Source of the DNA: an uncultured Rickettsiales bacterium | GTDB taxonomy: Bacteria; Pseudomonadota; Alphaproteobacteria; Rickettsiales; Rickettsiaceae | Reading direction: 5' to 3' | Assembly (NCBI GenBank): GCA_903952265.1 | Contig: CAJBEU010000002.1 | Coordinates: 124,001 to 188,000, forward strand | DNA length: 64,000 nt | In this document: positions 1 to 64,000 of the stretch, piece by piece | Position numbering within the stretch: the first letter of the stretch is position 1 | Layout: the number at the start of each line of letters is the position of its first letter | Notes under the pieces: model-generated | What the model saw: only the letters and a program-made list of their open reading frames with translations | What the model was told of the DNA's origin: nothing | Database searches by the model: none | Translations under genes and position numbers: made by a program

Positions 1-104
1 TATCCAATTGTGAGGCATCCTCTAGGGCATATGTAAGGTTTTAGTGATATTTTTTCAAAAGTTTTTATCAATGCTATTCCGATATCAGAAGTAGTAATGA
101 CCAT
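1..104 (-). CDS. GH24-type lysozyme (endolysin), N-terminal fragment cut by window edge
   Basis: The 34 complete codons read from ATG at 104 to the left edge, ending in the middle of a codon. The segment ALIKTFEKISLKPYIC followed by LTIG matches the start of T4/lambdoid-type muramidases, where the Glu after the Phe (residue 17 here) is the catalytic acid and the TIGYG stretch follows. Such enzymes cleave peptidoglycan glycan strands. I see no signal peptide in front of the motif, as in holin-dependent phage endolysins. A 3TM holin lies at 59319, so a role in GTA or phage release is possible but is inference. A host autolysin is the alternative. Confidence 0.72.
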   Translation of the reverse strand, partial: MVITTSDIGIALIKTFEKISLKPYICPRGCLTIG

Positions 105-176
105 TTTTTTAGTAAACCAACTTAACGTAGAATTTCTAATTGCATCATAATTTAGATTGGCAGTAGCGCTAATCTT

Positions 177-740
177 TTATCTTAGTTTTATTGTTATGTT
201 GGGAATAGTAAGGAAGTTATTATTTGAAGGGATAGTAGCGGAAAAATGAGTTGCGCTATAGGGAGGCAGAATTAGTTCTGCCAAAATTGATTTTGTTATC
301 ATTTTCTTATCTTCTTCTAGAATAAGAAAATCTACTTTGTGAACTATAACTTGTTTCTCTGCAACATTGTGAATTTGGCAACGCAGTTGTAGTTGACCTT
401 CTACCAAGTTGCAGCGCAGTTCTTTAACTTTTATTTGGTTACTGCAATAAAGTAGGTGTTTATGATGCGAATAGATACAGTAAGATGCGTACAAAGTGAG
501 GAAAATAGCAAGTAAGCAAAAAACATAGCTAAATGCTTTAATTGCCAATCCATTCTTTTTTTTTGCCGTAAAGGAGCTGGATCGAGGTGCAGAATTGTCT
601 GTTAAAGGTATCTTACTGGTCTGTCCTAATTTAGAGTCACTAACTTGCCATATGCTGTAGCATACAGGGCATCTGACGTGCTCCACCTGAATATTGCCTA
701 GATTAAATCTAGCATTACAATTTGGACAAGATAGAACCAT
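177..740 (-). CDS. Zinc-ribbon (MJ0042-type) single-pass membrane protein
   Basis: 187 residues. The N-terminus carries two CxxC knuckles (C5/C8 and C24/C27) of the zinc-ribbon family common at the start of alphaproteobacterial DUF3426-like proteins. A single hydrophobic helix follows near residues 66-88, then a beta-rich C-terminal region of about 95 residues that resembles the DUF3426 extracytoplasmic domain. Predicted topology is cytoplasmic zinc ribbon and periplasmic C-terminus. No specific function is known to me. It lies on the same strand as the SH3 protein and bamA, possibly one envelope-related transcription unit. Confidence 0.75.
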   Translation of the reverse strand: MVLSCPNCNARFNLGNIQVEHVRCPVCYSIWQVSDSKLGQTSKIPLTDNSAPRSSSFTAKKKNGLAIKAFSYVFCLLAIFLTLYASYCIYSHHKHLLYCSNQIKVKELRCNLVEGQLQLRCQIHNVAEKQVIVHKVDFLILEEDKKMITKSILAELILPPYSATHFSATIPSNNNFLTIPNITIKLR

Positions 741-794
741 CTTTTACATTGCCTTTTTATAAATCTAAAATACTTGCCTGGAGAACTTTGAAAA

Positions 795-1250
795 CTATAG
801 ACCCCAAAGCTCTGATTTTGTAATCCAACCTTGATATTTTTGAATTTGCACTTTACACCAGACGTCCTGTAAGCTTATCAATCTGCATTTTACTCTTGGT
901 TTTATCGTGGCAAGAATCGTGGATTTGATGTTAGGTTTAGAATACATAATTTTACTCTCCTTTGAGTTTATTATAATGAATTTTTTATTTGAAAGTGCAC
1001 TTATATGTACCCAACCTGAGTCATTTTCAATATCTTGTATCTTTTTCCAATTACCAAAAGTAGTAAGGACTTTTACAGGTTCATGCTTTTTTAAAAATAC
1101 TAACTTTACTTGACTATTGTTGTTTGGAGCGCATCTAACACTGACTTTAAAAAATTTAGTAGAAAGAAATTCTTGATTTTCGACGCACTCTGCATTTAAG
1201 AAAGTACATAGTAAAAGGGCAAAAAAAATCGAAGATACTTTTTTCTTCAT
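795..1250 (-). CDS. Secreted bacterial SH3-domain protein
   Basis: 151 residues starting with a clear Sec signal peptide (Lys-rich start, hydrophobic core, cleavage likely near residue 20 after NA). The mature part contains two bacterial SH3 repeats, one ending in WVHISAL and one ending in GWITKSELWG. This is the COG3807-type protein found next to zinc-ribbon or metabolic genes in many Alphaproteobacteria. Bacterial SH3 domains often bind peptidoglycan, so a periplasmic wall-associated role is reasonable. The partner is unknown. It lies 40 bases downstream of bamA on the same strand. Confidence 0.8.
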   Translation of the reverse strand: MKKKVSSIFFALLLCTFLNAECVENQEFLSTKFFKVSVRCAPNNNSQVKLVFLKKHEPVKVLTTFGNWKKIQDIENDSGWVHISALSNKKFIIINSKESKIMYSKPNIKSTILATIKPRVKCRLISLQDVWCKVQIQKYQGWITKSELWGL

Positions 1251-1290
1251 CTGCTTTTACAAATAGTTGTGGTTAAACACTTGGTGCAGT

Positions 1291-3657
1291 TCAAAAGGAT
1301 TTACCCATGCTAAAGTGAAAATTAGATTTTTTATCATCCTTGTGGCCGGATTGCCATAAAACCCAAGAAAGTTTTAAAAGGGCTCCATTTACTTCTGCTT
1401 CTATTCCTATTCCACAAGATTTACGTAAGATATCTCTACTTTCAATAGCGGCGGCTGCGTCAAAATTTTTCTTATTCTTACGCCATACGTTACCGCAATC
1501 AAAGAATAATAGACCAGAAACAGGTAATTCTTCTGGAAGGAATAAGGAGCTTTTTAGTTCTGCGGACAATCTATAATACCTATCTCCTCCATGAGAATAT
1601 TTACAATTGTTTTTAATCACGTACGGGTCACAACCAGCAGCCGAGAAACCTCTCATATTATCTTCTCCTAGGCTAAAGCAATCTTGAGTTCGAATACGTT
1701 GACCTGAAGGTTGGTACAAAGCTCCGGCACTTGTGGAAAGATGCAGTAAAAGTTTTTTGCCTGAGATAGGAATTTTTAGGTCTGCATTTGCAACAAATTT
1801 GTGAAAATTTGCATCTTTTGAAAAAGTTTGACGATACGCATGAGTAACAGAGCAATCAAGTACTATGGCCTCAGTCTCTCTTTCTGCGTAGGTTTTAAAT
1901 TTATATGATAGACAATTTTGTACTTGTACAGCCTTGTATGTTCCTGGATCTAAAGCTCTACCTCTAGAATCATCTTTAGTATCTGCAGTTTGAGATGCGT
2001 CGTCGGTTTTTTCATACATAAGCATGCAAGAAGTATGTAGAGCAAATCCGCGACCTAAAAAGTTCTTAATCCCTGCATTTGCGCTAATACCTTTAGTTGT
2101 TCTATCCGAAGTTATTCCTTTAGAAGATATTTGAGCGAGTAGACCTCCATCTTTTTTTTCTTTTCCTTGATAGCTGCCGTCTATTCCAAAGTCAATAATA
2201 GTGCTCTTTGTGACTAATTTTCTTATTTGCGCCTCTAAAAATACGTTACTTGTACCTCCTCCTATTTTGGAACTGAATCCTATTCCCTTGCCTAGTAAAT
2301 TTCTTTCACTTGTCGAAAAGGCTATTTGCGGCTTTCCTGAGGTGCTAAATTCAAGGTCTAACCCAATTTTTCCTGTGGGCTTTTCTATCACATTTATGTT
2401 CACTTCGGTTAAATCTTCAGAAATGAAGTGAGGCGTAATTGTTATGCCTTCCGCGAAAAGATCAAGATTACGTAAATCTCCTACGCTTTTTTTAATAGCA
2501 GATTTGGAGTAGTAATCCCCTTCTCTGAAAGACAATGCTTTTCTTATAACTTCTTCCTCTGTTTTGATATTACCGGAGATGTTGATTTTTCTTATCATCA
2601 GTAGCTTTTCTTCTATTTTTGGAAGGAAGCTTACATTGACGATATCACCTTGCACGCTTTGTTGGTGTTTTACCTCAATGTCATAATGACCCATCTCTTG
2701 TAGTTCGTATGTTATTTTTTGCGCAATTGCTTCTATTGAATCAAGATTGCAAAATTTACCTTTGGGGCGTTTTGAATACTTTGATATCTTTTTCCTGAAA
2801 ATATCTGGAAAGTCTTCTTCTGCTATTTTTATTTCTCCGAGTTTGTACCTAGTACCCTCATCTATTATGAAATCTACTTCAAATTGATTTAGCGATCTAG
2901 ATAATCTGGTTACTACCGAGATTACTGAAAAATCCAAAAAACCATGAGAATTGTATAGCTTCTTAAGTAGGACCTTATCTTGCTCAAAGGCTCCCAAATT
3001 GTAGGTGGTGTTTAATCCAAGTGCTCTAAAAATAGGATGCATTTTAGAAAGCATTTTAGACTTTAAGTATTCGGTGCTAAAAGTCTTATTGCCTATTATA
3101 TTGATATTTTTGATAAAGGTGCTTTTACCTTCAGCAATTGAAAATGTTACTTTCGCTTTATTGTTTTCAATTTCGATTTCGTGTGTGACTTTGGTCAAAA
3201 ACATATCTGCTCTGGTTTGGTAGAGCTGTTGTATCTTTAGTACGTCGTGAGCGATACCCTCTTTACTCAAAAAGGATCCTTTTAATACTGCAGAAACTCT
3301 CTTGATCATAGAGTCTTGTATTCTTCCATTTCCTTTATACTGTACATCTGAGACAATCGGATTGTCTTTCAGAGCACATATTAGGTGCCCTTGTTCAATT
3401 TTTACTGATATCTCTTCAAACCAACCTGTGGCATATAGATTTTTGACTCCCTTATTTACCAAGCTTTGGTCCCAGATGTCGCCAAGATTTATTCCAAGGT
3501 TAAAAAGCACAGTTTCTTTTGTAATATTTTGGGTTCCTTGTATCTCTATGGACTTAATTACTTCTGCGTTTGAACTTTGAAAAATAAGGGTGAAAATTAA
3601 TATCGCTAGTGAGAGAAAAACAGATTTGTTATTTAGGACAGGCTTTACGATTCGCAT
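1291..3657 (-). CDS. bamA: Outer-membrane protein assembly factor BamA
   Basis: 788 residues from ATG 3657, chosen because a signal peptide (ending near SSNAE) follows directly; the frame stays open upstream to an ATG at 3834, but those 59 residues look non-coding. The N-terminal half holds POTRA repeats, starting with VIKSIEIQGTQNITKE and including IKNINIIGNKTF and IRKINISGNIKTEE. The C-terminal half is an Omp85 barrel with the lid-lock-like MRGF segment and a C-terminal Phe (MGKSF), the usual signature for barrel insertion. BamA is the core of the machine that inserts outer-membrane beta-barrels. It is not beside skp, lpxD or fabZ here as it is in many Proteobacteria. Confidence 0.93.
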   Translation of the reverse strand: MRIVKPVLNNKSVFLSLAILIFTLIFQSSNAEVIKSIEIQGTQNITKETVLFNLGINLGDIWDQSLVNKGVKNLYATGWFEEISVKIEQGHLICALKDNPIVSDVQYKGNGRIQDSMIKRVSAVLKGSFLSKEGIAHDVLKIQQLYQTRADMFLTKVTHEIEIENNKAKVTFSIAEGKSTFIKNINIIGNKTFSTEYLKSKMLSKMHPIFRALGLNTTYNLGAFEQDKVLLKKLYNSHGFLDFSVISVVTRLSRSLNQFEVDFIIDEGTRYKLGEIKIAEEDFPDIFRKKISKYSKRPKGKFCNLDSIEAIAQKITYELQEMGHYDIEVKHQQSVQGDIVNVSFLPKIEEKLLMIRKINISGNIKTEEEVIRKALSFREGDYYSKSAIKKSVGDLRNLDLFAEGITITPHFISEDLTEVNINVIEKPTGKIGLDLEFSTSGKPQIAFSTSERNLLGKGIGFSSKIGGGTSNVFLEAQIRKLVTKSTIIDFGIDGSYQGKEKKDGGLLAQISSKGITSDRTTKGISANAGIKNFLGRGFALHTSCMLMYEKTDDASQTADTKDDSRGRALDPGTYKAVQVQNCLSYKFKTYAERETEAIVLDCSVTHAYRQTFSKDANFHKFVANADLKIPISGKKLLLHLSTSAGALYQPSGQRIRTQDCFSLGEDNMRGFSAAGCDPYVIKNNCKYSHGGDRYYRLSAELKSSLFLPEELPVSGLLFFDCGNVWRKNKKNFDAAAAIESRDILRKSCGIGIEAEVNGALLKLSWVLWQSGHKDDKKSNFHFSMGKSF

Positions 3658-3862
3658 ATTGGTGGAGTAATTGTTAGTAACTTGGAATATGTCTAGATGG
3701 TTAGGATAGGAATCTAACATAACACACGAAGCATTGGGCATCAACTTTATGGAGCAAGACGCAGGCCTTAAGGATAGTATATTCTGATAGAGTGTAAGAT
3801 TGGCAATTTTAAGATCCTGCTTAATAAAAGTCACAATATAATAGAAATGATAGAGTCGTTTT

Positions 3863-5665
3863 ATGAGGATAAATTTCTACAGAGCACTAAATTCTGCTAA
3901 ATCAAAAATGCTGAGAATTGCGCTAGAGGTTTTAGGTGTTTTTGGATTCATATCTTGCCTGGGGTTTTTATTTTGGAATTTTGAGACAAGGGAATGGCTG
4001 ACTGCAATTTTTGCCTCTTCTTCTTGGACTAAAATATTGGTCTGGTTGTCGTTTTGTATTGTTTTTAGCTATTCGCTGTACAGAATTCTCGCCTCTTTTT
4101 TAAGATACTATGGTGGCAAATATTCGCTGACGTTTAGAAAAAAAATCTCTTTTGTACTGGGCAGTATAGCCATCATTCCTATATTAATCCTTTCGATTTT
4201 TATGCTTTTTTTATACGCAAGCATGCAGGCTTGGTTTGATGATAGAGTTACAAATACTGTGGAAAAAGCTGTCAGTATATCCGAAATCTATTTGGAAGAG
4301 CACAAAAACAGACTTTCTAATACAGCAATGCAGCTAGTTAGAGACATAGAGTCTAATTATGGAGCACTTCTTGATAGCTCAGTTGCTTCTGATTTTTTAA
4401 ACAAAGCAGTTGATTCTGGTCTTTTTAATGAAGCTCTAATTTTTAAATCTAATCCTACTTTTGTTTTAGCAAGAACAACTTTAAGTTTTTTCTCTTTGAA
4501 TGAATTACCTCCAGGAATTTTGCAAAGAGTACCTGCTGGTAAATCTGTGGAGGTATATTCGGATACTTATGGAGTTCAGGTGCTTTCTAGATTTTTACAA
4601 AATGAGGATACTTATTTGATAGTTATCAAATCGATTGATAAACAAATAGTGGAATATTTAGATCAAACTAACGGAGCTGTTTCTTCGTATGAAAAACTTC
4701 AAAACAACATCAGTGTTTTAAAGTCTAGATTCGTAATGGCTTTGTGTTTTGTCTCTATTTTTTTGCTAGGAGGATCTATATACACAATAGTGGCATTTAC
4801 TGGAAAGATCACTAGACCTTTGCAAGTACTTGTAGACGCTACCACTAAAGTTCAAGAAGGAGATTTTAACGTTAAAGTACCCGTAGCTTTAGACAAGGAT
4901 GAGATTTCGATTTTGAGCAAGGCTTTTAACGAGATGGTAGTCAAATTAAAGAGCCAAAGAAGAGATCTGTTGATTGCTCAGAAATCTTTGGCTTGGGCTG
5001 AAGTTGCTCGCCGCGTAGCTCACGAAATTAATAATCCTTTGACTCCTATTAAACTCTCTACAGAAATCTTACAATCAAGGTTTGGTCTTAAAGTAGAAAA
5101 TCCTAAAGATTTTAAAAAGTATACCAACAATATCTTGGAATATGTCGATGACATCAAAAACATCGTGTCTTCTTTTGTATACTTTGCAAGGCTTCCTCAG
5201 CCAAGTTTTCAGACATGTAATCTAGCAAAATGGCTTGCAGGAATTGTTGACGTGCGCCGCAACACAAGACCTGACATTTCATACGTATTTCGCAGTTTAG
5301 CTTCAGCAGAAGTTAGTATTATGTGTGATTTGAACCAAATGAGTCAGGTTTTAAATAACTTACTTACAAATTCTGAAGAGGCTTTATTTGATCACGTCAA
5401 GGAATCTATAATCGAGGTTTATTTAGAGGAAGAGCTTGATCATTACAAGGTTACAATAAGCGATAATGGACCTGGATTTTCTTTAAGTATATTGTCCAAT
5501 GTAACGGAGCCTTATATTTCTACAAAATCGCGTAGTTCGGGATTGGGTCTTGCAATTGTGGACAAAATAGTCAAAGACCATAATGGCTGGTTAGAATTTT
5601 CTAATAAAAAAGATGGTGGCGCTAAAGTAATTGTTGCTTTACCTAAAGTACAATTTGAAGCATAA
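3863..5665 (+). CDS. ntrY: NtrY-like sensor histidine kinase
   Basis: 600 residues. Three hydrophobic segments lie in the first 120 residues and one more near 288-310; together they bracket a periplasmic sensor region. A HAMP domain follows (about 312-365), then HisKA with the H-box EVARRVAHEINNPLTP (phospho-His 387), and a C-terminal HATPase with N-box (NNLLTNSEEA), G1 DNGPGFS and G2 GLGLAIV. HAMP runs straight into HisKA; the PAS domain of free-living alphaproteobacterial NtrY (usually above 700 residues) is missing, as in the short NtrY-like proteins of Rickettsia. The partner regulator lies immediately downstream. The signal sensed is unknown. Confidence 0.9.
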   Translation: MRINFYRALNSAKSKMLRIALEVLGVFGFISCLGFLFWNFETREWLTAIFASSSWTKILVWLSFCIVFSYSLYRILASFLRYYGGKYSLTFRKKISFVLGSIAIIPILILSIFMLFLYASMQAWFDDRVTNTVEKAVSISEIYLEEHKNRLSNTAMQLVRDIESNYGALLDSSVASDFLNKAVDSGLFNEALIFKSNPTFVLARTTLSFFSLNELPPGILQRVPAGKSVEVYSDTYGVQVLSRFLQNEDTYLIVIKSIDKQIVEYLDQTNGAVSSYEKLQNNISVLKSRFVMALCFVSIFLLGGSIYTIVAFTGKITRPLQVLVDATTKVQEGDFNVKVPVALDKDEISILSKAFNEMVVKLKSQRRDLLIAQKSLAWAEVARRVAHEINNPLTPIKLSTEILQSRFGLKVENPKDFKKYTNNILEYVDDIKNIVSSFVYFARLPQPSFQTCNLAKWLAGIVDVRRNTRPDISYVFRSLASAEVSIMCDLNQMSQVLNNLLTNSEEALFDHVKESIIEVYLEEELDHYKVTISDNGPGFSLSILSNVTEPYISTKSRSSGLGLAIVDKIVKDHNGWLEFSNKKDGGAKVIVALPKVQFEA

Positions 5666-5738
5666 ATTTGAGAGGGATTTAGCGACAATCACTAACAGAC
5701 AAGAAAAATCTGCAATGCAAAATTTAGTAAAAAAAATC

Positions 5739-7112
5739 ATGTCTTTAGATGTTCTAATAGTTGAAGACGAGAAGGATATAGCAGAACTAATAGCGGATAT
5801 TTTACAAAACGCTGGATTTTCTCCAAGGATTGCATCTTGCAGTAGAGAAGCATTTTCTCAAATGCAAATACGTATTCCAAATGCAATTATACTGGATTTA
5901 TGGCTTAAGGGCAGCGATTTGGACGGTCTTGGCATACTAGAGAAAATCAAAGCAAGTTATGCCTTACTTCCGGTTGTAGTAATTAGCGGCCACGGTACTA
6001 TAGAAACTGCCATTTCTGCGATTAAATTAGGTGCTTATGACTACATTGCAAAGCCTTTGAGCCAAGAAAAATTACTTATTACTCTCAAAAGAGCGTGTGA
6101 AGCTTCAAGGCTGAAAAAGGAAAATATGGGACTTAAGTCTCAAATAAAAAAAGAAAACGAACTGATAGGTCAATCTAGCATTATATCTAAAGTTAGATCG
6201 GAAATACAAAAAGTTGTAGCTACTAATTCTAGAGTTTTGATTAAATCTGCTTTTGGTTGTGAACAAGACGTTGTGGCTAATATGGTTCACCTGGGCTCTT
6301 CTAGAGCTTCAAGACCAATGATCACTGTAAATCCACATTTACTAGAGCAGCGAAAATTAGAAGCGAATCTTTTCGGTAACACAGAAAAAAACAATAAAGA
6401 TCTTTTTGGTCGTAAAATAGGTCTTTTGGAAGCCGCTCATGGCAGTGTGTTATACCTACAAGATATTACTTCCCTCTCTCTTGATATACAAAAACAATTG
6501 TTAAGTTTTATACAAAATCCTAAATTACCCCAAACTGGAGAGGTGCTTGACGTGAGAATTGTATCCTCTTCGAATTTGGATATTGAAGATCTAGTCAAAC
6601 AAGGCCTTTTTCTTTCTGATCTTTATGAAAGGCTTAATATCGTTCAGATCAAGCTTCCTTCTTTATCTGAAAGACGAGAGGATATACCTATTTTGGCAAA
6701 TTATTACTTAGCTAAAGCTATTTTGTCTTATGGCCTAAGAAAGATAAATTTTTCAGATGAAGCAATTGCTGTACTAAAGGACTTTGAATGGCCAGCAAAT
6801 CTGAAGCAGCTAAACAATGTAATTGAGCATTCCTTATTTATGGCTCAAGCAAGTCGATCCGACATTATAACTCCTGAAATGCTATGCAAACAAAAAGTAG
6901 AATATGATGAAATGCAGGAACAAAGCAATAATGTTGCACAAGTAGCCTTAATGAATTTTCGAGATGCTAAAAAGAATTTTGAAAACTATTATATTACTCT
7001 CCAGTTAAATAGATTTTCTAACAATATATCTAAAACCTCCGATTTCATTGGCATGGAAAGGTCTGCTTTGCATAGAAAAATTAAGGCTTTAGACCTCAAT
7101 GTTAAAGAGTGA
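5739..7112 (+). CDS. ntrX: NtrX-like response regulator with degenerate AAA+ domain
   Basis: 457 residues from ATG 5739, chosen because the receiver domain MSLDVLIVEDE begins there; ATG 5715 is an alternative. The receiver keeps the acidic pair and phospho-acceptor D53 (ILDLW) and the switch Lys in AKPL. The central sigma-54 AAA+ domain aligns throughout, but the Walker A GxSGxGKE is replaced by KSAFGCEQD, Walker B FLDE reads YLQDI, and no GAFTGA loop is present. A Fis-type helix-turn-helix closes the protein (ERSALHRKIKALDL). It probably binds DNA as a phosphorylation-dependent regulator without ATP-driven sigma-54 activation. Confidence 0.88.
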   Translation: MSLDVLIVEDEKDIAELIADILQNAGFSPRIASCSREAFSQMQIRIPNAIILDLWLKGSDLDGLGILEKIKASYALLPVVVISGHGTIETAISAIKLGAYDYIAKPLSQEKLLITLKRACEASRLKKENMGLKSQIKKENELIGQSSIISKVRSEIQKVVATNSRVLIKSAFGCEQDVVANMVHLGSSRASRPMITVNPHLLEQRKLEANLFGNTEKNNKDLFGRKIGLLEAAHGSVLYLQDITSLSLDIQKQLLSFIQNPKLPQTGEVLDVRIVSSSNLDIEDLVKQGLFLSDLYERLNIVQIKLPSLSERREDIPILANYYLAKAILSYGLRKINFSDEAIAVLKDFEWPANLKQLNNVIEHSLFMAQASRSDIITPEMLCKQKVEYDEMQEQSNNVAQVALMNFRDAKKNFENYYITLQLNRFSNNISKTSDFIGMERSALHRKIKALDLNVKE

Positions 7113-7189
7113 AGTTTTTTACATACTTTTATATTTTTTGTATTTTCATTTGATTGCATTTTTGCCTTAGTCCTAGAACATACGTATTG

Positions 7190-7214
7190 TACAAATGACA
7201 CGTAAACATTTGTA
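7190..7214. repeat. 8-bp perfect inverted repeat upstream of portal gene
   Basis: TACAAATG (7190-7197) and CATTTGTA (7207-7214) are exact reverse complements around a 9-base spacer. The element lies between the ntrX stop and the portal ATG at 7226, just ahead of a TGAGG ribosome-binding site (7217-7221). It could be an operator for the GTA block or a weak ntrX terminator, since TTT follows. Which one cannot be told from sequence alone. Confidence 0.55.
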
Positions 7215-7225
7215 TTTGAGGTCTT

Positions 7226-8422
7226 ATGTTCAAATATCTAAAATCTATGGTTGAGAAAAGAATTCGCCATCAGAATTTTCCTAAAGCTCCAATGTTTGAA
7301 TGGAGCTCTTCAAGTTGCGCTTATATTGCAGATGCCAAAGAATATTCAAAAAATCCTATAGTTTACAGGTGTGTCAAGCTTATAGCAGAGTCTGCAAGCC
7401 ACATCCCTTTACTGGTTTTTAAAAAAAATAGACATACAAAGGTTCGAGATAACACCCATATTTGTAACACTCTTTTTCGTAGGCCTAATCCTCAACAAGG
7501 AGGCACTGAATTCTTTTCTTCAGCTATCACAAATAAATTACTTTTTGGAGAGTGCTATTTGATGTTAGCAAAAGCAGATATGTTTGGTACGGCTCCTCAA
7601 TTGGAAATGTACTTATTAGAAAATTCTCGCTTGTCTTTGATAATTGAAAATAACGTTTTACATTCGTATTCTTACGATAGTCCAAGGGGCAAGATACTGT
7701 ACTCGGTAGACCAATTGTCTAGGCAAAGCAAAATTCTTCAATTAAAAAATTACAATCCCTTTAACCAGTCAAGGGGTATGTCTTGTCTTAATCCAGCTAG
7801 TAATTCTATAGCTCTAAATAGAATGGCATCAGAATGGAATTATTCTCTTTTAAAAAATGGAGCAAGGCCCAGCGGTGCAATCATACTTAAGGACGGCAAT
7901 AGGTATTTGAGCTCAGAGCAATTTGAAAGACTAAAAGAAGAGATTCAAGAAAAATACAGCAGTTCTGTAAATGCTGGCAGGCCCATGTTACTTGAAGGAG
8001 GTCTTGACTGGAAAGAGATGAGTATGTCTCCCAAAGACATGGATTTTTCTGAATCTAAAGATTCTTCTTCAAGGGAGATTGCGTTGGCATGCGGAGTGCC
8101 TCCTCAGCTTCTTGGAATCAAGGGAGATAATACCTACAGCAATATGCAAGAGGCAAGGCTTGCTTTATGGGAGGAAACTATAATTCCACTATTAGACAAA
8201 ATAGCTGATTCTCTAAGTAATTGGCTTTCTTATTGGCTAAAAGAAGATTTGATTATCGAGTTTAATAGAGATGAAATCTCTGCACTAACAGAAAGAAGGG
8301 AAAATCTGTGGTCCAAAATCTCAAACGTAGATTTTATGACAGTGAATGAAAAACGAGAGTTTATGGGTTTGCCTCCGCTTGCTGGAGGAGATAGGTTGTC
8401 AATTTTAGAAACTGAGCAATGA
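7226..8422 (+). CDS. HK97-family phage portal protein (GTA-type)
   Basis: 398 residues, the usual length for GTA portal (gp3) proteins. Recognisable portal features include the N-terminal NPIVYRCVKLIAESASHIPL segment, the FGECYLM strand, the region RMASEWNYSLLKNGARPSG and the GVPPQLLGIKGDNTYSNMQE stretch typical of HK97 portals. The protein forms the dodecameric ring through which DNA enters the capsid. Its start is supported by a GAGG Shine-Dalgarno five bases upstream. It is followed with a 4-base overlap by a small gene and then the large terminase, an order opposite to the terminase-then-portal order of the Rhodobacter GTA. No protease or capsid gene follows. Confidence 0.92.
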   Translation: MFKYLKSMVEKRIRHQNFPKAPMFEWSSSSCAYIADAKEYSKNPIVYRCVKLIAESASHIPLLVFKKNRHTKVRDNTHICNTLFRRPNPQQGGTEFFSSAITNKLLFGECYLMLAKADMFGTAPQLEMYLLENSRLSLIIENNVLHSYSYDSPRGKILYSVDQLSRQSKILQLKNYNPFNQSRGMSCLNPASNSIALNRMASEWNYSLLKNGARPSGAIILKDGNRYLSSEQFERLKEEIQEKYSSSVNAGRPMLLEGGLDWKEMSMSPKDMDFSESKDSSSREIALACGVPPQLLGIKGDNTYSNMQEARLALWEETIIPLLDKIADSLSNWLSYWLKEDLIIEFNRDEISALTERRENLWSKISNVDFMTVNEKREFMGLPPLAGGDRLSILETEQ

Positions 8423-8694
8423 ATAACTTAGCAATTGATCAGCTCTATTCCTGTGCCGCAAAGATTATAAAAAGTCTGGACACTGACTTATCTCAGCAAG
8501 AAATGAGCGCTGCTTGTAGAAAAGATGCAGTTGCAATGCTTCACAAATTGGCGAATTTATTGCTACAGATTAGTAAGTTAAGAGAAATTGGTCAGGAGCA
8601 TTCCGAGAGTGTTGGAGAGGAAGATCACGTTATTATTCAAGAATTTTTGAGCAAATATCAACATCCTCTTATTAGTCGTCGTGGAAAACAATAA
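8419..8694 (+). CDS. Small helical protein between portal and large terminase; possible small terminase
   Basis: 91 residues, ATG overlapping the portal stop by 4 bases and its own end overlapping the terminase GTG by 14 bases, so the three genes are translationally coupled. The sequence is predicted mostly helical (for example LYSCAAKIIKSLDTDL and AVAMLHKLANLLLQISKL) with no motif I recognise. Small terminase subunits are short helical DNA-binding proteins encoded beside TerL, and GTA gp1 is about this size, so TerS is the leading guess from position only. A connector or head-tail adaptor is possible. Function unproven. Confidence 0.6.
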   Translation: MNNLAIDQLYSCAAKIIKSLDTDLSQQEMSAACRKDAVAMLHKLANLLLQISKLREIGQEHSESVGEEDHVIIQEFLSKYQHPLISRRGKQ

Positions 8695-10135
8695 AGACGT
8701 ATTAAAAGCACTGCTAAGATCTGATTTGTCCGCCTTTATTCACAAAGTGTTTACAACTCTAAACCCCGGAGGCAAGTTTCTTTCAAATTGGCACATAGAT
8801 CTTATTGCGGCATATCTTTCTGAGATTGTGCGGCAAAATGGAAAAAGACTCATGATAAACATTCCTCCTCGTAGTTTAAAATCCATTTGTATAAGCGTTG
8901 CATGGCCAGCTTGGGTTTTGGGGCATGATCCAAGCAAAAGGATTATTGTTGCAAGTTATTGTGAGGCTCTGAGCGTAAAGCATTCTCTGGATTGTAGACT
9001 GATCATGACATCTGATTGGTATAAAGAGTTGTTTCCGGAAACCCTTATCAGTAAAAAACAAGATACAAAAAGAAAGTTTTTGACTTCTAAAAATGGTTTC
9101 AGATTAGCAACTTCAGTAGGAGGGTATGTAACTGGAGAAGGCGCGGATATATTAATAATTGATGACCCACACAACCCTACCTACGTTAAGTCAGATGCTA
9201 TGCGTAACCAGGCCATAAAATGGTATAGGACAACTTTTGTAACAAGACTGAATAACCCTGAAACGGGCAGCATAGTGCTTGTGATGCAAAGACTTCATAA
9301 ACAGGACTTAGCTGGTTATTTAAGCAGTCAAGATAATTGGGAAACGCTAAAGATTCCAGCTATTGCAGACAAAGATTATTTTTATAAAATCCCTAAATCT
9401 GAATTTGATCTGGCAAACAATCCTGAGATTCTTTACACAATTGATCAGAATTCTTTGTATACTTTTTCTAAAGGATCAAGCTTGCATGAATCTCAATGTA
9501 AAATGGAATATTTACAAAATATAAAACGAGAAGTTGGAGAAGACGTATTTGCTGCTCAATATCAGCAAGAACCTCAAGAAATTTCTAACGGAATTCTTCC
9601 TAAAGAGCACATATTTAGATATAAGAATCTTCCAAAAGAGTCAGATTGTATTTTGCAAAGTTGGGATACTGCAATAAAAATCAGTAAGGAAAGTGATTTT
9701 TCCGTATGTACAACTTGGGTGATTGCCGAATCAAAAGCATATCTAGTTGATGCTGTACGGGAGAAAATGGACTACCCAGATCTAAAAAATAAAATACAGG
9801 AATTATACAACAAGTTTTTGCCTCGAGTTGTACTGATCGAAGATCATGCAAGTGGCCAATCTGTTATTCAAGACCTATTGCGTAGCGGAATATGTAATAT
9901 TAAAGCAATCAGAAATCGTTTAGACAAAGTCAGCAGATTCGCTCTTACCATGGGCATGTTTCAGTCGAGAAATGTATTGTTTCCTGAGGACAATTCTTTT
10001 ATCGAGAGCAATATCGTTTCTGAGTTGTTGCAATTTCCTCATGCAAAACACGACGACGCGGTAGATTCAGTGAGTCAAGCTCTTAACTATATTAGGGAAA
10101 TGAACTTCAAGGACATTAAAATCCGTGCATTTTAA
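8681..10135 (+). CDS. Large terminase subunit (TerL, GTA/phage)
   Basis: 484 residues with GTG start at 8681, chosen because it directly precedes the conserved region and overlaps the upstream gene. The N-terminal ATPase has a deviant Walker A (NIPPRSLKS, about residues 60-68) common in this terminase family and Walker B ILIIDDPH near residue 160. The C-terminal RNase H-like nuclease shows SWDTA, VLIEDHASGQS and KHDDAVDS acidic motifs. It packages DNA into capsids using ATP. It belongs to the terminase group seen in alphaproteobacterial GTAs and related prophages. All motifs look intact, so it is not an obvious pseudogene. Confidence 0.92.
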   Translation: MENNKDVLKALLRSDLSAFIHKVFTTLNPGGKFLSNWHIDLIAAYLSEIVRQNGKRLMINIPPRSLKSICISVAWPAWVLGHDPSKRIIVASYCEALSVKHSLDCRLIMTSDWYKELFPETLISKKQDTKRKFLTSKNGFRLATSVGGYVTGEGADILIIDDPHNPTYVKSDAMRNQAIKWYRTTFVTRLNNPETGSIVLVMQRLHKQDLAGYLSSQDNWETLKIPAIADKDYFYKIPKSEFDLANNPEILYTIDQNSLYTFSKGSSLHESQCKMEYLQNIKREVGEDVFAAQYQQEPQEISNGILPKEHIFRYKNLPKESDCILQSWDTAIKISKESDFSVCTTWVIAESKAYLVDAVREKMDYPDLKNKIQELYNKFLPRVVLIEDHASGQSVIQDLLRSGICNIKAIRNRLDKVSRFALTMGMFQSRNVLFPEDNSFIESNIVSELLQFPHAKHDDAVDSVSQALNYIREMNFKDIKIRAF

Positions 10136-10162
10136 AAAAGCACTCAGTACTTATTTTTGAAT

Positions 10163-10438
10163 CTAAATTGTTGCAAGATGCTGTATTTTTACGTTTGTCA
10201 TAGCTTGTTTTGAGGATTTGGCATTACAAGATACGTTGGCCAGCATCACAGAGTTAAGAAAAAACAAAGCTACAAGAACGGCTGTAGTTCTTGTAAGAAA
10301 ACGGTTACTTGTTTCAGGTGTATTCATAAGATCGGTTTTCAAACCTCCTAAACTTTCTTTACCTGTTTTTTGCAACAACACTGCAAAAATTACTAAAACA
10401 GAAATTGAGCACTGTAAAATCAGCAGGAAGTTAAACAT
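10163..10438 (-). CDS. secG: Preprotein translocase subunit SecG
   Basis: 91 residues with two hydrophobic helices (about 3-21 and 50-70) joined by a cytoplasmic loop containing QKTGKESLGGL, the SecG loop signature, followed by the NRFLTRTTAVL start of the second helix. SecG is the small non-essential subunit of the SecYEG channel and helps SecA-driven translocation. It is transcribed alone here, convergent with the terminase gene and divergent from the PpiD-like gene. Confidence 0.9.
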   Translation of the reverse strand: MFNFLLILQCSISVLVIFAVLLQKTGKESLGGLKTDLMNTPETSNRFLTRTTAVLVALFFLNSVMLANVSCNAKSSKQAMTNVKIQHLATI

Positions 10439-10498
10439 TTTTGGTAAATTCTGAATTCAACTGGTTTAAGGCTACACGAGTGGTCAATATTTATCAAG

Positions 10499-10516
10499 GG
10501 ATAGGGGGACCTATCC
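10499..10516. repeat. Short perfect hairpin between secG and PpiD-like gene
   Basis: GGATAGG (10499-10505), loop GGGA, CCTATCC (10510-10516) form a 7-bp perfect stem that is GC-rich for this genome. It lies in the 232-bp divergent spacer, so it is not a terminator of either flanking gene. No T-run follows on either strand. It could be an operator or part of a 5' leader. Confidence 0.45.
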
Positions 10517-10670
10517 ACAATTCAGACATCTATTATTGAGGGAAGTTTTCACATTGGAAGGGATAAAAATATTATTACCTTTTACTTTGATTCTTGTTAG
10601 TATATGCAAGGTTGCCTTATCTCTAATTAAGGCCTGACCTATACTAGATAGAAACATTTTAAATTTACAG

Positions 10671-12197
10671 ATGTTAAATTTTAAAAAAAAATACATATCT
10701 TGGGCTATTGGTATCATATTGATATGTAGTTTTTTAGGAGCTGGCGTGTCTGGAGTATTTACTACTTCAAAAGATCCGGTAATAGTAAAATTCAAAACTC
10801 TACCTCCTATCAAACTTTCTCATTTAGCCAATAAAATTGCTCAACTTGGTCAGTATGAAGAGCAAGTAAGTAGAGAACATGCCTTAAGAGAGCTCGTTGA
10901 AGAGAGACTCACAGACAATTTTATTGATTCTTATGGGCTTAACTGTAGTGACCAGATTTTGGAAAAATTTTTAGCTCAAAATCCAGCCTTTAGCCGGGAA
11001 AATGGTGATTTTGATTTGAAAAAATTTGAAACATATCTTTCCAAGAGAAATGTAAGTCCAAACCTTTTCAAGCAGCTTGCTAGAAGAAATTTACTAATAC
11101 AGACTGCTCTGAATAATCTTTGCTTTAGCTATTCTCCAAATTATTTATTAAAGGCGATGCGTGATCATCAGCTTGAAGCTAGAAAAGTTTATTTGGCTGA
11201 AATACCGTTTTACAAACCCGTTTCAGTAAAAAACCCTAATCAAGAAGAGCTAAAAAGCATTTATTCTCGTTATCAGCAAGAGTTTATGTTGCCAGAAGAA
11301 AGATCCGTAGATTATTGCGTTATTCAAAAGCCATCTTTACAAAATCACAATATCTCCAGAGATGAAGTTGACGAATATTTTAAAAATAATAGAGATTCTT
11401 TTGAAGGAAAAAAAATAGAGCAAGCCTTTCCTGAGGTAATGAGCATTTTGATTGAAAAGAGAGTACGTGATTTAGAGATGCAAATATACCAAATCACAGA
11501 AGAATCTAACAATACTGATCCTTTTTCCGTGCTACAAGACATAGCCAGTCAGTACGGTAGCAAGGTTCTTCACATCTCAAATTCCTCATACGAAAATCTG
11601 TCTAAAAACTCCTCTTTAAGTGCTGCAAGTGAGTCTATATTTAAAACACCGAAAGGTTGTCTTTGTGCACCTACTTTTACCTTAAACAGCATAATTATTT
11701 GTTTCATAAAGGACGTGAAAGAACAAGAATTACCGTTATTTGAAAATCTTCAGCAACAACTTAAGACAAAGTTTATCTCCATACAAAGTAAGATTGAAAA
11801 TGAAAAATTAATGGAAGCTTTTGTGAATAAAATTAAATCAATGAATAAGATTTCAAAAGAACACTTTATTCAAATTGCACAATCTTTTGGTATCAGTTGC
11901 TCTGAGCCCTTTGAGATTAGTAGCTTTGTCAATTATTTTGATCTAAAAATACCGCATTTTATTTTTGATTTAATCTTAGAAACCCCTGTACAAGATATTA
12001 CTCCTGTTTTTATTGACGAAGAAAGAGGTAAATTTTGCTCTGTATTTGTAGAAAATACATATCCTAAAGATGAAAGACTTGTTTCATTAAGACAGGTTGA
12101 AGAAAAGTTAAAATTCAATCTATTTACTGATTTATATCAGCATCTATACAATCTAGAAGACCCTAAAATTGTGTCCAAAAACGTTATTCAGCAATAG
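10671..12197 (+). CDS. PpiD/SurA-N-type periplasmic chaperone, membrane anchored
   Basis: 508 residues. A single N-terminal transmembrane anchor (about 9-29) is followed by a SurA_N_3-like helical chaperone domain containing EHALRELVEERLTDNF and the alternating FDLKKFETYLSKRNVSPNLF pattern seen in PpiD. PpiD helps newly translocated proteins fold at the periplasmic side of SecYEG; lying divergent from secG fits this. I cannot recognise a parvulin catalytic core in the middle region, so it may be a chaperone without peptidyl-prolyl isomerase activity. The C-terminal third is poorly conserved. Confidence 0.78.
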   Translation: MLNFKKKYISWAIGIILICSFLGAGVSGVFTTSKDPVIVKFKTLPPIKLSHLANKIAQLGQYEEQVSREHALRELVEERLTDNFIDSYGLNCSDQILEKFLAQNPAFSRENGDFDLKKFETYLSKRNVSPNLFKQLARRNLLIQTALNNLCFSYSPNYLLKAMRDHQLEARKVYLAEIPFYKPVSVKNPNQEELKSIYSRYQQEFMLPEERSVDYCVIQKPSLQNHNISRDEVDEYFKNNRDSFEGKKIEQAFPEVMSILIEKRVRDLEMQIYQITEESNNTDPFSVLQDIASQYGSKVLHISNSSYENLSKNSSLSAASESIFKTPKGCLCAPTFTLNSIIICFIKDVKEQELPLFENLQQQLKTKFISIQSKIENEKLMEAFVNKIKSMNKISKEHFIQIAQSFGISCSEPFEISSFVNYFDLKIPHFIFDLILETPVQDITPVFIDEERGKFCSVFVENTYPKDERLVSLRQVEEKLKFNLFTDLYQHLYNLEDPKIVSKNVIQQ

Positions 12198-12238
12198 CCA
12201 AACTTTTTTTAGCAATATTTTTTTGAGCGCAAGCTGTT

Positions 12239-13237
12239 TTAAATTATTTTGTATTCTATAAGTTTGCGAGCTATTTCTACCGCGTTTGTAGCCGCACCCC
12301 TTCTTATATTGTCACTTGTAATCCAGAGGTTAACTCCTTTTCCGTCAAGGCTAGAATCTTTTCTTAATCTAGATATATAGACTTGATCTTGACCTTCCAC
12401 TTCTTTTGGTGTGATTGTTTCCTCTATAATAATGCAGTTGGATTGTTTTAAAATAAGCATAATTTTTTCAATGCTTATTTCTTCACTAAATTCTATATTG
12501 GCGCAAATGCAGTGCCCTATCAAGACTGGCACTCTTACTGCAGTTACGGAAATTGCTATTTCTGATTTTAGAATTTTGTTAGTTTCTTGAGCTATTTTTT
12601 CTTCCTCATCGGTATTGCCGCTGTTTCTATCTATTTTGCCTATTTTAGGAATGACGTTAAATTTTAGATCATTGAGGGATTGTGTAAGAGACTCCTCTTT
12701 TAGGTTCTGCATTTGTGCAAATCCAGCACCTGAGGCAGACTGATAAGTAGATAATACTACTCTATGAATTTTGCGTAAGTTCATTAAAGGGCTCAATACG
12801 TGTACTAGAGGAATAACGCAGCAATTTGGCGATGCTATCAATTTTTTTCCTTTTAAGAGAGAAATTTGGTCGTTTACTCCAGAGACAATCAATGGTACTG
12901 CGGGGTCTATTCTATACAAAGAGCTTTTATCTATTATGACAGCAGAGCTTTTTAACAGTTGTGGCATTATTTGCTTTGTCACTTCACTCTTTAGAGCGTT
13001 GAACACAATATTAACATTGGAAAGGTCTAATTCCTCAAAGGTTGTGGCAAAAATTTCCTCTTTTGAGCTCTTTAGATCTATTGGAATTCCTTTAGAATTT
13101 TGAGATGCAACTGCTTGCAAAGTTTTTATCGGAAAAGGATTTTTGGGATCAAACAGCAGTTCGAGCACTTTCTTTCCCACCATGCCTGTTGCACCTAATA
13201 CCACAACATTGTAACTTCTTTCTTCTTTGGGCATCAT
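12239..13237 (-). CDS. asd: Aspartate-semialdehyde dehydrogenase
   Basis: 332 residues. The N-terminal Rossmann motif VVVLGATGMVGKKVLELL, the catalytic Cys region ASPNCCVIPL, the SASGAG loop and the C-terminal DNIRRGAATNAVEIA mark Asd. It reduces aspartyl phosphate to aspartate semialdehyde with NADPH, the second step toward diaminopimelate and lysine. The first step (aspartokinase) is at the right edge and the third (dapA) at 43243. Two adjacent ATG codons exist; the first gives the listed start. It is followed by the HIT gene on the same strand in the downstream direction. Confidence 0.93.
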   Translation of the reverse strand: MMPKEERSYNVVVLGATGMVGKKVLELLFDPKNPFPIKTLQAVASQNSKGIPIDLKSSKEEIFATTFEELDLSNVNIVFNALKSEVTKQIMPQLLKSSAVIIDKSSLYRIDPAVPLIVSGVNDQISLLKGKKLIASPNCCVIPLVHVLSPLMNLRKIHRVVLSTYQSASGAGFAQMQNLKEESLTQSLNDLKFNVIPKIGKIDRNSGNTDEEEKIAQETNKILKSEIAISVTAVRVPVLIGHCICANIEFSEEISIEKIMLILKQSNCIIIEETITPKEVEGQDQVYISRLRKDSSLDGKGVNLWITSDNIRRGAATNAVEIARKLIEYKII

Positions 13238-13263
13238 CTTTATACTGATTCTTTTTGCTTAGA

Positions 13264-13602
13264 TTAGCGATTGAAGAATTTTTTTCCCAGAATGTGAACA
13301 TGCAAATGCGGTACATGCTGAAATTTGCCGCTATTGACTATTAGCTTAAAGTCTTCTTTGAGATTTAGCTTCAGAGTTATCTCATTTATGGCTTTAAAAA
13401 AGTGTGCACACTCTGTTATGGACGCCGTTTGTACAAAATCCTCATAGCTTGAGTATTGTCCCTTTGGAACTACCAGAGCATGCACCTCTGCGTCTGGATT
13501 TGCATCATGAAAAGCTAGCAGATATTCGTCTTCGTAAATTTTATTTGCAGGCAGCGTGCCTTCAATAATTTTGGCAAAAACATTGCTTTTGTCATATCCC
13601 AT
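13264..13602 (-). CDS. HIT-family (HINT-like) nucleotide-binding hydrolase
   Basis: 112 residues covering the whole single-domain HINT fold. N-terminal NVFAKIIEGTLPANKIYEDE is the usual HINT opening, and the histidine triad is HVPHLHVHILG near the C-terminus. HINT enzymes hydrolyse nucleoside phosphoramidates and acyl-AMP side products. The gene lies 9 bases downstream of rsmA and 26 bases upstream of asd on the same strand, consistent with an rsmA-hit-asd unit. The cellular substrate is not known. Confidence 0.92.
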   Translation of the reverse strand: MGYDKSNVFAKIIEGTLPANKIYEDEYLLAFHDANPDAEVHALVVPKGQYSSYEDFVQTASITECAHFFKAINEITLKLNLKEDFKLIVNSGKFQHVPHLHVHILGKKFFNR

Positions 13603-13611
13603 TTGTTGCTT

Positions 13612-14466
13612 TTAACTTAAGTTATAATGTGCAGAATTTAAAGCTATCAAATGTTGAGCGAGTTGTACATATTGTTCTACTGTGACATTTTCAGCCCTTA
13701 TGGTGGATGCTATTTTTGCAGCAGTACATGCACTTTCTGGAAATTGAAATATAGTTTTTAGGGATTGCCTAAGCATTTTTCTTCTTTGCGAAAATGCAAC
13801 AGAGGTGATTGTTTTTATATTTTGAATTACTTCTTTATCAAGCGTCTGAATTTTTGGCACCATGTGCACTGTGGTAGAATTTACTGATGGCACAGGGAGA
13901 AAAAGTTCAGGTTTTAATTTTAGCACTTCCGAACAATGAAAAAAAAGCTGACATAAAATTCCTAATCTTCCGTAATCTTTTGTTCCGGGTGAAGCGCAGA
14001 TTCTATCGGATACCTCAGACTGTAGAGTCAGTGTAAGTGATTTTATTAAAGAGATTTCTTCTATCCATTTAAATATTAGTTGAGTTGAGACGTTGTATGG
14101 AAGGTTGCCCAACAGATGTACTGGGGTTTTAGTAAAAAGAGATAGAGGTGCTCGTAATGCATCTGTATATTCTACTTTTAGTGCTAAATTCTTTGATTGT
14201 AGTTCATCTAATATGCTTTTTAGAGAGGTGTCTTTTTCTATAGCAATTAAATGTTTTGGTTTGTTTTGTAGTATTGCTTGAGTTAGGTTTCCAACCCCCG
14301 GTCCAATCTCGACAACCGTTTCATTCTCTAGGGGTACTATTGATGCAATTTTTTTACAAGAATCAAGGTCTAGTAACAGATTTTGTCCTAAAGATTTTTT
14401 CAGAAGGATCTTGTGTTTTCGCAAAACCCTACTTATTCCTATCTCAGAGTATAAGCCTAAATCCAT
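13612..14466 (-). CDS. rsmA: 16S rRNA (A1518/A1519-N6) dimethyltransferase RsmA/KsgA
   Basis: 284 residues. The sequence opens with KKSLGQNLLLDLD, has the SAM-binding VEIGPGVGNLT, the adenosine-binding NLPYNVSTQ motif IV, and the FLPVPSVNSTTV segment; a C-terminal helical domain follows. The enzyme dimethylates two adjacent adenines in helix 45 of 16S rRNA during 30S maturation. It sits just downstream of the SurA-like gene on the same strand; the surA-pdxA-rsmA order of other Proteobacteria is kept except that pdxA is absent. Confidence 0.95.
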   Translation of the reverse strand: MDLGLYSEIGISRVLRKHKILLKKSLGQNLLLDLDSCKKIASIVPLENETVVEIGPGVGNLTQAILQNKPKHLIAIEKDTSLKSILDELQSKNLALKVEYTDALRAPLSLFTKTPVHLLGNLPYNVSTQLIFKWIEEISLIKSLTLTLQSEVSDRICASPGTKDYGRLGILCQLFFHCSEVLKLKPELFLPVPSVNSTTVHMVPKIQTLDKEVIQNIKTITSVAFSQRRKMLRQSLKTIFQFPESACTAAKIASTIRAENVTVEQYVQLAQHLIALNSAHYNLS

Positions 14467-14515
14467 TGGTTATATGTGTTTTTCTGGTTTTGGATTGGTT
14501 AGGCTTACTTGTTTC

Positions 14516-15436
14516 TTATTTTAAATCTCTGACAAAGGAGGAGTTTTCTAATTGGTCAAAGATTTTTTTAAGAGTTCCTTGCATTTTTAGGGATTCTGTC
14601 ATTTGAACATAAGGGGTAATTGGAACCAATTCTGGGTTTATCATTGTACTTTTATGTAGATAAAGCATCTTCCAAGTATTGTTAGATTGCCAAATTTTGC
14701 TTGTTGTTTCTTCATCTAAAAAAATTAGATTTTCACCGATCTCTTTTTCTTCTATTTCTGTAAGAAAGATAGTATCCATTTTTTGGTTTAAGGGAATTTG
14801 ACCTTTTTCAAGGTTTGTTCGCATTTTTTTTAGTGCTTCAAGTCCCTTGTTGGTTGCAGGCTGACTTAGAGATAGATATTCTAATTTGAGATCAGCAAAG
14901 CAACTTTTCATTATTGCTAGCCTTAGAATTTCGCTTTTTGTAAATCCACTGCATTCAGCCTCACAGACCTGTCTTATTATGTTGCTCCTTTTTAAGGTGT
15001 TGCTAAAAAACACTATCAGCTGATCTAGAGTGATGTTTGCTTTTTTCAGACTTTGATTTAGCTGTTCTGTAGATATATTCTTATCTTTTGCTACTTTTTC
15101 TATAATCCTTAGGATTTTGTCTCTGCTAGGTGCTGGATCTGGTAAATTTTGCGCTAATTGATTGAGCCTGCTATCTAAAATTACGTCTTCTATAACACTG
15201 CAAGATATGAAATTTGAAAAATTTGTTTCTTCTAGTCTACAACTTAATTTTTCCTTAAAAGCATCCATTTGAAGAACGTCAATCGTGTATTTTATGATGC
15301 ATTTTTCTAAATCAAAATCAAAATCCGTAATTGGGATGTCGTTTATCACTTTTATAATTTTTACTTCATTGATCTGACTATAAGCAAGATTTAGTGAGCA
15401 GAATATAGTGATGAAAAATGCAAGCACTTTTGACAT
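14516..15436 (-). CDS. SurA-like periplasmic chaperone
   Basis: 306 residues with a Sec signal peptide (cleavage near AYS-Q, residue 20). The mature protein begins IIKVINDIPITDFDFDLEK, matching the opening of SurA N-domains, and continues as a helical chaperone module with KILRIIEKVAKDKNISTEQL and LDQLIVFFSNTLKRSNIIR. No clear parvulin repeat is visible. SurA escorts outer-membrane proteins to BamA. The position immediately upstream of rsmA supports a SurA assignment. It is probably a reduced, isomerase-less version. Confidence 0.72.
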   Translation of the reverse strand: MSKVLAFFITIFCSLNLAYSQINEVKIIKVINDIPITDFDFDLEKCIIKYTIDVLQMDAFKEKLSCRLEETNFSNFISCSVIEDVILDSRLNQLAQNLPDPAPSRDKILRIIEKVAKDKNISTEQLNQSLKKANITLDQLIVFFSNTLKRSNIIRQVCEAECSGFTKSEILRLAIMKSCFADLKLEYLSLSQPATNKGLEALKKMRTNLEKGQIPLNQKMDTIFLTEIEEKEIGENLIFLDEETTSKIWQSNNTWKMLYLHKSTMINPELVPITPYVQMTESLKMQGTLKKIFDQLENSSFVRDLK

Positions 15437-15644
15437 GAAAGCGGTACCAGTAAATATTTAAAACAGTCTTACAGTAAGGTATAAACCTTTTGATTAAAAG
15501 TTAGATTTGTAAGATTTTGTTTTCAAAATATGATTTTGGTATTTAGTTTTTAAATTTACTTTAATGTAAAGAGTATCCAGTATTGCAGAATATATATACA
15601 TATTGTACCATTCCTCTTCAAATTTAGATTATGTGCAGACAAAT

Positions 15645-16019
15645 ATGGTTCGCTTTTACGAGTTAGTTCTTTTAATACGTCAAGATAGTGACGTGAACAG
15701 GACCTTGAGTTCACTTATGAATTTTCCTCCAGAAAAGAAGCTTGAGCTTAAAGTTGTTAAAAACGAATCTTGGGGTATGAGAAAGCTTGCCTATTCTATA
15801 GATAACGAAAAACATGCACACTATATTTTCTTGGGATTAGAGTGTGGTTTGGAAGCTCTAAGGGAATTGGAGTCTCGTATAAAAGCAAACATCGCGGATT
15901 GTCTAAGGCACGTTTTTGTGCAGGTAAGCAGTATTTCAGATAAAAGATCTCCTATACTAGATTCTGACGACGAACCTCGCCCTAGTGAGCGTCCTAGACC
16001 AGCTGCTTCTAACTATTAG
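15645..16019 (+). CDS. rpsF: 30S ribosomal protein S6
   Basis: 124 residues from ATG 15645 (MVRFYELVLLIRQD); a TTG at 15603 is in frame but gives a non-homologous extension. The ferredoxin-like S6 fold is recognisable by MRKLAYSIDNEKHAHYI and the RIKANIADCLRHVFV strand. S6 binds S18 on the 30S platform, and rpsR is the next gene. The C-terminus is an Asp/Pro/Arg-rich tail typical of alphaproteobacterial S6. The first gene of the rpsF-rpsR-rplI operon, preceded by a 208-bp spacer shared with the divergent SurA-like gene. Confidence 0.93.
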   Translation: MVRFYELVLLIRQDSDVNRTLSSLMNFPPEKKLELKVVKNESWGMRKLAYSIDNEKHAHYIFLGLECGLEALRELESRIKANIADCLRHVFVQVSSISDKRSPILDSDDEPRPSERPRPAASNY

Positions 16020-16072
16020 AGTCAGATTTTTGTAATCCAAACTATGACTATAAAATTTGTGTAATTTTTTGT

Positions 16073-16348
16073 ATGGAAGATCTTTTATCTGACAATGTTC
16101 ATGAGCAAGAATTAACCCGCACTGCTGATCGGGATACTAAAAAAGTCTTCTTTAGAAGAAGAAAAGGATGTCCTTTGATGGCTTCTGGACAAGAAGTAAG
16201 TTATAAAAACCCCGAGTTGTTAAGAAGATTTGTATCTGAAGGAGGGCGAATACTTCCTAGACGTATTACAGGAGTCTGCTCTTCATACCAGAGAAAGCTT
16301 AAATCTTCTGTAAAACTGGCTCGAATACTTGCTCTGATGCCTTTCTAA
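16073..16348 (+). CDS. rpsR: 30S ribosomal protein S18
   Basis: 91 residues. The core YKNPELLRRFVSEGGRILP, RRITGVCSSYQRKL and KLARILALMPF are standard S18 signatures. S18 forms a heterodimer with S6 on the small-subunit platform. The first 20 residues before FFRRRKGCP are acidic and longer than in many S18 proteins; the listed ATG is the only good start. Middle gene of the S6-S18-L9 operon. Confidence 0.95.
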   Translation: MEDLLSDNVHEQELTRTADRDTKKVFFRRRKGCPLMASGQEVSYKNPELLRRFVSEGGRILPRRITGVCSSYQRKLKSSVKLARILALMPF

Positions 16349-16415
16349 GAAATTCTGCTAATCTGATTGTTCTTAGAACTCGATTTCCCTTTGTTGTATT
16401 TAATGGTGAAAAAAG

Positions 16416-16946
16416 ATGGAAATAATATTGATGAACTCTGTTAGAAGGCTTGGCGGACCTGGATCTGTAGTCTCTGTTAAAAATGGCTTTGGACGCTATT
16501 TGGTTCAATCAGGTTCTGCACTAAGAGCCTCTGGTCAAAACATGGAGCAAATAGAGAAGTATAAAAAGACACTGATAGAGAAACACTCTAATTTGCTTGA
16601 ATCTCTAAGCAAGGTTGCATCTTTACTCAGCGATCGAACATTCGTATTCATTAGAAGTGCCGGCTCAGATGGCAGATTGTTTGGATCAGTCAATAAAAGG
16701 GACATAGCAGCCGCAGCTCTCAAGACTTTAAAACTGGAAATGCAGGAACTAGACTTTGATCTAAACCATTATCATGTTCTTCTTGCAAAGCCCATAAAGG
16801 ATTTGGGTTGCTATAGAATCAAGATTTCTCTACATCCCGATATGGCAGATTTTAACATTATCGTGAATGTTGCCATTTCGGATGAGCTTTCATCGATTGC
16901 TTTAAAAAAATTTCTTAATGACGATTCTGCTAAAGAGAGCAGCTAG
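16416..16946 (+). CDS. rplI: 50S ribosomal protein L9
   Basis: 176 residues. The N-terminal domain MEIILMNSVRRLGGPGSVVSV and GFGRYLVQSG is the L9 signature (GxGxxVxVKxGYxRNxLxP in consensus), followed by the long connecting helix and a C-terminal domain with DGRLFGSVNKRDIAAAL. L9 is somewhat longer than the usual 150 residues because of a C-terminal tail, as in other Rickettsiales. Third gene of the operon; flagellar genes begin 124 bases downstream. Confidence 0.95.
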   Translation: MEIILMNSVRRLGGPGSVVSVKNGFGRYLVQSGSALRASGQNMEQIEKYKKTLIEKHSNLLESLSKVASLLSDRTFVFIRSAGSDGRLFGSVNKRDIAAAALKTLKLEMQELDFDLNHYHVLLAKPIKDLGCYRIKISLHPDMADFNIIVNVAISDELSSIALKKFLNDDSAKESS

Positions 16947-17070
16947 TTTGTTGAGAGTTTTCTTGCATTCTTATTTTACCTTTTCTTGTGCTCTATTTCT
17001 CATGAGCGCTTGACATGCTCTGATCATATTGGATACAATTAGGGGTAATTCTTTTTATCTTAAGCTTCCT

Positions 17071-17445
17071 ATGTACTTGATCGACAGCCTTTTTGGGGCG
17101 TTGTCTCATTTTTCGGAGCAAAGTAGGGTTTTGGCATGCAACATCGCCAACGTCAATACTCCAAAATTCAAAGCAAAATCTCTCACCCCTTTGTCTGAAT
17201 CTACTTTACCTGCGCCTTCTGTCTTGTGCACTGCTGCGATGCATATTTCTTCTTCTAAAGTTTCTTCTAGAGGTGTTGCTCGTCTTGAATCGATGAAGGG
17301 TGAGGAGAAACTCAATGGCAATAATGTAGACATATTGCAGCAAATGAGTGCTATGTCAGAAAATGTAGACAAATATGAACTAACCATGGCCCTTTTTAAG
17401 GGCGCTTTTGATTTTTTTCATATAGCTCAAGGTTCTTCCAGATAG
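17071..17445 (+). CDS. flgB: Flagellar basal-body rod protein FlgB
   Basis: 124 residues from ATG 17071; an upstream in-frame TTG (17029) would add 14 unconserved residues. The N-terminal rod motif reads RVLACNIANVNTPKFKAK, the standard FlgB signature, and the C-terminal helix reads NNVDILQQMSAMSENVDKYE with the LFKGAF ending. FlgB is the proximal rod subunit next to the MS ring. It is followed by flgC (6-base gap) and fliE (4-base overlap), the classic flgBC-fliE unit. Confidence 0.9.
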   Translation: MYLIDSLFGALSHFSEQSRVLACNIANVNTPKFKAKSLTPLSESTLPAPSVLCTAAMHISSSKVSSRGVARLESMKGEEKLNGNNVDILQQMSAMSENVDKYELTMALFKGAFDFFHIAQGSSR

Positions 17446-17451
17446 ATCTTT

Positions 17452-17916
17452 ATGAGCCGTATATTAAAGTTATTCGTAATCTACGCCTTTGCCTTTTTGT
17501 TTGCAACGCGCGCGTATTGTGGTGATTCACTACTTGAGGCTTTGAAAATAGCGCAAAGCGGGGCACAGCTGCAGGCGGCTCGTATGAAAGTTGTATCTGA
17601 AAATATCGCTAACTCAGAATCTATCGCGACAAAGAAACAGCTTGCATACCGTAGACGAACAATTTTGGTGAAAAATAGAAACAGTGAGAAGGCTGTAAAA
17701 TATAAGATTCGAAAAAGTCTTGTGATGCCTTTTGTAAAGAAATACGATCCCACTCACCCTTATGCGGATAAGAACGGACATGTATATATGTCAAACGTTA
17801 ACAAGGATATAGAAAGAGCTGATGCAGCTGAGGCTCAGGTGAGTTACGAAGCAAACCTAAAAATGATCAAAGCTTTGGGAAATATGACAACTACTACAAT
17901 TGATTTATTGAAATGA
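17452..17916 (+). CDS. flgC: Flagellar basal-body rod protein FlgC with N-terminal signal-peptide-like extension
   Basis: 154 residues. The conserved part starts at about residue 25 and includes ARMKVVSENIANSES, MPFVKKYDPTHPYADKNGHV, the VNKDIERADAAEAQ segment and the closing YEANLKMIKALG...TIDLL helix of FlgC. In front of it lies a Lys/Arg start plus a hydrophobic stretch (residues 6-18) ending ATRAYC-GDS, which looks like a Sec signal peptide. Rod proteins are normally exported by the flagellar type III apparatus and start directly with the conserved helix. No later Met gives a usable start. Confidence 0.88.
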   Translation: MSRILKLFVIYAFAFLFATRAYCGDSLLEALKIAQSGAQLQAARMKVVSENIANSESIATKKQLAYRRRTILVKNRNSEKAVKYKIRKSLVMPFVKKYDPTHPYADKNGHVYMSNVNKDIERADAAEAQVSYEANLKMIKALGNMTTTTIDLLK

Positions 17917-18284
17917 CAGAATTTAGTATTATAGGACCCCTTAATAATTTTATAAGTGCAGAAATTGAGCACAAAAAGGTTTGCGAGCAGTTTAAAAAAA
18001 TTAATTCCTCTGAAAAAGATTTTGCCTCTTTTGCATCCAAATTTTTGTTTTCTGGAGAAGCTATAAAAAAAAGCGGTTTTGATATTAACAATCTCGTATC
18101 ACCTTTAAAGGATAGATTGTCTCAATTTGATCGTGTAGCCCAAGGATCTGTTGTTGGTAAGTTTTCTATGCTTGAAGTTGCAAGTGCTTTAAAAGAAGCA
18201 AAGCTGTGCCTTGAACTGATGAGTGAGGTGAGAAAGCAAGTAGTTTCTGGTTTGAATCAGATGTTAAATAGTAACTCTGGATAG
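17913..18284 (+). CDS. fliE: Flagellar hook-basal body protein FliE
   Basis: 123 residues, start overlapping the flgC stop by 4 bases. The C-terminal half matches FliE: SVVGKFSMLEVASALKEAKL and LELMSEVRKQVVSGLNQML correspond to the conserved V.ea..al..a....l...vRnKvv.aYqeim pattern. FliE links the MS ring (FliF) to the FlgB/FlgC rod. The N-terminal third is poorly conserved and a little longer than usual. No further flagellar gene follows; the next gene, murA, is convergent. Confidence 0.82.
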   Translation: MTEFSIIGPLNNFISAEIEHKKVCEQFKKINSSEKDFASFASKFLFSGEAIKKSGFDINNLVSPLKDRLSQFDRVAQGSVVGKFSMLEVASALKEAKLCLELMSEVRKQVVSGLNQMLNSNSG

Positions 18285-18430
18285 TTCTTAAGCGGCTTTT
18301 CTTTTTTAGATTAAGGGGTTCATTCTTATTTTTTTTGAGGGAGCTTCAGTTAGATCTTTGTTTTTTTAGCAAGTCTAAGAGAGTTCACCTTTAGAAATTG
18401 AGATTCGTGCCTTTTTTAAAAACATCATTT

Positions 18431-18447
18431 GCAAAAATCCTTTTTGC
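18431..18447. repeat. A/T-rich inverted repeat between fliE and murA
   Basis: GCAAAAA (18431-18437), TCC, TTTTTGC (18441-18447) is a perfect 7-bp inverted repeat, 29 bases past the murA stop on the minus strand. It could act as a weak bidirectional terminator for the convergent fliE and murA genes. The 3-base loop makes the full stem unlikely, so confidence is low. The rest of this 191-bp spacer shows T-runs but no other structure. Confidence 0.35.
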
Positions 18448-18475
18448 CATTTGCCAGTGAAATTTAGCTATTTTA

Positions 18476-19756
18476 TCATAAAGCCTGGACAGTGGCCTCG
18501 AGTTTTTGAATTTGAGCTCCGCAATTTGAAAGCTTTGTTTCTACCCCCTCATATCCTCTATAAATTTTTTCTGCGTTTGTTATGATTGTCTCCCCCTTAG
18601 CTGCCAAAGCTGCCACTAATACTGCGGCTCCGCTTCTAAGGTCATGAGCTTTTACTTTACTGCCTTTTAAATGTGAGACCCCGGATACAATTGCAGTAGT
18701 CTCATTATGATCGACCATTATATTTGCACCCATATTATTGAGTTCCTTTGCATAGGAAAATCTACTATGGTGAACATTTTCAAGTATTTTGCTTGTACCT
18801 TTTGCGGTACACATAAGACTTGCAAATACAGGCTGTAGGTCTGTTGGAAAATTTGGATGTGGAGATGCAACTATATCTGCACTTTTTATGTGCTCGGAAC
18901 AAGAAACCTTTAGAGAGCTTTGATGTACTTTCTCTATTTTGATCCCTATTTGGTTAAATGTATCATATAAATTTGACAGCAGATCGTGTTCTATATTCTC
19001 AAGAGTTGTATTGCCTTTGGTAAGACCTGTCGCTATAGCATATGTTGCTGCTTCTAGCCTATCTCCTATTACTCTATGTTCAATTCCTTTAAGAGAAGTT
19101 GATCCGTTAATTTCTATCGTACTACTGCCTATTCCCTCTATTTGTGCGCCCATTTCTTTTAGCGTAAGGCATAGATCTACTATTTCTGGTTCCTTTGCAC
19201 AGTTGCTAAGTAATGTTTCTCCTTTTGCAAGTGAAGCTGCCATTAATGCGTTGATCGTGGCACCTACGGATCGCTTTTCAAAGTTAAATTTTGTTCCAAA
19301 CAATCCATTTTTAGCAGTTATTTTGATTAAGTGATCATCTTCCAATTCTACAGTAGCTCCCATTGCTTTAAGCACTTTTACGTGCAGGTCCATCTTTCTA
19401 TTTAGTGGACACCCTCCAGGTGTGGGTAGTTGAGCCATTCCAAATCGGGTCAGCAATGGCCCTAGAACCCACATAGAGGCTCTAGTGGTTTTTGCCAGCA
19501 AGGGGTCTATCGTATGAGTAAGATTTTTGCCTACGAAAGAGGCAGATTTTTTACATTTTGAAAAAGATATATAGGATCCTATTGATTCCAATAAATTGGC
19601 AAGGTGCTTAACGTCAGATATGTCCGGAAGGTTAGTGAGTTTAAACTCTTCGTTAGTTAGCAAAGAGCAGGCCATTAAAGGGAGAGCGGAGTTTTTTGCT
19701 CCACTAATCTTGATATTGCCAATTAATGGAGCTCCACCGATTATCTTCAATATCAC
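18476..19756 (-). CDS. murA: UDP-N-acetylglucosamine 1-carboxyvinyltransferase MurA
   Basis: 426 residues. Lys in SGAKNSALPLM (substrate binding), the catalytic loop Cys in LPTPGGCPLNRKMDLH (fosfomycin target), NALMAAS and the catalytic Asp in PTDLQPVFASLM are all present, as is the DLRSGAAVLVAAL segment near the C-terminus. MurA transfers enolpyruvate from PEP to UDP-GlcNAc, the first committed step of peptidoglycan synthesis. The Cys form implies fosfomycin sensitivity in principle. Together with murC and uppS it argues for real cell-wall synthesis. Confidence 0.96.
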   Translation of the reverse strand: MILKIIGGAPLIGNIKISGAKNSALPLMACSLLTNEEFKLTNLPDISDVKHLANLLESIGSYISFSKCKKSASFVGKNLTHTIDPLLAKTTRASMWVLGPLLTRFGMAQLPTPGGCPLNRKMDLHVKVLKAMGATVELEDDHLIKITAKNGLFGTKFNFEKRSVGATINALMAASLAKGETLLSNCAKEPEIVDLCLTLKEMGAQIEGIGSSTIEINGSTSLKGIEHRVIGDRLEAATYAIATGLTKGNTTLENIEHDLLSNLYDTFNQIGIKIEKVHQSSLKVSCSEHIKSADIVASPHPNFPTDLQPVFASLMCTAKGTSKILENVHHSRFSYAKELNNMGANIMVDHNETTAIVSGVSHLKGSKVKAHDLRSGAAVLVAALAAKGETIITNAEKIYRGYEGVETKLSNCGAQIQKLEATVQAL

Positions 19757-19770
19757 GGAACAATTCTTTA

Positions 19771-20625
19771 TTAGTTAGAATCTAATTTTTCTACTTCTGG
19801 AAGTGCTTCTTCATTTTCTGTAGCTTTAGGGCTTTTTAACCAAAGTTGTTCTAGAGTGTTCAAGGATCCATCTTTTTGCATTGTAGATAAGACTGAATTG
19901 ATTTTTGCTGTCATTGTAGATCCCTTTGGAAGCATTATTGCAATAGTTTCAAAATCAGGAGAATAGAGTTCCTCTGAAATTTTACACACTATTGTGAGGT
20001 CACTGTTTTCATTGCAAAGACGTTCTGCTGTCAAAAAATCCATGATTAGAGCATCAGATCCATCAGTAATCAGCTCTTCTACTAATACTTCATTATTTTG
20101 CAAAGGCTTGACTATAATTCCAAAGATTTGAGCCGCAAGCTTTTTTGCTACTTCTTCGCAAGTTGATCCACTTTGTACTGCTAGAGATTTGCTAAATAGA
20201 TCTTCGGTAGAATTTACACCTTTACCTTTTTTAGAAACCAAAACTAGGTGTGTTGAGGCATACGAATTAGAGAAATCGTAAATTTTTCTGCGTTCTTGTG
20301 TAGGCGAAATTCCAGCTACAGCACAGTCAGCATTTTCTCCTTCTATGTCTGCAAAAATGCTGGCAAAATCAGCGATTTTAATTTCAAGAGTTTTGCCTAA
20401 TTTTTGAGACACATGCTTCATTAAGTCGATCTCAAATCCTACAATAGCATCTTCTGGAGCATCCCTAAAAGAATAGGGTTTGTTGTCCGTAGTAACTAAG
20501 AGAGTAATTGTTTCTGTCTTCTTACCAAAGCATCCTCCAAGTACAAGCAAACAAACCAGAGATAGAAAAATTGATTTTATTCTGAATGCTTTTGTTTGTA
20601 ATTTAAAACTAAAGTTTGAGGTCAT
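19771..20625 (-). CDS. Amino-acid ABC transporter substrate-binding lipoprotein (SBP family 3)
   Basis: 284 residues. The N-terminus has a lipoprotein signal with lipobox LGGC (Cys 32), so the mature protein is lipid-anchored. The body matches family-3 solute-binding proteins of polar amino acids: LLVTTDNKPYSFRDAP, VGFEIDLMKHVSQKLGK, CAVAGISPTQERRKIYDFS and the AVQSGSTCEEVAKK region. It captures an amino acid for an ABC permease that is not in this window. The exact ligand cannot be read from sequence. It lies 14 bases upstream of murA on the same strand. Confidence 0.88.
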   Translation of the reverse strand: MTSNFSFKLQTKAFRIKSIFLSLVCLLVLGGCFGKKTETITLLVTTDNKPYSFRDAPEDAIVGFEIDLMKHVSQKLGKTLEIKIADFASIFADIEGENADCAVAGISPTQERRKIYDFSNSYASTHLVLVSKKGKGVNSTEDLFSKSLAVQSGSTCEEVAKKLAAQIFGIIVKPLQNNEVLVEELITDGSDALIMDFLTAERLCNENSDLTIVCKISEELYSPDFETIAIMLPKGSTMTAKINSVLSTMQKDGSLNTLEQLWLKSPKATENEEALPEVEKLDSN

Positions 20626-20706
20626 TGTATCGGGTCTATAATGGTTTTTTACATGTATTCACGGGGATCATTCTATAAATTTCACATCGCAATAGCAAGA
20701 CATGAT

Positions 20707-23328
20707 TTACCAGTGTTGATTGTGACTAAGGTTAACTCGAAGTGGTATAGACAAGATTGTTGCATTTTCCATTTCCTGCTTTAGTAAGTGACTTAATTGG
20801 TCTATTTTGTCCTCTTGACACTCAAATATTAACTCATCGTGTATTTGTAAAAGTAACTTACATTCTAGTTGTTTTTCATCGAGCAATTTTTGAATTTTGA
20901 TCATTGCAAGTCTCACAATGTCTGATGCAGTTGCCTGTATTGGTGCATTGATTGCAGCTCTTTCAGCCGCACTTCTAAGAACGTAATTAGGATGATTGAT
21001 GTTTTCTATGGAACATTTTCTTCCAAATATCGATGTAACGTATCCGTTTTCATGAGCTTTCTTTTTTACATCTTGCATGTATTGCAAAATTTCCGGGTAC
21101 TGATGAAAATAACTGTCTATATATGTTTGCGCTTCTTTGTGATTTATTCCTAGTTGTTTTGCTATACCAAAATTGGTACTGCCATAGATAATTCCAAAGT
21201 TTATGGTTTTAGCCTTGTTTCTGTGATCTGTAGATAAAGAATTTATTGGAAGCTGAAAAATTTCAGATGCAGTTCTAAGGTGTACGTCATCATCTTCTAA
21301 AAATGCTTTTTGCATACTTGATACTTTGGCTACGTGACTCAATATACGTAATTCTATTTGAGAGTAATCTGCCGAAACTATTTTATAGCCTTTGGGAGCT
21401 ATAAAGGCAGATCTAATATCTTCTTCATCAATTCCTCTAATAGGAATATTTTGCAAATTGGGATTGCTGGAGTTCAGTCTACCTGTCTGAGTTACCGTTT
21501 GAGAAAAAGTTGTATGTATTCTGTTAGTTTGTGGATTAATTTGTTTTTGCAGAGCATCTGCGTAGGTTGTTTTCAATTTATTTATATGTCTCCATTTCAA
21601 AATTAACCTAGCTACAGGAAATCCACTTTTTTCTATTTCTTCTAGTGACGTAACATCTGTACTATATGTCTTTGACTTGGATAATTTGCGACCGTGAGGT
21701 ATTGCAAGTGTATTGAATAAGACATCAGCTAGTTGTTTGGGAGAGGAAAGATTGAAGCTAGTTCCGCACAATTTAAAAATTTTACTTTCTAAGTCTTGCA
21801 TCTTTATATTGAGTTTTGAGGAAATATTTTTTAAGTGTTCTAGATCTACTAGTATTCCGGTATTTTCCATACAATAAAGAATTTTTGCTAAAGGAAGGTC
21901 AAATTCTTTATAAAGGTGCAAACAATTTGTATCCAAGAGCCTTTTTTTCAAAGCTGCGTGAACCTTGCTCAGTAAACATACCAAATTCGTATTATTGGTA
22001 TTTTGAATTTTGCCCTCTGTAGATGAGATAATTTGGGTAAGACTTGAATCTTTAGCATTTTTTGTGTCCAAAGCGTAGTGCATGAGAAGAATATCTTCTA
22101 TTGAACAACTTTCTTTGGTAAATTTTGGCAAGAATGAAAAAAAGCTTTTAAGGTCGGAAGTAATTTTTAGAATGCCTTCATTTGCTAAATACTTGGCTAC
22201 TAGAGCCAGAGATTTTTCATCTAGATTTTCTTGATTTATTAAAAAAGATCCATTTTCAGAGTTACTGAAATAGACTCTTAAATTGGGCTTTTTTTCCACG
22301 ATAAGAGATAGGTATCCGCAGTGGAAGCTTCTCTCTAAATGTACTTTTAGTTGAGTGTATTCTGTTATGATGGTTGTAGTGGGAACGTCTTCGTTGATAC
22401 TTTTTGTATTGCCATTAAATCCATTTTGAGCTTCCTCGTACAAAGATCTTGTATCGTATAATTTGCTGGCTCTTTTTATAAGTGATTGAAAATTGTGTTT
22501 TTCTAAAAAATTCATTATTTGCTCTCTACCTGGAGGATTCCAATTAAGATCTTCAGAGGAAAAATTAATAGTCAGATCTGATACAAGAGTTACAAGTTTT
22601 AGAGATAAAACCCCTGATTCTTTGCCTTGAGCTAGAAGAGTTTGTTGTCTTTGGCTTAGTTGCTCTAAATTATTTAGTATATTTTCAAAGGATGAGAATT
22701 GTTCTAGTAAAGCGGCTGCACTCTTTGCTCCTATTCCTTTTACTCCCGGTACGTTATCTGAGGCATCTCCCACAAGAGCCAGATAATCTTTAATTTTTGC
22801 TGGTACTACGCCGAATTTTTCTTTTACCTCTTTTGCTCCTATAAGGGACTCAGTTGAAGGATTGAATATATTAATTTTATCATTGACAAGCTGAAATAGA
22901 TCTTTGTCGGAAGAAAAAATTACTACTGCTTCAGTCTCGGTATTAGAAAATTTTTGTGCTATAGATGCTATTACGTCGTCTGCCTCATATCCGCTTTGGC
23001 CATGAGTAGTTATATTTAGAGCTTTTGTAACATCTTTTAGATATGGAAATTGGCTCTTTAGATCTTCAGGTACAGGTGGTCTGTGAATTTTATAGTCTTT
23101 ATACAATTCATGGCGAAAATTTTTTCCTCCCTCGTCAAATATTGCAACGACTTTTTCTGGATGAAAACGCGTAAGAAGCTTTATTAACATATTTGTAAAG
23201 CCGTAAATCGCACCAACTTCTTCTCCGTTGGGATTTGTGAGCTTTGGGTTTGCAAAATAAGCCCTGTAAACAAAACTGTAGCAATCTATTATTAGTAAAG
23301 TTTTTTTTCCTTTCTGAGTTAAATGCAT
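20707..23328 (-). CDS. polA: DNA polymerase I, proofreading motifs lost
   Basis: 873 residues. The N-terminal 5'-3' nuclease (about 1-290) is intact, with LLIIDCYSFVYRAYF, YEADDVIAS and SDKDLFQLV and the H3TH stretch GVKGIGAKSAAALL. The family A polymerase domain (about 480-873) has motif A SADYSQIELRILSH (near 650), motif B KTINFGIIYGS (near 709) and motif C QIHDELIFE (near 830). The middle 3'-5' exonuclease fold survives but its catalytic acids are gone: the DxE strand reads GYLSLIVEKKP (near 336). Pol I fills gaps and removes primers during repair and lagging-strand synthesis. Confidence 0.96.
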   Translation of the reverse strand: MHLTQKGKKTLLIIDCYSFVYRAYFANPKLTNPNGEEVGAIYGFTNMLIKLLTRFHPEKVVAIFDEGGKNFRHELYKDYKIHRPPVPEDLKSQFPYLKDVTKALNITTHGQSGYEADDVIASIAQKFSNTETEAVVIFSSDKDLFQLVNDKINIFNPSTESLIGAKEVKEKFGVVPAKIKDYLALVGDASDNVPGVKGIGAKSAAALLEQFSSFENILNNLEQLSQRQQTLLAQGKESGVLSLKLVTLVSDLTINFSSEDLNWNPPGREQIMNFLEKHNFQSLIKRASKLYDTRSLYEEAQNGFNGNTKSINEDVPTTTIITEYTQLKVHLERSFHCGYLSLIVEKKPNLRVYFSNSENGSFLINQENLDEKSLALVAKYLANEGILKITSDLKSFFSFLPKFTKESCSIEDILLMHYALDTKNAKDSSLTQIISSTEGKIQNTNNTNLVCLLSKVHAALKKRLLDTNCLHLYKEFDLPLAKILYCMENTGILVDLEHLKNISSKLNIKMQDLESKIFKLCGTSFNLSSPKQLADVLFNTLAIPHGRKLSKSKTYSTDVTSLEEIEKSGFPVARLILKWRHINKLKTTYADALQKQINPQTNRIHTTFSQTVTQTGRLNSSNPNLQNIPIRGIDEEDIRSAFIAPKGYKIVSADYSQIELRILSHVAKVSSMQKAFLEDDDVHLRTASEIFQLPINSLSTDHRNKAKTINFGIIYGSTNFGIAKQLGINHKEAQTYIDSYFHQYPEILQYMQDVKKKAHENGYVTSIFGRKCSIENINHPNYVLRSAAERAAINAPIQATASDIVRLAMIKIQKLLDEKQLECKLLLQIHDELIFECQEDKIDQLSHLLKQEMENATILSIPLRVNLSHNQHW

Positions 23329-23444
23329 AGCAATATTTAGTTGATATTATGGGGCATGAGGGTTTTAATGAACTACCTACAAGGCCTGCAAAGGAAAGTA
23401 AATTCTACTATTCATTTGACTAAAAAAATCAGTGCCGTCTAGCG

Positions 23445-23477
23445 CTTTTGCAGATTGTTAGGTCTTCACTGCAAAAG
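23445..23477. repeat. 9-bp perfect inverted repeat upstream of rpoZ
   Basis: CTTTTGCAG (23445-23453) and CTGCAAAAG (23469-23477) pair perfectly around a 15-base loop in the 220-bp spacer between the divergent polA and rpoZ genes. Because both neighbours point away, it is not a terminator for either. It may be an operator or the first stem of a structured rpoZ leader (see the second stem at 23491). Confidence 0.5.
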
Positions 23478-23490
23478 TCGTCTATGATTA

Positions 23491-23510
23491 AGAACATAAA
23501 CGTGTGTTCT
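23491..23510. repeat. 8-bp hairpin upstream of rpoZ
   Basis: AGAACATA (23491-23498), loop AACG, TGTGTTCT (23503-23510) form an 8-bp stem with a single G-U pair. It lies 14 bases after the previous inverted repeat and 39 bases ahead of the rpoZ ATG. The two stems in a row suggest a folded leader RNA. Confidence 0.45.
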
Positions 23511-23548
23511 AGACTAACTAAACTTTTCATTTTGATTTAATCAGATTT

Positions 23549-24037
23549 ATGGCTCGTATTACAACAGAAGATTGTTTAAAAAACAAAGAAATAAAAAGTC
23601 ATTTTGAGTTAGTCTTGTTTGCGGCTTTTAGAGCAAGGGCTATAGAATCAGGGGAAGCACCAAAATTAGACTTACATAAAAATCGTAGCAGCGCTGAAAA
23701 TATAGGTTCCTCTTCTTTTAAACATCATTCTAGTGTCAACGCTGAGTCACATATTTTTTTAGAAGAAAAAAGTGCTGTTTTGGCTCTCAGAGAGATAGCA
23801 AAAGGAGTTTTAGACCTGGATTTAATTAAAAAGCAAATTATTAATGAAACTTTAGAGGGCTCTTTTATAGAAAATTCTAAATTCTTATCTGAAAACGAAA
23901 ATCAGGATTCTTTGGTAGACGAATTTTCTCAGACTGATGTCACTGTTGATGATGCTTTCTATATTTCCCATTCTGACGGAGATGAGAATGAAGATGATTC
24001 TGTTGAAGACGACATAGTTGAGCTTAACGAAGAGTGA
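23549..24037 (+). CDS. rpoZ: RNA polymerase omega subunit, extended
   Basis: 162 residues. MARITTEDCLKN, FELVLFAAFRARAIESGEAP and AVLALREIAKGVLDLD are the conserved omega segments. Two things make it longer than the usual 70-130 residues: a Ser/His-rich insertion of about 30 residues between the two conserved halves, and a strongly acidic C-terminal tail. Omega helps assemble RNA polymerase and in some Proteobacteria binds ppGpp. It lies 113 bases upstream of the RelA/SpoT gene on the same strand, the usual rpoZ-spoT order. Confidence 0.88.
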   Translation: MARITTEDCLKNKEIKSHFELVLFAAFRARAIESGEAPKLDLHKNRSSAENIGSSSFKHHSSVNAESHIFLEEKSAVLALREIAKGVLDLDLIKKQIINETLEGSFIENSKFLSENENQDSLVDEFSQTDVTVDDAFYISHSDGDENEDDSVEDDIVELNEE

Positions 24038-24150
24038 CTAATTTTGCTTGACATTTCTTTTTTAACTGTCGATTGTTGTGTGTCTTAGTGGTGCGTTTTC
24101 GCCTTTGAGTACATGCTGTTGATTTGAAATTTTGATACATCGAAGACAGG

Positions 24151-26232
24151 ATGCGAGCATCATGCAAGGAAATTAAAGAACTTTTTGAACTAGCCTATGT
24201 ACGCTATCCTAGTGAAATTCTTGTTTTAGAAAAAGCATGTTCTTTATTGGAAAAAAAGACTCTCCAGTTTGAGGTTCCTTATTTCAGTGATGGCTTTAGC
24301 GTTGCTCTGATTTTAGGCAAAATGGATGCAGATTTTTCTATCGTTCTCTCTTCTCTTTTTTATCTTCCGGTGAAACACAAAATTGTCATTCCTGGAGAAT
24401 GGGAATCTTTATGTAACCCAGAAGCTTTAAATCATTTAAAGTGGCTTTTTCAAATAAAAGATTTTAAAGATTTTTGTACTGAGTTTTTAAATCAATCTAA
24501 AAATGATGACACTTATAAAGATTTAGATTTGCAAAGATTGGTCATTATACTGGCCTTTTTTTTACACCGAATTCGTAAAATTGATTCCTTAAGTTCTGAC
24601 AAAGAAAAAGAGGAGCTAGCTTTAGATGGAGTTGATATTTATTCAGCTTTTGCTGAGAAAATTGGAATATCGTCAATTAAACGAGAAATAGAAGATTTAG
24701 CCTTTAGAAGTTTAAATCCTAATGCAAGAGTTTCAATTTTGGAGATCTTGGAATCTTTGAGTGGTGAGTATCAGGCTGTAGCAAAGTACATAATCAATAA
24801 ATTAGACAAAAGTTTTGCAAAGGTTGGCATTAAAAACCAAATTTTTTGGAGGCAAAAGAGCCCTTATTCTATTTGGCTCAAGATGCTTAAGAAAAATCAG
24901 CCTTTTGACAAAATTGTAGATATATTGGGTATGAGAATACTTGTTAACTCAGTTGACGATTGTTATCGAGTTCTCGGGATTATTCATTCAGACAACATGG
25001 TTCTTCCAGGTTTTTTTGATGATTTTATCAATATTCCAAAGCCTAATGGATATCAATCGATTCATACAGTGATCCTGGCTCCTTTAGAGCACAAGATAGA
25101 GGTGCAAATTAGGACCTATCAAATGCAAGAGCAATCCGAGCAAGGATCAGTTGCTCATTGGGTCTATAAAAATCAAATACACAAAAATTTAACTTTAGGA
25201 AATAAGAGTCTGGAGGCTTTGACAAGTAAAGATTTTTTTGTGGACGAAAAATTTGGAGTATTTTGCAGTCTGACTGATGGTTCAAAAATTTATTTGTCTA
25301 GCGGAGGCATTGTTCTAGACGTTGCTTTTAAAATTTCTTATGGGGTCGGAATGTCTTGCATTGGTGCCAAGGTCAATGGTGAAAACGCCTCTTTGTTGCG
25401 CAAAGTATGCAGTGGCGATCGTGTAGAAATTTTAACATCGGGAATGTATGAATTTCAGGGTATCGATCAAAGTGGTACGGTTGATCCGGAAATTAAGGAA
25501 TATTTTAAAAAATATTTTTTAGATAAAAATTGGTCTCAATGCATGCATTCTGGAGAACGCACTTTAAAAAATCTATGTAGTGTATTTAGAATTAGATCTC
25601 TTAGTTCTTTGTTAGAATACTTAAGTAAAAGTTTTGGATTAACTTCTGTAGAAGATCTTTTATCAAGAGTCGGTAGAGGAGATTTGCCTATGAGTAAATT
25701 GATTGATTTCATAGGTCAACAACACGGGGACCATGGTTATAGGCTTAGATTGGGTAATTTTCTAAAGTTACGTTTAGCAAAACTTGGCATTTCTTTTTTT
25801 CGAAGAGCTCACTTTACTTATGATCAGGTAGAATTGGCTAAATGCTGTAATCCAGTTCCTGGAGATAGTGTAGTTGGGTGCTTTTCAGTCAGTTCTGGTC
25901 TTGTTGTCCATCGTGTAGAATGTTTAAGTCTAAAAAAACTGCCCGTGAGGTCCAAAATCATTACAATAAAGGTTACTAATTCCAGAAGAGATTCAAAATA
26001 CCTGTCTTACCTCAAAATTGCCTTTTTTAAAAAAGAGTCTAATTTCAGCGATGCTTATTCCATAATGTCAAAACTTGATGCAAGCATTTACAACATGAAT
26101 ACTGATGAATTTTTTATAGAGCTTATATATATGATAAAGGTGCATAATGCAGTGGAAATTAATTCGATCATTTCTTTTATCAACACAAAGAACTCAGCTT
26201 TTCGCGTGAGTCGTATACTTTGTAATGATTAA
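24151..26232 (+). CDS. Long RelA/SpoT homologue, hydrolase domain inactive
   Basis: 693 residues with full long-RSH architecture. The N-terminal HD region (about 20-150) aligns but the catalytic HD pair reads FY (SSLFYLPVK near 67) and the later Asp of LADRLHN is lost. The (p)ppGpp synthetase keeps its residues: QKSPYSIWLKM, VDILGMRILV, PKPNGYQSIHT and EVQIRTYQMQ with AHWVYK (near 317). TGS (about 370-430), a conserved-Cys region (KCCNPVPGD near 564) and an ACT-like C-terminus follow. It should make (p)ppGpp but not degrade it. It overlaps acpS by 8 bases. Confidence 0.92.
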   Translation: MRASCKEIKELFELAYVRYPSEILVLEKACSLLEKKTLQFEVPYFSDGFSVALILGKMDADFSIVLSSLFYLPVKHKIVIPGEWESLCNPEALNHLKWLFQIKDFKDFCTEFLNQSKNDDTYKDLDLQRLVIILAFFLHRIRKIDSLSSDKEKEELALDGVDIYSAFAEKIGISSIKREIEDLAFRSLNPNARVSILEILESLSGEYQAVAKYIINKLDKSFAKVGIKNQIFWRQKSPYSIWLKMLKKNQPFDKIVDILGMRILVNSVDDCYRVLGIIHSDNMVLPGFFDDFINIPKPNGYQSIHTVILAPLEHKIEVQIRTYQMQEQSEQGSVAHWVYKNQIHKNLTLGNKSLEALTSKDFFVDEKFGVFCSLTDGSKIYLSSGGIVLDVAFKISYGVGMSCIGAKVNGENASLLRKVCSGDRVEILTSGMYEFQGIDQSGTVDPEIKEYFKKYFLDKNWSQCMHSGERTLKNLCSVFRIRSLSSLLEYLSKSFGLTSVEDLLSRVGRGDLPMSKLIDFIGQQHGDHGYRLRLGNFLKLRLAKLGISFFRRAHFTYDQVELAKCCNPVPGDSVVGCFSVSSGLVVHRVECLSLKKLPVRSKIITIKVTNSRRDSKYLSYLKIAFFKKESNFSDAYSIMSKLDASIYNMNTDEFFIELIYMIKVHNAVEINSIISFINTKNSAFRVSRILCND

Positions 26233-26614
26233 AATAGGTACTGATATTGTCCAAATTACTAGAATAGAGGGGATTTTTTCTAGATTTGGTCAAAAATTTT
26301 GTAAAAGAATTTTGCATCACCTTGAAGTTGATTTTTTCAAGCAACTAAAAGTTAAACAATCTAGTTATTTAGCAAAAAGATTCGCTTCTAAAGAGGCTAT
26401 TTCAAAGGCTTTTGGAGTTGGAATCGGATCTTCATTAATATTTTCGGATATCCTTATCTCAAAAGATAAATTAGGTGCGCCCAACGTAATTATAGAACAA
26501 AAAGTGCTAAACAAGCTTATTCCAGCAAGTTTTTCTAGCTGCGAGATAGCTCTTTCCATTTCTGATGATTATCCTGTAGTGGTGGCTTTTGCTATGATCA
26601 CCTTTATCCCTTAG
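26225..26614 (+). CDS. acpS: Holo-[acyl-carrier-protein] synthase AcpS
   Basis: 129 residues. MIKIGTDIVQITRI holds the Mg-binding Asp, and LAKRFASKEAISKAFGVG holds the conserved WAaKEA-type Glu/Lys motif; ALSISDDYPVVVAFA closes the fold. The enzyme moves the 4'-phosphopantetheine arm of CoA onto ACP, activating fatty-acid synthesis. Its start overlaps the RSH stop by 8 bases, so the two are co-translated; murC follows after 16 bases. Linkage of ppGpp synthesis and acpS is common in Alphaproteobacteria. Confidence 0.94.
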   Translation: MIKIGTDIVQITRIEGIFSRFGQKFCKRILHHLEVDFFKQLKVKQSSYLAKRFASKEAISKAFGVGIGSSLIFSDILISKDKLGAPNVIIEQKVLNKLIPASFSSCEIALSISDDYPVVVAFAMITFIP

Positions 26615-26630
26615 ATTTGTAATCTTTATT

Positions 26631-28028
26631 ATGCTCTCTAAAACTTTTTTCTCTGGCGATATCCATTTTGTAGGGGTGGGGGGAGTAGGAATGAGTGGTT
26701 TGGCTCGTATTCTAAAAGAACTAGGTTATTCAATTACCGGGTCTGATACCGGATCTAATTTTTACACGCAAGGCCTTGAAAAGATTGGAATAAAGATTTC
26801 TTACGTACATTCGCCTGAAAATCTCAAAAATGCTGCATGTCTTGTAGTTTCGTCTGCAATCGCTTTAGACAATCCAGAAATTCTTGAAGCAAAAAGAATG
26901 AAGATACCGATTGTACATCGCTCTCACATTCTATATTGGATAATGAAATCAAGATTTAGCATAGCTGTTGCTGGATCTTACGGAAAAACTACAACTACGT
27001 CGCTTATAGGGCACTTGCTGGAAAATTGTGGATATAAACCTACTGTAATTGTTGGTGCTACTATTAACGCCAAAAAGACCAATGCTTATCTTGGAGAAGG
27101 CGAATATTGCGTAGTTGAATCAGACGAATCAGATGCTTCTTTTCTAAACTTACATCCGGAAATTTCTGTAGTCACTGCAATTGATCATGAGCACTTAAGC
27201 ACTTATGGAACTTTTTCCAAGCTTATGGATTTCTTTTATCAGTTTGTAACGCAGGTATCCTTTCGTGGATTTTCTGTGTTATGTATTGATAATGGTAATG
27301 TTCGTAGTTTGGCAGATAAAGCTTTAAAATCTGGTGATTGCAATCGTATTATAACTTGTGGTTTGAGTCTTGATTCTAACGTTCGCGCAGCAAATATTCG
27401 ATATTTTAAGACCCATTGCGAATATGATGCAGTATTTGACGTTGATTGGATTGGTAGGTTTTCTTTAAAAAATGTGAGAATTGATCTAATCGGAGAACAT
27501 AACATAAAAAATTCTCTTGCAGCACTTTCGGTAATGTTTGGAATAAAAAGTGTACTGCATTCTAATTGTTTTTTTGGATATCAAGGTGTTAAAAGAAGGT
27601 GCACAATAGTTGGCATGTATAAAGATGCTACAATTATAGATGATTACGGAGTTCATCCTTCTGCTATTAGTCAGGTAATTCGAACTTTTAAAAGCGATAA
27701 TTATAATTTAGAAGGGCGCCTTATAGTTGTATGGCAACCTCATAGATACTCTAGAGTCGTCAATTTAGTAAAAGAATTCTCAAAAGCTTTCTCTTTAGCA
27801 GATAAGGTTTATGTTACTCCTATTTTTTCTGCTTGGGAGCAACCTACCGAGGGTTTTTCTTTTGAAAAATTTATTTATTCTACGAGTGCTGAATCTGCAT
27901 ATGTAGAATCCTTTTATTCTCTCAAAGAGAATTTGGATTCTCAAAAACTTAACAATAAGGACGTCATTCTATTTTTTGGTGCGGGTGACATTACTACTTG
28001 GGCAGAAAGGCTTGCTAAATTCGATTGA
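26631..28028 (+). CDS. murC: UDP-N-acetylmuramate--L-alanine ligase MurC
   Basis: 465 residues. N-terminal FVGVGGVGMSGLARIL (Rossmann-like), the ATP P-loop VAGSYGKTTTTSL, the VESDESDASFL Mg/substrate motif, VVTAIDHEHLSTYG and IDDYGVHPSAI (ligase motif) are all present. MurC adds L-alanine to UDP-MurNAc, starting the peptidoglycan stem peptide. The P-loop has SYG where most MurC proteins have THG, a mild change outside the GKT core. murB and ftsQ, which follow murC in many relatives, are not here. Confidence 0.95.
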   Translation: MLSKTFFSGDIHFVGVGGVGMSGLARILKELGYSITGSDTGSNFYTQGLEKIGIKISYVHSPENLKNAACLVVSSAIALDNPEILEAKRMKIPIVHRSHILYWIMKSRFSIAVAGSYGKTTTTSLIGHLLENCGYKPTVIVGATINAKKTNAYLGEGEYCVVESDESDASFLNLHPEISVVTAIDHEHLSTYGTFSKLMDFFYQFVTQVSFRGFSVLCIDNGNVRSLADKALKSGDCNRIITCGLSLDSNVRAANIRYFKTHCEYDAVFDVDWIGRFSLKNVRIDLIGEHNIKNSLAALSVMFGIKSVLHSNCFFGYQGVKRRCTIVGMYKDATIIDDYGVHPSAISQVIRTFKSDNYNLEGRLIVVWQPHRYSRVVNLVKEFSKAFSLADKVYVTPIFSAWEQPTEGFSFEKFIYSTSAESAYVESFYSLKENLDSQKLNNKDVILFFGAGDITTWAERLAKFD

Positions 28029-28040
28029 TAAAAAATCTTA

Positions 28041-28604
28041 TTATGCTGAGGATTTTTGTTCTAGAGAGTCACAGATTTCTAATAGATATTTTAAACCTTT
28101 GGTTAGTACTTCTAGATCTAACTTTGTCAAGCTATTTCTTTTACTTACCGCTGAAAGGATCATTTTGTTTTGTGCTCCAGTAATAGGTATTACGTAAAGT
28201 TGAGAGCTCTTATCTTCTAAAACTGAGGAATAGTGCAGATTATGTTTTATCGTAGAGTGCACTATTGGAAGATTTTTTTCTAAGTGAGATGTTGCTTCTA
28301 TTAGTTTTGAGTCTCCAGCTAAATGGCTTATCGAATTAGCATTTATCAAATGTACTGAGATCTCTTTGAACTGAAAAAAACTTTTGGCACTATTTAGCAG
28401 ACTGTCAAAATTACGAGTTTTGCAAGATTGAACTGATATATCGCTTAAAAGTTTTATTATAAAGCTGTTGCATAGAGTGCAATCAAGGATGCGGATGTTT
28501 TGTTCGTGATACTTTTTTCTATAAAATGCTGCAAAAACTAAAGAAGAAACAGTCAGGATTGTTAATATGCCTAGGAAAACAGGATTTAATAGTACCTTTA
28601 TCAT
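28041..28604 (-). CDS. Hypothetical membrane-anchored protein, possible GAF-like domain
   Basis: 187 residues. A single transmembrane helix lies at about residues 10-28, followed by a soluble domain of 150 residues with alternating strands and helices (for example FKEISVHLINANSIS and QLYVIPITGAQNKMILSAVS). The pattern recalls a degenerate GAF/PAS fold but no motif is decisive. Codon use matches neighbours and the frame is uninterrupted, so it is probably a real gene. It is convergent with murC with a 12-base gap. No function can be assigned. Confidence 0.6.
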   Translation of the reverse strand: MIKVLLNPVFLGILTILTVSSLVFAAFYRKKYHEQNIRILDCTLCNSFIIKLLSDISVQSCKTRNFDSLLNSAKSFFQFKEISVHLINANSISHLAGDSKLIEATSHLEKNLPIVHSTIKHNLHYSSVLEDKSSQLYVIPITGAQNKMILSAVSKRNSLTKLDLEVLTKGLKYLLEICDSLEQKSSA

Positions 28605-28707
28605 ACTGAGTCTACAACTTAAGGTTTGTTGAAATTAATTAACTCCATCCTAAGGTATAATTTTGTCAGATGCAACTATAGATGCAGCTAGATTTAAAGA
28701 ATGCATC

Positions 28708-28944
28708 TTAAGATTGATTAATTTGATTTTGGTATTTTGCTTGCATTCTTACATTTTTGGATGATTTATAAAGATTTTTATTTGAACTTGATTTTTTGAA
28801 TCTCTTTATGAATTTTGCTTTGTGAGATTGACCAGTGATTCCGTTTATAATAGGCTGAAATTCATGTGACGTGTCGCATTTGAGATTCTCAATCTGAACA
28901 GTCCAAACTACAGATCTACCAAAATTTACGTGATTTTTTATCAA
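28708..28944 (-). CDS. rpmE: Probable 50S ribosomal protein L31 (TTG start)
   Basis: 78 residues. No ATG is available; TTG 28944 lies two codons after an in-frame TAA, so the start is fixed within a few codons. The N-terminus IKNHVNFGRSVV parallels the KxxIHPxYxxVV opening of L31, the middle SHEFQPIINGITGQS parallels the HPaW...N.qs region of Rickettsia L31, and SHKAKFIKRFKKS matches the ...xxxFNKRF ending. A basic Lys/Asn-rich tail follows. Similarity is moderate, and the zinc-binding Cys of the C+ form are absent. The start overlaps the divergent oligopeptidase start. Confidence 0.6.
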   Translation of the reverse strand: MIKNHVNFGRSVVWTVQIENLKCDTSHEFQPIINGITGQSHKAKFIKRFKKSSSNKNLYKSSKNVRMQAKYQNQINQS

Positions 28945-31149
28945 TTTTTAATATTAGCGCTGGTTTTTATGAGTACTCAAATTTCGGAAGGTAGAGCATT
29001 TTGTAAAGAAACTATCGTGCAAAAACCGCCAATTGCCCAAAAACAAGAAATAAAAATTCAGATGCACGATGCAACCCTGGTTGATAATTATGCTTGGATG
29101 CGTGACGAAAAATGGCCTACAGTACAATCCGAAAAGATTCTTTCACATTTGAATAACGAGAATTTCTTTGCAGACACCTATTTGAAACAGTATTCGGGCC
29201 AACGTGCTAAAATTTTAGAAGAATTAAAAGGAAGAATAATTCAGACATATCAAACCCCCTACACGAAAAATAAGGAATATCACTATTACGCAAGATTTGT
29301 TGAAGGCCAAGATTATGGTATTTTTTGCAGAAAATACGGCTCAGAGCAAGGTGCGGAAGAAGTAATACTTGACGTCAATCAAATTGCTCAAGGTAAAGAT
29401 TTTACAAACCTAGGAGCAGTTTCTATATCTCCTGATAATCGGTATTTTGCCTATTCTCTGGATCATAAAGGGGACGAGCACTACACGATTTTTGTAATAG
29501 ATCTACACAATAAAGGCAAACTCTTAGAGGACAGAATTGAGTCAGTGACAGGAGAAATAGTGTGGCATGAAGAATTGCATGGATTTTTTTACAGTAAGCT
29601 AAATAACCAATGCATTCCAGATAGAATTTTTTTTCATGATATTGGTACGGGTGCTATAAATGACAGGCTAATTTATCAAGAACTAGATTCTAAATTTACT
29701 GTAGGTTCTTCCAAATCTTCCAGCAGTGAGTATATTTTTTTGCTTGTCAATGGACACAACAGTTCTGAATGCCTATTTATGGAATCAAAGAGCCAGGAGA
29801 TGACTCCAAAAGTTCTCTTACCTAGAAAAGAGGGCGTCATTTATGACGTTGAACATCACGAGAACTTTTTTTACGTTAGAATCAATGATTGTACTCAGAA
29901 TTTTAGATTAGCCAAATTGGACATATCTGAGGCAGGTTCTAAATTTGATTTGCTGGATTATATAAAAGATGATCAAAACTTGTACCTACTAAGCTTTGAT
30001 GTAAGTAATAGTTACCTTGTTCTCAATTATAGAGATCGCGGAGTTCCGTTGATTAAAGTAATGGAGCTATTGCGCTCTAAGCGCAGCCTGCTTACCAAAT
30101 TTTTAAGGTATGCTGCCAAAATTGTGGATAAAGATTCACAGTTTTATTCTAAAAAAGTGAAATTTCCTGATTCGGCATATTCAGGCTCTGCGTTTTGCTC
30201 TAATTTTGAGGATGACGATATTAGAATTCAGTATTCGTCTCTATCTTGTCCTAGAATAGTTTTTAGATATAACTTTGAAAGAGACAAACTTGTTGTTTTG
30301 AAAAAGGATGAGTTGCCTCAAGGTTTTGATTCGTCAAAATACTCTATTCAAAGGCTTGAAGCCGATAATCAAGGTGTGAAAATACCAATTACTGTATTTT
30401 TTCACAAAGACTATGAAATCAACTCTGAAAGACCCTTGTTTATTACTGGATACGGCTCTTATGGAATCGGAATATCTCCTGGATTTAGCAGCACTGCTGT
30501 TTCTCTTGCCAATAGGGGGTTTATATTTGCAATAGCCCATATTCGTGGAGGAGACGAGCTGGGCTACAGATGGTATGAATCTGGAAAATTTCTACAGAAA
30601 AAGAACACTTTTGAAGATTTTATTGTTTGCACTCAGCATCTTGTAAAACTTGGATATGGTAAAGCCGGTAATATTGCTATAAGAGGAGGTAGTGCAGGAG
30701 GAATGCTTGTTGGTGCGGTCATTAATCAAAGACCAGATTTGTACAAGTGTGCAGTTGCGCACGTTCCTTTTGTGGACGTTCTAAATACTATGCTGGACAG
30801 CTCTTTGCCTTTAACTAAAGGAGAGTATGAAGAGTGGGGAAATCCTAATTTGAAAGAATATTTTGAATATATTAGGTCTTATTGTCCTTATTATAATGTC
30901 AAAAATGCATCGTATCCTAATATTTTTGCTACTGTAGGTCTTTCAGATGTAAGAGTGGGATATTGGGAGGCTGCAAAATGGATAGCAAAAATCAGAGAAT
31001 TTAATGCTTCAGATTCAAATGTGATGCTAAAAACTGACATGACTAGTGGTCATGGAGGTGCTTCTGGCAGATTTAAATCTTTGGAAGAGTTGGCTGATAC
31101 TTTAGTTTTTATTTTCTCTACCATGCTGAAAGATTTTGAAAAAAGATGA
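28930..31149 (+). CDS. ptrB: S9A prolyl oligopeptidase (oligopeptidase B-like), probably exported
   Basis: 739 residues with GTG start, giving an N-terminal hydrophobic signal-like segment (about 2-15); ATG 28969 would remove it. MHDATLVDNYAWMRDEKWP opens the beta-propeller domain. The C-terminal hydrolase domain has catalytic S588 (GGSAGGML), D673 (GLSDVRVG) and H708 (SGHGGASG). Such enzymes cut short peptides after basic residues or Pro. A periplasmic location would suit use of host peptides, but cytosolic relatives lack a signal. The first 15 bases overlap the divergent rpmE start. Confidence 0.9.
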   Translation: MIFYQFLILALVFMSTQISEGRAFCKETIVQKPPIAQKQEIKIQMHDATLVDNYAWMRDEKWPTVQSEKILSHLNNENFFADTYLKQYSGQRAKILEELKGRIIQTYQTPYTKNKEYHYYARFVEGQDYGIFCRKYGSEQGAEEVILDVNQIAQGKDFTNLGAVSISPDNRYFAYSLDHKGDEHYTIFVIDLHNKGKLLEDRIESVTGEIVWHEELHGFFYSKLNNQCIPDRIFFHDIGTGAINDRLIYQELDSKFTVGSSKSSSSEYIFLLVNGHNSSECLFMESKSQEMTPKVLLPRKEGVIYDVEHHENFFYVRINDCTQNFRLAKLDISEAGSKFDLLDYIKDDQNLYLLSFDVSNSYLVLNYRDRGVPLIKVMELLRSKRSLLTKFLRYAAKIVDKDSQFYSKKVKFPDSAYSGSAFCSNFEDDDIRIQYSSLSCPRIVFRYNFERDKLVVLKKDELPQGFDSSKYSIQRLEADNQGVKIPITVFFHKDYEINSERPLFITGYGSYGIGISPGFSSTAVSLANRGFIFAIAHIRGGDELGYRWYESGKFLQKKNTFEDFIVCTQHLVKLGYGKAGNIAIRGGSAGGMLVGAVINQRPDLYKCAVAHVPFVDVLNTMLDSSLPLTKGEYEEWGNPNLKEYFEYIRSYCPYYNVKNASYPNIFATVGLSDVRVGYWEAAKWIAKIREFNASDSNVMLKTDMTSGHGGASGRFKSLEELADTLVFIFSTMLKDFEKR

Positions 31150-31196
31150 AAAGACGCATATTTCAAGCAGTAAATAAGTAGTAGGTTTGTGTTCTT

Positions 31197-31988
31197 ATGG
31201 CATCTATTTCTGCGTACATAATTGCCAGAAATCACGAATGGTCGATTCGCAGAGCCATTAGAAGCGTTACACCAATTGTTGATGAAGTAGTTGTAATAGA
31301 TTATGAAAGTCGAGATAATACTTCTCTGCTTGCTCAAAGTCTTGGAGCAAAAGTCATTTCTTCTTCTCACGTTAGTATTGCCGAGCAAAAAAAGATTGGG
31401 GAAACATCTTGCACTTCAAACTGGCTTTTATTTTTAAATGCCAATGAAGAAATCAGCCCAGCTCTTCAATCTGAGATTGCGTACATATTTCAGGGAGATT
31501 TGCAAGATTTATATCAAGCATATAGTTTGAAAATCATTACTATGGGTAGATATGATTTTTGTGTGCGTAAACTTGCTTATTGGCGCAGAGCTATAAGACT
31601 TTATAATAAAATTTTTTCTGAAAATATTTATGTAGATGAAGTTCTAGACTCTGAAGATATCGTTTTATGCGATTTAGATACTAAAAGTCATGTGTGTCAT
31701 TTAGACAATAACCTAATATATAGAGCTGGCATATCCTTAGATTATTTGGTAGATAATGCCAATTTTGCCTCCTCCATTAGTGCTTACAGTACCCGTTGGA
31801 GAAGCGCGAATTATCCGTCTATTGTCAAGATTATTACTAGGCCTTGGGCCACTTGGTTCAAAGTGTTCTTTATCAGAAGATATTTTATTTTTGGATTTAG
31901 TGGATTCGTAGATTCTTGCATTGTTGCTTTGTGGGATTTTTTAAGGCTTGTTAAAATAAGAGAGGATCTTATCAAAAGAAGAAGATAG
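31197..31988 (+). CDS. Family 2 glycosyltransferase (WaaE/KdtX-like)
   Basis: 263 residues of GT-A fold. SISAYIIARNHEWSIRRAI and EVVVIDYESRDNTSLLA are the nucleotide-sugar binding strands, and SNWLLFLNANEEISPALQ corresponds to the strand that normally ends in DADE. A C-terminal hydrophobic helix (about 215-245) may attach it to the inner membrane. WaaE/KdtX enzymes add a sugar to the lipopolysaccharide inner core. Here both Asp of the usual DAD are Asn, so metal binding may differ or activity may be lost. It follows the oligopeptidase by 47 bases. Confidence 0.82.
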   Translation: MASISAYIIARNHEWSIRRAIRSVTPIVDEVVVIDYESRDNTSLLAQSLGAKVISSSHVSIAEQKKIGETSCTSNWLLFLNANEEISPALQSEIAYIFQGDLQDLYQAYSLKIITMGRYDFCVRKLAYWRRAIRLYNKIFSENIYVDEVLDSEDIVLCDLDTKSHVCHLDNNLIYRAGISLDYLVDNANFASSISAYSTRWRSANYPSIVKIITRPWATWFKVFFIRRYFIFGFSGFVDSCIVALWDFLRLVKIREDLIKRRR

Positions 31989-32204
31989 TCGCAGATTAAT
32001 GATCGTATCGTGCTTTTACAGACTTAAGCTTCTTAGTCCCAGGCGGTATATCCTTTAAAGCTAAAATGATTCTTATTCTCTTGATTTGCAAAAAAAAGCA
32101 CAAAAATAAAGAAAAGAATGCTCCAGAATTAAAAAGACTTATCCAGTAATTGCGCTTGGTTGGTACCAGCAGAACTTTGTTGCCGTATAATATGAGGTTT
32201 TTGA

Positions 32205-32294
32205 TGGAGGAGAGAAGGGGATTCGAACCCCTGGTACATTCTCATGCACACACGCTTTCCAAGCGTGCACTTTAAGCCACTCAGTCATCTCTCC
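32205..32294 (-). tRNA. tRNA-Ser (anticodon GGA)
   Basis: Class II tRNA read on the minus strand. Acceptor GGAGAGA pairs with TCTCTCC; the anticodon stem CACGC/GCGTG encloses loop TTGGAAA with anticodon GGA; a long variable arm (GTGCATGAGAATGTAC) and a T arm with GGTTCGAATCC follow. The 3' CCA is encoded (32205-32207). It reads UCC and UCU serine codons. It stands alone in a 399-bp stretch between the glycosyltransferase and a secreted-protein gene. Confidence 0.95.
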
Positions 32295-32387
32295 GAAAAA
32301 AAGAGGTTATCAGAAATCTTAGGATTTGTCAGGTTTTGAATTGCAAGATATAAAAAGAACAATGCATTTAAATTTAGGTGGGGTACT

Positions 32388-33242
32388 CTAACCATCTGTA
32401 TGCGTTTCGGCATTTTGCAGCCTAAGTTGTTGCATTAAATTGAAAAAATCTCGAATAGCTTTATTCATCAAGAACTCTTGTGTTTCGTTTTCCTTAAAAA
32501 GTAGTTTTTGATTTTGAGTGACATCAGAATTTTTTGTTAAAATTCTATAGCTAGTGTCAAAAAAGATTTGTCCATCCTTAGAAAAAGAAAATTCTCCGGT
32601 GGCCACTACCATAATTTTGTTAACAGAAATTTGTAGAGCTTTTTCTATATGAGAATAATTCTCTCCTTTTAGTAAGCGTTTTGCTATTTCGTCGTCCCTT
32701 TTTAATAAAATTATTTTGTTTTTCTTTAGCTCTTCTGGAATGGATTTCCAAGATTCATTCCACTTGGTATTTTCATAATGACATTTGTTGTTTCTTTTAA
32801 ATATTGGCAGTAAGTAAATTTGCTTAGGAGATAGATTTGCAAACCTTGGTACATATTTTGCTAGTATATCTAACGTCTGAGTGGAGCTTTGTTTATAGGT
32901 GACCTCTGCTTTGTAGTAATGAGGAAACTGTTCTTCTTTGTGAATTGCAGCTATTTGCAAGCATTCTTGTAGAGCACTAGAGGGAATTTTTGATAGTTCT
33001 TGAGTAGTAACTTTTATTTTGTTTTTATCTATGAAAAGTCTTAATGCTAATTTTCTACCTTGATTTAGCGCTATGTTTTTTGCTTGAGCTGGCGTATCAC
33101 CACGTGCTTCTATTTGTAACATAGAAATAAAATCTATGTTTACAGATGCTGTTGAAAGAAGTGGGAGAGCAAGAGCGCAGTAGAAAAAGCATGCCAAGTG
33201 CCAAAAATTTCTCACGGATATTGAATTAATCTGAGGAAGCAA
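32388..33242 (-). CDS. Secreted DUF2066-like protein
   Basis: 284 residues with an N-terminal hydrophobic signal (about 12-32). The segment IEARGDTPAQAKNIALNQG followed by RKLALRLF resembles the AxxxAxxxG...AL..L pattern that opens DUF2066 proteins of Alphaproteobacteria. The rest shows strands such as IYLLPIFKR and NKIMVVATGEFSF. Function is unknown. The gene overlaps the 3' end of grpE by 17 bases, so the two are likely co-transcribed. I am sure it is a gene, less sure of the family. Confidence 0.62.
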   Translation of the reverse strand: MLPQINSISVRNFWHLACFFYCALALPLLSTASVNIDFISMLQIEARGDTPAQAKNIALNQGRKLALRLFIDKNKIKVTTQELSKIPSSALQECLQIAAIHKEEQFPHYYKAEVTYKQSSTQTLDILAKYVPRFANLSPKQIYLLPIFKRNNKCHYENTKWNESWKSIPEELKKNKIILLKRDDEIAKRLLKGENYSHIEKALQISVNKIMVVATGEFSFSKDGQIFFDTSYRILTKNSDVTQNQKLLFKENETQEFLMNKAIRDFFNLMQQLRLQNAETHTDG

Positions 33243-33813
33243 CTGATACTAACGCGGCTCTTAGTAATCTATCTTCTATCTTATATCCAATCTGCATAAC
33301 TTCTATTATTGTGCTTTCTTTTTGCAAAGTATTTCGTACTTGTGAAACTGCGTGATGTGATTCGTAATCAAAGGCTTCTCCGGTTTTTGGCTCGATCTTT
33401 TTTATTTTGAATTTTGTAAATATATTTTCAAGCTGAGCTTTTGTAAGTTTTACTCCTGCAATGGTTTGTTTTAGGGAAACAAGGTCGTCTTTTTCATTTT
33501 TCAAAGCCATGTCTAGATTATCCATGACATTGATTATCTCTTTTGCAATGCTGGTAAGAGCGTATTTTTTTATTTCTGCTATTTGAGCCTCGTACCTGTT
33601 GCGCATATTTTGAGCTTCTAAAAGGCACTTTAGCATCTCTTCTTCGCAGTTTTTCAGCCTAGCCTTTAGCTCATTTTCTTCGCTAAATTCTAACGTTTTG
33701 TCCTCTTCTTTATTTGACAGCTTGTCTTTTTCTGAAGTTGAAGTATCGGGGCTTATTTGCTCTATTGTCTCTTTTTTAAGAAACTCGTTTTCTAAGTCTT
33801 GCTTAATTTCCAT
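33226..33813 (-). CDS. grpE: Nucleotide exchange factor GrpE
   Basis: 195 residues from ATG 33813; a TTG three codons upstream is possible. An acidic disordered N-terminus leads into the long paired helix (LLEAQNMRNRYEAQIAEIKK and IINVMDNLDMALKN), then the beta domain with FDYESHHAVSQV and VMQIGYKIEDRLLRAALV, the GrpE C-terminal signature. GrpE releases ADP from DnaK (dnaK is at 53824). It is separated from dnaK-dnaJ by 20 kb. Confidence 0.94.
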   Translation of the reverse strand: MEIKQDLENEFLKKETIEQISPDTSTSEKDKLSNKEEDKTLEFSEENELKARLKNCEEEMLKCLLEAQNMRNRYEAQIAEIKKYALTSIAKEIINVMDNLDMALKNEKDDLVSLKQTIAGVKLTKAQLENIFTKFKIKKIEPKTGEAFDYESHHAVSQVRNTLQKESTIIEVMQIGYKIEDRLLRAALVSVASSD

Positions 33814-33866
33814 AGATGCCAATTATCAAAAATAGATTGAGTTGAAATTTATTCTTCGTTGTGTTT

Positions 33867-34607
33867 TTATACAGCAGTAGGTTTGTTTCTGGTGTATTTT
33901 GCTTTTTTAACTTTACTGTGATTTTCCTGCAACTCTCCTATGGCGGATTTGAGATACTTATCTGTGATTTCCTCCAATTCTTTTCTTTTTCCCCGCAAAA
34001 AATGATCTGCCCCCTCTATGCTAACGTATTGTACTGTAGAATCTTTTTTGTCAAACATAGGTCTAAAAAGTTCCCTTACTTCTTTTTCCTCTGTCACGCT
34101 ATCTACTTCTCCTTGTAATATAAGGCCTCTTAAAGGGAATCTTACAAAGGGCGCAAAGTCATACTTTTCTACTGGAGGAGAAACGCTGATGAAGTGACTT
34201 ACTTCTGGTCTACGCATCGTGAGCTCCATAGCTATCCAGCTACCAAAAGAAAAACCTGCCACACAAATGCATTTAGCCGAGGGCAGAGTTTTTTCTAACC
34301 AATCTAAAGAGGAAGCGGCGTCTTCTAAGGCTTCGGAATCTTCTTGTTTTATAGTTTTATTATTAGCAGAATAATTTTGTAAGGAATCTCCTCCTTTGCA
34401 GTTAATAGACAGCACAGAGTATCCGTTCTTCACCAAAATTTGTTTCAAAGTGTGCACAACCGGATCCTTTATCGACCCACCCAAAGATGAGTGCGAGTGT
34501 AAAAGCAAAGCAATGCTTGGATAAGTGTTTTCCTGTTTTTCAACTAGGTCCAATCTTGCCTGAATCCTACCACTAGGGCCATGAAGTAAAATCTCTGAAG
34601 ATTTCAT
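33867..34607 (-). CDS. Alpha/beta hydrolase (COG2945-type)
   Basis: 246 residues. The nucleophile elbow is GFSFGS, the late acid strand is LILQGEVDSVT and the catalytic His lies in GADHFL; an early HSHSSLGGS loop forms the oxyanion side. This is the short serine-hydrolase family related to dienelactone hydrolases that is common in Rickettsiales. The C-terminal 20 residues are Lys-rich. Substrate is unknown. It is followed downstream by grpE on the same strand with a 53-base gap. Confidence 0.85.
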   Translation of the reverse strand: MKSSEILLHGPSGRIQARLDLVEKQENTYPSIALLLHSHSSLGGSIKDPVVHTLKQILVKNGYSVLSINCKGGDSLQNYSANNKTIKQEDSEALEDAASSLDWLEKTLPSAKCICVAGFSFGSWIAMELTMRRPEVSHFISVSPPVEKYDFAPFVRFPLRGLILQGEVDSVTEEKEVRELFRPMFDKKDSTVQYVSIEGADHFLRGKRKELEEITDKYLKSAIGELQENHSKVKKAKYTRNKPTAV

Positions 34608-34628
34608 GTAGTTAATAACTTATAAAGT

Positions 34629-34691
34629 CTTGGTGGGTAATTAGCGTAGCCGCAAAACAGCAATCTTATGATATAGTACTTGGTGAGTAAT
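34629..34691. repeat. 13-base direct repeats upstream of the nifS-like gene
   Basis: CTTGGTGGGTAAT (34629-34641) and CTTGGTGAGTAAT (34679-34691) match at 12 of 13 positions with start points 50 bases (about five helical turns) apart. They lie in the 183-bp spacer between the divergent hydrolase and cysteine desulfurase genes. Spacing and location suit a pair of regulator-binding sites. No known Rrf2/IscR consensus is recognisable. Confidence 0.4.
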
Positions 34692-34790
34692 GTATAGACA
34701 AGGTCCTTTATCCCTGGGTTTTTCAGTAACAATTTGTCAAAAAATTTCAACTCAATTTAAATTTCGTACTTTAAAGTCAGGCAAGAAAAA

Positions 34791-35888
34791 ATGATATACC
34801 TAGACCACAACGCAACTACTCCCTTTTTATTTAGAGAAGATTTAGCAGAATTATTAGTTAGACCTCTAAATCCTTCTTCTGTTCATACTTTTGGAAGATT
34901 TGCTAGAAGCATTTTGGAAAATGCGAGAAGGTCGATACTTAAGTCTTTAGGTGCAAATACTACAGACCATAGTTTAGTTTTTACTGGATCTGGCACGGAG
35001 GCAAATAATCTTGTCATAAACAGCTTTGACAAAGGTAATGTTTTTGCTTTAGCAACAGAACATTCTTCAATTTTAAGCAACTCCCATGTTAAGCCCATAT
35101 CCGTAAATTCATCAGGAATAATAAATATTGAGAATTTAGTTGAATTGCTAAAGGGCGCTGACTTGTCGAAACAAACTTTAGTTTGCGTAATGTTTGCAAA
35201 TAATGAGACGGGCGCTATTCAGCCTTTAGAAAAAGTTAAAGATATTGTGAGATCATACGGTGTCAATTTTCATAGCGATTGTGTTCAGGGCCTTGGAAAG
35301 GTACATTTGAATTTTGAGGACATAGGTGCAGACAGCATTGCAATATCGGCCCATAAATGTGGAGGTTTGGCTGGAATAGGGGCGCTTGTTTATAAAAACT
35401 CTTTAAAAATAGTTCCTCAAATTTTAGGGGGAGGACAAGAAAAAGGAATGAGAGCCGGTACTGAGAGCGTTATTCATGCTCATTTGTTTGCAAAAGCTGT
35501 AGAACTTGCTAAGGATTCTTGTGACAGCTATTTTGTTAAAACTAAAGTCTTGAGAGACAAAATGGAAAAAGAAATCGGTAACATTTGTGAGGACGTCATC
35601 TTTGCTTCTAACTTGGTTTCTAGGTTGCCTAATACGTCTACAATTATTATGCCAAAAGTCTCTGCTCAGATACAGCTTATGCGTTTTGACCTTGCTGGCT
35701 TTGCTATTAGCTCTGGCTCTGCTTGCTCCTCTGGAAAAATAGGAAAGTCGCATGTTTTGCTTGCTATGGGAATGAAAGAGGATCAAGTAAATTCAGCTAT
35801 AAGGGTTAGTTTTGGCATGGAAAATACTTTGACCGAGACAGAGGCTTTTATAGATGCTTGGTCTGAGGTATATAGAGATTTTATATAA
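34791..35888 (+). CDS. Cysteine desulfurase, NifS/IscS-like paralogue
   Basis: 365 residues. MIYLDHNATTPF opens the PLP fold; ISAHKCGGLAGIGAL holds the Schiff-base Lys and SSGSACSSG the persulfide Cys. It has [15 protein letters not shown] like IscS. It is shorter and more divergent than the IscS encoded next, from which it is separated by 63 bases that hold a promoter. Rickettsiales commonly carry this tandem pair. It takes sulfur from cysteine; whether it serves Fe-S clusters or thio-modification of tRNA is unknown. Confidence 0.9.
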   Translation: MIYLDHNATTPFLFREDLAELLVRPLNPSSVHTFGRFARSILENARRSILKSLGANTTDHSLVFTGSGTEANNLVINSFDKGNVFALATEHSSILSNSHVKPISVNSSGIINIENLVELLKGADLSKQTLVCVMFANNETGAIQPLEKVKDIVRSYGVNFHSDCVQGLGKVHLNFEDIGADSIAISAHKCGGLAGIGALVYKNSLKIVPQILGGGQEKGMRAGTESVIHAHLFAKAVELAKDSCDSYFVKTKVLRDKMEKEIGNICEDVIFASNLVSRLPNTSTIIMPKVSAQIQLMRFDLAGFAISSGSACSSGKIGKSHVLLAMGMKEDQVNSAIRVSFGMENTLTETEAFIDAWSEVYRDFI

Positions 35889-35890
35889 AC

Positions 35891-35920
35891 TTGAGCTTGT
35901 ATTGCTTAGTATGGTATAAT
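35891..35920 (+). promoter_or_regulatory. Sigma-70-type promoter with extended -10 for iscS operon
   Basis: TTGAGC (35891-35896), an 18-base spacer, and a perfect TATAAT (35915-35920) preceded by TGG, which makes an extended -10 (TGnTATAAT). It lies in the 63-bp gap between the nifS-like gene and iscS, 32 bases before the iscS ATG at 35952. It is the best promoter by eye in the window and implies that iscS-iscU-iscA-hscB can be transcribed apart from the first desulfurase. Confidence 0.68.
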
Positions 35921-35951
35921 CGTGGCGGTTTTATAAATTGGGTAATTACTG

Positions 35952-37208
35952 ATGACTCAGTATTTAAGAGATAAATTAAAAGCGGAAGGAAGGTTGCCTG
36001 TATATATGGATTATCAGGCTACAACCCCTCTGGACCCAAGAGTGCTTGATTTTATGATGCCTTATTTGACAAACAAATTTGGTAATCCTCATTCTAGGAC
36101 TCACATCTTTGGGCATGAGGCAGAGGAAGCTATTGAAGAAGCAAGAGTTCATGTTGCGTCTTTGATTGGAGCTTTGCCCAAAGAAGTTGTTTTTACTTCT
36201 GGTGCTACTGAATCTAATAACATGGCCATTAGAGGCCTTGCTTATTTTTATAAAAAACACAAAAAGCACATAGTGGTATTAAAAACAGAGCATAAGTGCG
36301 TGATGGAGTCTTGTCGTCAACTTGAAAAAGAAGGCTTTGACGTCACTTATCTTGAGGTTTTAAACAGTGGTTTAGTTGACCTAAAAACTCTGGAATCTAG
36401 CATCAAAGAAGACACATTGGTGGTTTCGATTATGGCTATAAATAACGAAACTGGAGTGATTCAACCTTTAGAAGAAATAGGAAAGCTTTGTAGGGCTAAA
36501 GGCGTATTTTTTCACTCAGATATTGCTCAGGCATTTGGTAAGATTCCTATAGATGTCAACAATTGTAATATTGACCTTGCTAGTATATCCGGACACAAAA
36601 TCTACGGTCCGAAAGGAATAGGCGCTTTATACGTGAGAAAAAGTGGAAAAAATCGAGTAAGACTTCAGGCTCTTATAAATGGAGGAGGACAAGAAAAAGG
36701 TATGAGATCTGGAACACTGTCTCCAGCTCTTGTGGCTGGTCTGGGAAAAGCTTCAAAAATTGCATTAGAGGACATGGGCAATGATTTGGATCACGTGAAA
36801 ATGCTTTATCAAACTTTTACAAACATGATTCTTTCCGCAATACCTGAAACAACCTTAAACGGCCATCCTTTGCATAGATATTATGGAAATGCAAATCTAA
36901 GTTTTGCGTGCGTAGAGGGAGAGTCTTTGATATTAGCTTTGAGAGAAGATTTAGCGGTATCTTCTGGATCTGCATGTACATCTGGCTCTCTTGAATCGTC
37001 TTATGTGTTAAAAGCTATGGGAGTTAGTGATGATTTATCTCATACCTCAATTCGTTTTGGCTTTGGAAGATTTACAACTAAAGAAGAGGTAGAATATGCT
37101 GCCAGCGTTTTGATTCCTAAAGTTGAAAAATTAAGGCACATGAGCCCCCTTTGGGAAATGATGCAAGATGGAATTGACTTAAAATCTATTCAGTGGTCCA
37201 CTCATTGA
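35952..37208 (+). CDS. iscS: Cysteine desulfurase IscS
   Basis: 418 residues. [16 protein letters not shown], the Schiff-base Lys in [16 protein letters not shown], the [15 protein letters not shown] segment and the catalytic Cys loop [17 protein letters not shown] are textbook group I IscS. The enzyme passes sulfur from cysteine to IscU, encoded next. An extension of 18 residues precedes the fold, as in other alphaproteobacterial and mitochondrial relatives. Confidence 0.96.
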
Positions 37209-37238
37209 ATTCGATACTTTTAAATAAAGGTAATTGTT

Positions 37239-37634
37239 ATGGCTTACGGAAAAAATATATTAGATCACTACGACAATCCTAGAAACGTGGGATCACTTGA
37301 TAAAGACTCTGAGGATGTTGGAACTGGCATTGTAGGAGCACCAGCTTGTGGAGACGTGCTAAAGTTACAAATAAAAGTAAAAGATTCCGTTATTGTTGAC
37401 GCAAAATTTAAGACTTTTGGTTGCGGATCTGCAATAGCTTCGAGCTCTTTGGTAACTGAATGGTTGAAGGGCGCATCTTTGGATGAGGCCGTTTCTATAA
37501 AAAACACTGATATTGCCCAAGAACTTTCTCTTCCTCCTGTAAAGTTACATTGCTCTTTGCTTGCTGAAGAGGCTATTTTAGCGGCGGTTGCAGACTATAA
37601 ATCTAAGCTAAAATCCAATATTGAGTCGAATTAA
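37239..37634 (+). CDS. iscU: Iron-sulfur cluster scaffold IscU
   Basis: 131 residues. Cluster ligands C37 (APACGDV), C62 (FGCGSAIA) and C105 (KLHCSLLAE) and the neighbouring Asp (CGD) are present. The chaperone-recognition motif LPPVK (98-102) is intact. IscU assembles 2Fe-2S clusters with sulfur from IscS and passes them on with HscB and an Hsp70. The retained LPPVK predicts that a matching Hsp70 exists, though hscA is not in this operon. Confidence 0.96.
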   Translation: MAYGKNILDHYDNPRNVGSLDKDSEDVGTGIVGAPACGDVLKLQIKVKDSVIVDAKFKTFGCGSAIASSSLVTEWLKGASLDEAVSIKNTDIAQELSLPPVKLHCSLLAEEAILAAVADYKSKLKSNIESN

Positions 37635-37672
37635 TTTAAATAAATGCGAGGGAGTTAATTGACGTCGATTTT

Positions 37673-38017
37673 ATGTCTGCCTTAAAAAAAAACAACATCA
37701 TTACAATAACTGACGGAGCTTTAAATCAAGCTAAGCTACTGCTTAGTGCAAAAAAAGATGCTTATGGAATAAGAGTGGGAGTCAGATCTGGAGGATGTTC
37801 TGGTCTTTCTTATCTGATTGAATATGCAAATACTCCAGGAATATTTGACGAACAGGTTTTGGTGGATGACGTTAGAATACTAATCGACAAAAAAGCCGTT
37901 TTGTATATTATAGGCACCACTATGGATTACGTAGAAGAAAAGTTTAAATCTGGTTTTGTTTTTGTGAATCCTAAGGAAAAAATGAGATGTGGCTGCGGCA
38001 AGTCTTTTAATGTGTGA
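37673..38017 (+). CDS. iscA: A-type iron-sulfur carrier IscA (HesB family)
   Basis: 114 residues. The three conserved Cys lie in SGGCSGLSY and MRCGCGKSF, with GIRVGVRSGGCSG as the family start. A-type carriers deliver or store 4Fe-4S clusters. Third gene of the operon, 38 bases after iscU and 46 bases before hscB. Confidence 0.93.
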   Translation: MSALKKNNIITITDGALNQAKLLLSAKKDAYGIRVGVRSGGCSGLSYLIEYANTPGIFDEQVLVDDVRILIDKKAVLYIIGTTMDYVEEKFKSGFVFVNPKEKMRCGCGKSFNV

Positions 38018-38063
38018 AACTTGCCTTATAGTATTAACTGTGCTGCCAAAACTTGGAAGTTAG

Positions 38064-38576
38064 ATGAATAACGATTACTTTGATCTACTTCAGATTGAAA
38101 AGGGCTTTTCCATAAATTTGGAAATTTTGGAGGGCAACTATTTGCACCTACAAACAAAATATCATCCAGATCAGGCTGATGACTCTGTTCAGCGAGTTAA
38201 ATTTCTTAATATTTCTGCAAACCTAAATGCTGCTTATAAAACTCTTGCAAATGATTTTGCAAGGGCTCAATACTTGCTTTTACTCAATGGATTATCCCTA
38301 GAAGACGTAAAATCAATAGGCGCTTATTCCGCATTTTTGCAACAAATTTTGGAAGAGACTTTAGAAAAAAACGAATTTTTGCAAAATATCGATGATCAAG
38401 CTCAATTGCTGGCATTTTTGGAAAGCCAAAAATGCAGTCGTGAAGAACTTCTAACTAAAATGCATAGGGCCTTTATCGATGCAAATATGCAAAATTTTCT
38501 TCTTTATACTTATCAAATGAAATATTTAGATAAAATTGTATCAGCTGCTCAACAAAAGCTTTTTAGATATTGTTGA
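38064..38576 (+). CDS. hscB: Fe-S assembly co-chaperone HscB
   Basis: 170 residues. The J-domain starts MNNDYFDLLQIEKGF and has an intact HPD (34-36, TKYHPDQADD); the C-terminal three-helix IscU-binding domain includes CSREELLTKMHRAF. HscB brings IscU to its Hsp70 and triggers ATP hydrolysis. It is the last gene of the operon: the next gene, mscS, is convergent and starts two bases later, so hscA and fdx are absent from the usual place. The general DnaK is a candidate partner. Confidence 0.88.
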   Translation: MNNDYFDLLQIEKGFSINLEILEGNYLHLQTKYHPDQADDSVQRVKFLNISANLNAAYKTLANDFARAQYLLLLNGLSLEDVKSIGAYSAFLQQILEETLEKNEFLQNIDDQAQLLAFLESQKCSREELLTKMHRAFIDANMQNFLLYTYQMKYLDKIVSAAQQKLFRYC

Positions 38577-38578
38577 TT

Positions 38579-39667
38579 TTAGTTTTTTTCTTGGGAAAAT
38601 CTCAAATTTATTTGATTTGCCACGCAGAAAGAATATTCAAGTACTGATGCTTTTAGATTTTGATATTTTTCATCCTCCTCAAATTCAATATAAAAAGAGA
38701 CCTCTAATGGTAAGTAAGAGCCGATGTTTTCTCTGTATAGCATTTTTAAACTTCTGACTTCTGGCTTAGTTGCCAAAAATTTTTTTAAGTATTCTTTAAA
38801 TAAAAAAGCATTCGTGATGGGACCAGATATTTGATCCAGCTGAATGATCTGAGTTTCATTGAGGACTGAATTTTTTTCTATACGCACAATGCTATCTATG
38901 GAAATATTAAAGAGAATTTTTGTTAATCTGCTTCTTTTTTTATCTTGATCTCTAAAGTTTTTTATACAGGTGGTGAGTAAAATATGGGAAGGAACTGTGA
39001 AGGTGGATCCATCTAAATGTCTTAGCTTAATCATGAAGGGAGAAATGTTTTCTACAACTCCTTCTGCATCATAGTTTTGTAAATATATTTGGTCTCCAAT
39101 TCTTAATGAGTCAGCAAGAGTGCACTGAATACTTGCTATTACTCCAAGTATTGCGTCTTTAAATAAAACTACAAAAAAACCAGTTGTAATACCTATGCTA
39201 GTAATCAGGGAATATGGAGAAACTCCAAAGATATAGTGCGTAGCAACTGCAATAATAGCTCCATAACTTAATATCTTTAGTGCCTGTACTAACAATATTA
39301 GGTTGGAGTCATTTTGTTTATGTGATTTCTCGGCAATTCTTGCTAAGGCATTGATTAAAAGAATCGATGTGATCGTGGTGGAACCGGCCAATATAAGGTT
39401 TTTTAGATTGGATGCCCATTTATTTAAATGAAATGAATCCTCTACTACGTGATTCCAGCAGAGAAAGTACAGATTGATTAGGCAATAAAAAATCTTTAAA
39501 AGGACTTTGTTCTTGTCAAAAATCTTATAGTGCAAAAAAGATTTTAGTGAATTGTCTAAACGTATTAGTATCAATTTTCTTAAAAGGAAAATATACGGGA
39601 CAAGAGCTATTCCAAACGCTGCGATCAGTATTATTTTTTCTTGAAAGCATGACAGATCTTTTAGCAT
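38579..39667 (-). CDS. MscS-family mechanosensitive channel
   Basis: 362 residues. Several transmembrane segments occupy the first 190 residues; the MscS pore and beta domain follow, with FFVVLFKDAILGVIASIQ in the pore-lining helix and SLRIGDQIYLQNYDAEGVVE and TFTVPSHILLTTCIKNF in the beta domain. The last 100 residues form the alpha/beta vestibule. It releases solutes under hypo-osmotic stress. The pore helix is less Gly/Ala-rich than E. coli MscS. Convergent with hscB. Confidence 0.88.
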   Translation of the reverse strand: MLKDLSCFQEKIILIAAFGIALVPYIFLLRKLILIRLDNSLKSFLHYKIFDKNKVLLKIFYCLINLYFLCWNHVVEDSFHLNKWASNLKNLILAGSTTITSILLINALARIAEKSHKQNDSNLILLVQALKILSYGAIIAVATHYIFGVSPYSLITSIGITTGFFVVLFKDAILGVIASIQCTLADSLRIGDQIYLQNYDAEGVVENISPFMIKLRHLDGSTFTVPSHILLTTCIKNFRDQDKKRSRLTKILFNISIDSIVRIEKNSVLNETQIIQLDQISGPITNAFLFKEYLKKFLATKPEVRSLKMLYRENIGSYLPLEVSFYIEFEEDEKYQNLKASVLEYSFCVANQINLRFSQEKN

Positions 39668-39686
39668 ACAAACTTTGCTTTATTGT

Positions 39687-40319
39687 TTAATAAAGTGGTT
39701 TTCGTATTCCTGTGTGGGCAAATATATCTACGTCTTGCCATCCTAATAAATCTAGGGACACTCTTGTGTTTAGAAAGGAAAATACCTTTTGTGCTAGCTC
39801 TAGTCTTGACTCTCTAATCAGCATCTCAGTTAATATTGATCGTAATTTATGTAAATGTAATACGTCGGTTGCTGCATATTGTTGTTGCTCTTTAGATAAG
39901 GGTTTTTTACCCCAATCTGAGGATCTTTGTTCCTTTGAGATACTTTCTTGCAGTAATTCTCTGCATAAATCCTTTAGTCCATGAGAGTCTGTATAGGTTC
40001 TAGCCATTTTTGATGCAATTTGTGTGCAAAATATGTTCTGAATTTCTATTCCCAAATAATGTTTTATGATGGCTAGATCAAATCTGGCAAAGTGAAAAAT
40101 TTTAGTTGTTTCAGATCTAGATAAAAGCTTTTTTAAATTTGGAGCGTCATAGTTATTTTCAAATTGCACTAAGCAAACCTCTTGATTGCCTGTGCTAATT
40201 TGTAATAAGCACAATTTATCTCTAGAAATTGTTAAACCCATGGCTTCAGTATCTAAAGCCAGATCCCCTTCTAAGTGTAAAGAAGAAGGAATATCGTCAG
40301 AAAAAAGGTTAATTATCAT
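39687..40319 (-). CDS. rnd: Ribonuclease D-type 3'-5' exoribonuclease
   Basis: 210 residues comprising only the DEDDy exonuclease domain. Exo I is LALDTEAMGL (D, E), Exo II is IFHFARFDLAIIKHYLG (D) and Exo III is YAATDVLHLHKLR with Tyr and Asp. HRDC domains of E. coli RNase D are missing; this short form is standard in Alphaproteobacteria. It trims tRNA and other small RNA 3' ends. Its start overlaps the end of ftsB by 11 bases. Confidence 0.92.
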   Translation of the reverse strand: MIINLFSDDIPSSLHLEGDLALDTEAMGLTISRDKLCLLQISTGNQEVCLVQFENNYDAPNLKKLLSRSETTKIFHFARFDLAIIKHYLGIEIQNIFCTQIASKMARTYTDSHGLKDLCRELLQESISKEQRSSDWGKKPLSKEQQQYAATDVLHLHKLRSILTEMLIRESRLELAQKVFSFLNTRVSLDLLGWQDVDIFAHTGIRKPLY

Positions 40320-40665
40320 CGTATTTTGGTATTAGAATTAGTTCTTTTGTTTTTGCAAGATCCAGTATTCTTCTTGCTTTTTCGTCTAACATATCTATGT
40401 CTAAAGAAGATTCTCTAAGTAATTCTGCCTGATTTTCGAGTCTCAGTCTTTCAGCCCTTGAGAGGTCTAGGTTTTCGCTCATCTTAGGAAGTAGTGCGTT
40501 GAGCTCAAAAAGTGTGGTTAAGCCCCTTTTATTGAATACGATATTAAAAACACAGAGAGTTCCAAATGAAAAAATCAAAATCATTGGTACTAGGGCTTTT
40601 ACTTTAGGATTTTTGAATGACCTAAATAAGTATAGGTATCGTTGTTTAACACCACCTACTAACAT
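40309..40665 (-). CDS. ftsB: FtsB/DivIC-like septum formation initiator
   Basis: 118 residues. A transmembrane helix (about 25-44) is followed by FNKRGLTTLFEL and a short coiled coil (LRLENQAELLRESS), then DMLDEKARRILDLAK, the DivIC/FtsB pattern ending in the conserved E.AR..L..... motif. FtsB bridges FtsL and FtsQ in the divisome at the inner membrane. It lies 5 bases downstream of cdsA and overlaps rnd. Family level is firm; the FtsB symbol is inference from the alphaproteobacterial FtsB/DivIC type. Confidence 0.78.
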   Translation of the reverse strand: MLVGGVKQRYLYLFRSFKNPKVKALVPMILIFSFGTLCVFNIVFNKRGLTTLFELNALLPKMSENLDLSRAERLRLENQAELLRESSLDIDMLDEKARRILDLAKTKELILIPKYDDN

Positions 40666-40670
40666 ATAAA

Positions 40671-41453
40671 TTATAAATAAAAATACAAAAAAGCGAAAAA
40701 TACTGGAGCTGTGAAAATTATACCGTCAAATCTATCCAAAATTCCTCCATGTCCGGGGATAAAATTACCAGTATTCTTAATATTGAATTTTCTCTTGTAA
40801 AAAGAGATAAATAAATCTCCTGTTTGTGCAAGTATTGCAAATACTACTCCTAAAAGAATTTCAGCAATAGAAATTGAGAAAGATCCAATTATTGGCAGAG
40901 ACAAAATAGCGCTATTTAACCGTATTGTATGTTCTCCGTAATAAGGAAACTTAATAAGAATGATGTGTAGAACTACACAGCAAGCAGTGGTTCCAGATAT
41001 AAGACCTGCCCACGTTTTATTAGGGCTGATTTTGGGAGCTAATTTTGGACCTTCAAAAATCTTACCTCCAATAAAAGCAAAGGTATCTACGCTCCAAAGT
41101 AAGCAAAAATAGGCTAAAGTAGTGTTCCAATTTATCAAAGAGAGAGAGATGGCTGGAACAAAAGTTATGTACAAACCTACAAACGGATGTTCAGACTTTG
41201 TCATATGTTTCCATTCGTAATGAATGGAAAAAGCCATTATGCAAAGTAAAACAAGGCAAAGTAACAAGCTAAGCTTTGAGGAAAGGTACAAGGGAAGAAA
41301 AAAGACAGATATCAGTGCCCAGCCCGATAGAATGCGTAATGTCAGATTTTGCATGTGAAATGTATTTGAGTGTATCAGAGGAAAAAATAGAGCAAATAGA
41401 AAAATGGATGGCAGTAACCACGGAAAAGAATCTTGCTGAGTTAAGCTTTGCAT
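40671..41453 (-). CDS. cdsA: Phosphatidate cytidylyltransferase CdsA
   Basis: 260 residues, mostly transmembrane. SVDTFAFIGGKIFEG, SPNKTWAGLISGT and the C-terminal signature HGGILDRFDGIIFTAP mark CdsA. It makes CDP-diacylglycerol from phosphatidate and CTP for all phospholipids. Its start overlaps the end of uppS by 13 bases, preserving the common uppS-cdsA pair. Confidence 0.95.
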   Translation of the reverse strand: MQSLTQQDSFPWLLPSIFLFALFFPLIHSNTFHMQNLTLRILSGWALISVFFLPLYLSSKLSLLLCLVLLCIMAFSIHYEWKHMTKSEHPFVGLYITFVPAISLSLINWNTTLAYFCLLWSVDTFAFIGGKIFEGPKLAPKISPNKTWAGLISGTTACCVVLHIILIKFPYYGEHTIRLNSAILSLPIIGSFSISIAEILLGVVFAILAQTGDLFISFYKRKFNIKNTGNFIPGHGGILDRFDGIIFTAPVFFAFLYFYL

Positions 41454-42154
41454 GCAGAGTTTATTCCAAAGGTTCTGCTTCGGTTGTGAAAATTATTGAT
41501 TGCTGCTTTTAGGTGTTTTTTTGTAATGTCTGGCCATAAGACTTTGAGAAAACACAATTCCGCATAAGATATTTTCCATAGTAAAAAATCACTGATTCTT
41601 TCATTATCTCCAGTTCTGATTACATAATCCAAATCCGGCATCTGAGGAGCATAAAGATGTCTCTCAAACTCCTGGGCAGTCAATTCTTCTGCTTTTACCT
41701 TTGAGGATAGCATTTTTTTACATGCATCTAATATTTCTTTTCTGCCACCGTAGTTGACTGCAAGGTAAAGGTTTAGTTGAGTGTTGTTTTTACTTTCTTC
41801 TTCTGCTTGTGATATAGCCTTTTGAAGAGATTCGGGTAATTGATCTATGTCACCTACAACTCGAAGACGTACATTTTTCTCTTTTAAAACATTTTTGTCC
41901 TTTAAGAGATAATTTTCTAGAGTGCCGTAGAGGTATGATAATTGTTCTTTTGGTCTTTTTAAATTATCTGCTGATATCGTATATAAAGTGAGATTTGGTA
42001 TCTTGTGCAGAATTGCAATTTCTACAGTTTGTTCTGCTATTTTTACTCCAGCCTTGTAGCCTTCGAGTAGAGGGAGATTTTGTTTTGCTGCCCACCTGCG
42101 GTTTCCGTCCATAATTATTCCAAGATGGCTGATTTGCTTTGTATCAATAATCAT
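41441..42154 (-). CDS. uppS: Isoprenyl transferase (undecaprenyl diphosphate synthase) UppS
   Basis: 237 residues. HLGIIMDGNRRWAA carries the catalytic Asp and phosphate-binding Gly-Asn-Arg-Arg; LAVNYGGRKEILDA and DYVIRTGDNERISDFLLW with YAELCF follow, as in cis-prenyl transferases. It makes the C55 carrier lipid used by peptidoglycan and polysaccharide synthesis. The usual end is ....WP; here VLWPDITKKHLKAAI is present. First gene of the uppS-cdsA-ftsB-rnd-mscS run. Confidence 0.95.
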   Translation of the reverse strand: MIIDTKQISHLGIIMDGNRRWAAKQNLPLLEGYKAGVKIAEQTVEIAILHKIPNLTLYTISADNLKRPKEQLSYLYGTLENYLLKDKNVLKEKNVRLRVVGDIDQLPESLQKAISQAEEESKNNTQLNLYLAVNYGGRKEILDACKKMLSSKVKAEELTAQEFERHLYAPQMPDLDYVIRTGDNERISDFLLWKISYAELCFLKVLWPDITKKHLKAAINNFHNRSRTFGINSACKA

Positions 42155-42341
42155 GGATTAGTAAATCGAGAAAGCTTTTGACGTGTCGCGTGCTACTTCA
42201 AAAATAATGAAAATAGAGCACCAGATTATATCACAATACTTAAGCTATTGCATATAAGGCAGGGATCTTTTTCTGTGTTTTTTACATTTTTTTGTTTACA
42301 ATTCCCTTTGCTTTTGACTACTGAAAAATTCAGGTACTAAC

Positions 42342-43208
42342 ATGTATTGCCAAAAAATTTGGTTAAATGGTAGCTTCTGTTCATTAACTAGTGCCACTAT
42401 TCCTATTACGAATCATAGCGTACACTACGCTAGCTCTGTTTTTGAGGGAATAATGTCCTATGGAGGAAGAGTTTTCAGAATGGACGAGCATTTGAGTAGA
42501 CTTTTTGCATCTGCTAAGACTATGTACCTTGAGGTGAATTTTTCTCCTGAGGCTATTAAAGAGTCTATAATCAAACTGTTAGATTTGAATAGTTGTAATG
42601 AGGGTTCCTATTATATTAGACCCTTAATATGGCCAAACTCTCAATCTTTTATTAAGCGAGACGTAAATATACCTGCTAACGTTGCAATTTTTATTCAAAA
42701 ACACACTCCTCTAAGAATAGAAAAAGGTATAAAAATGCTTATTAGTTCTTGGGTAAAGGGTCCTTTAAATAGCGTTCCTCATCAATGCAAAGGATCTGGA
42801 AACTACATGAATTCAATTTTAAGTAAACAAGAAGCGGCTGCACTTGGTTTTGATGACGCCCTTTTACTTGATTACCAGGGAAACATAGCCGAGGCAGCTT
42901 CTTCCAACGTATTTTTCATCACGCATGACGAAAGTTTGGTTACTCCGAAAATTAAGTACTGTCTTGCTGGAGTTACAAGAAAAGTTGTTTTAGAAATTGC
43001 TGCAAGATTGAGCATTCAATCTGTAGAAAAAGATATCGCTAGTGAAGAAGTGAAAAATTTTAAACAAGCTTTTTTAACTGGTACTGCAATAGAGATTCAG
43101 TCAGTTGAGAGCATACATTTTGCAAAAGAAGGTGAGTCTGTAAATTTTGAAAATTCTAATTTGGCGAACATTCTTCACACAGAATACAGAAAACTTTGTC
43201 TGCTTTAG
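42342..43208 (+). CDS. ilvE: Branched-chain amino acid aminotransferase (class IV)
   Basis: 288 residues. The N-terminus VHYASSVFEGIMSYGG, the PLP Lys segment QCKGSGNYMNSIL, EAAALGFDDALLLD and the phosphate-binding GVTRKVVLEIA are the IlvE pattern; NIAEAASSNVFFI is the class IV signature. It interconverts branched-chain amino acids and their keto acids. Without the rest of the ilv/leu pathway (not seen here) it may serve to recycle host-derived amino acids. 187 bases of upstream spacer hold no clear promoter. Confidence 0.9.
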   Translation: MYCQKIWLNGSFCSLTSATIPITNHSVHYASSVFEGIMSYGGRVFRMDEHLSRLFASAKTMYLEVNFSPEAIKESIIKLLDLNSCNEGSYYIRPLIWPNSQSFIKRDVNIPANVAIFIQKHTPLRIEKGIKMLISSWVKGPLNSVPHQCKGSGNYMNSILSKQEAAALGFDDALLLDYQGNIAEAASSNVFFITHDESLVTPKIKYCLAGVTRKVVLEIAARLSIQSVEKDIASEEVKNFKQAFLTGTAIEIQSVESIHFAKEGESVNFENSNLANILHTEYRKLCLL

Positions 43209-43242
43209 TTTTGTTGTTGGATAAACATATTAGTGAAAATTT

Positions 43243-44136
43243 ATGAATATTTTTGCCGGCGTAAATACTGCTTTAGTAACCCCTTTTTTGGACGGAAAAA
43301 TAGATTTTTCATCGGTAAAAAAAATATTATCTTGCCAATTGGATTCAGGAATTAATGGTATTGTGGTGGGCGGATCGACTGGAGAGGGGATAATGCTTAA
43401 TGACCTTGAATACAGGGATTTATTGGACTTTGTGATAAAGTTTGTTAAGGGCAGAATTAAAGTTTTTGCATCATGCACCTCTATTACAACTTCGCATTGT
43501 GTTTTGCTTGCAAAAGTTGCTCAAGATTTAGGTGTGGATGCAGTAATGTGTGCTCCTTCACCCTATGTTAGGGCATCTCAAGCTGGTATAGTGAAGCACT
43601 TTAGATTCTTGCACGACAGCATAGGAATACCTATAATTCTTTATTCAGTTCCTCAGAGAATTGGAGTTGATTTTAACGACGAATCCATTGTAGAGATTGC
43701 TCTTATGCCTAGAGTTTCTGCTTTTAAGGACGCAGGATCTGATTTGCAAAGAATTTTAAGAATTACTCAATTACTACCTGAAGATAAATTGAATTTTTTG
43801 TGTGGAAACGATGCAGATTTTCTAGCTTTTAGCGTTAACGGAGGATCGGGGTGCATATCTGTTGCTTCCAATGCAGTTCCCAGGTCTATGGTTTCATTGT
43901 ATCATCTCATCCTTGAAGAAAGGTATTCACAAGCTCTGCTGCAGCACAGAGTGATGATGAATTTGTACAAGATTTTATGTATCGAAAATAATCCTGCAGC
44001 GCTTAAGTATGTTTTATTTTTGATGGGTTTGTGTTCTGAGGAGACGAGGCCTCCTTTAATGCAATTGCTGGAGAACAATAAGATTATAATAAAAGATGCT
44101 GTAGAAAATCTAAAACAGAGTTTAAAACTAGAGTGA
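43243..44136 (+). CDS. dapA: 4-hydroxy-tetrahydrodipicolinate synthase DapA
   Basis: 297 residues. TIM-barrel aldolase with Schiff-base K162 (SAFKDAGSDL), proton-relay Y134 (ILYSVPQRIG) and the VVGGSTGEG substrate loop. It condenses pyruvate with aspartate semialdehyde, the first step specific to diaminopimelate. The stop overlaps the GTG of smpB by 4 bases. With asd and aspartokinase in the same window it supports de novo peptidoglycan cross-link precursor synthesis. Confidence 0.96.
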   Translation: MNIFAGVNTALVTPFLDGKIDFSSVKKILSCQLDSGINGIVVGGSTGEGIMLNDLEYRDLLDFVIKFVKGRIKVFASCTSITTSHCVLLAKVAQDLGVDAVMCAPSPYVRASQAGIVKHFRFLHDSIGIPIILYSVPQRIGVDFNDESIVEIALMPRVSAFKDAGSDLQRILRITQLLPEDKLNFLCGNDADFLAFSVNGGSGCISVASNAVPRSMVSLYHLILEERYSQALLQHRVMMNLYKILCIENNPAALKYVLFLMGLCSEETRPPLMQLLENNKIIIKDAVENLKQSLKLE

Positions 44137-44603
44137 AGCATCTTTCTAATAAGCTAATTGCCACAAATAAAAAGGCAAAGTTTAACTTCTTTTTGGAAGA
44201 AAAATATGAAGCTGGTCTTGTGCTTTTTGGATCTGAGGTAAAATCTGTACGCCTAGGTAAGGTTAGCATAGAAGATAGCTATGTGATATCAAAAGGAGGA
44301 GAGTTATACTTGATGTCAAGCTATATTGGCCCCTATACAGAGGCAAGTATGCTGAATCATGATCCCAGAAGGCCAAAAAAGCTTTTACTCAATGCAAGAG
44401 AAATAAAAAAAATGACGAGTAAGGCTCTACTCAAAGGTTACTCTATAGTGGCATGCTCTTTGTACTTTAACGCTAAAAACTTGATAAAAATTGAAATTGC
44501 TGTTGCGAAAGGGAAAAAGCTTTACGACAAAAGAGAATCCATCAAACATAGAGATTGGGAACGCAAGAAATCACATTTGTTAAAGCATGGTACCTGCGAA
44601 TAA
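44133..44603 (+). CDS. smpB: SsrA-binding protein SmpB
   Basis: 156 residues, GTG start overlapping dapA. NKKAKFNFFLEEKYEAGLVL and FGSEVKSVRLGKVSIEDSYV are the SmpB core, and the C-terminal tail has YDKRESIKHRDWERKKS, the KRxxxKxRDxxR-like motif that enters the decoding centre. SmpB delivers tmRNA to stalled ribosomes. The dapA-smpB pairing is common in Alphaproteobacteria. tmRNA itself is not in the window. Confidence 0.95.
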   Translation: MKHLSNKLIATNKKAKFNFFLEEKYEAGLVLFGSEVKSVRLGKVSIEDSYVISKGGELYLMSSYIGPYTEASMLNHDPRRPKKLLLNAREIKKMTSKALLKGYSIVACSLYFNAKNLIKIEIAVAKGKKLYDKRESIKHRDWERKKSHLLKHGTCE

Positions 44604-44608
44604 ATTCA

Positions 44609-45274
44609 ATGCGTATAATACAGTTTTTTAAGTCTTCGTATTTTTTAGTCTCCCTGATCGTGCTCTTTATTGCATTGTGTATTTGCGTAGGCAGTATCTA
44701 TTACAAATACAAAGTTTCAGTTATCAATGTGCCTGTAATTGAGCCAGATCTGGGTCCAAGTAAAATAAGGTACCTGTTGGTTCAAAAATCCCAATATTTA
44801 GAACCTAACGGTAAGGAGCTTTATGAATCATTAAGATTTAAGCAACGATCTGATGCTAAGGCCAATATTCTCAATTTCTCAGAAAAGCCCATATCTCCTT
44901 TTTTAAAGACTGACAAAGGAGAAAAAGATTTAAAAGAACAAAATTTAAACGCTGACAAGGGGTGGAGCATTAGTTTTGTAGAATCTCCTTTATTACAAGA
45001 GCAAAACTATAAAAAACAGAAATTTTATCGCATTAGGGTTGCAACAGTTAAGTCTCCTGATCAAGCTAATGAGATATGGGCTGTAATAAAATCCAAAAAT
45101 CCTATAGTCTTTGAGAATTGTAAATTTATGGTAGACAAAAAGTTTTTATCAGACGGCTCCATTGTTTATTGTATAGCTTTGGGAGAATATAAGAATCGAG
45201 AAGATACTTATGCTATGGTGAGTAGATTAAATAGTGTTGGTCAAAGCGCTTATGTATACGAAATATTTAAATAA
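44609..45274 (+). CDS. SPOR-domain membrane protein
   Basis: 221 residues from ATG 44609; an upstream in-frame start at 44555 would overlap smpB and push the transmembrane helix inward. One N-terminal transmembrane helix (about 9-32), a middle low-complexity linker, then a C-terminal SPOR domain: KFYRIRVATVKSPDQANEIW through YCIALGEYKNREDTYAMVS and SVGQSAYVYEI. SPOR domains bind denuded peptidoglycan at the division septum, so this is probably a FtsN-like or septal factor. Confidence 0.83.
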   Translation: MRIIQFFKSSYFLVSLIVLFIALCICVGSIYYKYKVSVINVPVIEPDLGPSKIRYLLVQKSQYLEPNGKELYESLRFKQRSDAKANILNFSEKPISPFLKTDKGEKDLKEQNLNADKGWSISFVESPLLQEQNYKKQKFYRIRVATVKSPDQANEIWAVIKSKNPIVFENCKFMVDKKFLSDGSIVYCIALGEYKNREDTYAMVSRLNSVGQSAYVYEIFK

Positions 45275-45298
45275 ACAAAAGTTAGTCGGTTAAACATA

Positions 45299-45592
45299 AT
45301 GGATATCGAGAAATTATTTAAACTGAGCAAGATAAAATTTCAAAATCAAAGACTTGAGGAGGTGACAAATAAACTCTCAAACGTGTTGCAAATGGTAGAT
45401 AGCATGCATTGTGTTAATTGCGAGACCAATGTAGACGAAATTAAAGCTTTACCATTGAATTCATACTTTAGAAAGGACGAAGTGTGTTCGTTAAATACAA
45501 GAAATGATTTGTTTGATAATTTGCCCCCTAAAGAACAAGAGTTTGCAAAAAAATCTGGCTATTATCGAGTGCCAAGGATTGTAGACAACTAA
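45299..45592 (+). CDS. gatC: Asp-tRNA(Asn)/Glu-tRNA(Gln) amidotransferase subunit C
   Basis: 97 residues. IEKLFKLSKIKFQ and ALPLNSYFRKDEV with the GYYRVPRIVD ending are the GatC pattern. GatC wraps around GatA and stabilises the amidase. gatA and gatB follow on the same strand. Confidence 0.9.
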   Translation: MDIEKLFKLSKIKFQNQRLEEVTNKLSNVLQMVDSMHCVNCETNVDEIKALPLNSYFRKDEVCSLNTRNDLFDNLPPKEQEFAKKSGYYRVPRIVDN

Positions 45593-45658
45593 AAGTTCTT
45601 ATTTAGGTTTTGAATATACTGACACAAATCCAAAAGAAACTAGGCTGTTTTTTCAAAG

Positions 45659-45676
45659 AAAGATTTGAATCTTTTT
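45659..45676 (+). terminator. Weak hairpin with T tail between gatC and gatA
   Basis: AAAGAT and ATCTTT (45659-45674) face each other around a TTGA loop and run into TT. Stem is AT-only, so termination would be inefficient; it may reduce readthrough from gatC into gatA or simply be chance. The 111-bp gap is otherwise featureless. Confidence 0.25.
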
Positions 45677-45703
45677 ATCTAATATTTAACCTGGTGCTAG
45701 GCT

Positions 45704-47170
45704 ATGCATTTGAATAAATTATCTATTTCTGAGGCAATTTTAGGCCTCAAAAAGGGCGAGTTTTCCTCTGTGGAATTAATTCAATCGCACATAGATCAAA
45801 TGAATAAACACAGGGGTTTAAATGCTTACATTACGGAATCTTGCTCCTTTGCGATCGAAGAAGCCAAGAATGCGGATAAAAATATTAAAACTGGCCACGT
45901 AAGGCCTCTTGAGGGAATACCTATATCTTTTAAGGACAACTTTTGCATAAAAGGAGTACGTACAACTTGTGCTTCAAAAATGCTAGAAAATTTCATTCCT
46001 CTTTACGAATCTAGTGTGGTCACAAATTTGAAGAACAAAGGTGTGATTTCTTTAGGAAAAACCAATATGGATGAATTTGCTATGGGGTCTAGCAATATTA
46101 CCAGTTATTTTGGTTCAGTAATTAATCCATGGAAAAATAACTGCAGCGAAACAGAGCTTGTTCCAGGCGGATCTTCTGGAGGTTCTGCTGTATCCGTTGC
46201 AGCATTTATGGCTATGGCCTCTCTTGGAACAGATACAGGAGGTTCTGTAAGACAGCCTGCGTCTTTTAATGGCGTTGTTGGAATAAAGCCTACGTACGGA
46301 AGAGCATCCAGATGGGGAATCGTGCCATTTGCAAGCTCTTTGGATCAGGCGGGAGTTTTGGCCCGGTCTGTTGAGGACGTTGCTCTTGTTTTATCTGCGA
46401 TGGTGGGGTTTGATCCAATGGACTCTACAAGCGCTAATATCGCTGAAGAAGATTTATCTGCAGGAATTGGAAAATCTGTTAAAGGTTTGAAAATTGGCGT
46501 GCCTGAGCATTTAATGCTAGACGTATCAGAAGAAATGCTGAAAATATGGCAAAATTCAATCGATATTTTTAAAAGCTCTGGAGCTACTATACATAAAATC
46601 ACTATCCCCTACTTTCATCAAGCTTTACCCGTCTATTACGTGATTGCTTGTTCGGAGGCATCTTCAAATCTTGCAATGTATGACGGCGTGCGTTATGGGC
46701 ATAGAAGCGATTCGTATGATTCTTTTGAAGAAATGATTTTATCTACAAGATCTGAGGGTTTTGGACCAGAGGTACAGCGTAGAATTTTGATAGGCACCTA
46801 CTTTTTGTCATCTGGTTTCATTGATCAGTATTACGTAAAAGCTCAAAAAATTCGAAATCTTATGAGTAAAGGTTTTCAGCAAATTTTTGAAGATGTAGAT
46901 GTTGTTCTTTTGCCGTCTGCTCCAACTACTGCTTTTTCTGTGAATCAAATTACAGACAATCCTGTAGATATGTATAAAAACGACATATTTACTGTGGTGG
47001 CAAATTTGGCAAAATTACCTGCAATATCTTTACCGGCTGGATTATCCTCTAAAGGACTACCATTTGGTATGCAGATAATGGGTAAAATGTATGATGAAAA
47101 AACTATTATTTCCGCTGCTAGCGTAATGGAAAAAAATATAAATATGAAATTTGAACCAAAAGGTTACTAA
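45704..47170 (+). CDS. gatA: Asp-tRNA(Asn)/Glu-tRNA(Gln) amidotransferase subunit A
   Basis: 488 residues of the amidase-signature family. The Ser-cisSer-Lys triad is in GIPISFKDNFCIKG (Lys), GGSSGGSAVSVAAF (cis-Ser) and SLGTDTGGSVRQPA (nucleophile Ser), followed by GVVGIKPTYGR. GatA frees ammonia from glutamine and channels it to GatB. Rickettsiales use GatCAB to make Gln-tRNA(Gln), and often Asn-tRNA(Asn), by the indirect route. Confidence 0.97.
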   Translation: MHLNKLSISEAILGLKKGEFSSVELIQSHIDQMNKHRGLNAYITESCSFAIEEAKNADKNIKTGHVRPLEGIPISFKDNFCIKGVRTTCASKMLENFIPLYESSVVTNLKNKGVISLGKTNMDEFAMGSSNITSYFGSVINPWKNNCSETELVPGGSSGGSAVSVAAFMAMASLGTDTGGSVRQPASFNGVVGIKPTYGRASRWGIVPFASSLDQAGVLARSVEDVALVLSAMVGFDPMDSTSANIAEEDLSAGIGKSVKGLKIGVPEHLMLDVSEEMLKIWQNSIDIFKSSGATIHKITIPYFHQALPVYYVIACSEASSNLAMYDGVRYGHRSDSYDSFEEMILSTRSEGFGPEVQRRILIGTYFLSSGFIDQYYVKAQKIRNLMSKGFQQIFEDVDVVLLPSAPTTAFSVNQITDNPVDMYKNDIFTVVANLAKLPAISLPAGLSSKGLPFGMQIMGKMYDEKTIISAASVMEKNINMKFEPKGY

Positions 47171-47173
47171 GTT

Positions 47174-48628
47174 ATGGAGATTAGAGGTAAAGATTTTGTT
47201 TGGGAATACGTTATTGGATTAGAGGTGCACGCTCAGATTTCCTCTCAATCCAAGTTATTTTCTTCTGCAGCGAACTGTTTTGACGCCCCTCCCAATACTC
47301 AAGTATCTTTTATAGATGCCGCTTTTCCAGGTACTCTGCCAGTGTTAAATTGGGCATGTGTTGAGCAAAGCGCAAAAAGTGGTCTTGGAATTAACGCAAA
47401 AATTAACTTGTTTTCTGCATTTGACAGAAAGAATTATTTTTATCCTGATTTGCCCAGAGGGTATCAAATTTCTCAATTCTATCATCCTATAGCCGAAAAT
47501 GGATGGATCGATATAGTTGACGAAGAAGGCAAGATCAAAAGGATTGGTGTAACAAGGCTGCATCTTGAACAAGACGCAGGAAAGAGCCTTCATGACTATT
47601 CTCCTGGATACACTTGTATTGACCTAAATCGAGCAGGAGTTCCTCTTATGGAGATTGTTTCAGAGCCAGATATAAGGTCACCTTTTGAAGCGGGTCAATA
47701 TTTAAGAAAACTAAGAAGTATACTACGTTACATAGGTTCGTGTAATGGCGACATGGAAAAAGGAGAACTTAGGTGCGACGCAAACGTTTCTGTTAGAAAA
47801 AAGGGGGAAAGAGAATTTGGAACGCGTTGCGAAATTAAAAACTTAAATTCTATAAGACACGTGATGAAAGCCATAGAGTTTGAAGGAAAAAGGCAAGTTG
47901 AATCTCTAGAAAAAGGAATCTCAATAAAGCAAGCTACGATGCTTTTTTCTCCTGAAAGTGGAGAGACCAAAATTATGCGTTTAAAAGAAGATGCTCAGGA
48001 TTATAGATATTTTCCTGAACCAGATTTGCCACCAATACTTTTGACTAAAGCACAAGTTGAGTCAATTGCTGCATCTTTGCCAGAATTGCCAGAGGCAAAA
48101 GTGTCTAGATATTCAAGCTCTTTACTTGTTACCGAAGCAGACGCTAAAGTTATTGCTGCAGATAAGGAAACAGCTTTGTACTTTGAAGAGGTGATTGCTT
48201 TAGGCATTAAACCTCAATTAGCTGCAAACTGGGTTACCGGCATCTTGTTTAGTTTGTTAAAGGAACATGATTGTGAGATACACGAGTGTAAAATCACCCC
48301 AAAAGATTTAGCAAAGCTGATCAATTTGGTTGAAGAAGAGAAAATATCGGGTAAAGCAGCAAAAATTGTTTGCAGTACAATGTTTGGCGGTAATAAGGAT
48401 GTTGATTTGATAATCGAGCAAATGGATTTGACTCAGATAACCGATCCAAATAGAATCGAGCAAATAGTTGATCAGGTGCTAAAAATAGAAGAAGAAACTG
48501 CAATTGCTTATCGATCTGGCAAACATAAAGTGTTCAATTTTTTGGTTTCTGCGGTATTAAAGCATAGCTCTGGCAAGGCTAGCCCTAGCCTTGTTCAGGA
48601 GATTTTGCGCAAAAAACTGGAATCTTGA
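47174..48628 (+). CDS. gatB: Asp-tRNA(Asn)/Glu-tRNA(Gln) amidotransferase subunit B
   Basis: 484 residues, 3 bases after gatA. GLEVHAQISSQSKLFSSA opens the cradle domain, NRAGVPLMEIVSEPD is the signature, DYRYFPEPDLPP follows, and the C-terminal YqeY-like tail domain ends in PSLVQEILRKKL. GatB activates the tRNA-bound Glu or Asp with ATP and amidates it. Confidence 0.97.
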   Translation: MEIRGKDFVWEYVIGLEVHAQISSQSKLFSSAANCFDAPPNTQVSFIDAAFPGTLPVLNWACVEQSAKSGLGINAKINLFSAFDRKNYFYPDLPRGYQISQFYHPIAENGWIDIVDEEGKIKRIGVTRLHLEQDAGKSLHDYSPGYTCIDLNRAGVPLMEIVSEPDIRSPFEAGQYLRKLRSILRYIGSCNGDMEKGELRCDANVSVRKKGEREFGTRCEIKNLNSIRHVMKAIEFEGKRQVESLEKGISIKQATMLFSPESGETKIMRLKEDAQDYRYFPEPDLPPILLTKAQVESIAASLPELPEAKVSRYSSSLLVTEADAKVIAADKETALYFEEVIALGIKPQLAANWVTGILFSLLKEHDCEIHECKITPKDLAKLINLVEEEKISGKAAKIVCSTMFGGNKDVDLIIEQMDLTQITDPNRIEQIVDQVLKIEEETAIAYRSGKHKVFNFLVSAVLKHSSGKASPSLVQEILRKKLES

Positions 48629-48691
48629 TCAAAAGTATTCTTTGATGCAAGTATCTAGTGAAGCAATTGGTTATTTAGCGGGTAAAGTTTT

Positions 48692-50050
48692 ATGCAAAAG
48701 GAAAGAGAAAGACCTGCTGTTGATTATGTTGAGACTGCCTGTGAACTTCTTGCTGATGGTAATTATGAAGAAGCCAAAAAGATTGTACTAACTTTACATT
48801 ATGCTGACATAGCAGATGTTCTAGATCATGTATATGACGAAGACGGAATAGATTCTTGGTTTAAGTCTTTGTTGCCTAATTTACCTACGGAAACTATTGA
48901 ATCACTACAAACTCACACTTTATCCAAAGTATTGTCTTGGATTGGTGTTAATGAATTTGCCAAAATTTTAGACAAAGTAGATCTTACTGACACCATAGAC
49001 GTAATCAGTAGGTTTTCTCCCAGTATAAGAAACGAGATATTAGAGTACTGTAGTGAAGAGCGCTCTAAAGAAATAGCTGTTGGACTTTCTTATCTTAGCA
49101 AAACAGCTGGAAGGGTGATGGATCATGACATTTTAACCTTGATGCCTCAGTGGACTGTTCAGCATTCCATAGATTTTGTAATTAAAAAACACTCTAAAAA
49201 GAGAATATATTCACTTATTGTTGTTGACGGAAGATTTAAACCTGTAGGTTCTGTAAGCATTGCTGACCTTTTAAGGGCAAATCGTGATCAAAAAATTTCA
49301 AGCCTGGTCCAGCTTGACATTCAAATAGTGGGCACTAACACAGATTTAGATCATTTAGCATATGTATTTAAACAATACTCTCTTGATATAGTTCCTGTAG
49401 TAAACAAATTGGGAAAGTTGGTGGGCAGTGTTGCAATAGACGATATGATTGACATCGTTGCCAAGGAAGTTGAGGAAGATACAATGCACCTTGGAGGTAT
49501 ACGTCAAACGGATATATCCGCTAACTTTGTTAATACCATTAAAGATCGATTTTTGTGGTTATGTCTTAATTTAATTATATCTAGTGTTGGGTATTCTTTT
49601 GTAATTACCAGATTTAGCGACACCATAGTAAAAGTGGTGGCAGTTGCAGCAATTGCTCCAATTGTTGCATCCATGTCTGGAAATGCGGGTACGCAAGTGA
49701 TCACGGTAACTGTTCGTGCAATCGCATCTGTTGGTGGACCAAAAAAATACTTTTTTCTGAAACTAATGAATAGGGAAATTCTTGTGGCTTTTGTTAATGG
49801 GCTACTGCTAGCACCTGTTGGAGCAATTTTTCTTTGGGTAATTTACCGTAAAATCGGCATAAGTGTAATTTTTGGCATAGCTCTTGCCATGAATTGTTTT
49901 TTTGCAGGAATTTTTGGTTGTACAGTTCCGGTATTGCTAAGGCTGTGCAACATAGACCCAGCTTCTTCATCTGGTGTTGTTGTTACGAATTTGACGGACT
50001 CGTTGAGCCATCTTTCTATACTTTTGCTAGCATTTTTTTTCTTAACTTAG
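48692..50050 (+). CDS. mgtE: Magnesium transporter MgtE
   Basis: 452 residues. N-terminal superhelical domain (about 20-125), a tandem CBS pair (about 130-255, with IYSLIVVDGRFKPVGSV and PVVNKLGKLVGSVAIDD), a plug helix, and five transmembrane helices. The pore signature PIVASMSGNAGTQ and the C-terminal NLTDSLSHLSILL are present. It imports Mg2+, closed by Mg2+ binding at the CBS domains. It lies 63 bases after gatB. Confidence 0.94.
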   Translation: MQKERERPAVDYVETACELLADGNYEEAKKIVLTLHYADIADVLDHVYDEDGIDSWFKSLLPNLPTETIESLQTHTLSKVLSWIGVNEFAKILDKVDLTDTIDVISRFSPSIRNEILEYCSEERSKEIAVGLSYLSKTAGRVMDHDILTLMPQWTVQHSIDFVIKKHSKKRIYSLIVVDGRFKPVGSVSIADLLRANRDQKISSLVQLDIQIVGTNTDLDHLAYVFKQYSLDIVPVVNKLGKLVGSVAIDDMIDIVAKEVEEDTMHLGGIRQTDISANFVNTIKDRFLWLCLNLIISSVGYSFVITRFSDTIVKVVAVAAIAPIVASMSGNAGTQVITVTVRAIASVGGPKKYFFLKLMNREILVAFVNGLLLAPVGAIFLWVIYRKIGISVIFGIALAMNCFFAGIFGCTVPVLLRLCNIDPASSSGVVVTNLTDSLSHLSILLLAFFFLT

Positions 50051-50112
50051 GTTGTTGAAGCACGATGATGCGCTTTATCTATTTTCCTATAGAGATCTTA
50101 TGTGTCTTTATC

Positions 50113-50139
50113 TTGACGACTGAATTTAGATGTTATACC
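50113..50139 (+). promoter_or_regulatory. Possible promoter of tRNA-Lys
   Basis: TTGACG (50113-50118) and TATACC or TTATAC (around 50133-50139) face the tRNA. The spacer is only 14-15 bases, shorter than the 17 preferred by sigma-70. Predicted transcription would start about 25 bases before the tRNA 5' end. Confidence 0.35.
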
Positions 50140-50171
50140 TTTGCCAGTCTTGGTTAGTCTTGTGGTAAAAA

Positions 50172-50246
50172 GGGCCCGTAGCTCAGCGGTAGAGCACCTG
50201 ACTTTTAATTAGGTTGTCCCAGGTTCGATCCCTGGCGGGCTCGCCA
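50172..50246 (+). tRNA. tRNA-Lys (anticodon TTT)
   Basis: Acceptor GGGCCCG pairs with CGGGCTC (one G-T), D arm GCTCAGCGGTAGAGC, anticodon stem CCTGA/TTAGG with loop CTTTTAA and anticodon TTT, T arm CCAGGTTCGATCCCTGG, discriminator G and encoded CCA. It decodes AAA and AAG. It sits alone in the 340-bp stretch between mgtE and der. Confidence 0.96.
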
Positions 50247-50289
50247 AGTTTGTAAAATATTCTCACGCTTGTGGGGGTTATTTGTCTTA

Positions 50290-50308
50290 CAAAGCATTTT
50301 TGGCTTTG
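50290..50308 (+). terminator. Possible terminator after tRNA-Lys
   Basis: CAAAGC (50290-50295), loop ATTTTTG, GCTTTG (50303-50308): a 6-bp perfect stem 44 bases past the tRNA. No T-run follows directly, so this is a weak candidate. The remaining spacer to der holds only AT-rich sequence. Confidence 0.3.
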
Positions 50309-50391
50309 CTTTGCATATCTTTTGCTAAGCTTTTGCGATTTCAGAAAAGGTCTAATAAAAAGCTTTTGTTTCTCTGAAGATAATTACTGAT

Positions 50392-51693
50392 ATGCTCAAA
50401 GTTATTTTAATCGGTCGTGCCAACGTTGGTAAATCCACATTTTTCAATGCTGTAAATTCAACTAGATGCAGAGCAATCGTCTATGATTTGCCTGGAGTGA
50501 CAAGAGATTGCAATTACTCTCAGGCCGCTATTAGTTCTACTCAGTTCATAGTTATCGACACTCCTGGAGTTGTCTTAGAAAAAGTGGGCGTGGCCTTGCA
50601 AGAGGCTATTCAAGATAGCGATCTAATCGCAATGATTGTGGATGGTAAGGTTGGCATAGTGCCAGGGGATATCGATCTTGCTCAATTTATAAGAAGTAGT
50701 GGCAAAAAAGTTATTTTATTAGTTAACAAATGCGAAAACTCAATTATTTTGGGTAAGGAATACTATAGACTTGGCTTTGGGGATCCTATTTGCATATCTG
50801 CGGCTCATAAAATGGGTTTTGACAAAGTGAGCGCACGAATTACTGAAATTTTTTCTGTTTGTGAATCTGACATAACAAAAGATGCTAATGATGCGCTAGA
50901 GATTGCAATTGTTGGACGGCCTAACACTGGTAAGTCTACTCTAATTAATGCTTTGCTGGGAAAGGAGAGGCTTGAAGTTAGTGATGTAGCAGGTACAACT
51001 AGAGATTCTATAGCCGTTCAATTGATTCACAAAGGTGATCATATACGTTTGCTAGATACTGCTGGAATGCGAAGAAAAACTCGAATTTTTGATACTATAG
51101 AAAAATTTTCTACTTCAAGTAGCATCGAGTCAATTAAAAAAGCTAAAGTAGTTGTATTGATATTAGAGGCTAATGAGCCTTTGCAAAGGCAAGACGTTAA
51201 TATACTGCATCTTGCCAAAGCTCATAAAAAGGCTCTAGTAATTGCAGTGAATAAAACAGATCTTGTAAGAGATATCAAGAAAATCAAGGGGGATCTAGAG
51301 CACGAAATTAACAGAATCGTTAGTGCAAACATTGTTTACTTTTCAGCATTGAGACGAAATAACATAGATGCTATTTTGGACGCCTGCATTGACACCGAAA
51401 AACTCCTAAATAAAGTAATTCCAACAAGTAAACTCAATTCTTGGCTAAAGGTAGCCTTAAAGCAAAAGTCTCCAGGTAGAAATTGTTTTGGTAGGGTTTT
51501 AAAGATCAAATACTGCGTTTGTATCAAGCAGCACCCTATGACAGTAAGGTTATTTTGTAATTTAAAAGAAGGAATAGATGAGCATTATACTATCTATCTA
51601 TCTAATAGCTTTCGAAAACATTTCAGTTTTGTTGGATTACCCATAGAGTTTATTTGTAGCAGTACTCCTAATCCTTATGCGAAAAGTTTATAG
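50392..51693 (+). CDS. der: Ribosome-biogenesis GTPase Der (EngA)
   Basis: 433 residues with two tandem G domains. First: GRANVGKS (8-15), LPGVTRD, DTPG, NKCE. Second: GRPNTGKS (about 175-182), AGTTRD, DTAGMR, NKTD. A C-terminal KH-like domain closes the protein (SPGRNCFGRVLKIKY region). Der acts in maturation of the 50S subunit. The two-GTPase architecture is unique to this family. Confidence 0.97.
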   Translation: MLKVILIGRANVGKSTFFNAVNSTRCRAIVYDLPGVTRDCNYSQAAISSTQFIVIDTPGVVLEKVGVALQEAIQDSDLIAMIVDGKVGIVPGDIDLAQFIRSSGKKVILLVNKCENSIILGKEYYRLGFGDPICISAAHKMGFDKVSARITEIFSVCESDITKDANDALEIAIVGRPNTGKSTLINALLGKERLEVSDVAGTTRDSIAVQLIHKGDHIRLLDTAGMRRKTRIFDTIEKFSTSSSIESIKKAKVVVLILEANEPLQRQDVNILHLAKAHKKALVIAVNKTDLVRDIKKIKGDLEHEINRIVSANIVYFSALRRNNIDAILDACIDTEKLLNKVIPTSKLNSWLKVALKQKSPGRNCFGRVLKIKYCVCIKQHPMTVRLFCNLKEGIDEHYTIYLSNSFRKHFSFVGLPIEFICSSTPNPYAKSL

Positions 51694-51700
51694 CAATTTT

Positions 51701-52546
51701 TTATTGGCTAATTAGGTTACCTTGCAAGACTTTCTTGATTGTTAGCATGTCGAACCACATGTCTTTCTTTTTCATCGGTTGACGTAATAAATACGCTGGA
51801 TGAAATATTGAAGTTGTCGCTATTGGCTGCTTTAAATATCTATTTGTGTACTCATAGTATTGACTTCTGTCTTTACTGATCTGCTTTTCTTGCCCAAGTA
51901 TGGCATTGAGGGCTGTGCTTCCAACCAAAACCAACAATTTTGGTCTAATCAAGGATATGTGTTTTTCAACAAAAGGCCTACATATTCCAACTTCAAGATC
52001 TGTTGGTTTGCGGTTTGCTGGAGGTCTCCAAAATACAGTGTTACTTATGTAGACGTTTTGCTGTCTAGATAAGCCTATCGAGCTGAGTATTGAGTCGAGC
52101 AGTTTTCCACTATCACCACAAAATGGAATACCTTTTTCGTCTTCTTGAGCCCCTGGCGCCTCTCCAATTAACATTATAGCAGCGGAGGGTACTCCATCAA
52201 AGATTACTGTATTCTTTGAAGTATGTTTTAACGGACATTCATCAAAATTTTTGATCGATGTATACAGATCTTCTAGATTTTCAATTTTATCGGCTAGTTT
52301 TCGAGTTTTTTCTACTAGCGGATCGCAAATATCACTTTGCATTTCTTTTGCCTTGAGCAAAGTTATCTTGAAAGTCCCTAATTTTGGAGTCTTTACCCCT
52401 GGTATTTTTTTTTCAACATTATTTTCAATTTTTGTTTTTTTGAGACTATCTTCGTGTTGCTTTTGTTTGAAAAAGGGAAGAAGGAAATAATCAAGATTCA
52501 TGTAGTCAAACCAGATTTTGATTAGTCTACTTGAAGTATCATGCAT
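51701..52546 (-). CDS. Family-4-type uracil-DNA glycosylase
   Basis: 281 residues. A variable N-terminal 95 residues precede the UDG domain: motif A IGEAPGAQEDEKGIPFCG, NTVFWRPPANRKPTD, the VLVGSTALNAILG strand and motif B IFHPAYLLRQP. It removes uracil from DNA at the start of base-excision repair. Of the four Cys that hold a 4Fe-4S cluster in the founding family members, only ECPL and ICRPF positions remain; the other two read Phe and Trp, a change seen in several alphaproteobacterial members. Convergent with der. Confidence 0.88.
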   Translation of the reverse strand: MHDTSSRLIKIWFDYMNLDYFLLPFFKQKQHEDSLKKTKIENNVEKKIPGVKTPKLGTFKITLLKAKEMQSDICDPLVEKTRKLADKIENLEDLYTSIKNFDECPLKHTSKNTVIFDGVPSAAIMLIGEAPGAQEDEKGIPFCGDSGKLLDSILSSIGLSRQQNVYISNTVFWRPPANRKPTDLEVGICRPFVEKHISLIRPKLLVLVGSTALNAILGQEKQISKDRSQYYEYTNRYLKQPIATTSIFHPAYLLRQPMKKKDMWFDMLTIKKVLQGNLISQ

Positions 52547-52570
52547 GAGTTTTGCCAGACTTTGAGATAA

Positions 52571-53716
52571 CTATCTCCATATATCTTTTACTTTTTCAAA
52601 TAAACTTTTCTGATTTCCGCCATTTTCGCTTTGTTCTAAAGCTTGTAGTTCTGTTAGAATGGTTCTTTTTTGTTTCGTTAAAGTTTTGGGCACAGATATG
52701 TAAACGTCTACGAATAAATCTCCCCTTTCCTGAGATCTCAACCTGGGCATTCCTTTGCCTGTAACTTTGATTCTGTGATCATTTTGAGTACCGGGAGGAA
52801 TAGTAATTTCTATGGATTCTCTGTCTATAGTTTCTGCGCTAATGTTTCCTCCTAGAGCTGCCGTAGAGAATGAAATAGGAAGTTTGCAATATAAACAGTC
52901 ATCTCGTACCTTGAATATGGAATGCTGTTTAATTGAAATAACTACAAATAAATTACCAGAGGCTCCTCCTCTGATTCCAGCTTCTCCTTCTCCAGTTAAT
53001 TTTATGTGATTTTCGTGTTGGACGCCCTTTGGAATAGAGATTTTTATCTTTCTATTCTTATTTACTCTTCCCTCTCCGGAGCATTCTTTACAGAGATCTT
53101 TGATTATTTTACCAGAGCCATTGCAGTAGCTACATGTCTGTTTAATTTGAAAGAATCCGTGCTGGGTCAGTATGCTGCCTCTACCTCCACAGTTATTACA
53201 ATCTTTTGTGGAAGTAGCTTTGCTTCCTAATCCTTTGCAGCCTGAACATTTAGTTGGTGCAGAAAAAGAAATTTCAGTTTCAATGCCAGAGAAAGCTTCC
53301 TCTAAAGTTATGGACATATTGTATTTTATGTCTGATCCTCGTATTGGTTGCCAGACATTTTGAGTTGCAGTGTTACCTTTACCCATGAGGTCGTCAAACA
53401 TGTCAAAGATATCAAATCCAGCACCGCCTCTGCCAAAAGATTCAAAGCCCCTGGCGTCAAAGCCAGACCCACCACTATAGTATTGTTGCTGTTGAGTTGA
53501 TCCAAAGTCAGAGGTTCCGTATTTATCGTAGCTTTCCCTCTTTGCATCATTTTCAAGTACTACGTAAGCTTGATTGAGTTCTTGCAATTTTGTTTTGGCA
53601 GAGTCATCTGTTTTGCTAAGGCGGTGATATTTTTTTACAAGCTCTCTGTAGGCAGATTTAATTTCTGCTTTGCTTGCCCCCTTTTCAAGGCCTAAGACTT
53701 TGTAATAATCTGTCAT
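52571..53716 (-). CDS. dnaJ: Chaperone DnaJ with HPD motif replaced by HRL
   Basis: 381 residues with the full type I layout. J-domain 1-65 (YYKVLGLEKGASKAEIK, then ELNQAYVVLENDAKRESYD), Gly/Phe-rich linker (about 75-105), four zinc-binding CxxCxGxG repeats (CSGCKGLG, CNNCGGRG, CSYCNGSG, CKECSGEG) and the C-terminal substrate-binding barrel. The J-domain loop reads KYHRLSK (31-33 = HRL) where DnaJ proteins have HPD, the residues that trigger DnaK ATP hydrolysis. The gene follows dnaK on the same strand after 107 bases. Confidence 0.95.
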   Translation of the reverse strand: MTDYYKVLGLEKGASKAEIKSAYRELVKKYHRLSKTDDSAKTKLQELNQAYVVLENDAKRESYDKYGTSDFGSTQQQQYYSGGSGFDARGFESFGRGGAGFDIFDMFDDLMGKGNTATQNVWQPIRGSDIKYNMSITLEEAFSGIETEISFSAPTKCSGCKGLGSKATSTKDCNNCGGRGSILTQHGFFQIKQTCSYCNGSGKIIKDLCKECSGEGRVNKNRKIKISIPKGVQHENHIKLTGEGEAGIRGGASGNLFVVISIKQHSIFKVRDDCLYCKLPISFSTAALGGNISAETIDRESIEITIPPGTQNDHRIKVTGKGMPRLRSQERGDLFVDVYISVPKTLTKQKRTILTELQALEQSENGGNQKSLFEKVKDIWR

Positions 53717-53757
53717 TTTTTTGTTTAGAACTTTGACGGCCTGCGAACAACGAAATG

Positions 53758-53782
53758 CAATGCACTGTTTTTAAGTGTATTG
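53758..53782 (-). terminator. Hairpin in dnaK-dnaJ spacer (attenuator candidate)
   Basis: CAATGCACT (53758-53766) and AGTGTATTG (53774-53782) form a 9-bp stem with one G-U pair and a 7-base loop. It lies past dnaK and before dnaJ in the direction of transcription. Without a T-run it is more likely an mRNA-processing or attenuation structure than a full terminator. Confidence 0.4.
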
Positions 53783-53797
53783 CACTGTTGTTTGCTT

Positions 53798-53816
53798 AAC
53801 CTAATTATCTTAGGTT
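53798..53816 (-). terminator. Hairpin directly after dnaK
   Basis: AACCTAA and TTAGGTT (53798-53804, 53810-53816) form a 7-bp perfect stem around a 5-base loop, starting 7 bases past the dnaK stop. It lacks a T-run on the minus strand, so termination is uncertain; it may protect the dnaK mRNA 3' end. Confidence 0.4.
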
Positions 53817-53823
53817 ATCATTA

Positions 53824-55746
53824 TCATTTTGAAACGTCTTCATATTGTGCATCTATTTCCTTCTTTTTGTCACCTTCTCCTTGATCTTTTTTCTCTTGAT
53901 CTTGACTTTCATACACAGCAGTTCCTATTTTTTGTGAACTAGTTTTTAGCGCTTCAATCTTAGCCTCAATATCTGAAATCTGCTCTGAGCCCAGAGATGT
54001 CTTTAGTGCTTTTATGTCAGATTCGATTGTTTCTTTATCAGATGAGGAGATTTTATCTCCGTACTCACTCAGACTTTTCTCAGTTCCTCTAATTAAGCTT
54101 TCTGCTTCGTTTTTAACAGAGAGCATTTCTTTGTAACGTTTGTCTTCTTCTGAGTGTGCTTCTACATCTGCCATGATTTTTGCAATTTCTTCTTCGCTTA
54201 GACCCCCTGCGTTATGAATTTTAATCGAGTTCTCTTTGCCTGTTTTTTGGTCTTTTGCAGAAACGTGAAGTATTCCATTCATGTCTAGTTCAAAAGTTAC
54301 AGCAATTTTAGGTACTCCCATAGGGGCTGGAGCAATACCGGTGAGTTCAAAAGTACCAAGCTTTTTATTATCTTTTACTCTGGTTCTTTCTCCTTGATAG
54401 ACTTCGATTGTTACAGCGGTTTGGTTATCCACTGCAGTTGAAAAGCCTTCCTGTACTTTTTTGGCAGGAATCGGTTCTGCTTTTGGTATAATTATATGAA
54501 ATATTCCTTTCTCAGATCCTTGTTGAGTTGCTATTCCAAGTGAGATTGGCAGCACATCCCTTACAGTAATGCCAGTTTCTATACCTTCCAGCTCTCCAGC
54601 CGCATGAATGGCAGCTCCTATGGCAACAGCTTCATCTGGATTGATACCCTTGTGAGGTTTTTTTCCAAAGAATTTGTGCACAGTGTCTATTATTTTAGGC
54701 ATACGTGTCATACCTCCCACTAAGACTACCTCGTCTATATCTGACGTGGAAAGTCCTGCATCTTTTAAGGCTTGCTTACAAGGCTCGATTGTTTTTTGAA
54801 TTAAATCGTCAACCAAAGATTCCAATTTGGACCTTGTAATTCTTTTGAGCAAATGTTTAGGACCAGAGCTATCAGCTGTAATGTAAGGTAGGTTGATTTC
54901 AGTTTCTTCTACAGTTGAAAGATCTTTTTTTGCTTTTTCTGTGGCTTCTTTTAGTCTTTGCAGAGCAAGCGGATCTTTACTTAGGTCTACTCCGGTTTCT
55001 TGCTTAAACTCATTTACTAGGTACTGAAGCAATCTCATGTCAAAGTCTTCTCCTCCGAGAAATGTATCTCCACTTGTAGATTTAACGTCAAAGAACCCTT
55101 CCACTATCTCTAAAATTGACACGTCAAAGGTTCCGCCACCAAGGTCATATACTGCTATTTTACGCTCTGTTTTGTCGCCTCTTTTATTGAGTCCGTAGGC
55201 AACAGCTGCTGATGTTGGTTCTCTTAGTATGACCACTTTCTTTAATCCTGCAGCTTGAGCGGCATCTTTTGTAGCTTTAAGCTGGTCATCATCAAAATAG
55301 GCTGGTACGGTTATTACCGCTTCTTCTACTTTGGCGTGTAATTTGCTTTCAGCAGATTCGATCAAGTTACGCAAAATTATTGCACTAATTGCTTCTGGGG
55401 ACTTCTTTTCACCTTGCGCTTCCACCCAAGCTCTGCCTGTACCATTTGTTGCTTCCACAATTTTGTAAGAGACCAGTTTTTGTCCGTTTATTACAGTTGG
55501 GTCGTTATATTTTTTTCCAATCAAGCGTTTTACGGCGTGAATTGTGTTCATTGGATTAGTAACAGCTTGACGCTTTGCACTTCCACCAACCAATATTTTT
55601 CCTTCTTTTGTAAATGCTACTATGGATGGCGTTGTACGTTCTCCTTCGCTATTTTCTAAGACTCTTGCATTTCCATTCTCAAATACTGCCACGCATGAGT
55701 TTGTTGTTCCAAGATCTATTCCTATTGTTCTTTTTATAGTTGTCAT
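53824..55746 (-). CDS. dnaK: Chaperone DnaK (Hsp70)
   Basis: 640 residues. [17 protein letters not shown], the [16 protein letters not shown] phosphate loop, the [12 protein letters not shown] adenosine loop, and the linker/SBD region ([13 protein letters not shown]) are all standard. A Shine-Dalgarno AGGTG (55752-55756) stands five bases before the ATG. DnaK folds client proteins with DnaJ and GrpE. Since hscA is missing from the isc operon it may also serve IscU/HscB. A heat-shock-type promoter lies upstream. Confidence 0.98.
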
Positions 55747-55837
55747 AGTTGCACCTAGTTAAGTGATTAAGTAAAAAAACATGCCAAGCGCCTAAACTCT
55801 GCTCTCATTGGCGCAGATCGTTCAGCACTACTACCGT

Positions 55838-55867
55838 CTATATAATGATTGAGCAACTGTTTTCAAG
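55838..55867 (-). promoter_or_regulatory. Sigma-32 (RpoH)-like heat-shock promoter of dnaK
   Basis: On the minus strand CTTGAA (55867-55862) is followed, after about 16 bases, by ATTATATAG (55846-55838). This resembles the alphaproteobacterial RpoH consensus (CTTGAA at -35, C-TATNT-like at -10). The predicted leader is about 85 bases. It is the expected control for dnaK, but the -10 also fits sigma-70. Confidence 0.5.
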
Positions 55868-55920
55868 TGCTCAGATTAATAGTAAAGGAAAACTTGAGGA
55901 AAAATTTATGTAGAACTTTG

Positions 55921-56475
55921 TTAAAATCCTTTTGTACTCAGTTTTATTACGAGTAGGCGTGTAGATTTGTATTTTTTATCCTTAAGTATGTTGCAATTTT
56001 CAGGCAACTCAAAATTCACTTGATAACAAGGTAATTCTGCAACCAGGATTGCATCCTTTTTTACCCATCCTTTAATTAATAAGGATTCGAAAGTTGAAAA
56101 AAAAATGTCACTTTCGTATGGAGGATCAATGAAAATTAGGTCGTATTTTTGATTTGCCTCAGGAAGATGTGAGCAATCTATTTGTACGTATTTTGCATTT
56201 AGATTATTTTCTAGAATAAATTTTCTTCCTAAGTTTACATATCTTGCATTGATATCTAACAAAGTTGCTTTTTTCGCTCCTCTGGAAAGTGCTTCAAAAG
56301 CCATGCTTCCAGTTCCAGCAAATACATCAAGCACTTCACTTTCTTTTACGTCTACTGAAAGCGATTCTAAGATATTAAATATAGCTTCTCTGAGAAATGC
56401 CGCAGTGGGTCTGTATTTACCTTTCTTTATAGAAGGAATTAACTTGTTTTTTATGCTGCCTGCAATTATTCGCAT
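55921..56475 (-). CDS. rsmD: 16S rRNA (G966-N2) methyltransferase RsmD
   Basis: 184 residues. MRIIAGSIKNKLI and RPTAAFLREAIFNIL are the RsmD opening; VLDVFAGTGSMAFEALSRGA is the SAM site and FIDPPY the catalytic (D/N)PPY motif. It methylates G966 of 16S rRNA on the assembled 30S. Divergent from the GTA hub gene with 109 bases between them. Confidence 0.94.
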   Translation of the reverse strand: MRIIAGSIKNKLIPSIKKGKYRPTAAFLREAIFNILESLSVDVKESEVLDVFAGTGSMAFEALSRGAKKATLLDINARYVNLGRKFILENNLNAKYVQIDCSHLPEANQKYDLIFIDPPYESDIFFSTFESLLIKGWVKKDAILVAELPCYQVNFELPENCNILKDKKYKSTRLLVIKLSTKGF

Positions 56476-56546
56476 ATTGTGAGTTTGTTTACGTAGAGGA
56501 TTTTTTACAGAAATTGATTCTTAAATTTAGCGTTGTATTTCTTCTT

Positions 56547-56552
56547 TATAAT
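56547..56552 (+). promoter_or_regulatory. Perfect TATAAT -10 box before GTA hub gene
   Basis: TATAAT stands 32 bases before the hub-protein ATG in the 109-bp divergent spacer. No -35 at proper spacing is convincing (TTTAGC at 15 bases is the best). Consistent with independent transcription of this GTA block. Confidence 0.3.
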
Positions 56553-56584
56553 ATAGCAAGTAACTATCCTTAATCAGTTTTTTT

Positions 56585-59257
56585 ATGAAACATCAATTTT
56601 TGCATAATTTTTCGGGTAAAGATCGTTTTAAGCAGCAAAAGAGTTCAAATTATCCAGACAAAGAGGAAGGAGCGTTTGCAAGAACAGAAGAAGATGATGA
56701 TGAGTTTATTCCTCTAGTGTTGGGTAATTCAAGGGTTAAAGGACGTCTAATTTGTAGTTTTGGGATTACCAGTTCTCCCAACTTTGCTACTTTTGCAATA
56801 GGAATTTGCCAGGGTCCTATTACCTCAGTTAACACGATTTACGTTAATGGAGTAAAAAAGGTTTTTGATGCAGACAGATGTATAGTGCATCTTGGTACTT
56901 CAGATCAAGAGGTGGACTCCACTTTGTACAGTTATGAAGAAGATATTCCGGCCTTTAGAGGCTTAGCCTATGTTGTTTTTCCTAAATTTGTTTTGGAGTT
57001 ACCTGAAAAACAAGGTTTAGAATCAGGTTCTGACATTCAGTCCTTATCAGAAGAAGATTTGGATGATTTTATTCCTCGATTTTCTTTTGACGTAATTTCA
57101 TTGCGTCACGAACATGAGGAAAGAGTAAGTAAAATTAGGGCTACTAACATTATTCCTGGATGCGGAGAGTTTGTATACGACACCAGAAGTTTGTATAAAT
57201 CACTTGATCAAGGTACCCAAGAATCCATAAAAACAAAAATTAATTATTCCAACGGAGAGGCAAATAGCTTAGTAAATGTGGATTTTTTGAAAAAAGAATT
57301 ACCAAAGGTAGAGTGGGTAGCTCCTGTGGTTTGTTGGTTTGGCAATAATAAAGAGATAGAAAAATGTACGATATTGCCTCGTGTTGAGCATGGTCCGGGT
57401 ATTGCTGACATTTTTGAAGTTAATGGATCAAAAGTTGAATGGAAAGTTGCTGGATATAATCGATCAACAGCTAAAATTGTAGGTTTTGATAAAGGTAAGA
57501 TGAGGTATGGAGGTACAGTAAGTGATGAGAGTGTAGTAAATTATTTAGCTATGCTAAAAGGCCGAGGTTATAAAATCATGTTTTATCCCATGATTTTTCT
57601 AGATATAGAAGGTAAGTCTTGGCGTGGAGAGATGAATGGCACGTGGGACCAGGTTGAGAAATTTTTTATCAAGCCTGGGGGTTACAATAACTTTATTTTG
57701 CATTATGCAGAACTTGTCAAAGACTATGTTGATGCTTTTGTTATAGGATCTGAACTTGAGGGCATAACGAGCATTTATAGAGAGCAAAATGGCGTAAGAG
57801 AATTTCTTGTTGCAAGAGAATTGGGCGACCTAGCTTACAAAGTTCGTGCAGTTTTCTATGAAGCAGACAAGCAACATGTCAAAATTACTTATGCGGCTAA
57901 TTGGTCCGAATACCATAGTAAAGAGGGTTGGTATCATTTAGACAAGCTTTGGATGTGTGATGCAATAGATTTTATCGGTATAGATGCATATTTTCCAGCA
58001 ACAGATACTTGCGACAGTAGCATTGATTATCATCAAATAAAGGAAGGGTATAAAAAAGGAGATACGTATGAATATTATTACGAAAACGGCGCTCGCAAGT
58101 ACTGCGATCCTAAATTTGCGCTAAAAAATATAGAATATTGGTGGAAGAATCGTCATTTAAACCCAGATGGACAAGATAGTGGATGGATTCCTGAATCCAA
58201 ACCAATTTGGCTTACTGAATTTGGCTTTTCCTCCTTGGACAAATCTACTAATGAGCCTAACGTATTTTTTGATCCTAATTCTGGGAGAAATTTACCCAAA
58301 CTTTCTTCTGGAGAGACTGATTTTGCACTGCAAGAACAAGCCATTTGTGCTTTAGTGGATCACTTTGACTCTATTTGCAGTTCAAAAGGAAGTAAAATGG
58401 TAGAGCAAATGTTTTTATGGTGCTGGGATTCCAGATATCCAGCTTGGCCAGACGAAAGCATAAAAGATTTGGATCAATTGCCGACATTTGATGAATCTGC
58501 AGTTGCAGAAGGGGGTATAGACACATGGGCTGACTCACCTAATTGGGAATCGGGGCATTGGATTAACGGTAAATTTTCTGGAATATCAATTCGCGAGGCT
58601 ATAGAAGAAATCTTTAGCAAAAGTGGATTTTCTTCAAAAGACTTTACTATTGACTCTAGATTATCTGGGTTGATTCGGGCCTTAACAATAAATTACAATT
58701 GTTCTGCTATTTCTTTGTTGGAAACTCTTAGGTTGCTTTATAAATTTGACGTTTTTTACTCACCAGAGGGAGTGTTTCATGTGATTGCAAGAGAATCTAA
58801 TTTTAACGTAGAAAAAAATACTTACGCAAACAGGCTGACTTTTGAGGATTTGAGGCATTCATCTAGCGCTCCTTCTTTTAAATTTTTGCAATTGCCAAAC
58901 GAAATAGAGCTAGGGCTTGTTTTTATTCCGGAAAATTCTTCAGAACTGGGTTTTGTAACAATTAATACAGAATCAAAGAAAAAAACAGATCTAAAGTTAC
59001 CTATAGTGATGTCCTTTGCTAAAGCCTCTAGCTCTGTGCACAAGATTTTGGAATCGATGCGGGAGAAAAATAATTTAGCTGTTATACAGATTCCATTTTA
59101 TTTTGAGGTCAAGCCTACTCAGGTGATTGAATTGAGAATTTCAAAAACTTCTATGCTGCTAAGAGTGATCTCTGTAAATTTTTACGAAAGAGAAAAAGAA
59201 TTGGTGTGTGTAAAATTACAGTCTTTAAAGTCTGAAAAATCTCTGCTTTTGTCTTAG
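56585..59257 (+). CDS. GTA TIM-barrel host-specificity/hub protein (gp15-like), compact form
   Basis: 890 residues. The central GTA TIM-barrel domain is recognisable from AMLKGRGYKIMFYPMIFLDI, DAFVIGSELEG, VKITYAANWSEYH, DFIGIDAYFP and PIWLTEFGFSS (about residues 330-600). A phage tail-3 like region follows, with IREAIEEIFSKSGFSSKDF and a receptor-binding type domain. In the Rhodobacter GTA this protein is the baseplate hub and has about 1300 residues with a Gly-rich hydrophobic start; both that start and several hundred residues of C-terminus are absent here. The frame is intact. Confidence 0.88.
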   Translation: MKHQFLHNFSGKDRFKQQKSSNYPDKEEGAFARTEEDDDEFIPLVLGNSRVKGRLICSFGITSSPNFATFAIGICQGPITSVNTIYVNGVKKVFDADRCIVHLGTSDQEVDSTLYSYEEDIPAFRGLAYVVFPKFVLELPEKQGLESGSDIQSLSEEDLDDFIPRFSFDVISLRHEHEERVSKIRATNIIPGCGEFVYDTRSLYKSLDQGTQESIKTKINYSNGEANSLVNVDFLKKELPKVEWVAPVVCWFGNNKEIEKCTILPRVEHGPGIADIFEVNGSKVEWKVAGYNRSTAKIVGFDKGKMRYGGTVSDESVVNYLAMLKGRGYKIMFYPMIFLDIEGKSWRGEMNGTWDQVEKFFIKPGGYNNFILHYAELVKDYVDAFVIGSELEGITSIYREQNGVREFLVARELGDLAYKVRAVFYEADKQHVKITYAANWSEYHSKEGWYHLDKLWMCDAIDFIGIDAYFPATDTCDSSIDYHQIKEGYKKGDTYEYYYENGARKYCDPKFALKNIEYWWKNRHLNPDGQDSGWIPESKPIWLTEFGFSSLDKSTNEPNVFFDPNSGRNLPKLSSGETDFALQEQAICALVDHFDSICSSKGSKMVEQMFLWCWDSRYPAWPDESIKDLDQLPTFDESAVAEGGIDTWADSPNWESGHWINGKFSGISIREAIEEIFSKSGFSSKDFTIDSRLSGLIRALTINYNCSAISLLETLRLLYKFDVFYSPEGVFHVIARESNFNVEKNTYANRLTFEDLRHSSSAPSFKFLQLPNEIELGLVFIPENSSELGFVTINTESKKKTDLKLPIVMSFAKASSSVHKILESMREKNNLAVIQIPFYFEVKPTQVIELRISKTSMLLRVISVNFYEREKELVCVKLQSLKSEKSLLLS

Positions 59258-59318
59258 TGTTATTTGACAGATTTAATACTCTTAAATTGAGTAACAAACC
59301 TTTTATAAGACTATTAAA

Positions 59319-59753
59319 ATGCTAACTTTGTTTGCTTCGCTTGTTGGTTTTATGGGATCTGTGGTGCCAGAAATCTTTAAATTAATTAGAGATAAGTCTG
59401 ATAAAGAGCATGAACTGAAAATTTTAGAAAAGCAAATTGAAAACAGTAGAATTTCTTTCTCTAATCTACAAGAAATAGAGGCTGGAACTCTTGAAAGAAA
59501 AATTATGTATAAAACATATACGACAAAAATAAAATGGGTGGACGCTCTAAATGGCAGCGTTCGTCCAATGCTTGCTTACGGATTTTTTGTATTTTATGTT
59601 TTTATGAAAATTCGCTGCTGCGCGATTGCTTCTTATATATCTTTGCTTGCTCAAATTGAAAGTCTTTGGACTGAAAATGATTATGCGATTTTTGCAGGTG
59701 TGATAAGTTTTTATTTTGGTCAAAGGACTTTTAGCAAATTGAGAAAACAATAA
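59319..59753 (+). CDS. GTA-type 3TM holin
   Basis: 144 residues. Begins with a hydrophobic helix (LTLFASLVGFMGSVVPEIFKL), continues with a charged coiled coil (about 25-65), then WVDALNGSVRPMLAYGFFVFY, the most conserved part of the holin-of-three-TMs family linked to gene transfer agents, and a last membrane segment ending ISFYFGQRTFSK. Holins open the inner membrane so that an endolysin reaches the wall. It lies 61 bases after the hub gene; the GH24 lysozyme at the window's left edge is a possible partner. Confidence 0.83.
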   Translation: MLTLFASLVGFMGSVVPEIFKLIRDKSDKEHELKILEKQIENSRISFSNLQEIEAGTLERKIMYKTYTTKIKWVDALNGSVRPMLAYGFFVFYVFMKIRCCAIASYISLLAQIESLWTENDYAIFAGVISFYFGQRTFSKLRKQ

Positions 59754-59806
59754 ATTGCTACTTAAATCAATAGAAAAAAATGTTTATTAATTTATTCCTT
59801 ACAAAG

Positions 59807-61102
59807 CTAATCTGTTTCCTTTGTATCTTCAAAATCCGCGTGTGTTGGAGAGATCAAATACCGTTTTAAAGAGTTATTGTGTTGATTTTTTTGACTACTG
59901 ATCCCCAAAGAATGCAAACTTTTTGCTTTGGAAACAAAATTTTGATTAAACGAAGCTGCAAATTTATCATAACTATTTGTGAGTGAGTAAAGGTCTGCTC
60001 CTAATTTATTTCCGTGTACAGTCAAAATTTCTACGGAAGCAATGAGTCTTTGTACTAGATGTAGTATTTTTGTGTAATTTTCTATTTGTCTATAGGTGCG
60101 TATTTGTCTCTTAGTAAGGGAGAGTATGTTCATTAGGCCTGAGGGCCCTACAGGAAATATATTCTTTTCCCAGGCTTTTGATAAAAAACTTTTGTCTACG
60201 GAGCTGATTTTTTCTACGATAGATTCAGTATGTAAAAACATTATAGTGACTGAATGAAAATTTGAATTTCCCTCAAGTCCTAAGTGATGTTTTAGTGCTA
60301 ATTCATAATCTTTTTCGGACAAGTCTTTTAGATGTCTATTCATAGATTTGATCAAATTTTCGTGCATTTGAGAATTTTGTTCAGACGTGCTTTGCAAATT
60401 TTCTGCTTTGTCACTTTCTTCGATAAAAAACTTAGACGCTTTTGCATCGATAATGATGAATTCTGAATTGGGTAAAAAAACTATAGCATCCGGCCTGTAA
60501 GATTTTTCTCCTTTTATAATTGTTGGTTGTAACTTGAAATCTAATTCTGGTGTTAGTCCAGATTTGATTAAAATGTTGCTAAGAGTAATTTCTGTTAAAT
60601 TGCTTGCTTGTACCGGAGACAATAAGGAATTTTTGATCATTTTAACTGATGCACTTGACTCTTCGACCTCTTTTTCTAAGACTTTTATTGAGCTTACAAG
60701 TTTTTGTACTTCAGTTCTTATTTCGCCTGCAGCTTTTGTAATTTTTTGATCATGCTGTATTTGAGCGTTTTTTGTTTCATGTTGATGAGCCGCTAAAAGC
60801 TGCTTTGTAAGATCTGATCCTAGATTCTTTAGCGTATTTTCTGCGGATTGCATCAAAGAGGCTTGAATTTTGTCCATTTGCTTTAATGTTTCTTCAGCAA
60901 TTTGTAGCTTGCTATTTAGATGCTGAAGTTTTTCTGCCTGCAATATTTTTTCTTGAGTCAATTGCTCTATTTTTGAAGCATTTTCCTCATTTAGATGTTG
61001 TGCTGATTCGAGCTTTTCTCTATTAAACCTAAGTAGCATCATTAAAACTACGGTTAGTGTAAAAAATACAAAGTGCAGGACTAGAGAGAAGTAGATAAAC
61101 AT
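59807..61102 (-). CDS. rmuC: DNA recombination protein RmuC
   Basis: 431 residues. A membrane helix (about 2-24) leads into a long coiled coil (about 25-150); the RmuC nuclease-like domain follows with RPDAIVFLPNSEFIIIDAKAS (PD-(D/E)xK-like), LKHHLGLE, HTESIVEKISS and a region GPSGLMNILSLTKRQI conserved in the family. RmuC limits recombination at inverted repeats in E. coli; the mechanism is not settled. Single gene on the minus strand, convergent with the holin. Confidence 0.92.
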   Translation of the reverse strand: MFIYFSLVLHFVFFTLTVVLMMLLRFNREKLESAQHLNEENASKIEQLTQEKILQAEKLQHLNSKLQIAEETLKQMDKIQASLMQSAENTLKNLGSDLTKQLLAAHQHETKNAQIQHDQKITKAAGEIRTEVQKLVSSIKVLEKEVEESSASVKMIKNSLLSPVQASNLTEITLSNILIKSGLTPELDFKLQPTIIKGEKSYRPDAIVFLPNSEFIIIDAKASKFFIEESDKAENLQSTSEQNSQMHENLIKSMNRHLKDLSEKDYELALKHHLGLEGNSNFHSVTIMFLHTESIVEKISSVDKSFLSKAWEKNIFPVGPSGLMNILSLTKRQIRTYRQIENYTKILHLVQRLIASVEILTVHGNKLGADLYSLTNSYDKFAASFNQNFVSKAKSLHSLGISSQKNQHNNSLKRYLISPTHADFEDTKETD

Positions 61103-61260
61103 TATGAATTATTTTAAGAAGTTTATAACTTGGTTTGCAGATTTTTTGTTGTGACAATTAGCCCAAGAGTTACAAGTGTTTTTAGATTTTTATCTAGGAT
61201 TTTTACAAGAGGAGTGAAAATTCAACACAAGTGCAAATTTATGCACCAATTACTTGTTTC

Positions 61261-61710
61261 TTAAATTTTCTGATTTTGTTGTTTTGCTAAAGATGCTAAG
61301 TCGTCTGCTATATTATTTCCTATGTTATCATCGTGAGCCTTGACCCATTCCCAAGTAACTTTATGTTTTTGTGTGAGAGTTAGTAGTTTTTTCCACAAAT
61401 CATCATTTTTAACTGGTTCTCTTTTTGAGTTTCTCCAGCCATTTTTTTGCCAACCGTTTATCCACTGAGTGATACCAAGTTTTAAGTAGTTGCTATCGGT
61501 ATATATGATGACTTCAGAATCTTCTTCGAGAATTTCAAGAGCCTTGATTGATGCAAGTATTTCCATTTTATTATTGGTGGTCAAAGAGTCTGAACCCTTT
61601 ATCATCAAAGCTTTACTTGCATCTAATATTAGGTAGGCTCCCCATCCTCCTTTTCCTGGGTTAGGAGAGCATCCACCATCAGTGTAAGCTATAACTCTAG
61701 GTTTTTTCAT
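61261..61710 (-). CDS. rnhA: Ribonuclease HI
   Basis: 149 residues. Catalytic Asp in AYTDGGCSPNPGKGGWGAY, Glu in NNKMEILASIKAL, Asp in VIIYTDSNYLKLG, and the last Asp in KAHDDNIGNNIADDLA are present, with WINGWQKNGWR in the substrate helix. It degrades the RNA strand of RNA-DNA hybrids. Its ATG overlaps the end of sspB by 14 bases. Confidence 0.96.
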   Translation of the reverse strand: MKKPRVIAYTDGGCSPNPGKGGWGAYLILDASKALMIKGSDSLTTNNKMEILASIKALEILEEDSEVIIYTDSNYLKLGITQWINGWQKNGWRNSKREPVKNDDLWKKLLTLTQKHKVTWEWVKAHDDNIGNNIADDLASLAKQQNQKI

Positions 61711-62221
61711 TGTTTTCTTTCTTTTTACGAAAAGCGCTTAAGGAAATTATTTTTCCCGGTTCATTGATTTCGGGACTATCTGTAGTTTTTTCTAATCCAT
61801 ATGGGTTGTTTTGGAATAAATTTAAGCTTAAAAGTTTATTTATTCCAAATACTCCATCTTCTTCCATTCCTTCATACTGAAAACAGAGATGAAATGGCAC
61901 TCCTGGATCTGCAAAGCGATTAATTGCTACAAATGGAACGATGAGGTCCTCCAACACCTCATCAAAACTTAATTGTATAGCAAACCTATCTTCATAAACT
62001 TTCAGATTATAAAATTGATGCTCGAGAATTATTGTGAGCTCCTCTGGATATTTTTTCTTAAGTTCGTCAGATATTTGTACGCCTTTATGAAAAGTACAAA
62101 AAGTGATAAAAAAATGATGATTTCCCTGTATTCCATGTTTTGCAACTGTGCTTAAAGCTTCTCTTACAACGTAGTACATAGCCTTACTGACCATTTTCAT
62201 ATAATCTAGATATCCTCCCAT
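61697..62221 (-). CDS. sspB: SspB-type ClpXP adaptor (alphaproteobacterial form)
   Basis: 174 residues. VVREALSTVAKHG, HHFFITFCTFHKGVQIS and AIQLSFDEVLEDLIVPF with AINRFADPGVPFHL are the alpha-SspB core that binds ssrA-tagged proteins. The C-terminus keeps the short ClpX-binding tail (KIISLSAFRKK). It brings tmRNA-tagged peptides to ClpXP, complementing smpB at 44133. A downstream Met (residue 8 or 10) may be the true start. Confidence 0.86.
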   Translation of the reverse strand: MGGYLDYMKMVSKAMYYVVREALSTVAKHGIQGNHHFFITFCTFHKGVQISDELKKKYPEELTIILEHQFYNLKVYEDRFAIQLSFDEVLEDLIVPFVAINRFADPGVPFHLCFQYEGMEEDGVFGINKLLSLNLFQNNPYGLEKTTDSPEINEPGKIISLSAFRKKKENNEKT

Positions 62222-62497
62222 TTTTTCAACCTTGAGATTATTATTTAAAGACTTACTAAAAGTAGCGCATCCTTATTGTTCTAAATGAATTTTTGCATTA
62301 AAAAGCCATGTTGTACATGAATAAAATAAGTAGAGCTCTATTTGTCAAATTTCCTTGAGAGAGTTATTGAGCTTTTTTGCAACTTGTTTTATAGGGTCCT
62401 TTTTGTTAGAATGCATGCGGCTCCTTTTCTATCATCTTTTGATTTTGTTAAGGGCTTTTACTTATAAGCCAACAGAACATAATCTAAAAAACACTTC

Positions 62498-63667
62498 ATG
62501 CTAAAAAAGATCTACTTTCCTGCTTTTTTTGTTCTGCTTATTTATCCTATCATTCTTGGCGTTCTTGCCTATTTTTATGTAAAGAACTTTGGTTTTGGCA
62601 TGTACGAGCTTTTGTTGATTTTGACAAGCTATTACGTGGTTAATATAACTATTGGAGTAGGTCTTCACAGATGCTGGGCCCACGGTGCGTTTGTTCCAAA
62701 TAAAGTCGTAGAACTTATTCTCATAGGACTTTCTTCCGTTGCTCTTCAGGGGCCAATTTTAAAATGGGTTTCTGATCATACAAGGCACCATGCTTACACA
62801 GATACTGACAAAGACCCGCATTCTCCGCTAAAATTTGGAGGAGGAATCAAAGGATTCCTTTGGTCTCATATAGGATGGATGCTTGTAAAATCTCCTTTGG
62901 ACATAGATAAATCTACCGTGAAAAAGTTTAGTCGCAACAAGCTTGTGATGCTTCAATTTAAATACTATTGGCAGGTAGTTCTCTTTACGAACACTATAGT
63001 GCCTTTTGCGATAGGCTTTTTGTGTACTGGCTCATATGTTGGAGGTATTGCTGGTTTTATATTTTTGGGAATAGGTAGGGCGATTCAGCAGCATGCTACT
63101 TTTTGCATCAATTCTATGACTCACTATTTTGGCAGCAAGGATTACGATAAAAATTCAACTGCTGGGGACATAGCTTGGATGGCTCCATTCTTATTAGGAG
63201 AAAATTGGCACAACTTTCATCATGCTTTTCCGTCTGATTACAGAAATGGTCCAAAATGGTATCAGTTTGACGTGCACAAATGGATCATATGGATTCTTGC
63301 TAAACTTAACCTTGCTCACGAGCTTAAGCTCACTTCTGATATTAGAATTATTGCTCAAAGAAAAGCAGCCTTGAGTTACTCTTTTAAAAGTATTTCTCAA
63401 AGATGGTCTGATTTACAAAAAAGATGTCAGGCTGAAGGTAAATTAGCCTTGAGCAATGTCACAAAGACTACAGAAGACATAAAGTCATACACCGCATTGG
63501 TTTTCAGGGCATATAACAAAAACCTATCCGATCTTTCTTTGCGAATCACATCTTTAATTGATTCTGAAGAGCTTTCAAAGAAATTGGTTGCAGATTGTTC
63601 TGAGCTACTGCTGAAATTTGAGAGCAACGTGAAAAAGTTGGAAAAAGAGGTTGTTGCCTCTACTTGA
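62498..63667 (+). CDS. Acyl-CoA/acyl-lipid delta-9-type fatty acid desaturase
   Basis: 389 residues. Four membrane helices and three His boxes: HRCWAH, HTRHH and NWHNFHH, the di-iron ligands of integral membrane desaturases. It introduces a cis double bond into fatty acyl chains, changing membrane fluidity. The catalytic domain ends near residue 290; a further 100 residues are highly charged and helical (for example LSKKLVADCSELLLKFESN) and have no counterpart in the shorter desaturases I know. Confidence 0.92.
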   Translation: MLKKIYFPAFFVLLIYPIILGVLAYFYVKNFGFGMYELLLILTSYYVVNITIGVGLHRCWAHGAFVPNKVVELILIGLSSVALQGPILKWVSDHTRHHAYTDTDKDPHSPLKFGGGIKGFLWSHIGWMLVKSPLDIDKSTVKKFSRNKLVMLQFKYYWQVVLFTNTIVPFAIGFLCTGSYVGGIAGFIFLGIGRAIQQHATFCINSMTHYFGSKDYDKNSTAGDIAWMAPFLLGENWHNFHHAFPSDYRNGPKWYQFDVHKWIIWILAKLNLAHELKLTSDIRIIAQRKAALSYSFKSISQRWSDLQKRCQAEGKLALSNVTKTTEDIKSYTALVFRAYNKNLSDLSLRITSLIDSEELSKKLVADCSELLLKFESNVKKLEKEVVAST

Positions 63668-63763
63668 CCTTTTTGCAGATAAAAAAAAGCTTAGATGCTT
63701 TTTCTTTCATAATCACCTCTTCTGTCTTTTGAAAACTTGATGAATTAAGATTAGGAATTGCAG

Positions 63764-64000
63764 CTAAGTGCCCAATTGTTCGTGAGTGTTTGCATCTCCT
63801 TCTATTAAGGCTTTGTGTAGCTGTTTTACGATTGTATCTCCTTGATTTAAAGAAACCTTTATTTTAATACAGTGAGTATCTGAGGTGATATTTTGAATTT
63901 TTACCTGATTTCTATTTAGCTCTTTCCATACTTTAATTAACAAGTCGCAAGTTTCTCCGATACTCCATCCTACGATTACTACTAGTGCACTTTGAGTATC
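63764..64000 (-). CDS. lysC: Aspartokinase, C-terminal ACT-domain fragment cut by window edge
   Basis: 79 codons open from the right edge to TAG at 63764, not interrupted. The sequence ALVVIVGWSIGE, then IKVWKELNRNQVKIQNIT and CIKIKVSL with IVKQLHKALIEG matches the last ACT repeat of LysC (the xxVGxGM...G...F..L....I...I...S...I...V pattern). Aspartokinase makes aspartyl phosphate, the step before asd. The catalytic domain is outside the window. HLHKAL position corresponds to the conserved LH of the C-terminus. Confidence 0.75.
   Translation of the reverse strand, partial: DTQSALVVIVGWSIGETCDLLIKVWKELNRNQVKIQNITSDTHCIKIKVSLNQGDTIVKQLHKALIEGDANTHEQLGT

Follow-up and report, generated by a model that had tools for sequence, protein, structure and literature searches.

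Textbook accounts have rod subunits exported via the flagellar type III channel, through which, as a basic rule of assembly, the flagellum grows from the inside out. The rod itself is ordered FliE6-FlgB5-FlgC6-FlgF5-FlgG24 (accessible text of PMC12403130). In Salmonella, type III export of FlgC requires the protein's own N-terminal residues, while its Phe49 is required for assembly and not for secretion; FlgB, in turn, requires its Phe45 to be secreted by the type III route via a pocket of FlhB (PMC9307174, in its available sections). Flagellar parts known to depend on Sec are ring parts, FlgA and a membrane part of the export gate: the use of Sec is normal for the P- and L-rings, FlgA and FliP, the latter with a cleaved signal (PMC13344023 and PMC12403130, in the portions at hand), whereas the proteins described here belong to the rod. 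In crown Rickettsiales, flagellar genes have been patchily retained and lost, leaving reduced flagella (PMC10847448), and the available part of that source makes no mention of signal peptides on rod proteins. Likewise, in the full-text literature searched, which holds a minority of the subscription papers, we found no description of signal peptides on rod, hook or filament proteins.

The stretch of DNA analyzed here (the window, 64,000 nucleotides, G000:C2:124001-188000) comes from a genome of 571,808 bases in two contigs that is 96% complete. This genome belongs to the Rickettsiaceae (family f1 in our coding), a family that includes Candidatus Sarmatiella mevalonica, and not to the Midichloriaceae, whose FlgC the first-pass annotation had proposed for comparison. 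Of the window proteins that were scanned, flgB-flgC-fliE form the sole flagellar cluster recognized (Table 1). Phage portal, terminase, GTA TIM-barrel and GTA holin genes are scattered elsewhere in the window (7226-8422, 8681-10135, 56585-59257 and 59319-59753), gene-transfer-agent-like genes that are retained in a 0.57-Mb genome.

Table 1. Features of the flgB-flgC-fliE operon, in window positions
Feature	Position	Strand	Basis
flgB, proximal rod protein, without signal peptide here	17071..17445	+	ORF; N-terminus MYLIDSLFGALS
flgC, proximal rod protein with N-terminal extension	17452..17916	+	ORF, 154 aa, begins MSRILKLFVIYAFAFLFATRAYCGDSLLEALKIAQSG
predicted Sec signal peptide of FlgC, residues 1-23	17452..17520	+	score; alignment with relatives' extensions
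mature FlgC, canonical rod domain	17521..17913	+	alignments to relatives and to Salmonella FlgC
fliE, rod base protein, without signal peptide	17913..18284	+	ORF, TIGR00205, operon order

FlgC matches PF06429 (32.7 bits, cut-off 23) and PF00460 (26.3 bits, cut-off 20.7). Its best model in the equivalog scan is TIGR01395, at 97.1 bits, just below 102.1, and a relative at locus L008 scores 121.6 bits against the same model. FlgB reaches 50.4 bits against TIGR01396, under the cut-off of 59.05, with a query that began at 17074, one codon late. Because FliE scores just 18.4 bits against a cut-off of 30, its identity rests on this weak TIGR00205 match together with operon order. Residues 27-151 of FlgC align with residues 3-131 of Salmonella FlgC (chain 7bin_V, E 5.6e-10), which places the canonical FlgC start at about residue 25.

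The mature domain lines up with that of Salmonella FlgC (PDB 7bin, 7cgo and others), whose chain starts at the conserved N-terminal helix and has no signal peptide. The FlgC of the flgB-flgC-fliE operon does not start at that helix: 23 residues precede it, occupying exactly codons 1-23 and ending one or two residues ahead of the usual FlgC start. The protein begins MSRILKLFVIYAFAFLFATRAYC-GDSLLEALKIAQSG, with a basic n-region (R3, K6) followed by the hydrophobic core LFVIYAFAFLFA. Cleavage is predicted after Cys23, where A-Y-C precedes G24, and would leave a mature protein that begins about one residue ahead of the ordinary start; an alternative lies after Ala18, where L-F-A precedes T19. We scored signals as an uncharged hydrophobic 8-mer combined with small residues at -3 and -1 and set the threshold at 3.2; FlgC scores 3.55. 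None of the 38 window proteins expected to be cytosolic passed this threshold and four of the five expected exported ones besides FlgC did (BamA was missed), so the FlgC signal is more than chance. The signal-like extension that the first-pass annotation had described is therefore confirmed both as open reading frame and by score. A signal peptidase I gene is found in the same genome (G000:C1:10322-10918).

Two other classes of signal were considered and rejected. A lipobox has a small residue before its Cys, while R-A-Y-C has a Tyr there and the Cys is not conserved. A Tat signal carries twin arginines in its n-region, and that of FlgC, MSRILK, has no RR. The best reading of the 23 residues is a cleavable Sec signal peptide, as judged by their composition and placement, although the cleavage site of the window FlgC is weak and counts against it, with Cys at -1 and an Arg nearby. 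Cys at -1 is rare among signal peptidase cleavage sites. In G001, a genome of the same genus, the matching positions read A-N-A in FlgC and A-H-A in FlgF, and relatives' FlgC mostly have Ala at -1, but the score used favors Ala. Of the 48 cleavage sites predicted in FlgC, 34 fall at the canonical start or up to 4 residues upstream of it.

The poor site of the window protein, and a hydrophobic stretch that appears long enough to span a membrane, would also suit an uncleaved N-terminal anchor that tethers FlgC and FlgF to the inner membrane or to the MS ring. We regard such an anchor as very unlikely: small residues at -1 and -3 beside the mature start recur in divergent relatives, and the mature N-terminus of FlgC is the conserved helix, which packs in the rod core.

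It had been claimed that no later Met could start FlgC; this holds for ATG, the next being residue 45, and fails for alternative starts, as TTG codons occur at residues 16 and 31. An untranslated extension, with FlgC starting at an internal TTG or another codon, could draw on the TTG at residue 31 and on the 11 of 48 signal-positive FlgC that also have an ATG within -6 to +8 codons of the canonical start, in which codons alone therefore do not settle the choice of start. A start at TTG31, however, would truncate the conserved helix, and the other 37 of the 48 lack an ATG around the canonical start. Spacer DNA would moreover not be expected to hold an open, in-frame extension of one and the same architecture in dozens of genomes; local misannotation or a frameshift was rejected because the extension is open and its form is conserved among relatives. 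Pooled over close pairs, pN/pS of the extension is 0.60 for FlgC, 0.51 for FlgB and 0.65 for FlgF, compared with 0.12, 0.16 and 0.20 for the respective mature parts. Values below 1 are a sign of weak constraint on the extension, as expected of signal peptides, although the values of single pairs spread between 0.17 and about 1.0 and FlgC pairs reach 0.97, a point against. On this evidence we find an untranslated extension hardly credible.

The first-pass annotation had proposed looking for the segment in relatives, whose lack of it would have spoken against a signal, and the conservation of the segment withstands this check. FlgC was found in 30 of the 58 close relatives; across the order, 118 of 343 genomes have it. 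We obtained and classified 104 FlgC genes of the order, setting aside fragmentary matches and G247 (one of four g93 genomes), and 48 of them are signal-positive; the number becomes 49 with G329, which the classifier called "neither" and which we set signal-positive by eye for the change counts on the tree. Signals are found in all FlgC of families f1 (23/23), f10 (17/17), f17 (3/3), f29 (2/2) and f7 (1/1), in one of two from f19 and in one of five from f22, plus G329 as a second by eye; we guess that f10 is Midichloriaceae and f19 Anaplasmataceae. The 51 FlgC of 15 other Rickettsiales families have none. Across the class, 236 of 385 genomes have a FlgC match, and 12 FlgC with long apparent N-termini, taken from among the matches listed, all have a canonical start codon and no signal.

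The signal state was mapped on a FlgB+FlgC tree of 104 rows and 262 columns from which the extension was excluded, made by a quick method and weakly supported at its deep forks. It requires 2 changes on this tree, against a mean of about 35 after shuffling, and 0 of 500 shuffles were as low; the tips are kin to one another, and counts across genomes are accordingly not independent. Because the other Alphaproteobacteria examined have no signal, the simplest story is one gain within the Rickettsiales and one loss (G061). The FlgC trait seems to be ancient and widely conserved among Rickettsiaceae and their relatives.

FlgC is not the only rod protein concerned. The first-pass annotation had stated that FlgB and FliE of the operon have no such extension, and this is borne out: FlgB of the source genome is signal-negative by eye and gains no signal when read longer, from TTG 17029. 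Its account is incomplete, though, since FlgF of the same genome has a signal and FlgB has one in many relatives. FlgF (L037:9219-9989, minus strand) begins MLFYAYSKLLLCCLIWSNLAYC-SNASYISLSG, its signal ending A-Y-C at the canonical start. FlgF signals occur in 23/23 genes of f1, 4/14 of f10, 2/4 of f29, 1/3 of f19 and 0/27 of the others; three of the four f10 positives (genus g33: G162, G164, G165) are ambiguous, as the canonical ATG remains. For FlgB the counts are 13 of 16 classified in f1, 11/14 in f10, 1/2 in f29 and 0/52 in the others, omitting 13 rows that were not anchored; one FlgG row was omitted likewise. No signal was found in 56 FlgG across the order, for sites near the canonical start, or in FliE of 99 genomes, without restriction to such sites. 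By eye, in relatives that have a signal-bearing FlgC and fuller flagella, there is none on FlgE (G042, G052, G005, G027), FlgK (G042), FlgL (G042, G052), FliC (G042, G052, G005) or FlgD (G045).

Among the proteins checked, then, predicted signals of this architecture, with conserved placement, are restricted to FlgB, FlgC and FlgF. Read against the order of the rod, they lie on neighboring middle layers and never on its base or on the distal rod. The signal state changes 4 times for FlgF (63 rows) and 8 times for FlgB (93 rows, of which ten, G322 and nine of the 13 unanchored ones, were assigned by eye). The signals of FlgF and FlgB look like repeated events, in a count that reads gain and loss alike. 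In addition, the interval from flgG to the flgH-like gene (L037:6226-8326) contains three ORFs that bear signals, of which two resemble, by eye, FlgA, which is a chaperone.

FlgB, FlgC, FlgF, FlgG and FlhA are detected in the source genome, and ORFs resembling FlgH, FlgA, FliL and FliM by eye adjoin flgFG. A search of this 96% complete genome, in which fast-evolving genes can be missed, turned up no hook protein FlgE, no FlgD and no flagellin, and matches to flagellin or FlgD were likewise lacking in G001, G018, G008, G030, G007, G009, G014 and G019. The apparatus of the source genome may be a rod-ended basal body. Such reduction could suggest that FlgC and FlgF are no longer rod parts and have acquired another periplasmic function, for which the undetected FlgE, FlgD and flagellin speak. 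We consider this unlikely, as the genome keeps genes for FlhA, FlgB, FlgG and FliE along with the FlgH-like and FliM-like ORFs, and as the signal is also present in relatives with flagellin and FlgD. The same relatives (G005, G027, G042, G045, G052) led us to reject a stripped apparatus as the cause of the signal. The tie that had been suggested to an altered or non-motility apparatus does not hold up either, as the signal is carried also by relatives that possess FlhA, flagellin, FlgD and hook protein.

Loss of the rod cap FlgJ was a further candidate cause. PF10135 (FlgJ) is found in 12 of the 58 genomes, comprising 11 of 11 with a signal-less FlgC and 1 of 19 (G042) with a signal-bearing one. 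The candidate was rejected on finding that G052 has a diverged FlgJ-like ORF missed by PF10135 (L311:2797-3141), in the flgJ slot of flgI-flgJ-flgN-flgK-flgL (gene names by eye). In most genomes whose FlgC bears a signal, FlgJ either has diverged or was not detected.

A check for export genes had also been proposed, and flhA is indeed present in the source genome. It occurs in 28 of the 58 genomes, all of them among the 30 that have FlgC. The presence of this export gate gene alongside flgC would fit an extension that acts as an N-terminal hydrophobic signal for flagellar type III export, and such a signal has been described for Salmonella rod and hook subunits and worked out on FlgD (PMC8983047, in its available part). 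Hydrophobic N-terminal residues on an early rod substrate are common to both. The type III signal known, however, amounts to about four small non-polar residues, whereas the extension has a basic start, a hydrophobic core of at least 8 residues and a small-x-small site beside the mature start, in many lineages, which together make up a full signal peptide with a predicted cleavage site. The gate-using FlgG, FliE and hook proteins, moreover, do not carry it.

The FlhB-docking residue of FlgB offers a further, independent sign. Counted from the Asn motif, a Phe column of Rickettsiales FlgB lies three residues beyond the position of Salmonella Phe45, and we infer that this column is the docking residue in the order. 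Phe occupies it in 50 of 50 FlgB when the family lacks signals altogether, but in just 1 of the 25 FlgB that bear a signal; among the 8 FlgB that lack one although their family or genome has a signal-bearing FlgC, the count is 1. As the genomes are related, the Fisher value for this contrast does not stand for independent events. Within three positions of the column, Phe is found in 50/50, 10/25 and 4/8 of these groups, respectively; with 10 of 25 retaining a nearby Phe, the motif may therefore be shifted, not lost, in some. At the level of sequence, the docking-motif Phe is absent from most signal-bearing FlgB, which again differs from early type III substrates, and we judge a type III role for the extension to be distinctly improbable. 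FlgB of the source genome has neither signal nor docking Phe, and its route of exit is a difficulty for Sec export.

Sec export of rod subunits with periplasmic delivery, which the first-pass annotation had raised among other possibilities, is the best reading and is supported by the conservation of the trait. FlgC would be made as a pre-protein and would cross the inner membrane through the Sec translocon; signal peptidase I would then trim it, leaving a mature start almost exactly at the ordinary FlgC start, and periplasmic FlgC would join the growing rod on its FliE/FlgB base. FlgF would take the Sec route in the source genome and FlgB would do so in many relatives, with FliE, FlgG, hook and filament proteins staying on the flagellar type III route. 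We hold it probable, from the sequence comparisons, that FlgC is exported through Sec and assembled into the rod. With somewhat less confidence, we favor a hybrid flagellum in crown Rickettsiales, in which the middle rod (FlgC, then FlgF, and in many also FlgB) would be delivered by Sec and assembled from the periplasmic side, FliE, FlgG, hook and filament would pass through the central channel, and a single origin in FlgC would have been followed by several spreads to neighboring layers.

If true, a whole branch with Sec signals on its proximal rod layers would break the channel rule for part of the shaft, and the periplasmic assembly of rod layers would become directly testable. The trait would also separate three roles that are usually joined: secretion signal, FlhB docking and assembly.

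Follow-up and report, generated by a model that had tools for sequence, protein, structure and literature searches.

The window (the whole stretch of DNA analyzed here, 64,000 nucleotides) comes from an uncultured Rickettsiales bacterium of the family Rickettsiaceae (genome G000; 571,808 bases in two contigs) and carries, on its minus strand, dnaK with dnaJ directly downstream of it (Table 1). DnaK and its helper DnaJ together form one of life's most conserved protein-folding machines, and, to our knowledge, the contact between the HPD motif of DnaJ and R167 of DnaK is regarded as the universal switch of Hsp70 machines. We compared the pair with that of the MAG Rickettsiales bacterium RE-15aug16-152 (G001), which belongs to this genus but to a different species, and with that of Candidatus Sneabacter namystus (G018), the nearest outgroup by DnaJ. 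The gene order dnaK-dnaJ-uracil-DNA glycosylase-der is common to all three genomes, and each also has a gene resembling GTA_TIM near dnaK; the product of the one in the window (56585-59257), from a 572-kb genome, is 890 aa long and contains the TIM-barrel domain of gene transfer agents (Pfam GTA_TIM). A fatty acid desaturase-like gene (62498-63667, Pfam FA_desaturase) is likewise present in the very small genome.

Table 1. Features of the dnaK-dnaJ locus and of related chaperone genes in the window
Feature	Position	Strand	Remarks
dnaJ, 381 aa	52571..53716	-	Class A architecture: J-domain, G/F-rich region, zinc repeats, C-terminal domains
J-domain, DnaJ residues 1-65	53522..53716	-	Changes at conserved positions; predicted fold matches 5NRO
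HRL replacing HPD, DnaJ residues 31-33	53618..53626	-	Codons and alignment
Zinc-binding region	53069..53248	-	Four CxxCxGxG repeats, intact
dnaK, 640 aa	53824..55746	-	Both species differ at 67 of 318 otherwise conserved positions
DnaK Leu at E. coli R151	55279..55281	-	Allosteric relay
DnaK Val at E. coli R167	55231..55233	-	Partner of the HPD aspartate (PMC7289447, PMC8215388)
DnaK Arg at E. coli N170	55222..55224	-	
DnaK His at E. coli Q378	54604..54606	-	Second partner of the HPD aspartate (PMC8215388)
DnaK interdomain linker	54556..54570	-	ITVRD replacing VLLLD
DnaK 4-residue insertion	54508..54525	-	Near start of substrate-binding beta-domain; ATQQGSEKG versus ETLGG
DnaK Glu at E. coli D477	54289..54291	-	Contacts J-domain K48 (Gln here)
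hscB	38064..38576	+	The genome's one J-domain protein besides DnaJ; HPD kept (KYHPDQ)
grpE	33238..33714	-	Nucleotide exchange factor, retained; G000:C2:157238-157714

The DnaJ protein contains the Pfam domains DnaJ, DnaJ_CXXCXGXG, and DnaJ_C, and its J-domain scores 59.3 bits against the Pfam DnaJ model (cut-off 27.8). Against the NCBIfam models, it scores 386.5 for NF008035 (cut-off 338) and 356.6 for TIGR02349, just below the cut-off of 377.2. The plus strand at 53618-53626 reads AAGGCGGTG, so that codons 31 to 33 of the gene are CAC CGC CTT and encode H31-R32-L33, as a preliminary description of this DNA had read them. The remaining two frames do not contain HPD at these positions either; therefore, a local frameshift does not explain HRL. 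All the domain features of a class A J-domain protein are present (the J-domain, the G/F-rich region, the four zinc repeats, and the C-terminal domains), but the HPD that such a protein requires is HRL in both species of the genus. A recognizable J-domain in which HPD is nonconservatively replaced is what defines a type IV J-domain protein. This DnaJ is thus type IV by its loss of HPD, yet class A by its remaining domains.

In the sister species, HRL is written CAT CGT CTT, with codons that differ and residues that are identical. The two DnaJ proteins are 76% identical, and silent sites between the two species are at or near saturation. HPD is kept in all 29 of the other DnaJ proteins aligned (28 relatives, including Candidatus Sneabacter, plus E. 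coli). We also ran the Pfam J-domain model on 344 genomes of the order, picked 20 cases in which the hit was low-scoring or missing, and read such J-domains as they had. Both members of the genus were among the lowest-scoring full-length DnaJ proteins, and none of the weak scorers read was a further intact DnaJ lacking HPD, although lone changes could escape a screen ranked by score. The other low scorers had HPD, were other J-proteins, or were cut off at contig ends, apart from one disrupted gene with HPN. That J-like gene (L100, 1501-1680, minus strand), from another family of the order, has an internal TAG and is probably a decayed accessory J-protein.

The loss of HPD is fixed in the genus, of which two species are known. 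Sequencing error or a frameshift as the source of HRL is ruled out by the sister species and by the reading of all three frames. An artifact of sequencing, assembly, or binning is exceedingly improbable: the sister genome is a metagenome bin, but the two distinct species, with their saturated silent divergence, agree at all the changed sites through different codons, and the genes have conserved neighbors on contigs 333 kb and 205 kb long. The preliminary description also held that the zinc repeats are intact, that dnaJ follows dnaK, and that the gene is not decayed, and the intact repeats, the gene order, and the fixation in the genus bear this out.

Changes in DnaJ are concentrated in the J-domain. 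The derived residues there include R27E, A29V, P34R, D35L, F47L, and K48Q (E. coli numbering), and the J-domain is a hot spot of change within the protein, with 10 of its 27 conserved positions changed versus 7 of 64 in the rest of DnaJ (Fisher p=0.007). Positive charges steer the J-domain onto DnaK; R27E and K48Q remove two of them, which fits a loss of binding as well as it fits rewiring. In the predicted structure, the J-domain shows all four canonical helices, and its match to the DnaK-bound J-domain 5NRO_B has a Z score of 10.2 (1.4 A over 62 residues). In this model, helix II is predicted to span residues 16 to 34, running through H-R-L and leaving a three-residue turn, at a moderate block pLDDT of 71 to 83 and with no folded control. 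Simulations of P34A show the same extension of helix II (PMC13012618). The predicted structure of DnaK (pLDDT 60.7) was too poor and was set aside.

The partner protein has changed as well. DnaK is a complete Hsp70 with an intact nucleotide site (Pfam HSP70 score 740.9 bits); among the NCBIfam models, it scores 824.7 for NF001413 (cut-off 648) and 770.6 for TIGR02350 (cut-off 822.55), so that, like DnaJ, it passes one model and stays under the cut-off of the stricter one. The gene is not a misassigned HscA, as it scores under the HscA model cut-offs and a separate HscA lies at G000:C1:136043-137737. Compared with 28 relatives and E. coli, the DnaKs of both species carry R151L, R167V, N170R, E217D, Q378H, VLLLD to ITVRD, T395L, N415A, and D477E, so that the R167 and the hydrophobic linker of DnaK-type proteins are both missing; D393 of the linker is retained. 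The insertion listed in Table 1 is also fixed in both species and may alter client binding. R167 is invariant (100%) in 1560 DnaKs (PMC7289447). In the complex formed by the E. coli proteins, the HPD residue D35 bonds R167 and Q378, H33 bonds the L391 backbone, and K48 bonds D477 (PMC8215388), and A29-L392 is a co-evolution pair (PMC5519331). Changes at R167 raise basal ATPase and impair stimulation by DnaJ, and the linker hydrophobics and D393 are required for ATPase activation (PMC7289447, PMC8215388). Both members of these pairs have changed here: D35-R167/Q378 has become L-V/H, K48-D477 has become Q-E, and A29-L392 has become V-R.

Within DnaK, 7 of the 10 conserved positions of the J-contact and linker set are changed versus 67 of 318 overall (Fisher p=0.001, which is only indicative, as the list was compiled from published work after the R167 and linker changes had been noticed and its linker positions are not independent of one another). 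The nucleotide pocket has a single change among 17 conserved positions (E to D at 272), the other 16 matching the relatives, and the enrichment of changes in the wider allosteric relay set is not significant (3 of 15, p=0.65). Sneabacter, the next most divergent of the aligned DnaKs, has 29 changes, one of which is inside the J-contact and linker set. Searching the open-access literature, we found no report of a bacterial housekeeping DnaJ without HPD or of a DnaK without R167.

Since the two species separated, both proteins have been held under constraint. Among eight genes compared across this pair of species, none is better conserved than DnaK, at 90% identity (94% in the nucleotide-binding domain and 96% in the substrate-binding beta-domain). 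Within DnaJ, conservation is among the highest at the binding surface of the J-domain (90.5% for J helix II-III versus 54% for the G/F region). The corresponding values for HscA and HscB are 63% and 48%. In the DnaK tree, the stem of the genus has 1.23 changes per site and the two tips have 0.03 and 0.14 (the root is a midpoint root and the stem length is approximate). The ratio of between-group to within-group distance is 4.7 for DnaK, the highest of the eight genes, the others ranging from 1.5 to 3.9. Judged from these comparisons of sequences, DnaK changed in a burst on the stem and was constrained thereafter, which is the pattern of rewiring, not that of continuing decay.

As the preliminary description had proposed to check, we searched for other J-domains in the genome. 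HscB was the sole one, and it keeps HPD; a search of both genomes of the genus at E values as high as 10 yielded no third J-protein with HPD. HscB evolves far faster than DnaJ, the HPD nonetheless being kept. HscA retains R167, Q378, and D393 in these genomes, so the changes in DnaK are not a general trait of the Hsp70s of this genus. Two adjoining cysteine-desulfurase-like genes (34791-35888 and 35952-37208) lie in the Fe-S assembly cluster. GrpE, HtpG, and RpoH are present. ClpB, the disaggregase that partners DnaK and DnaJ, is missing from both genomes of the genus and present in Candidatus Sneabacter. Elsewhere in the Rickettsiales, three genomes that are 92 to 97% complete have no detectable DnaJ (G049, G255 [L123], and G256 [L125]) and are apparent natural losses. 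Their DnaKs, including that of G049 (G049:C6:703946-705805, L124), keep R151, R167, N170, Q378, and VLLLD. Absence of DnaJ alone, then, does not erode the receptor site of DnaK.

Change on the two sides of the J-domain contact is matched, fixed, and constrained, and the ATP site is intact. We consider it slightly better than an even bet (a probability of roughly 0.5) that the interface between the J-domain and DnaK has co-diverged into a rebuilt, HPD-independent contact and that the pair still works. Under such a reading, a nonionic Leu-Val pair would replace the aspartate-arginine trigger D35-R167, and the other contacts would have been adjusted. Without the proline, helix II would continue through H-R-L, and the J-domain would present a continuous helix, rather than the usual loop, to a reshaped groove beside the linker. 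The trigger for ATP hydrolysis might in that case have lower gain, or might combine client binding with the altered contact. Because both proteins are tightly preserved, the machine seems rewired rather than broken. Published work indicates that such a change is feasible: DnaK R167A is rescued by DnaJ D35N (PMC13012618), so the contact can shift on both sides, and stimulation of Hsp70 has been obtained with a designed J-like protein that lacks HPD (PMC13254874), so HPD is not strictly required.

The main rival to a rebuilt interface is that stimulation by the J-domain has been abandoned. DnaK would then be J-independent and weakly coupled, with client binding and GrpE as its drivers and possibly a higher basal ATPase, and DnaJ would be an HPD-independent holdase or client scanner acting through its zinc and C-terminal domains. 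We regard this as possible but on the unlikely side. It accommodates the joint change of HPD, R167, Q378, R151, N415, and the VLLL linker, the published effects of altering R167, the linker hydrophobics, and D393 (PMC7289447, PMC8215388), the absence of ClpB from both species while Sneabacter has it, and the relatives that apparently live without DnaJ. However, conservation of the J-domain surface would be unexpected without a partner, the DnaJ-less relatives keep a canonical site in DnaK, and GrpE and D393 are retained here. The holdase role suggested in the preliminary description faces the same difficulty: it is possible, but it leaves unexplained a helix II-loop-helix III surface that is about 90% identical despite saturated silent sites. 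That description was right that HPD is lost; its account of the consequences was incomplete, having overlooked DnaK's own loss of R167, Q378, and the VLLL linker. Its further suggestion, reliance on HscB, is unlikely for this very reason, as DnaK has lost the residues on which HPD acts while HscB has a dedicated partner, HscA, that keeps R167, Q378, and D393.

The small genome, the loss of ClpB, and the generally fast evolution of the lineage would also suit relaxed selection and drift as the genome shrinks, in which case both sides of the interface would be decaying and the proteins would be heading for loss. Such decay is improbable, given that DnaK leads the eight genes in conservation, that both species carry the same fixed changes, and that the catalytic residues, the zinc repeats, and GrpE are intact. 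Neither simple decay nor rescue by HscB has much support. More improbable still is capture of the J-domain by another partner (a protein, or the zinc or C-terminal part of DnaJ itself), with DnaK changing separately, for example in a new client or host setting. A J surface conserved between the species yet unlike that of every relative, and the insertion in DnaK, would fit such a capture, but dnaK and dnaJ are still adjacent, the changes map to matching contact pairs, and no candidate partner was found.

Among known systems, the canonical DnaK-DnaJ-GrpE machine of E. coli (5NRO) shares the gene pair, the full domain sets, GrpE, the intact ATP site, and the J-domain fold, but here both sides of the contact between HPD and R167, Q378, and the linker are replaced. 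The type IV (pseudo) J-proteins, such as DNAJB13 (HPL), Pam16, and the exported JDPs of Plasmodium, likewise have a recognizable J-domain with HPD nonconservatively replaced; the examples given in PMC13254874 are class B or C, whereas the protein described here is a class A housekeeping DnaJ whose partner Hsp70 has changed too. DjlB and DjlC of E. coli, with HscC, also combine a J-protein of changed motif (HPE) with a diverged Hsp70 (PMC13254874; HscC by description), but theirs is a conservative D-to-E change in a specialized accessory system. The laboratory suppressors that pair DnaJ D35N with DnaK R167H or R167A resemble our case in that both contact partners changed together (PMC13012618, PMC7289447). 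In comparison, the change here is natural, fixed, and far wider, extending to Leu and Val, the linker, Q378, R151, and N170.

We think it likely that this housekeeping Hsp70/J-protein pair has dispensed with the HPD-R167 trigger. It would then be either a re-engineering of the contact on both partners, natural, fixed, and the first of its kind, or a bacterial DnaK that is J-independent. Whether losses of HPD are accidents or are selected is described as enigmatic in a 2026 review (PMC13254874). In this genus, the partner has changed to match the loss, and strong constraint has followed, which makes the question testable, and the system offers two purifiable proteins together with the cell's own canonical HscA/HscB pair as an internal control. 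Either outcome would be informative, showing that the switch is open to rebuilding or that cells can manage without it.
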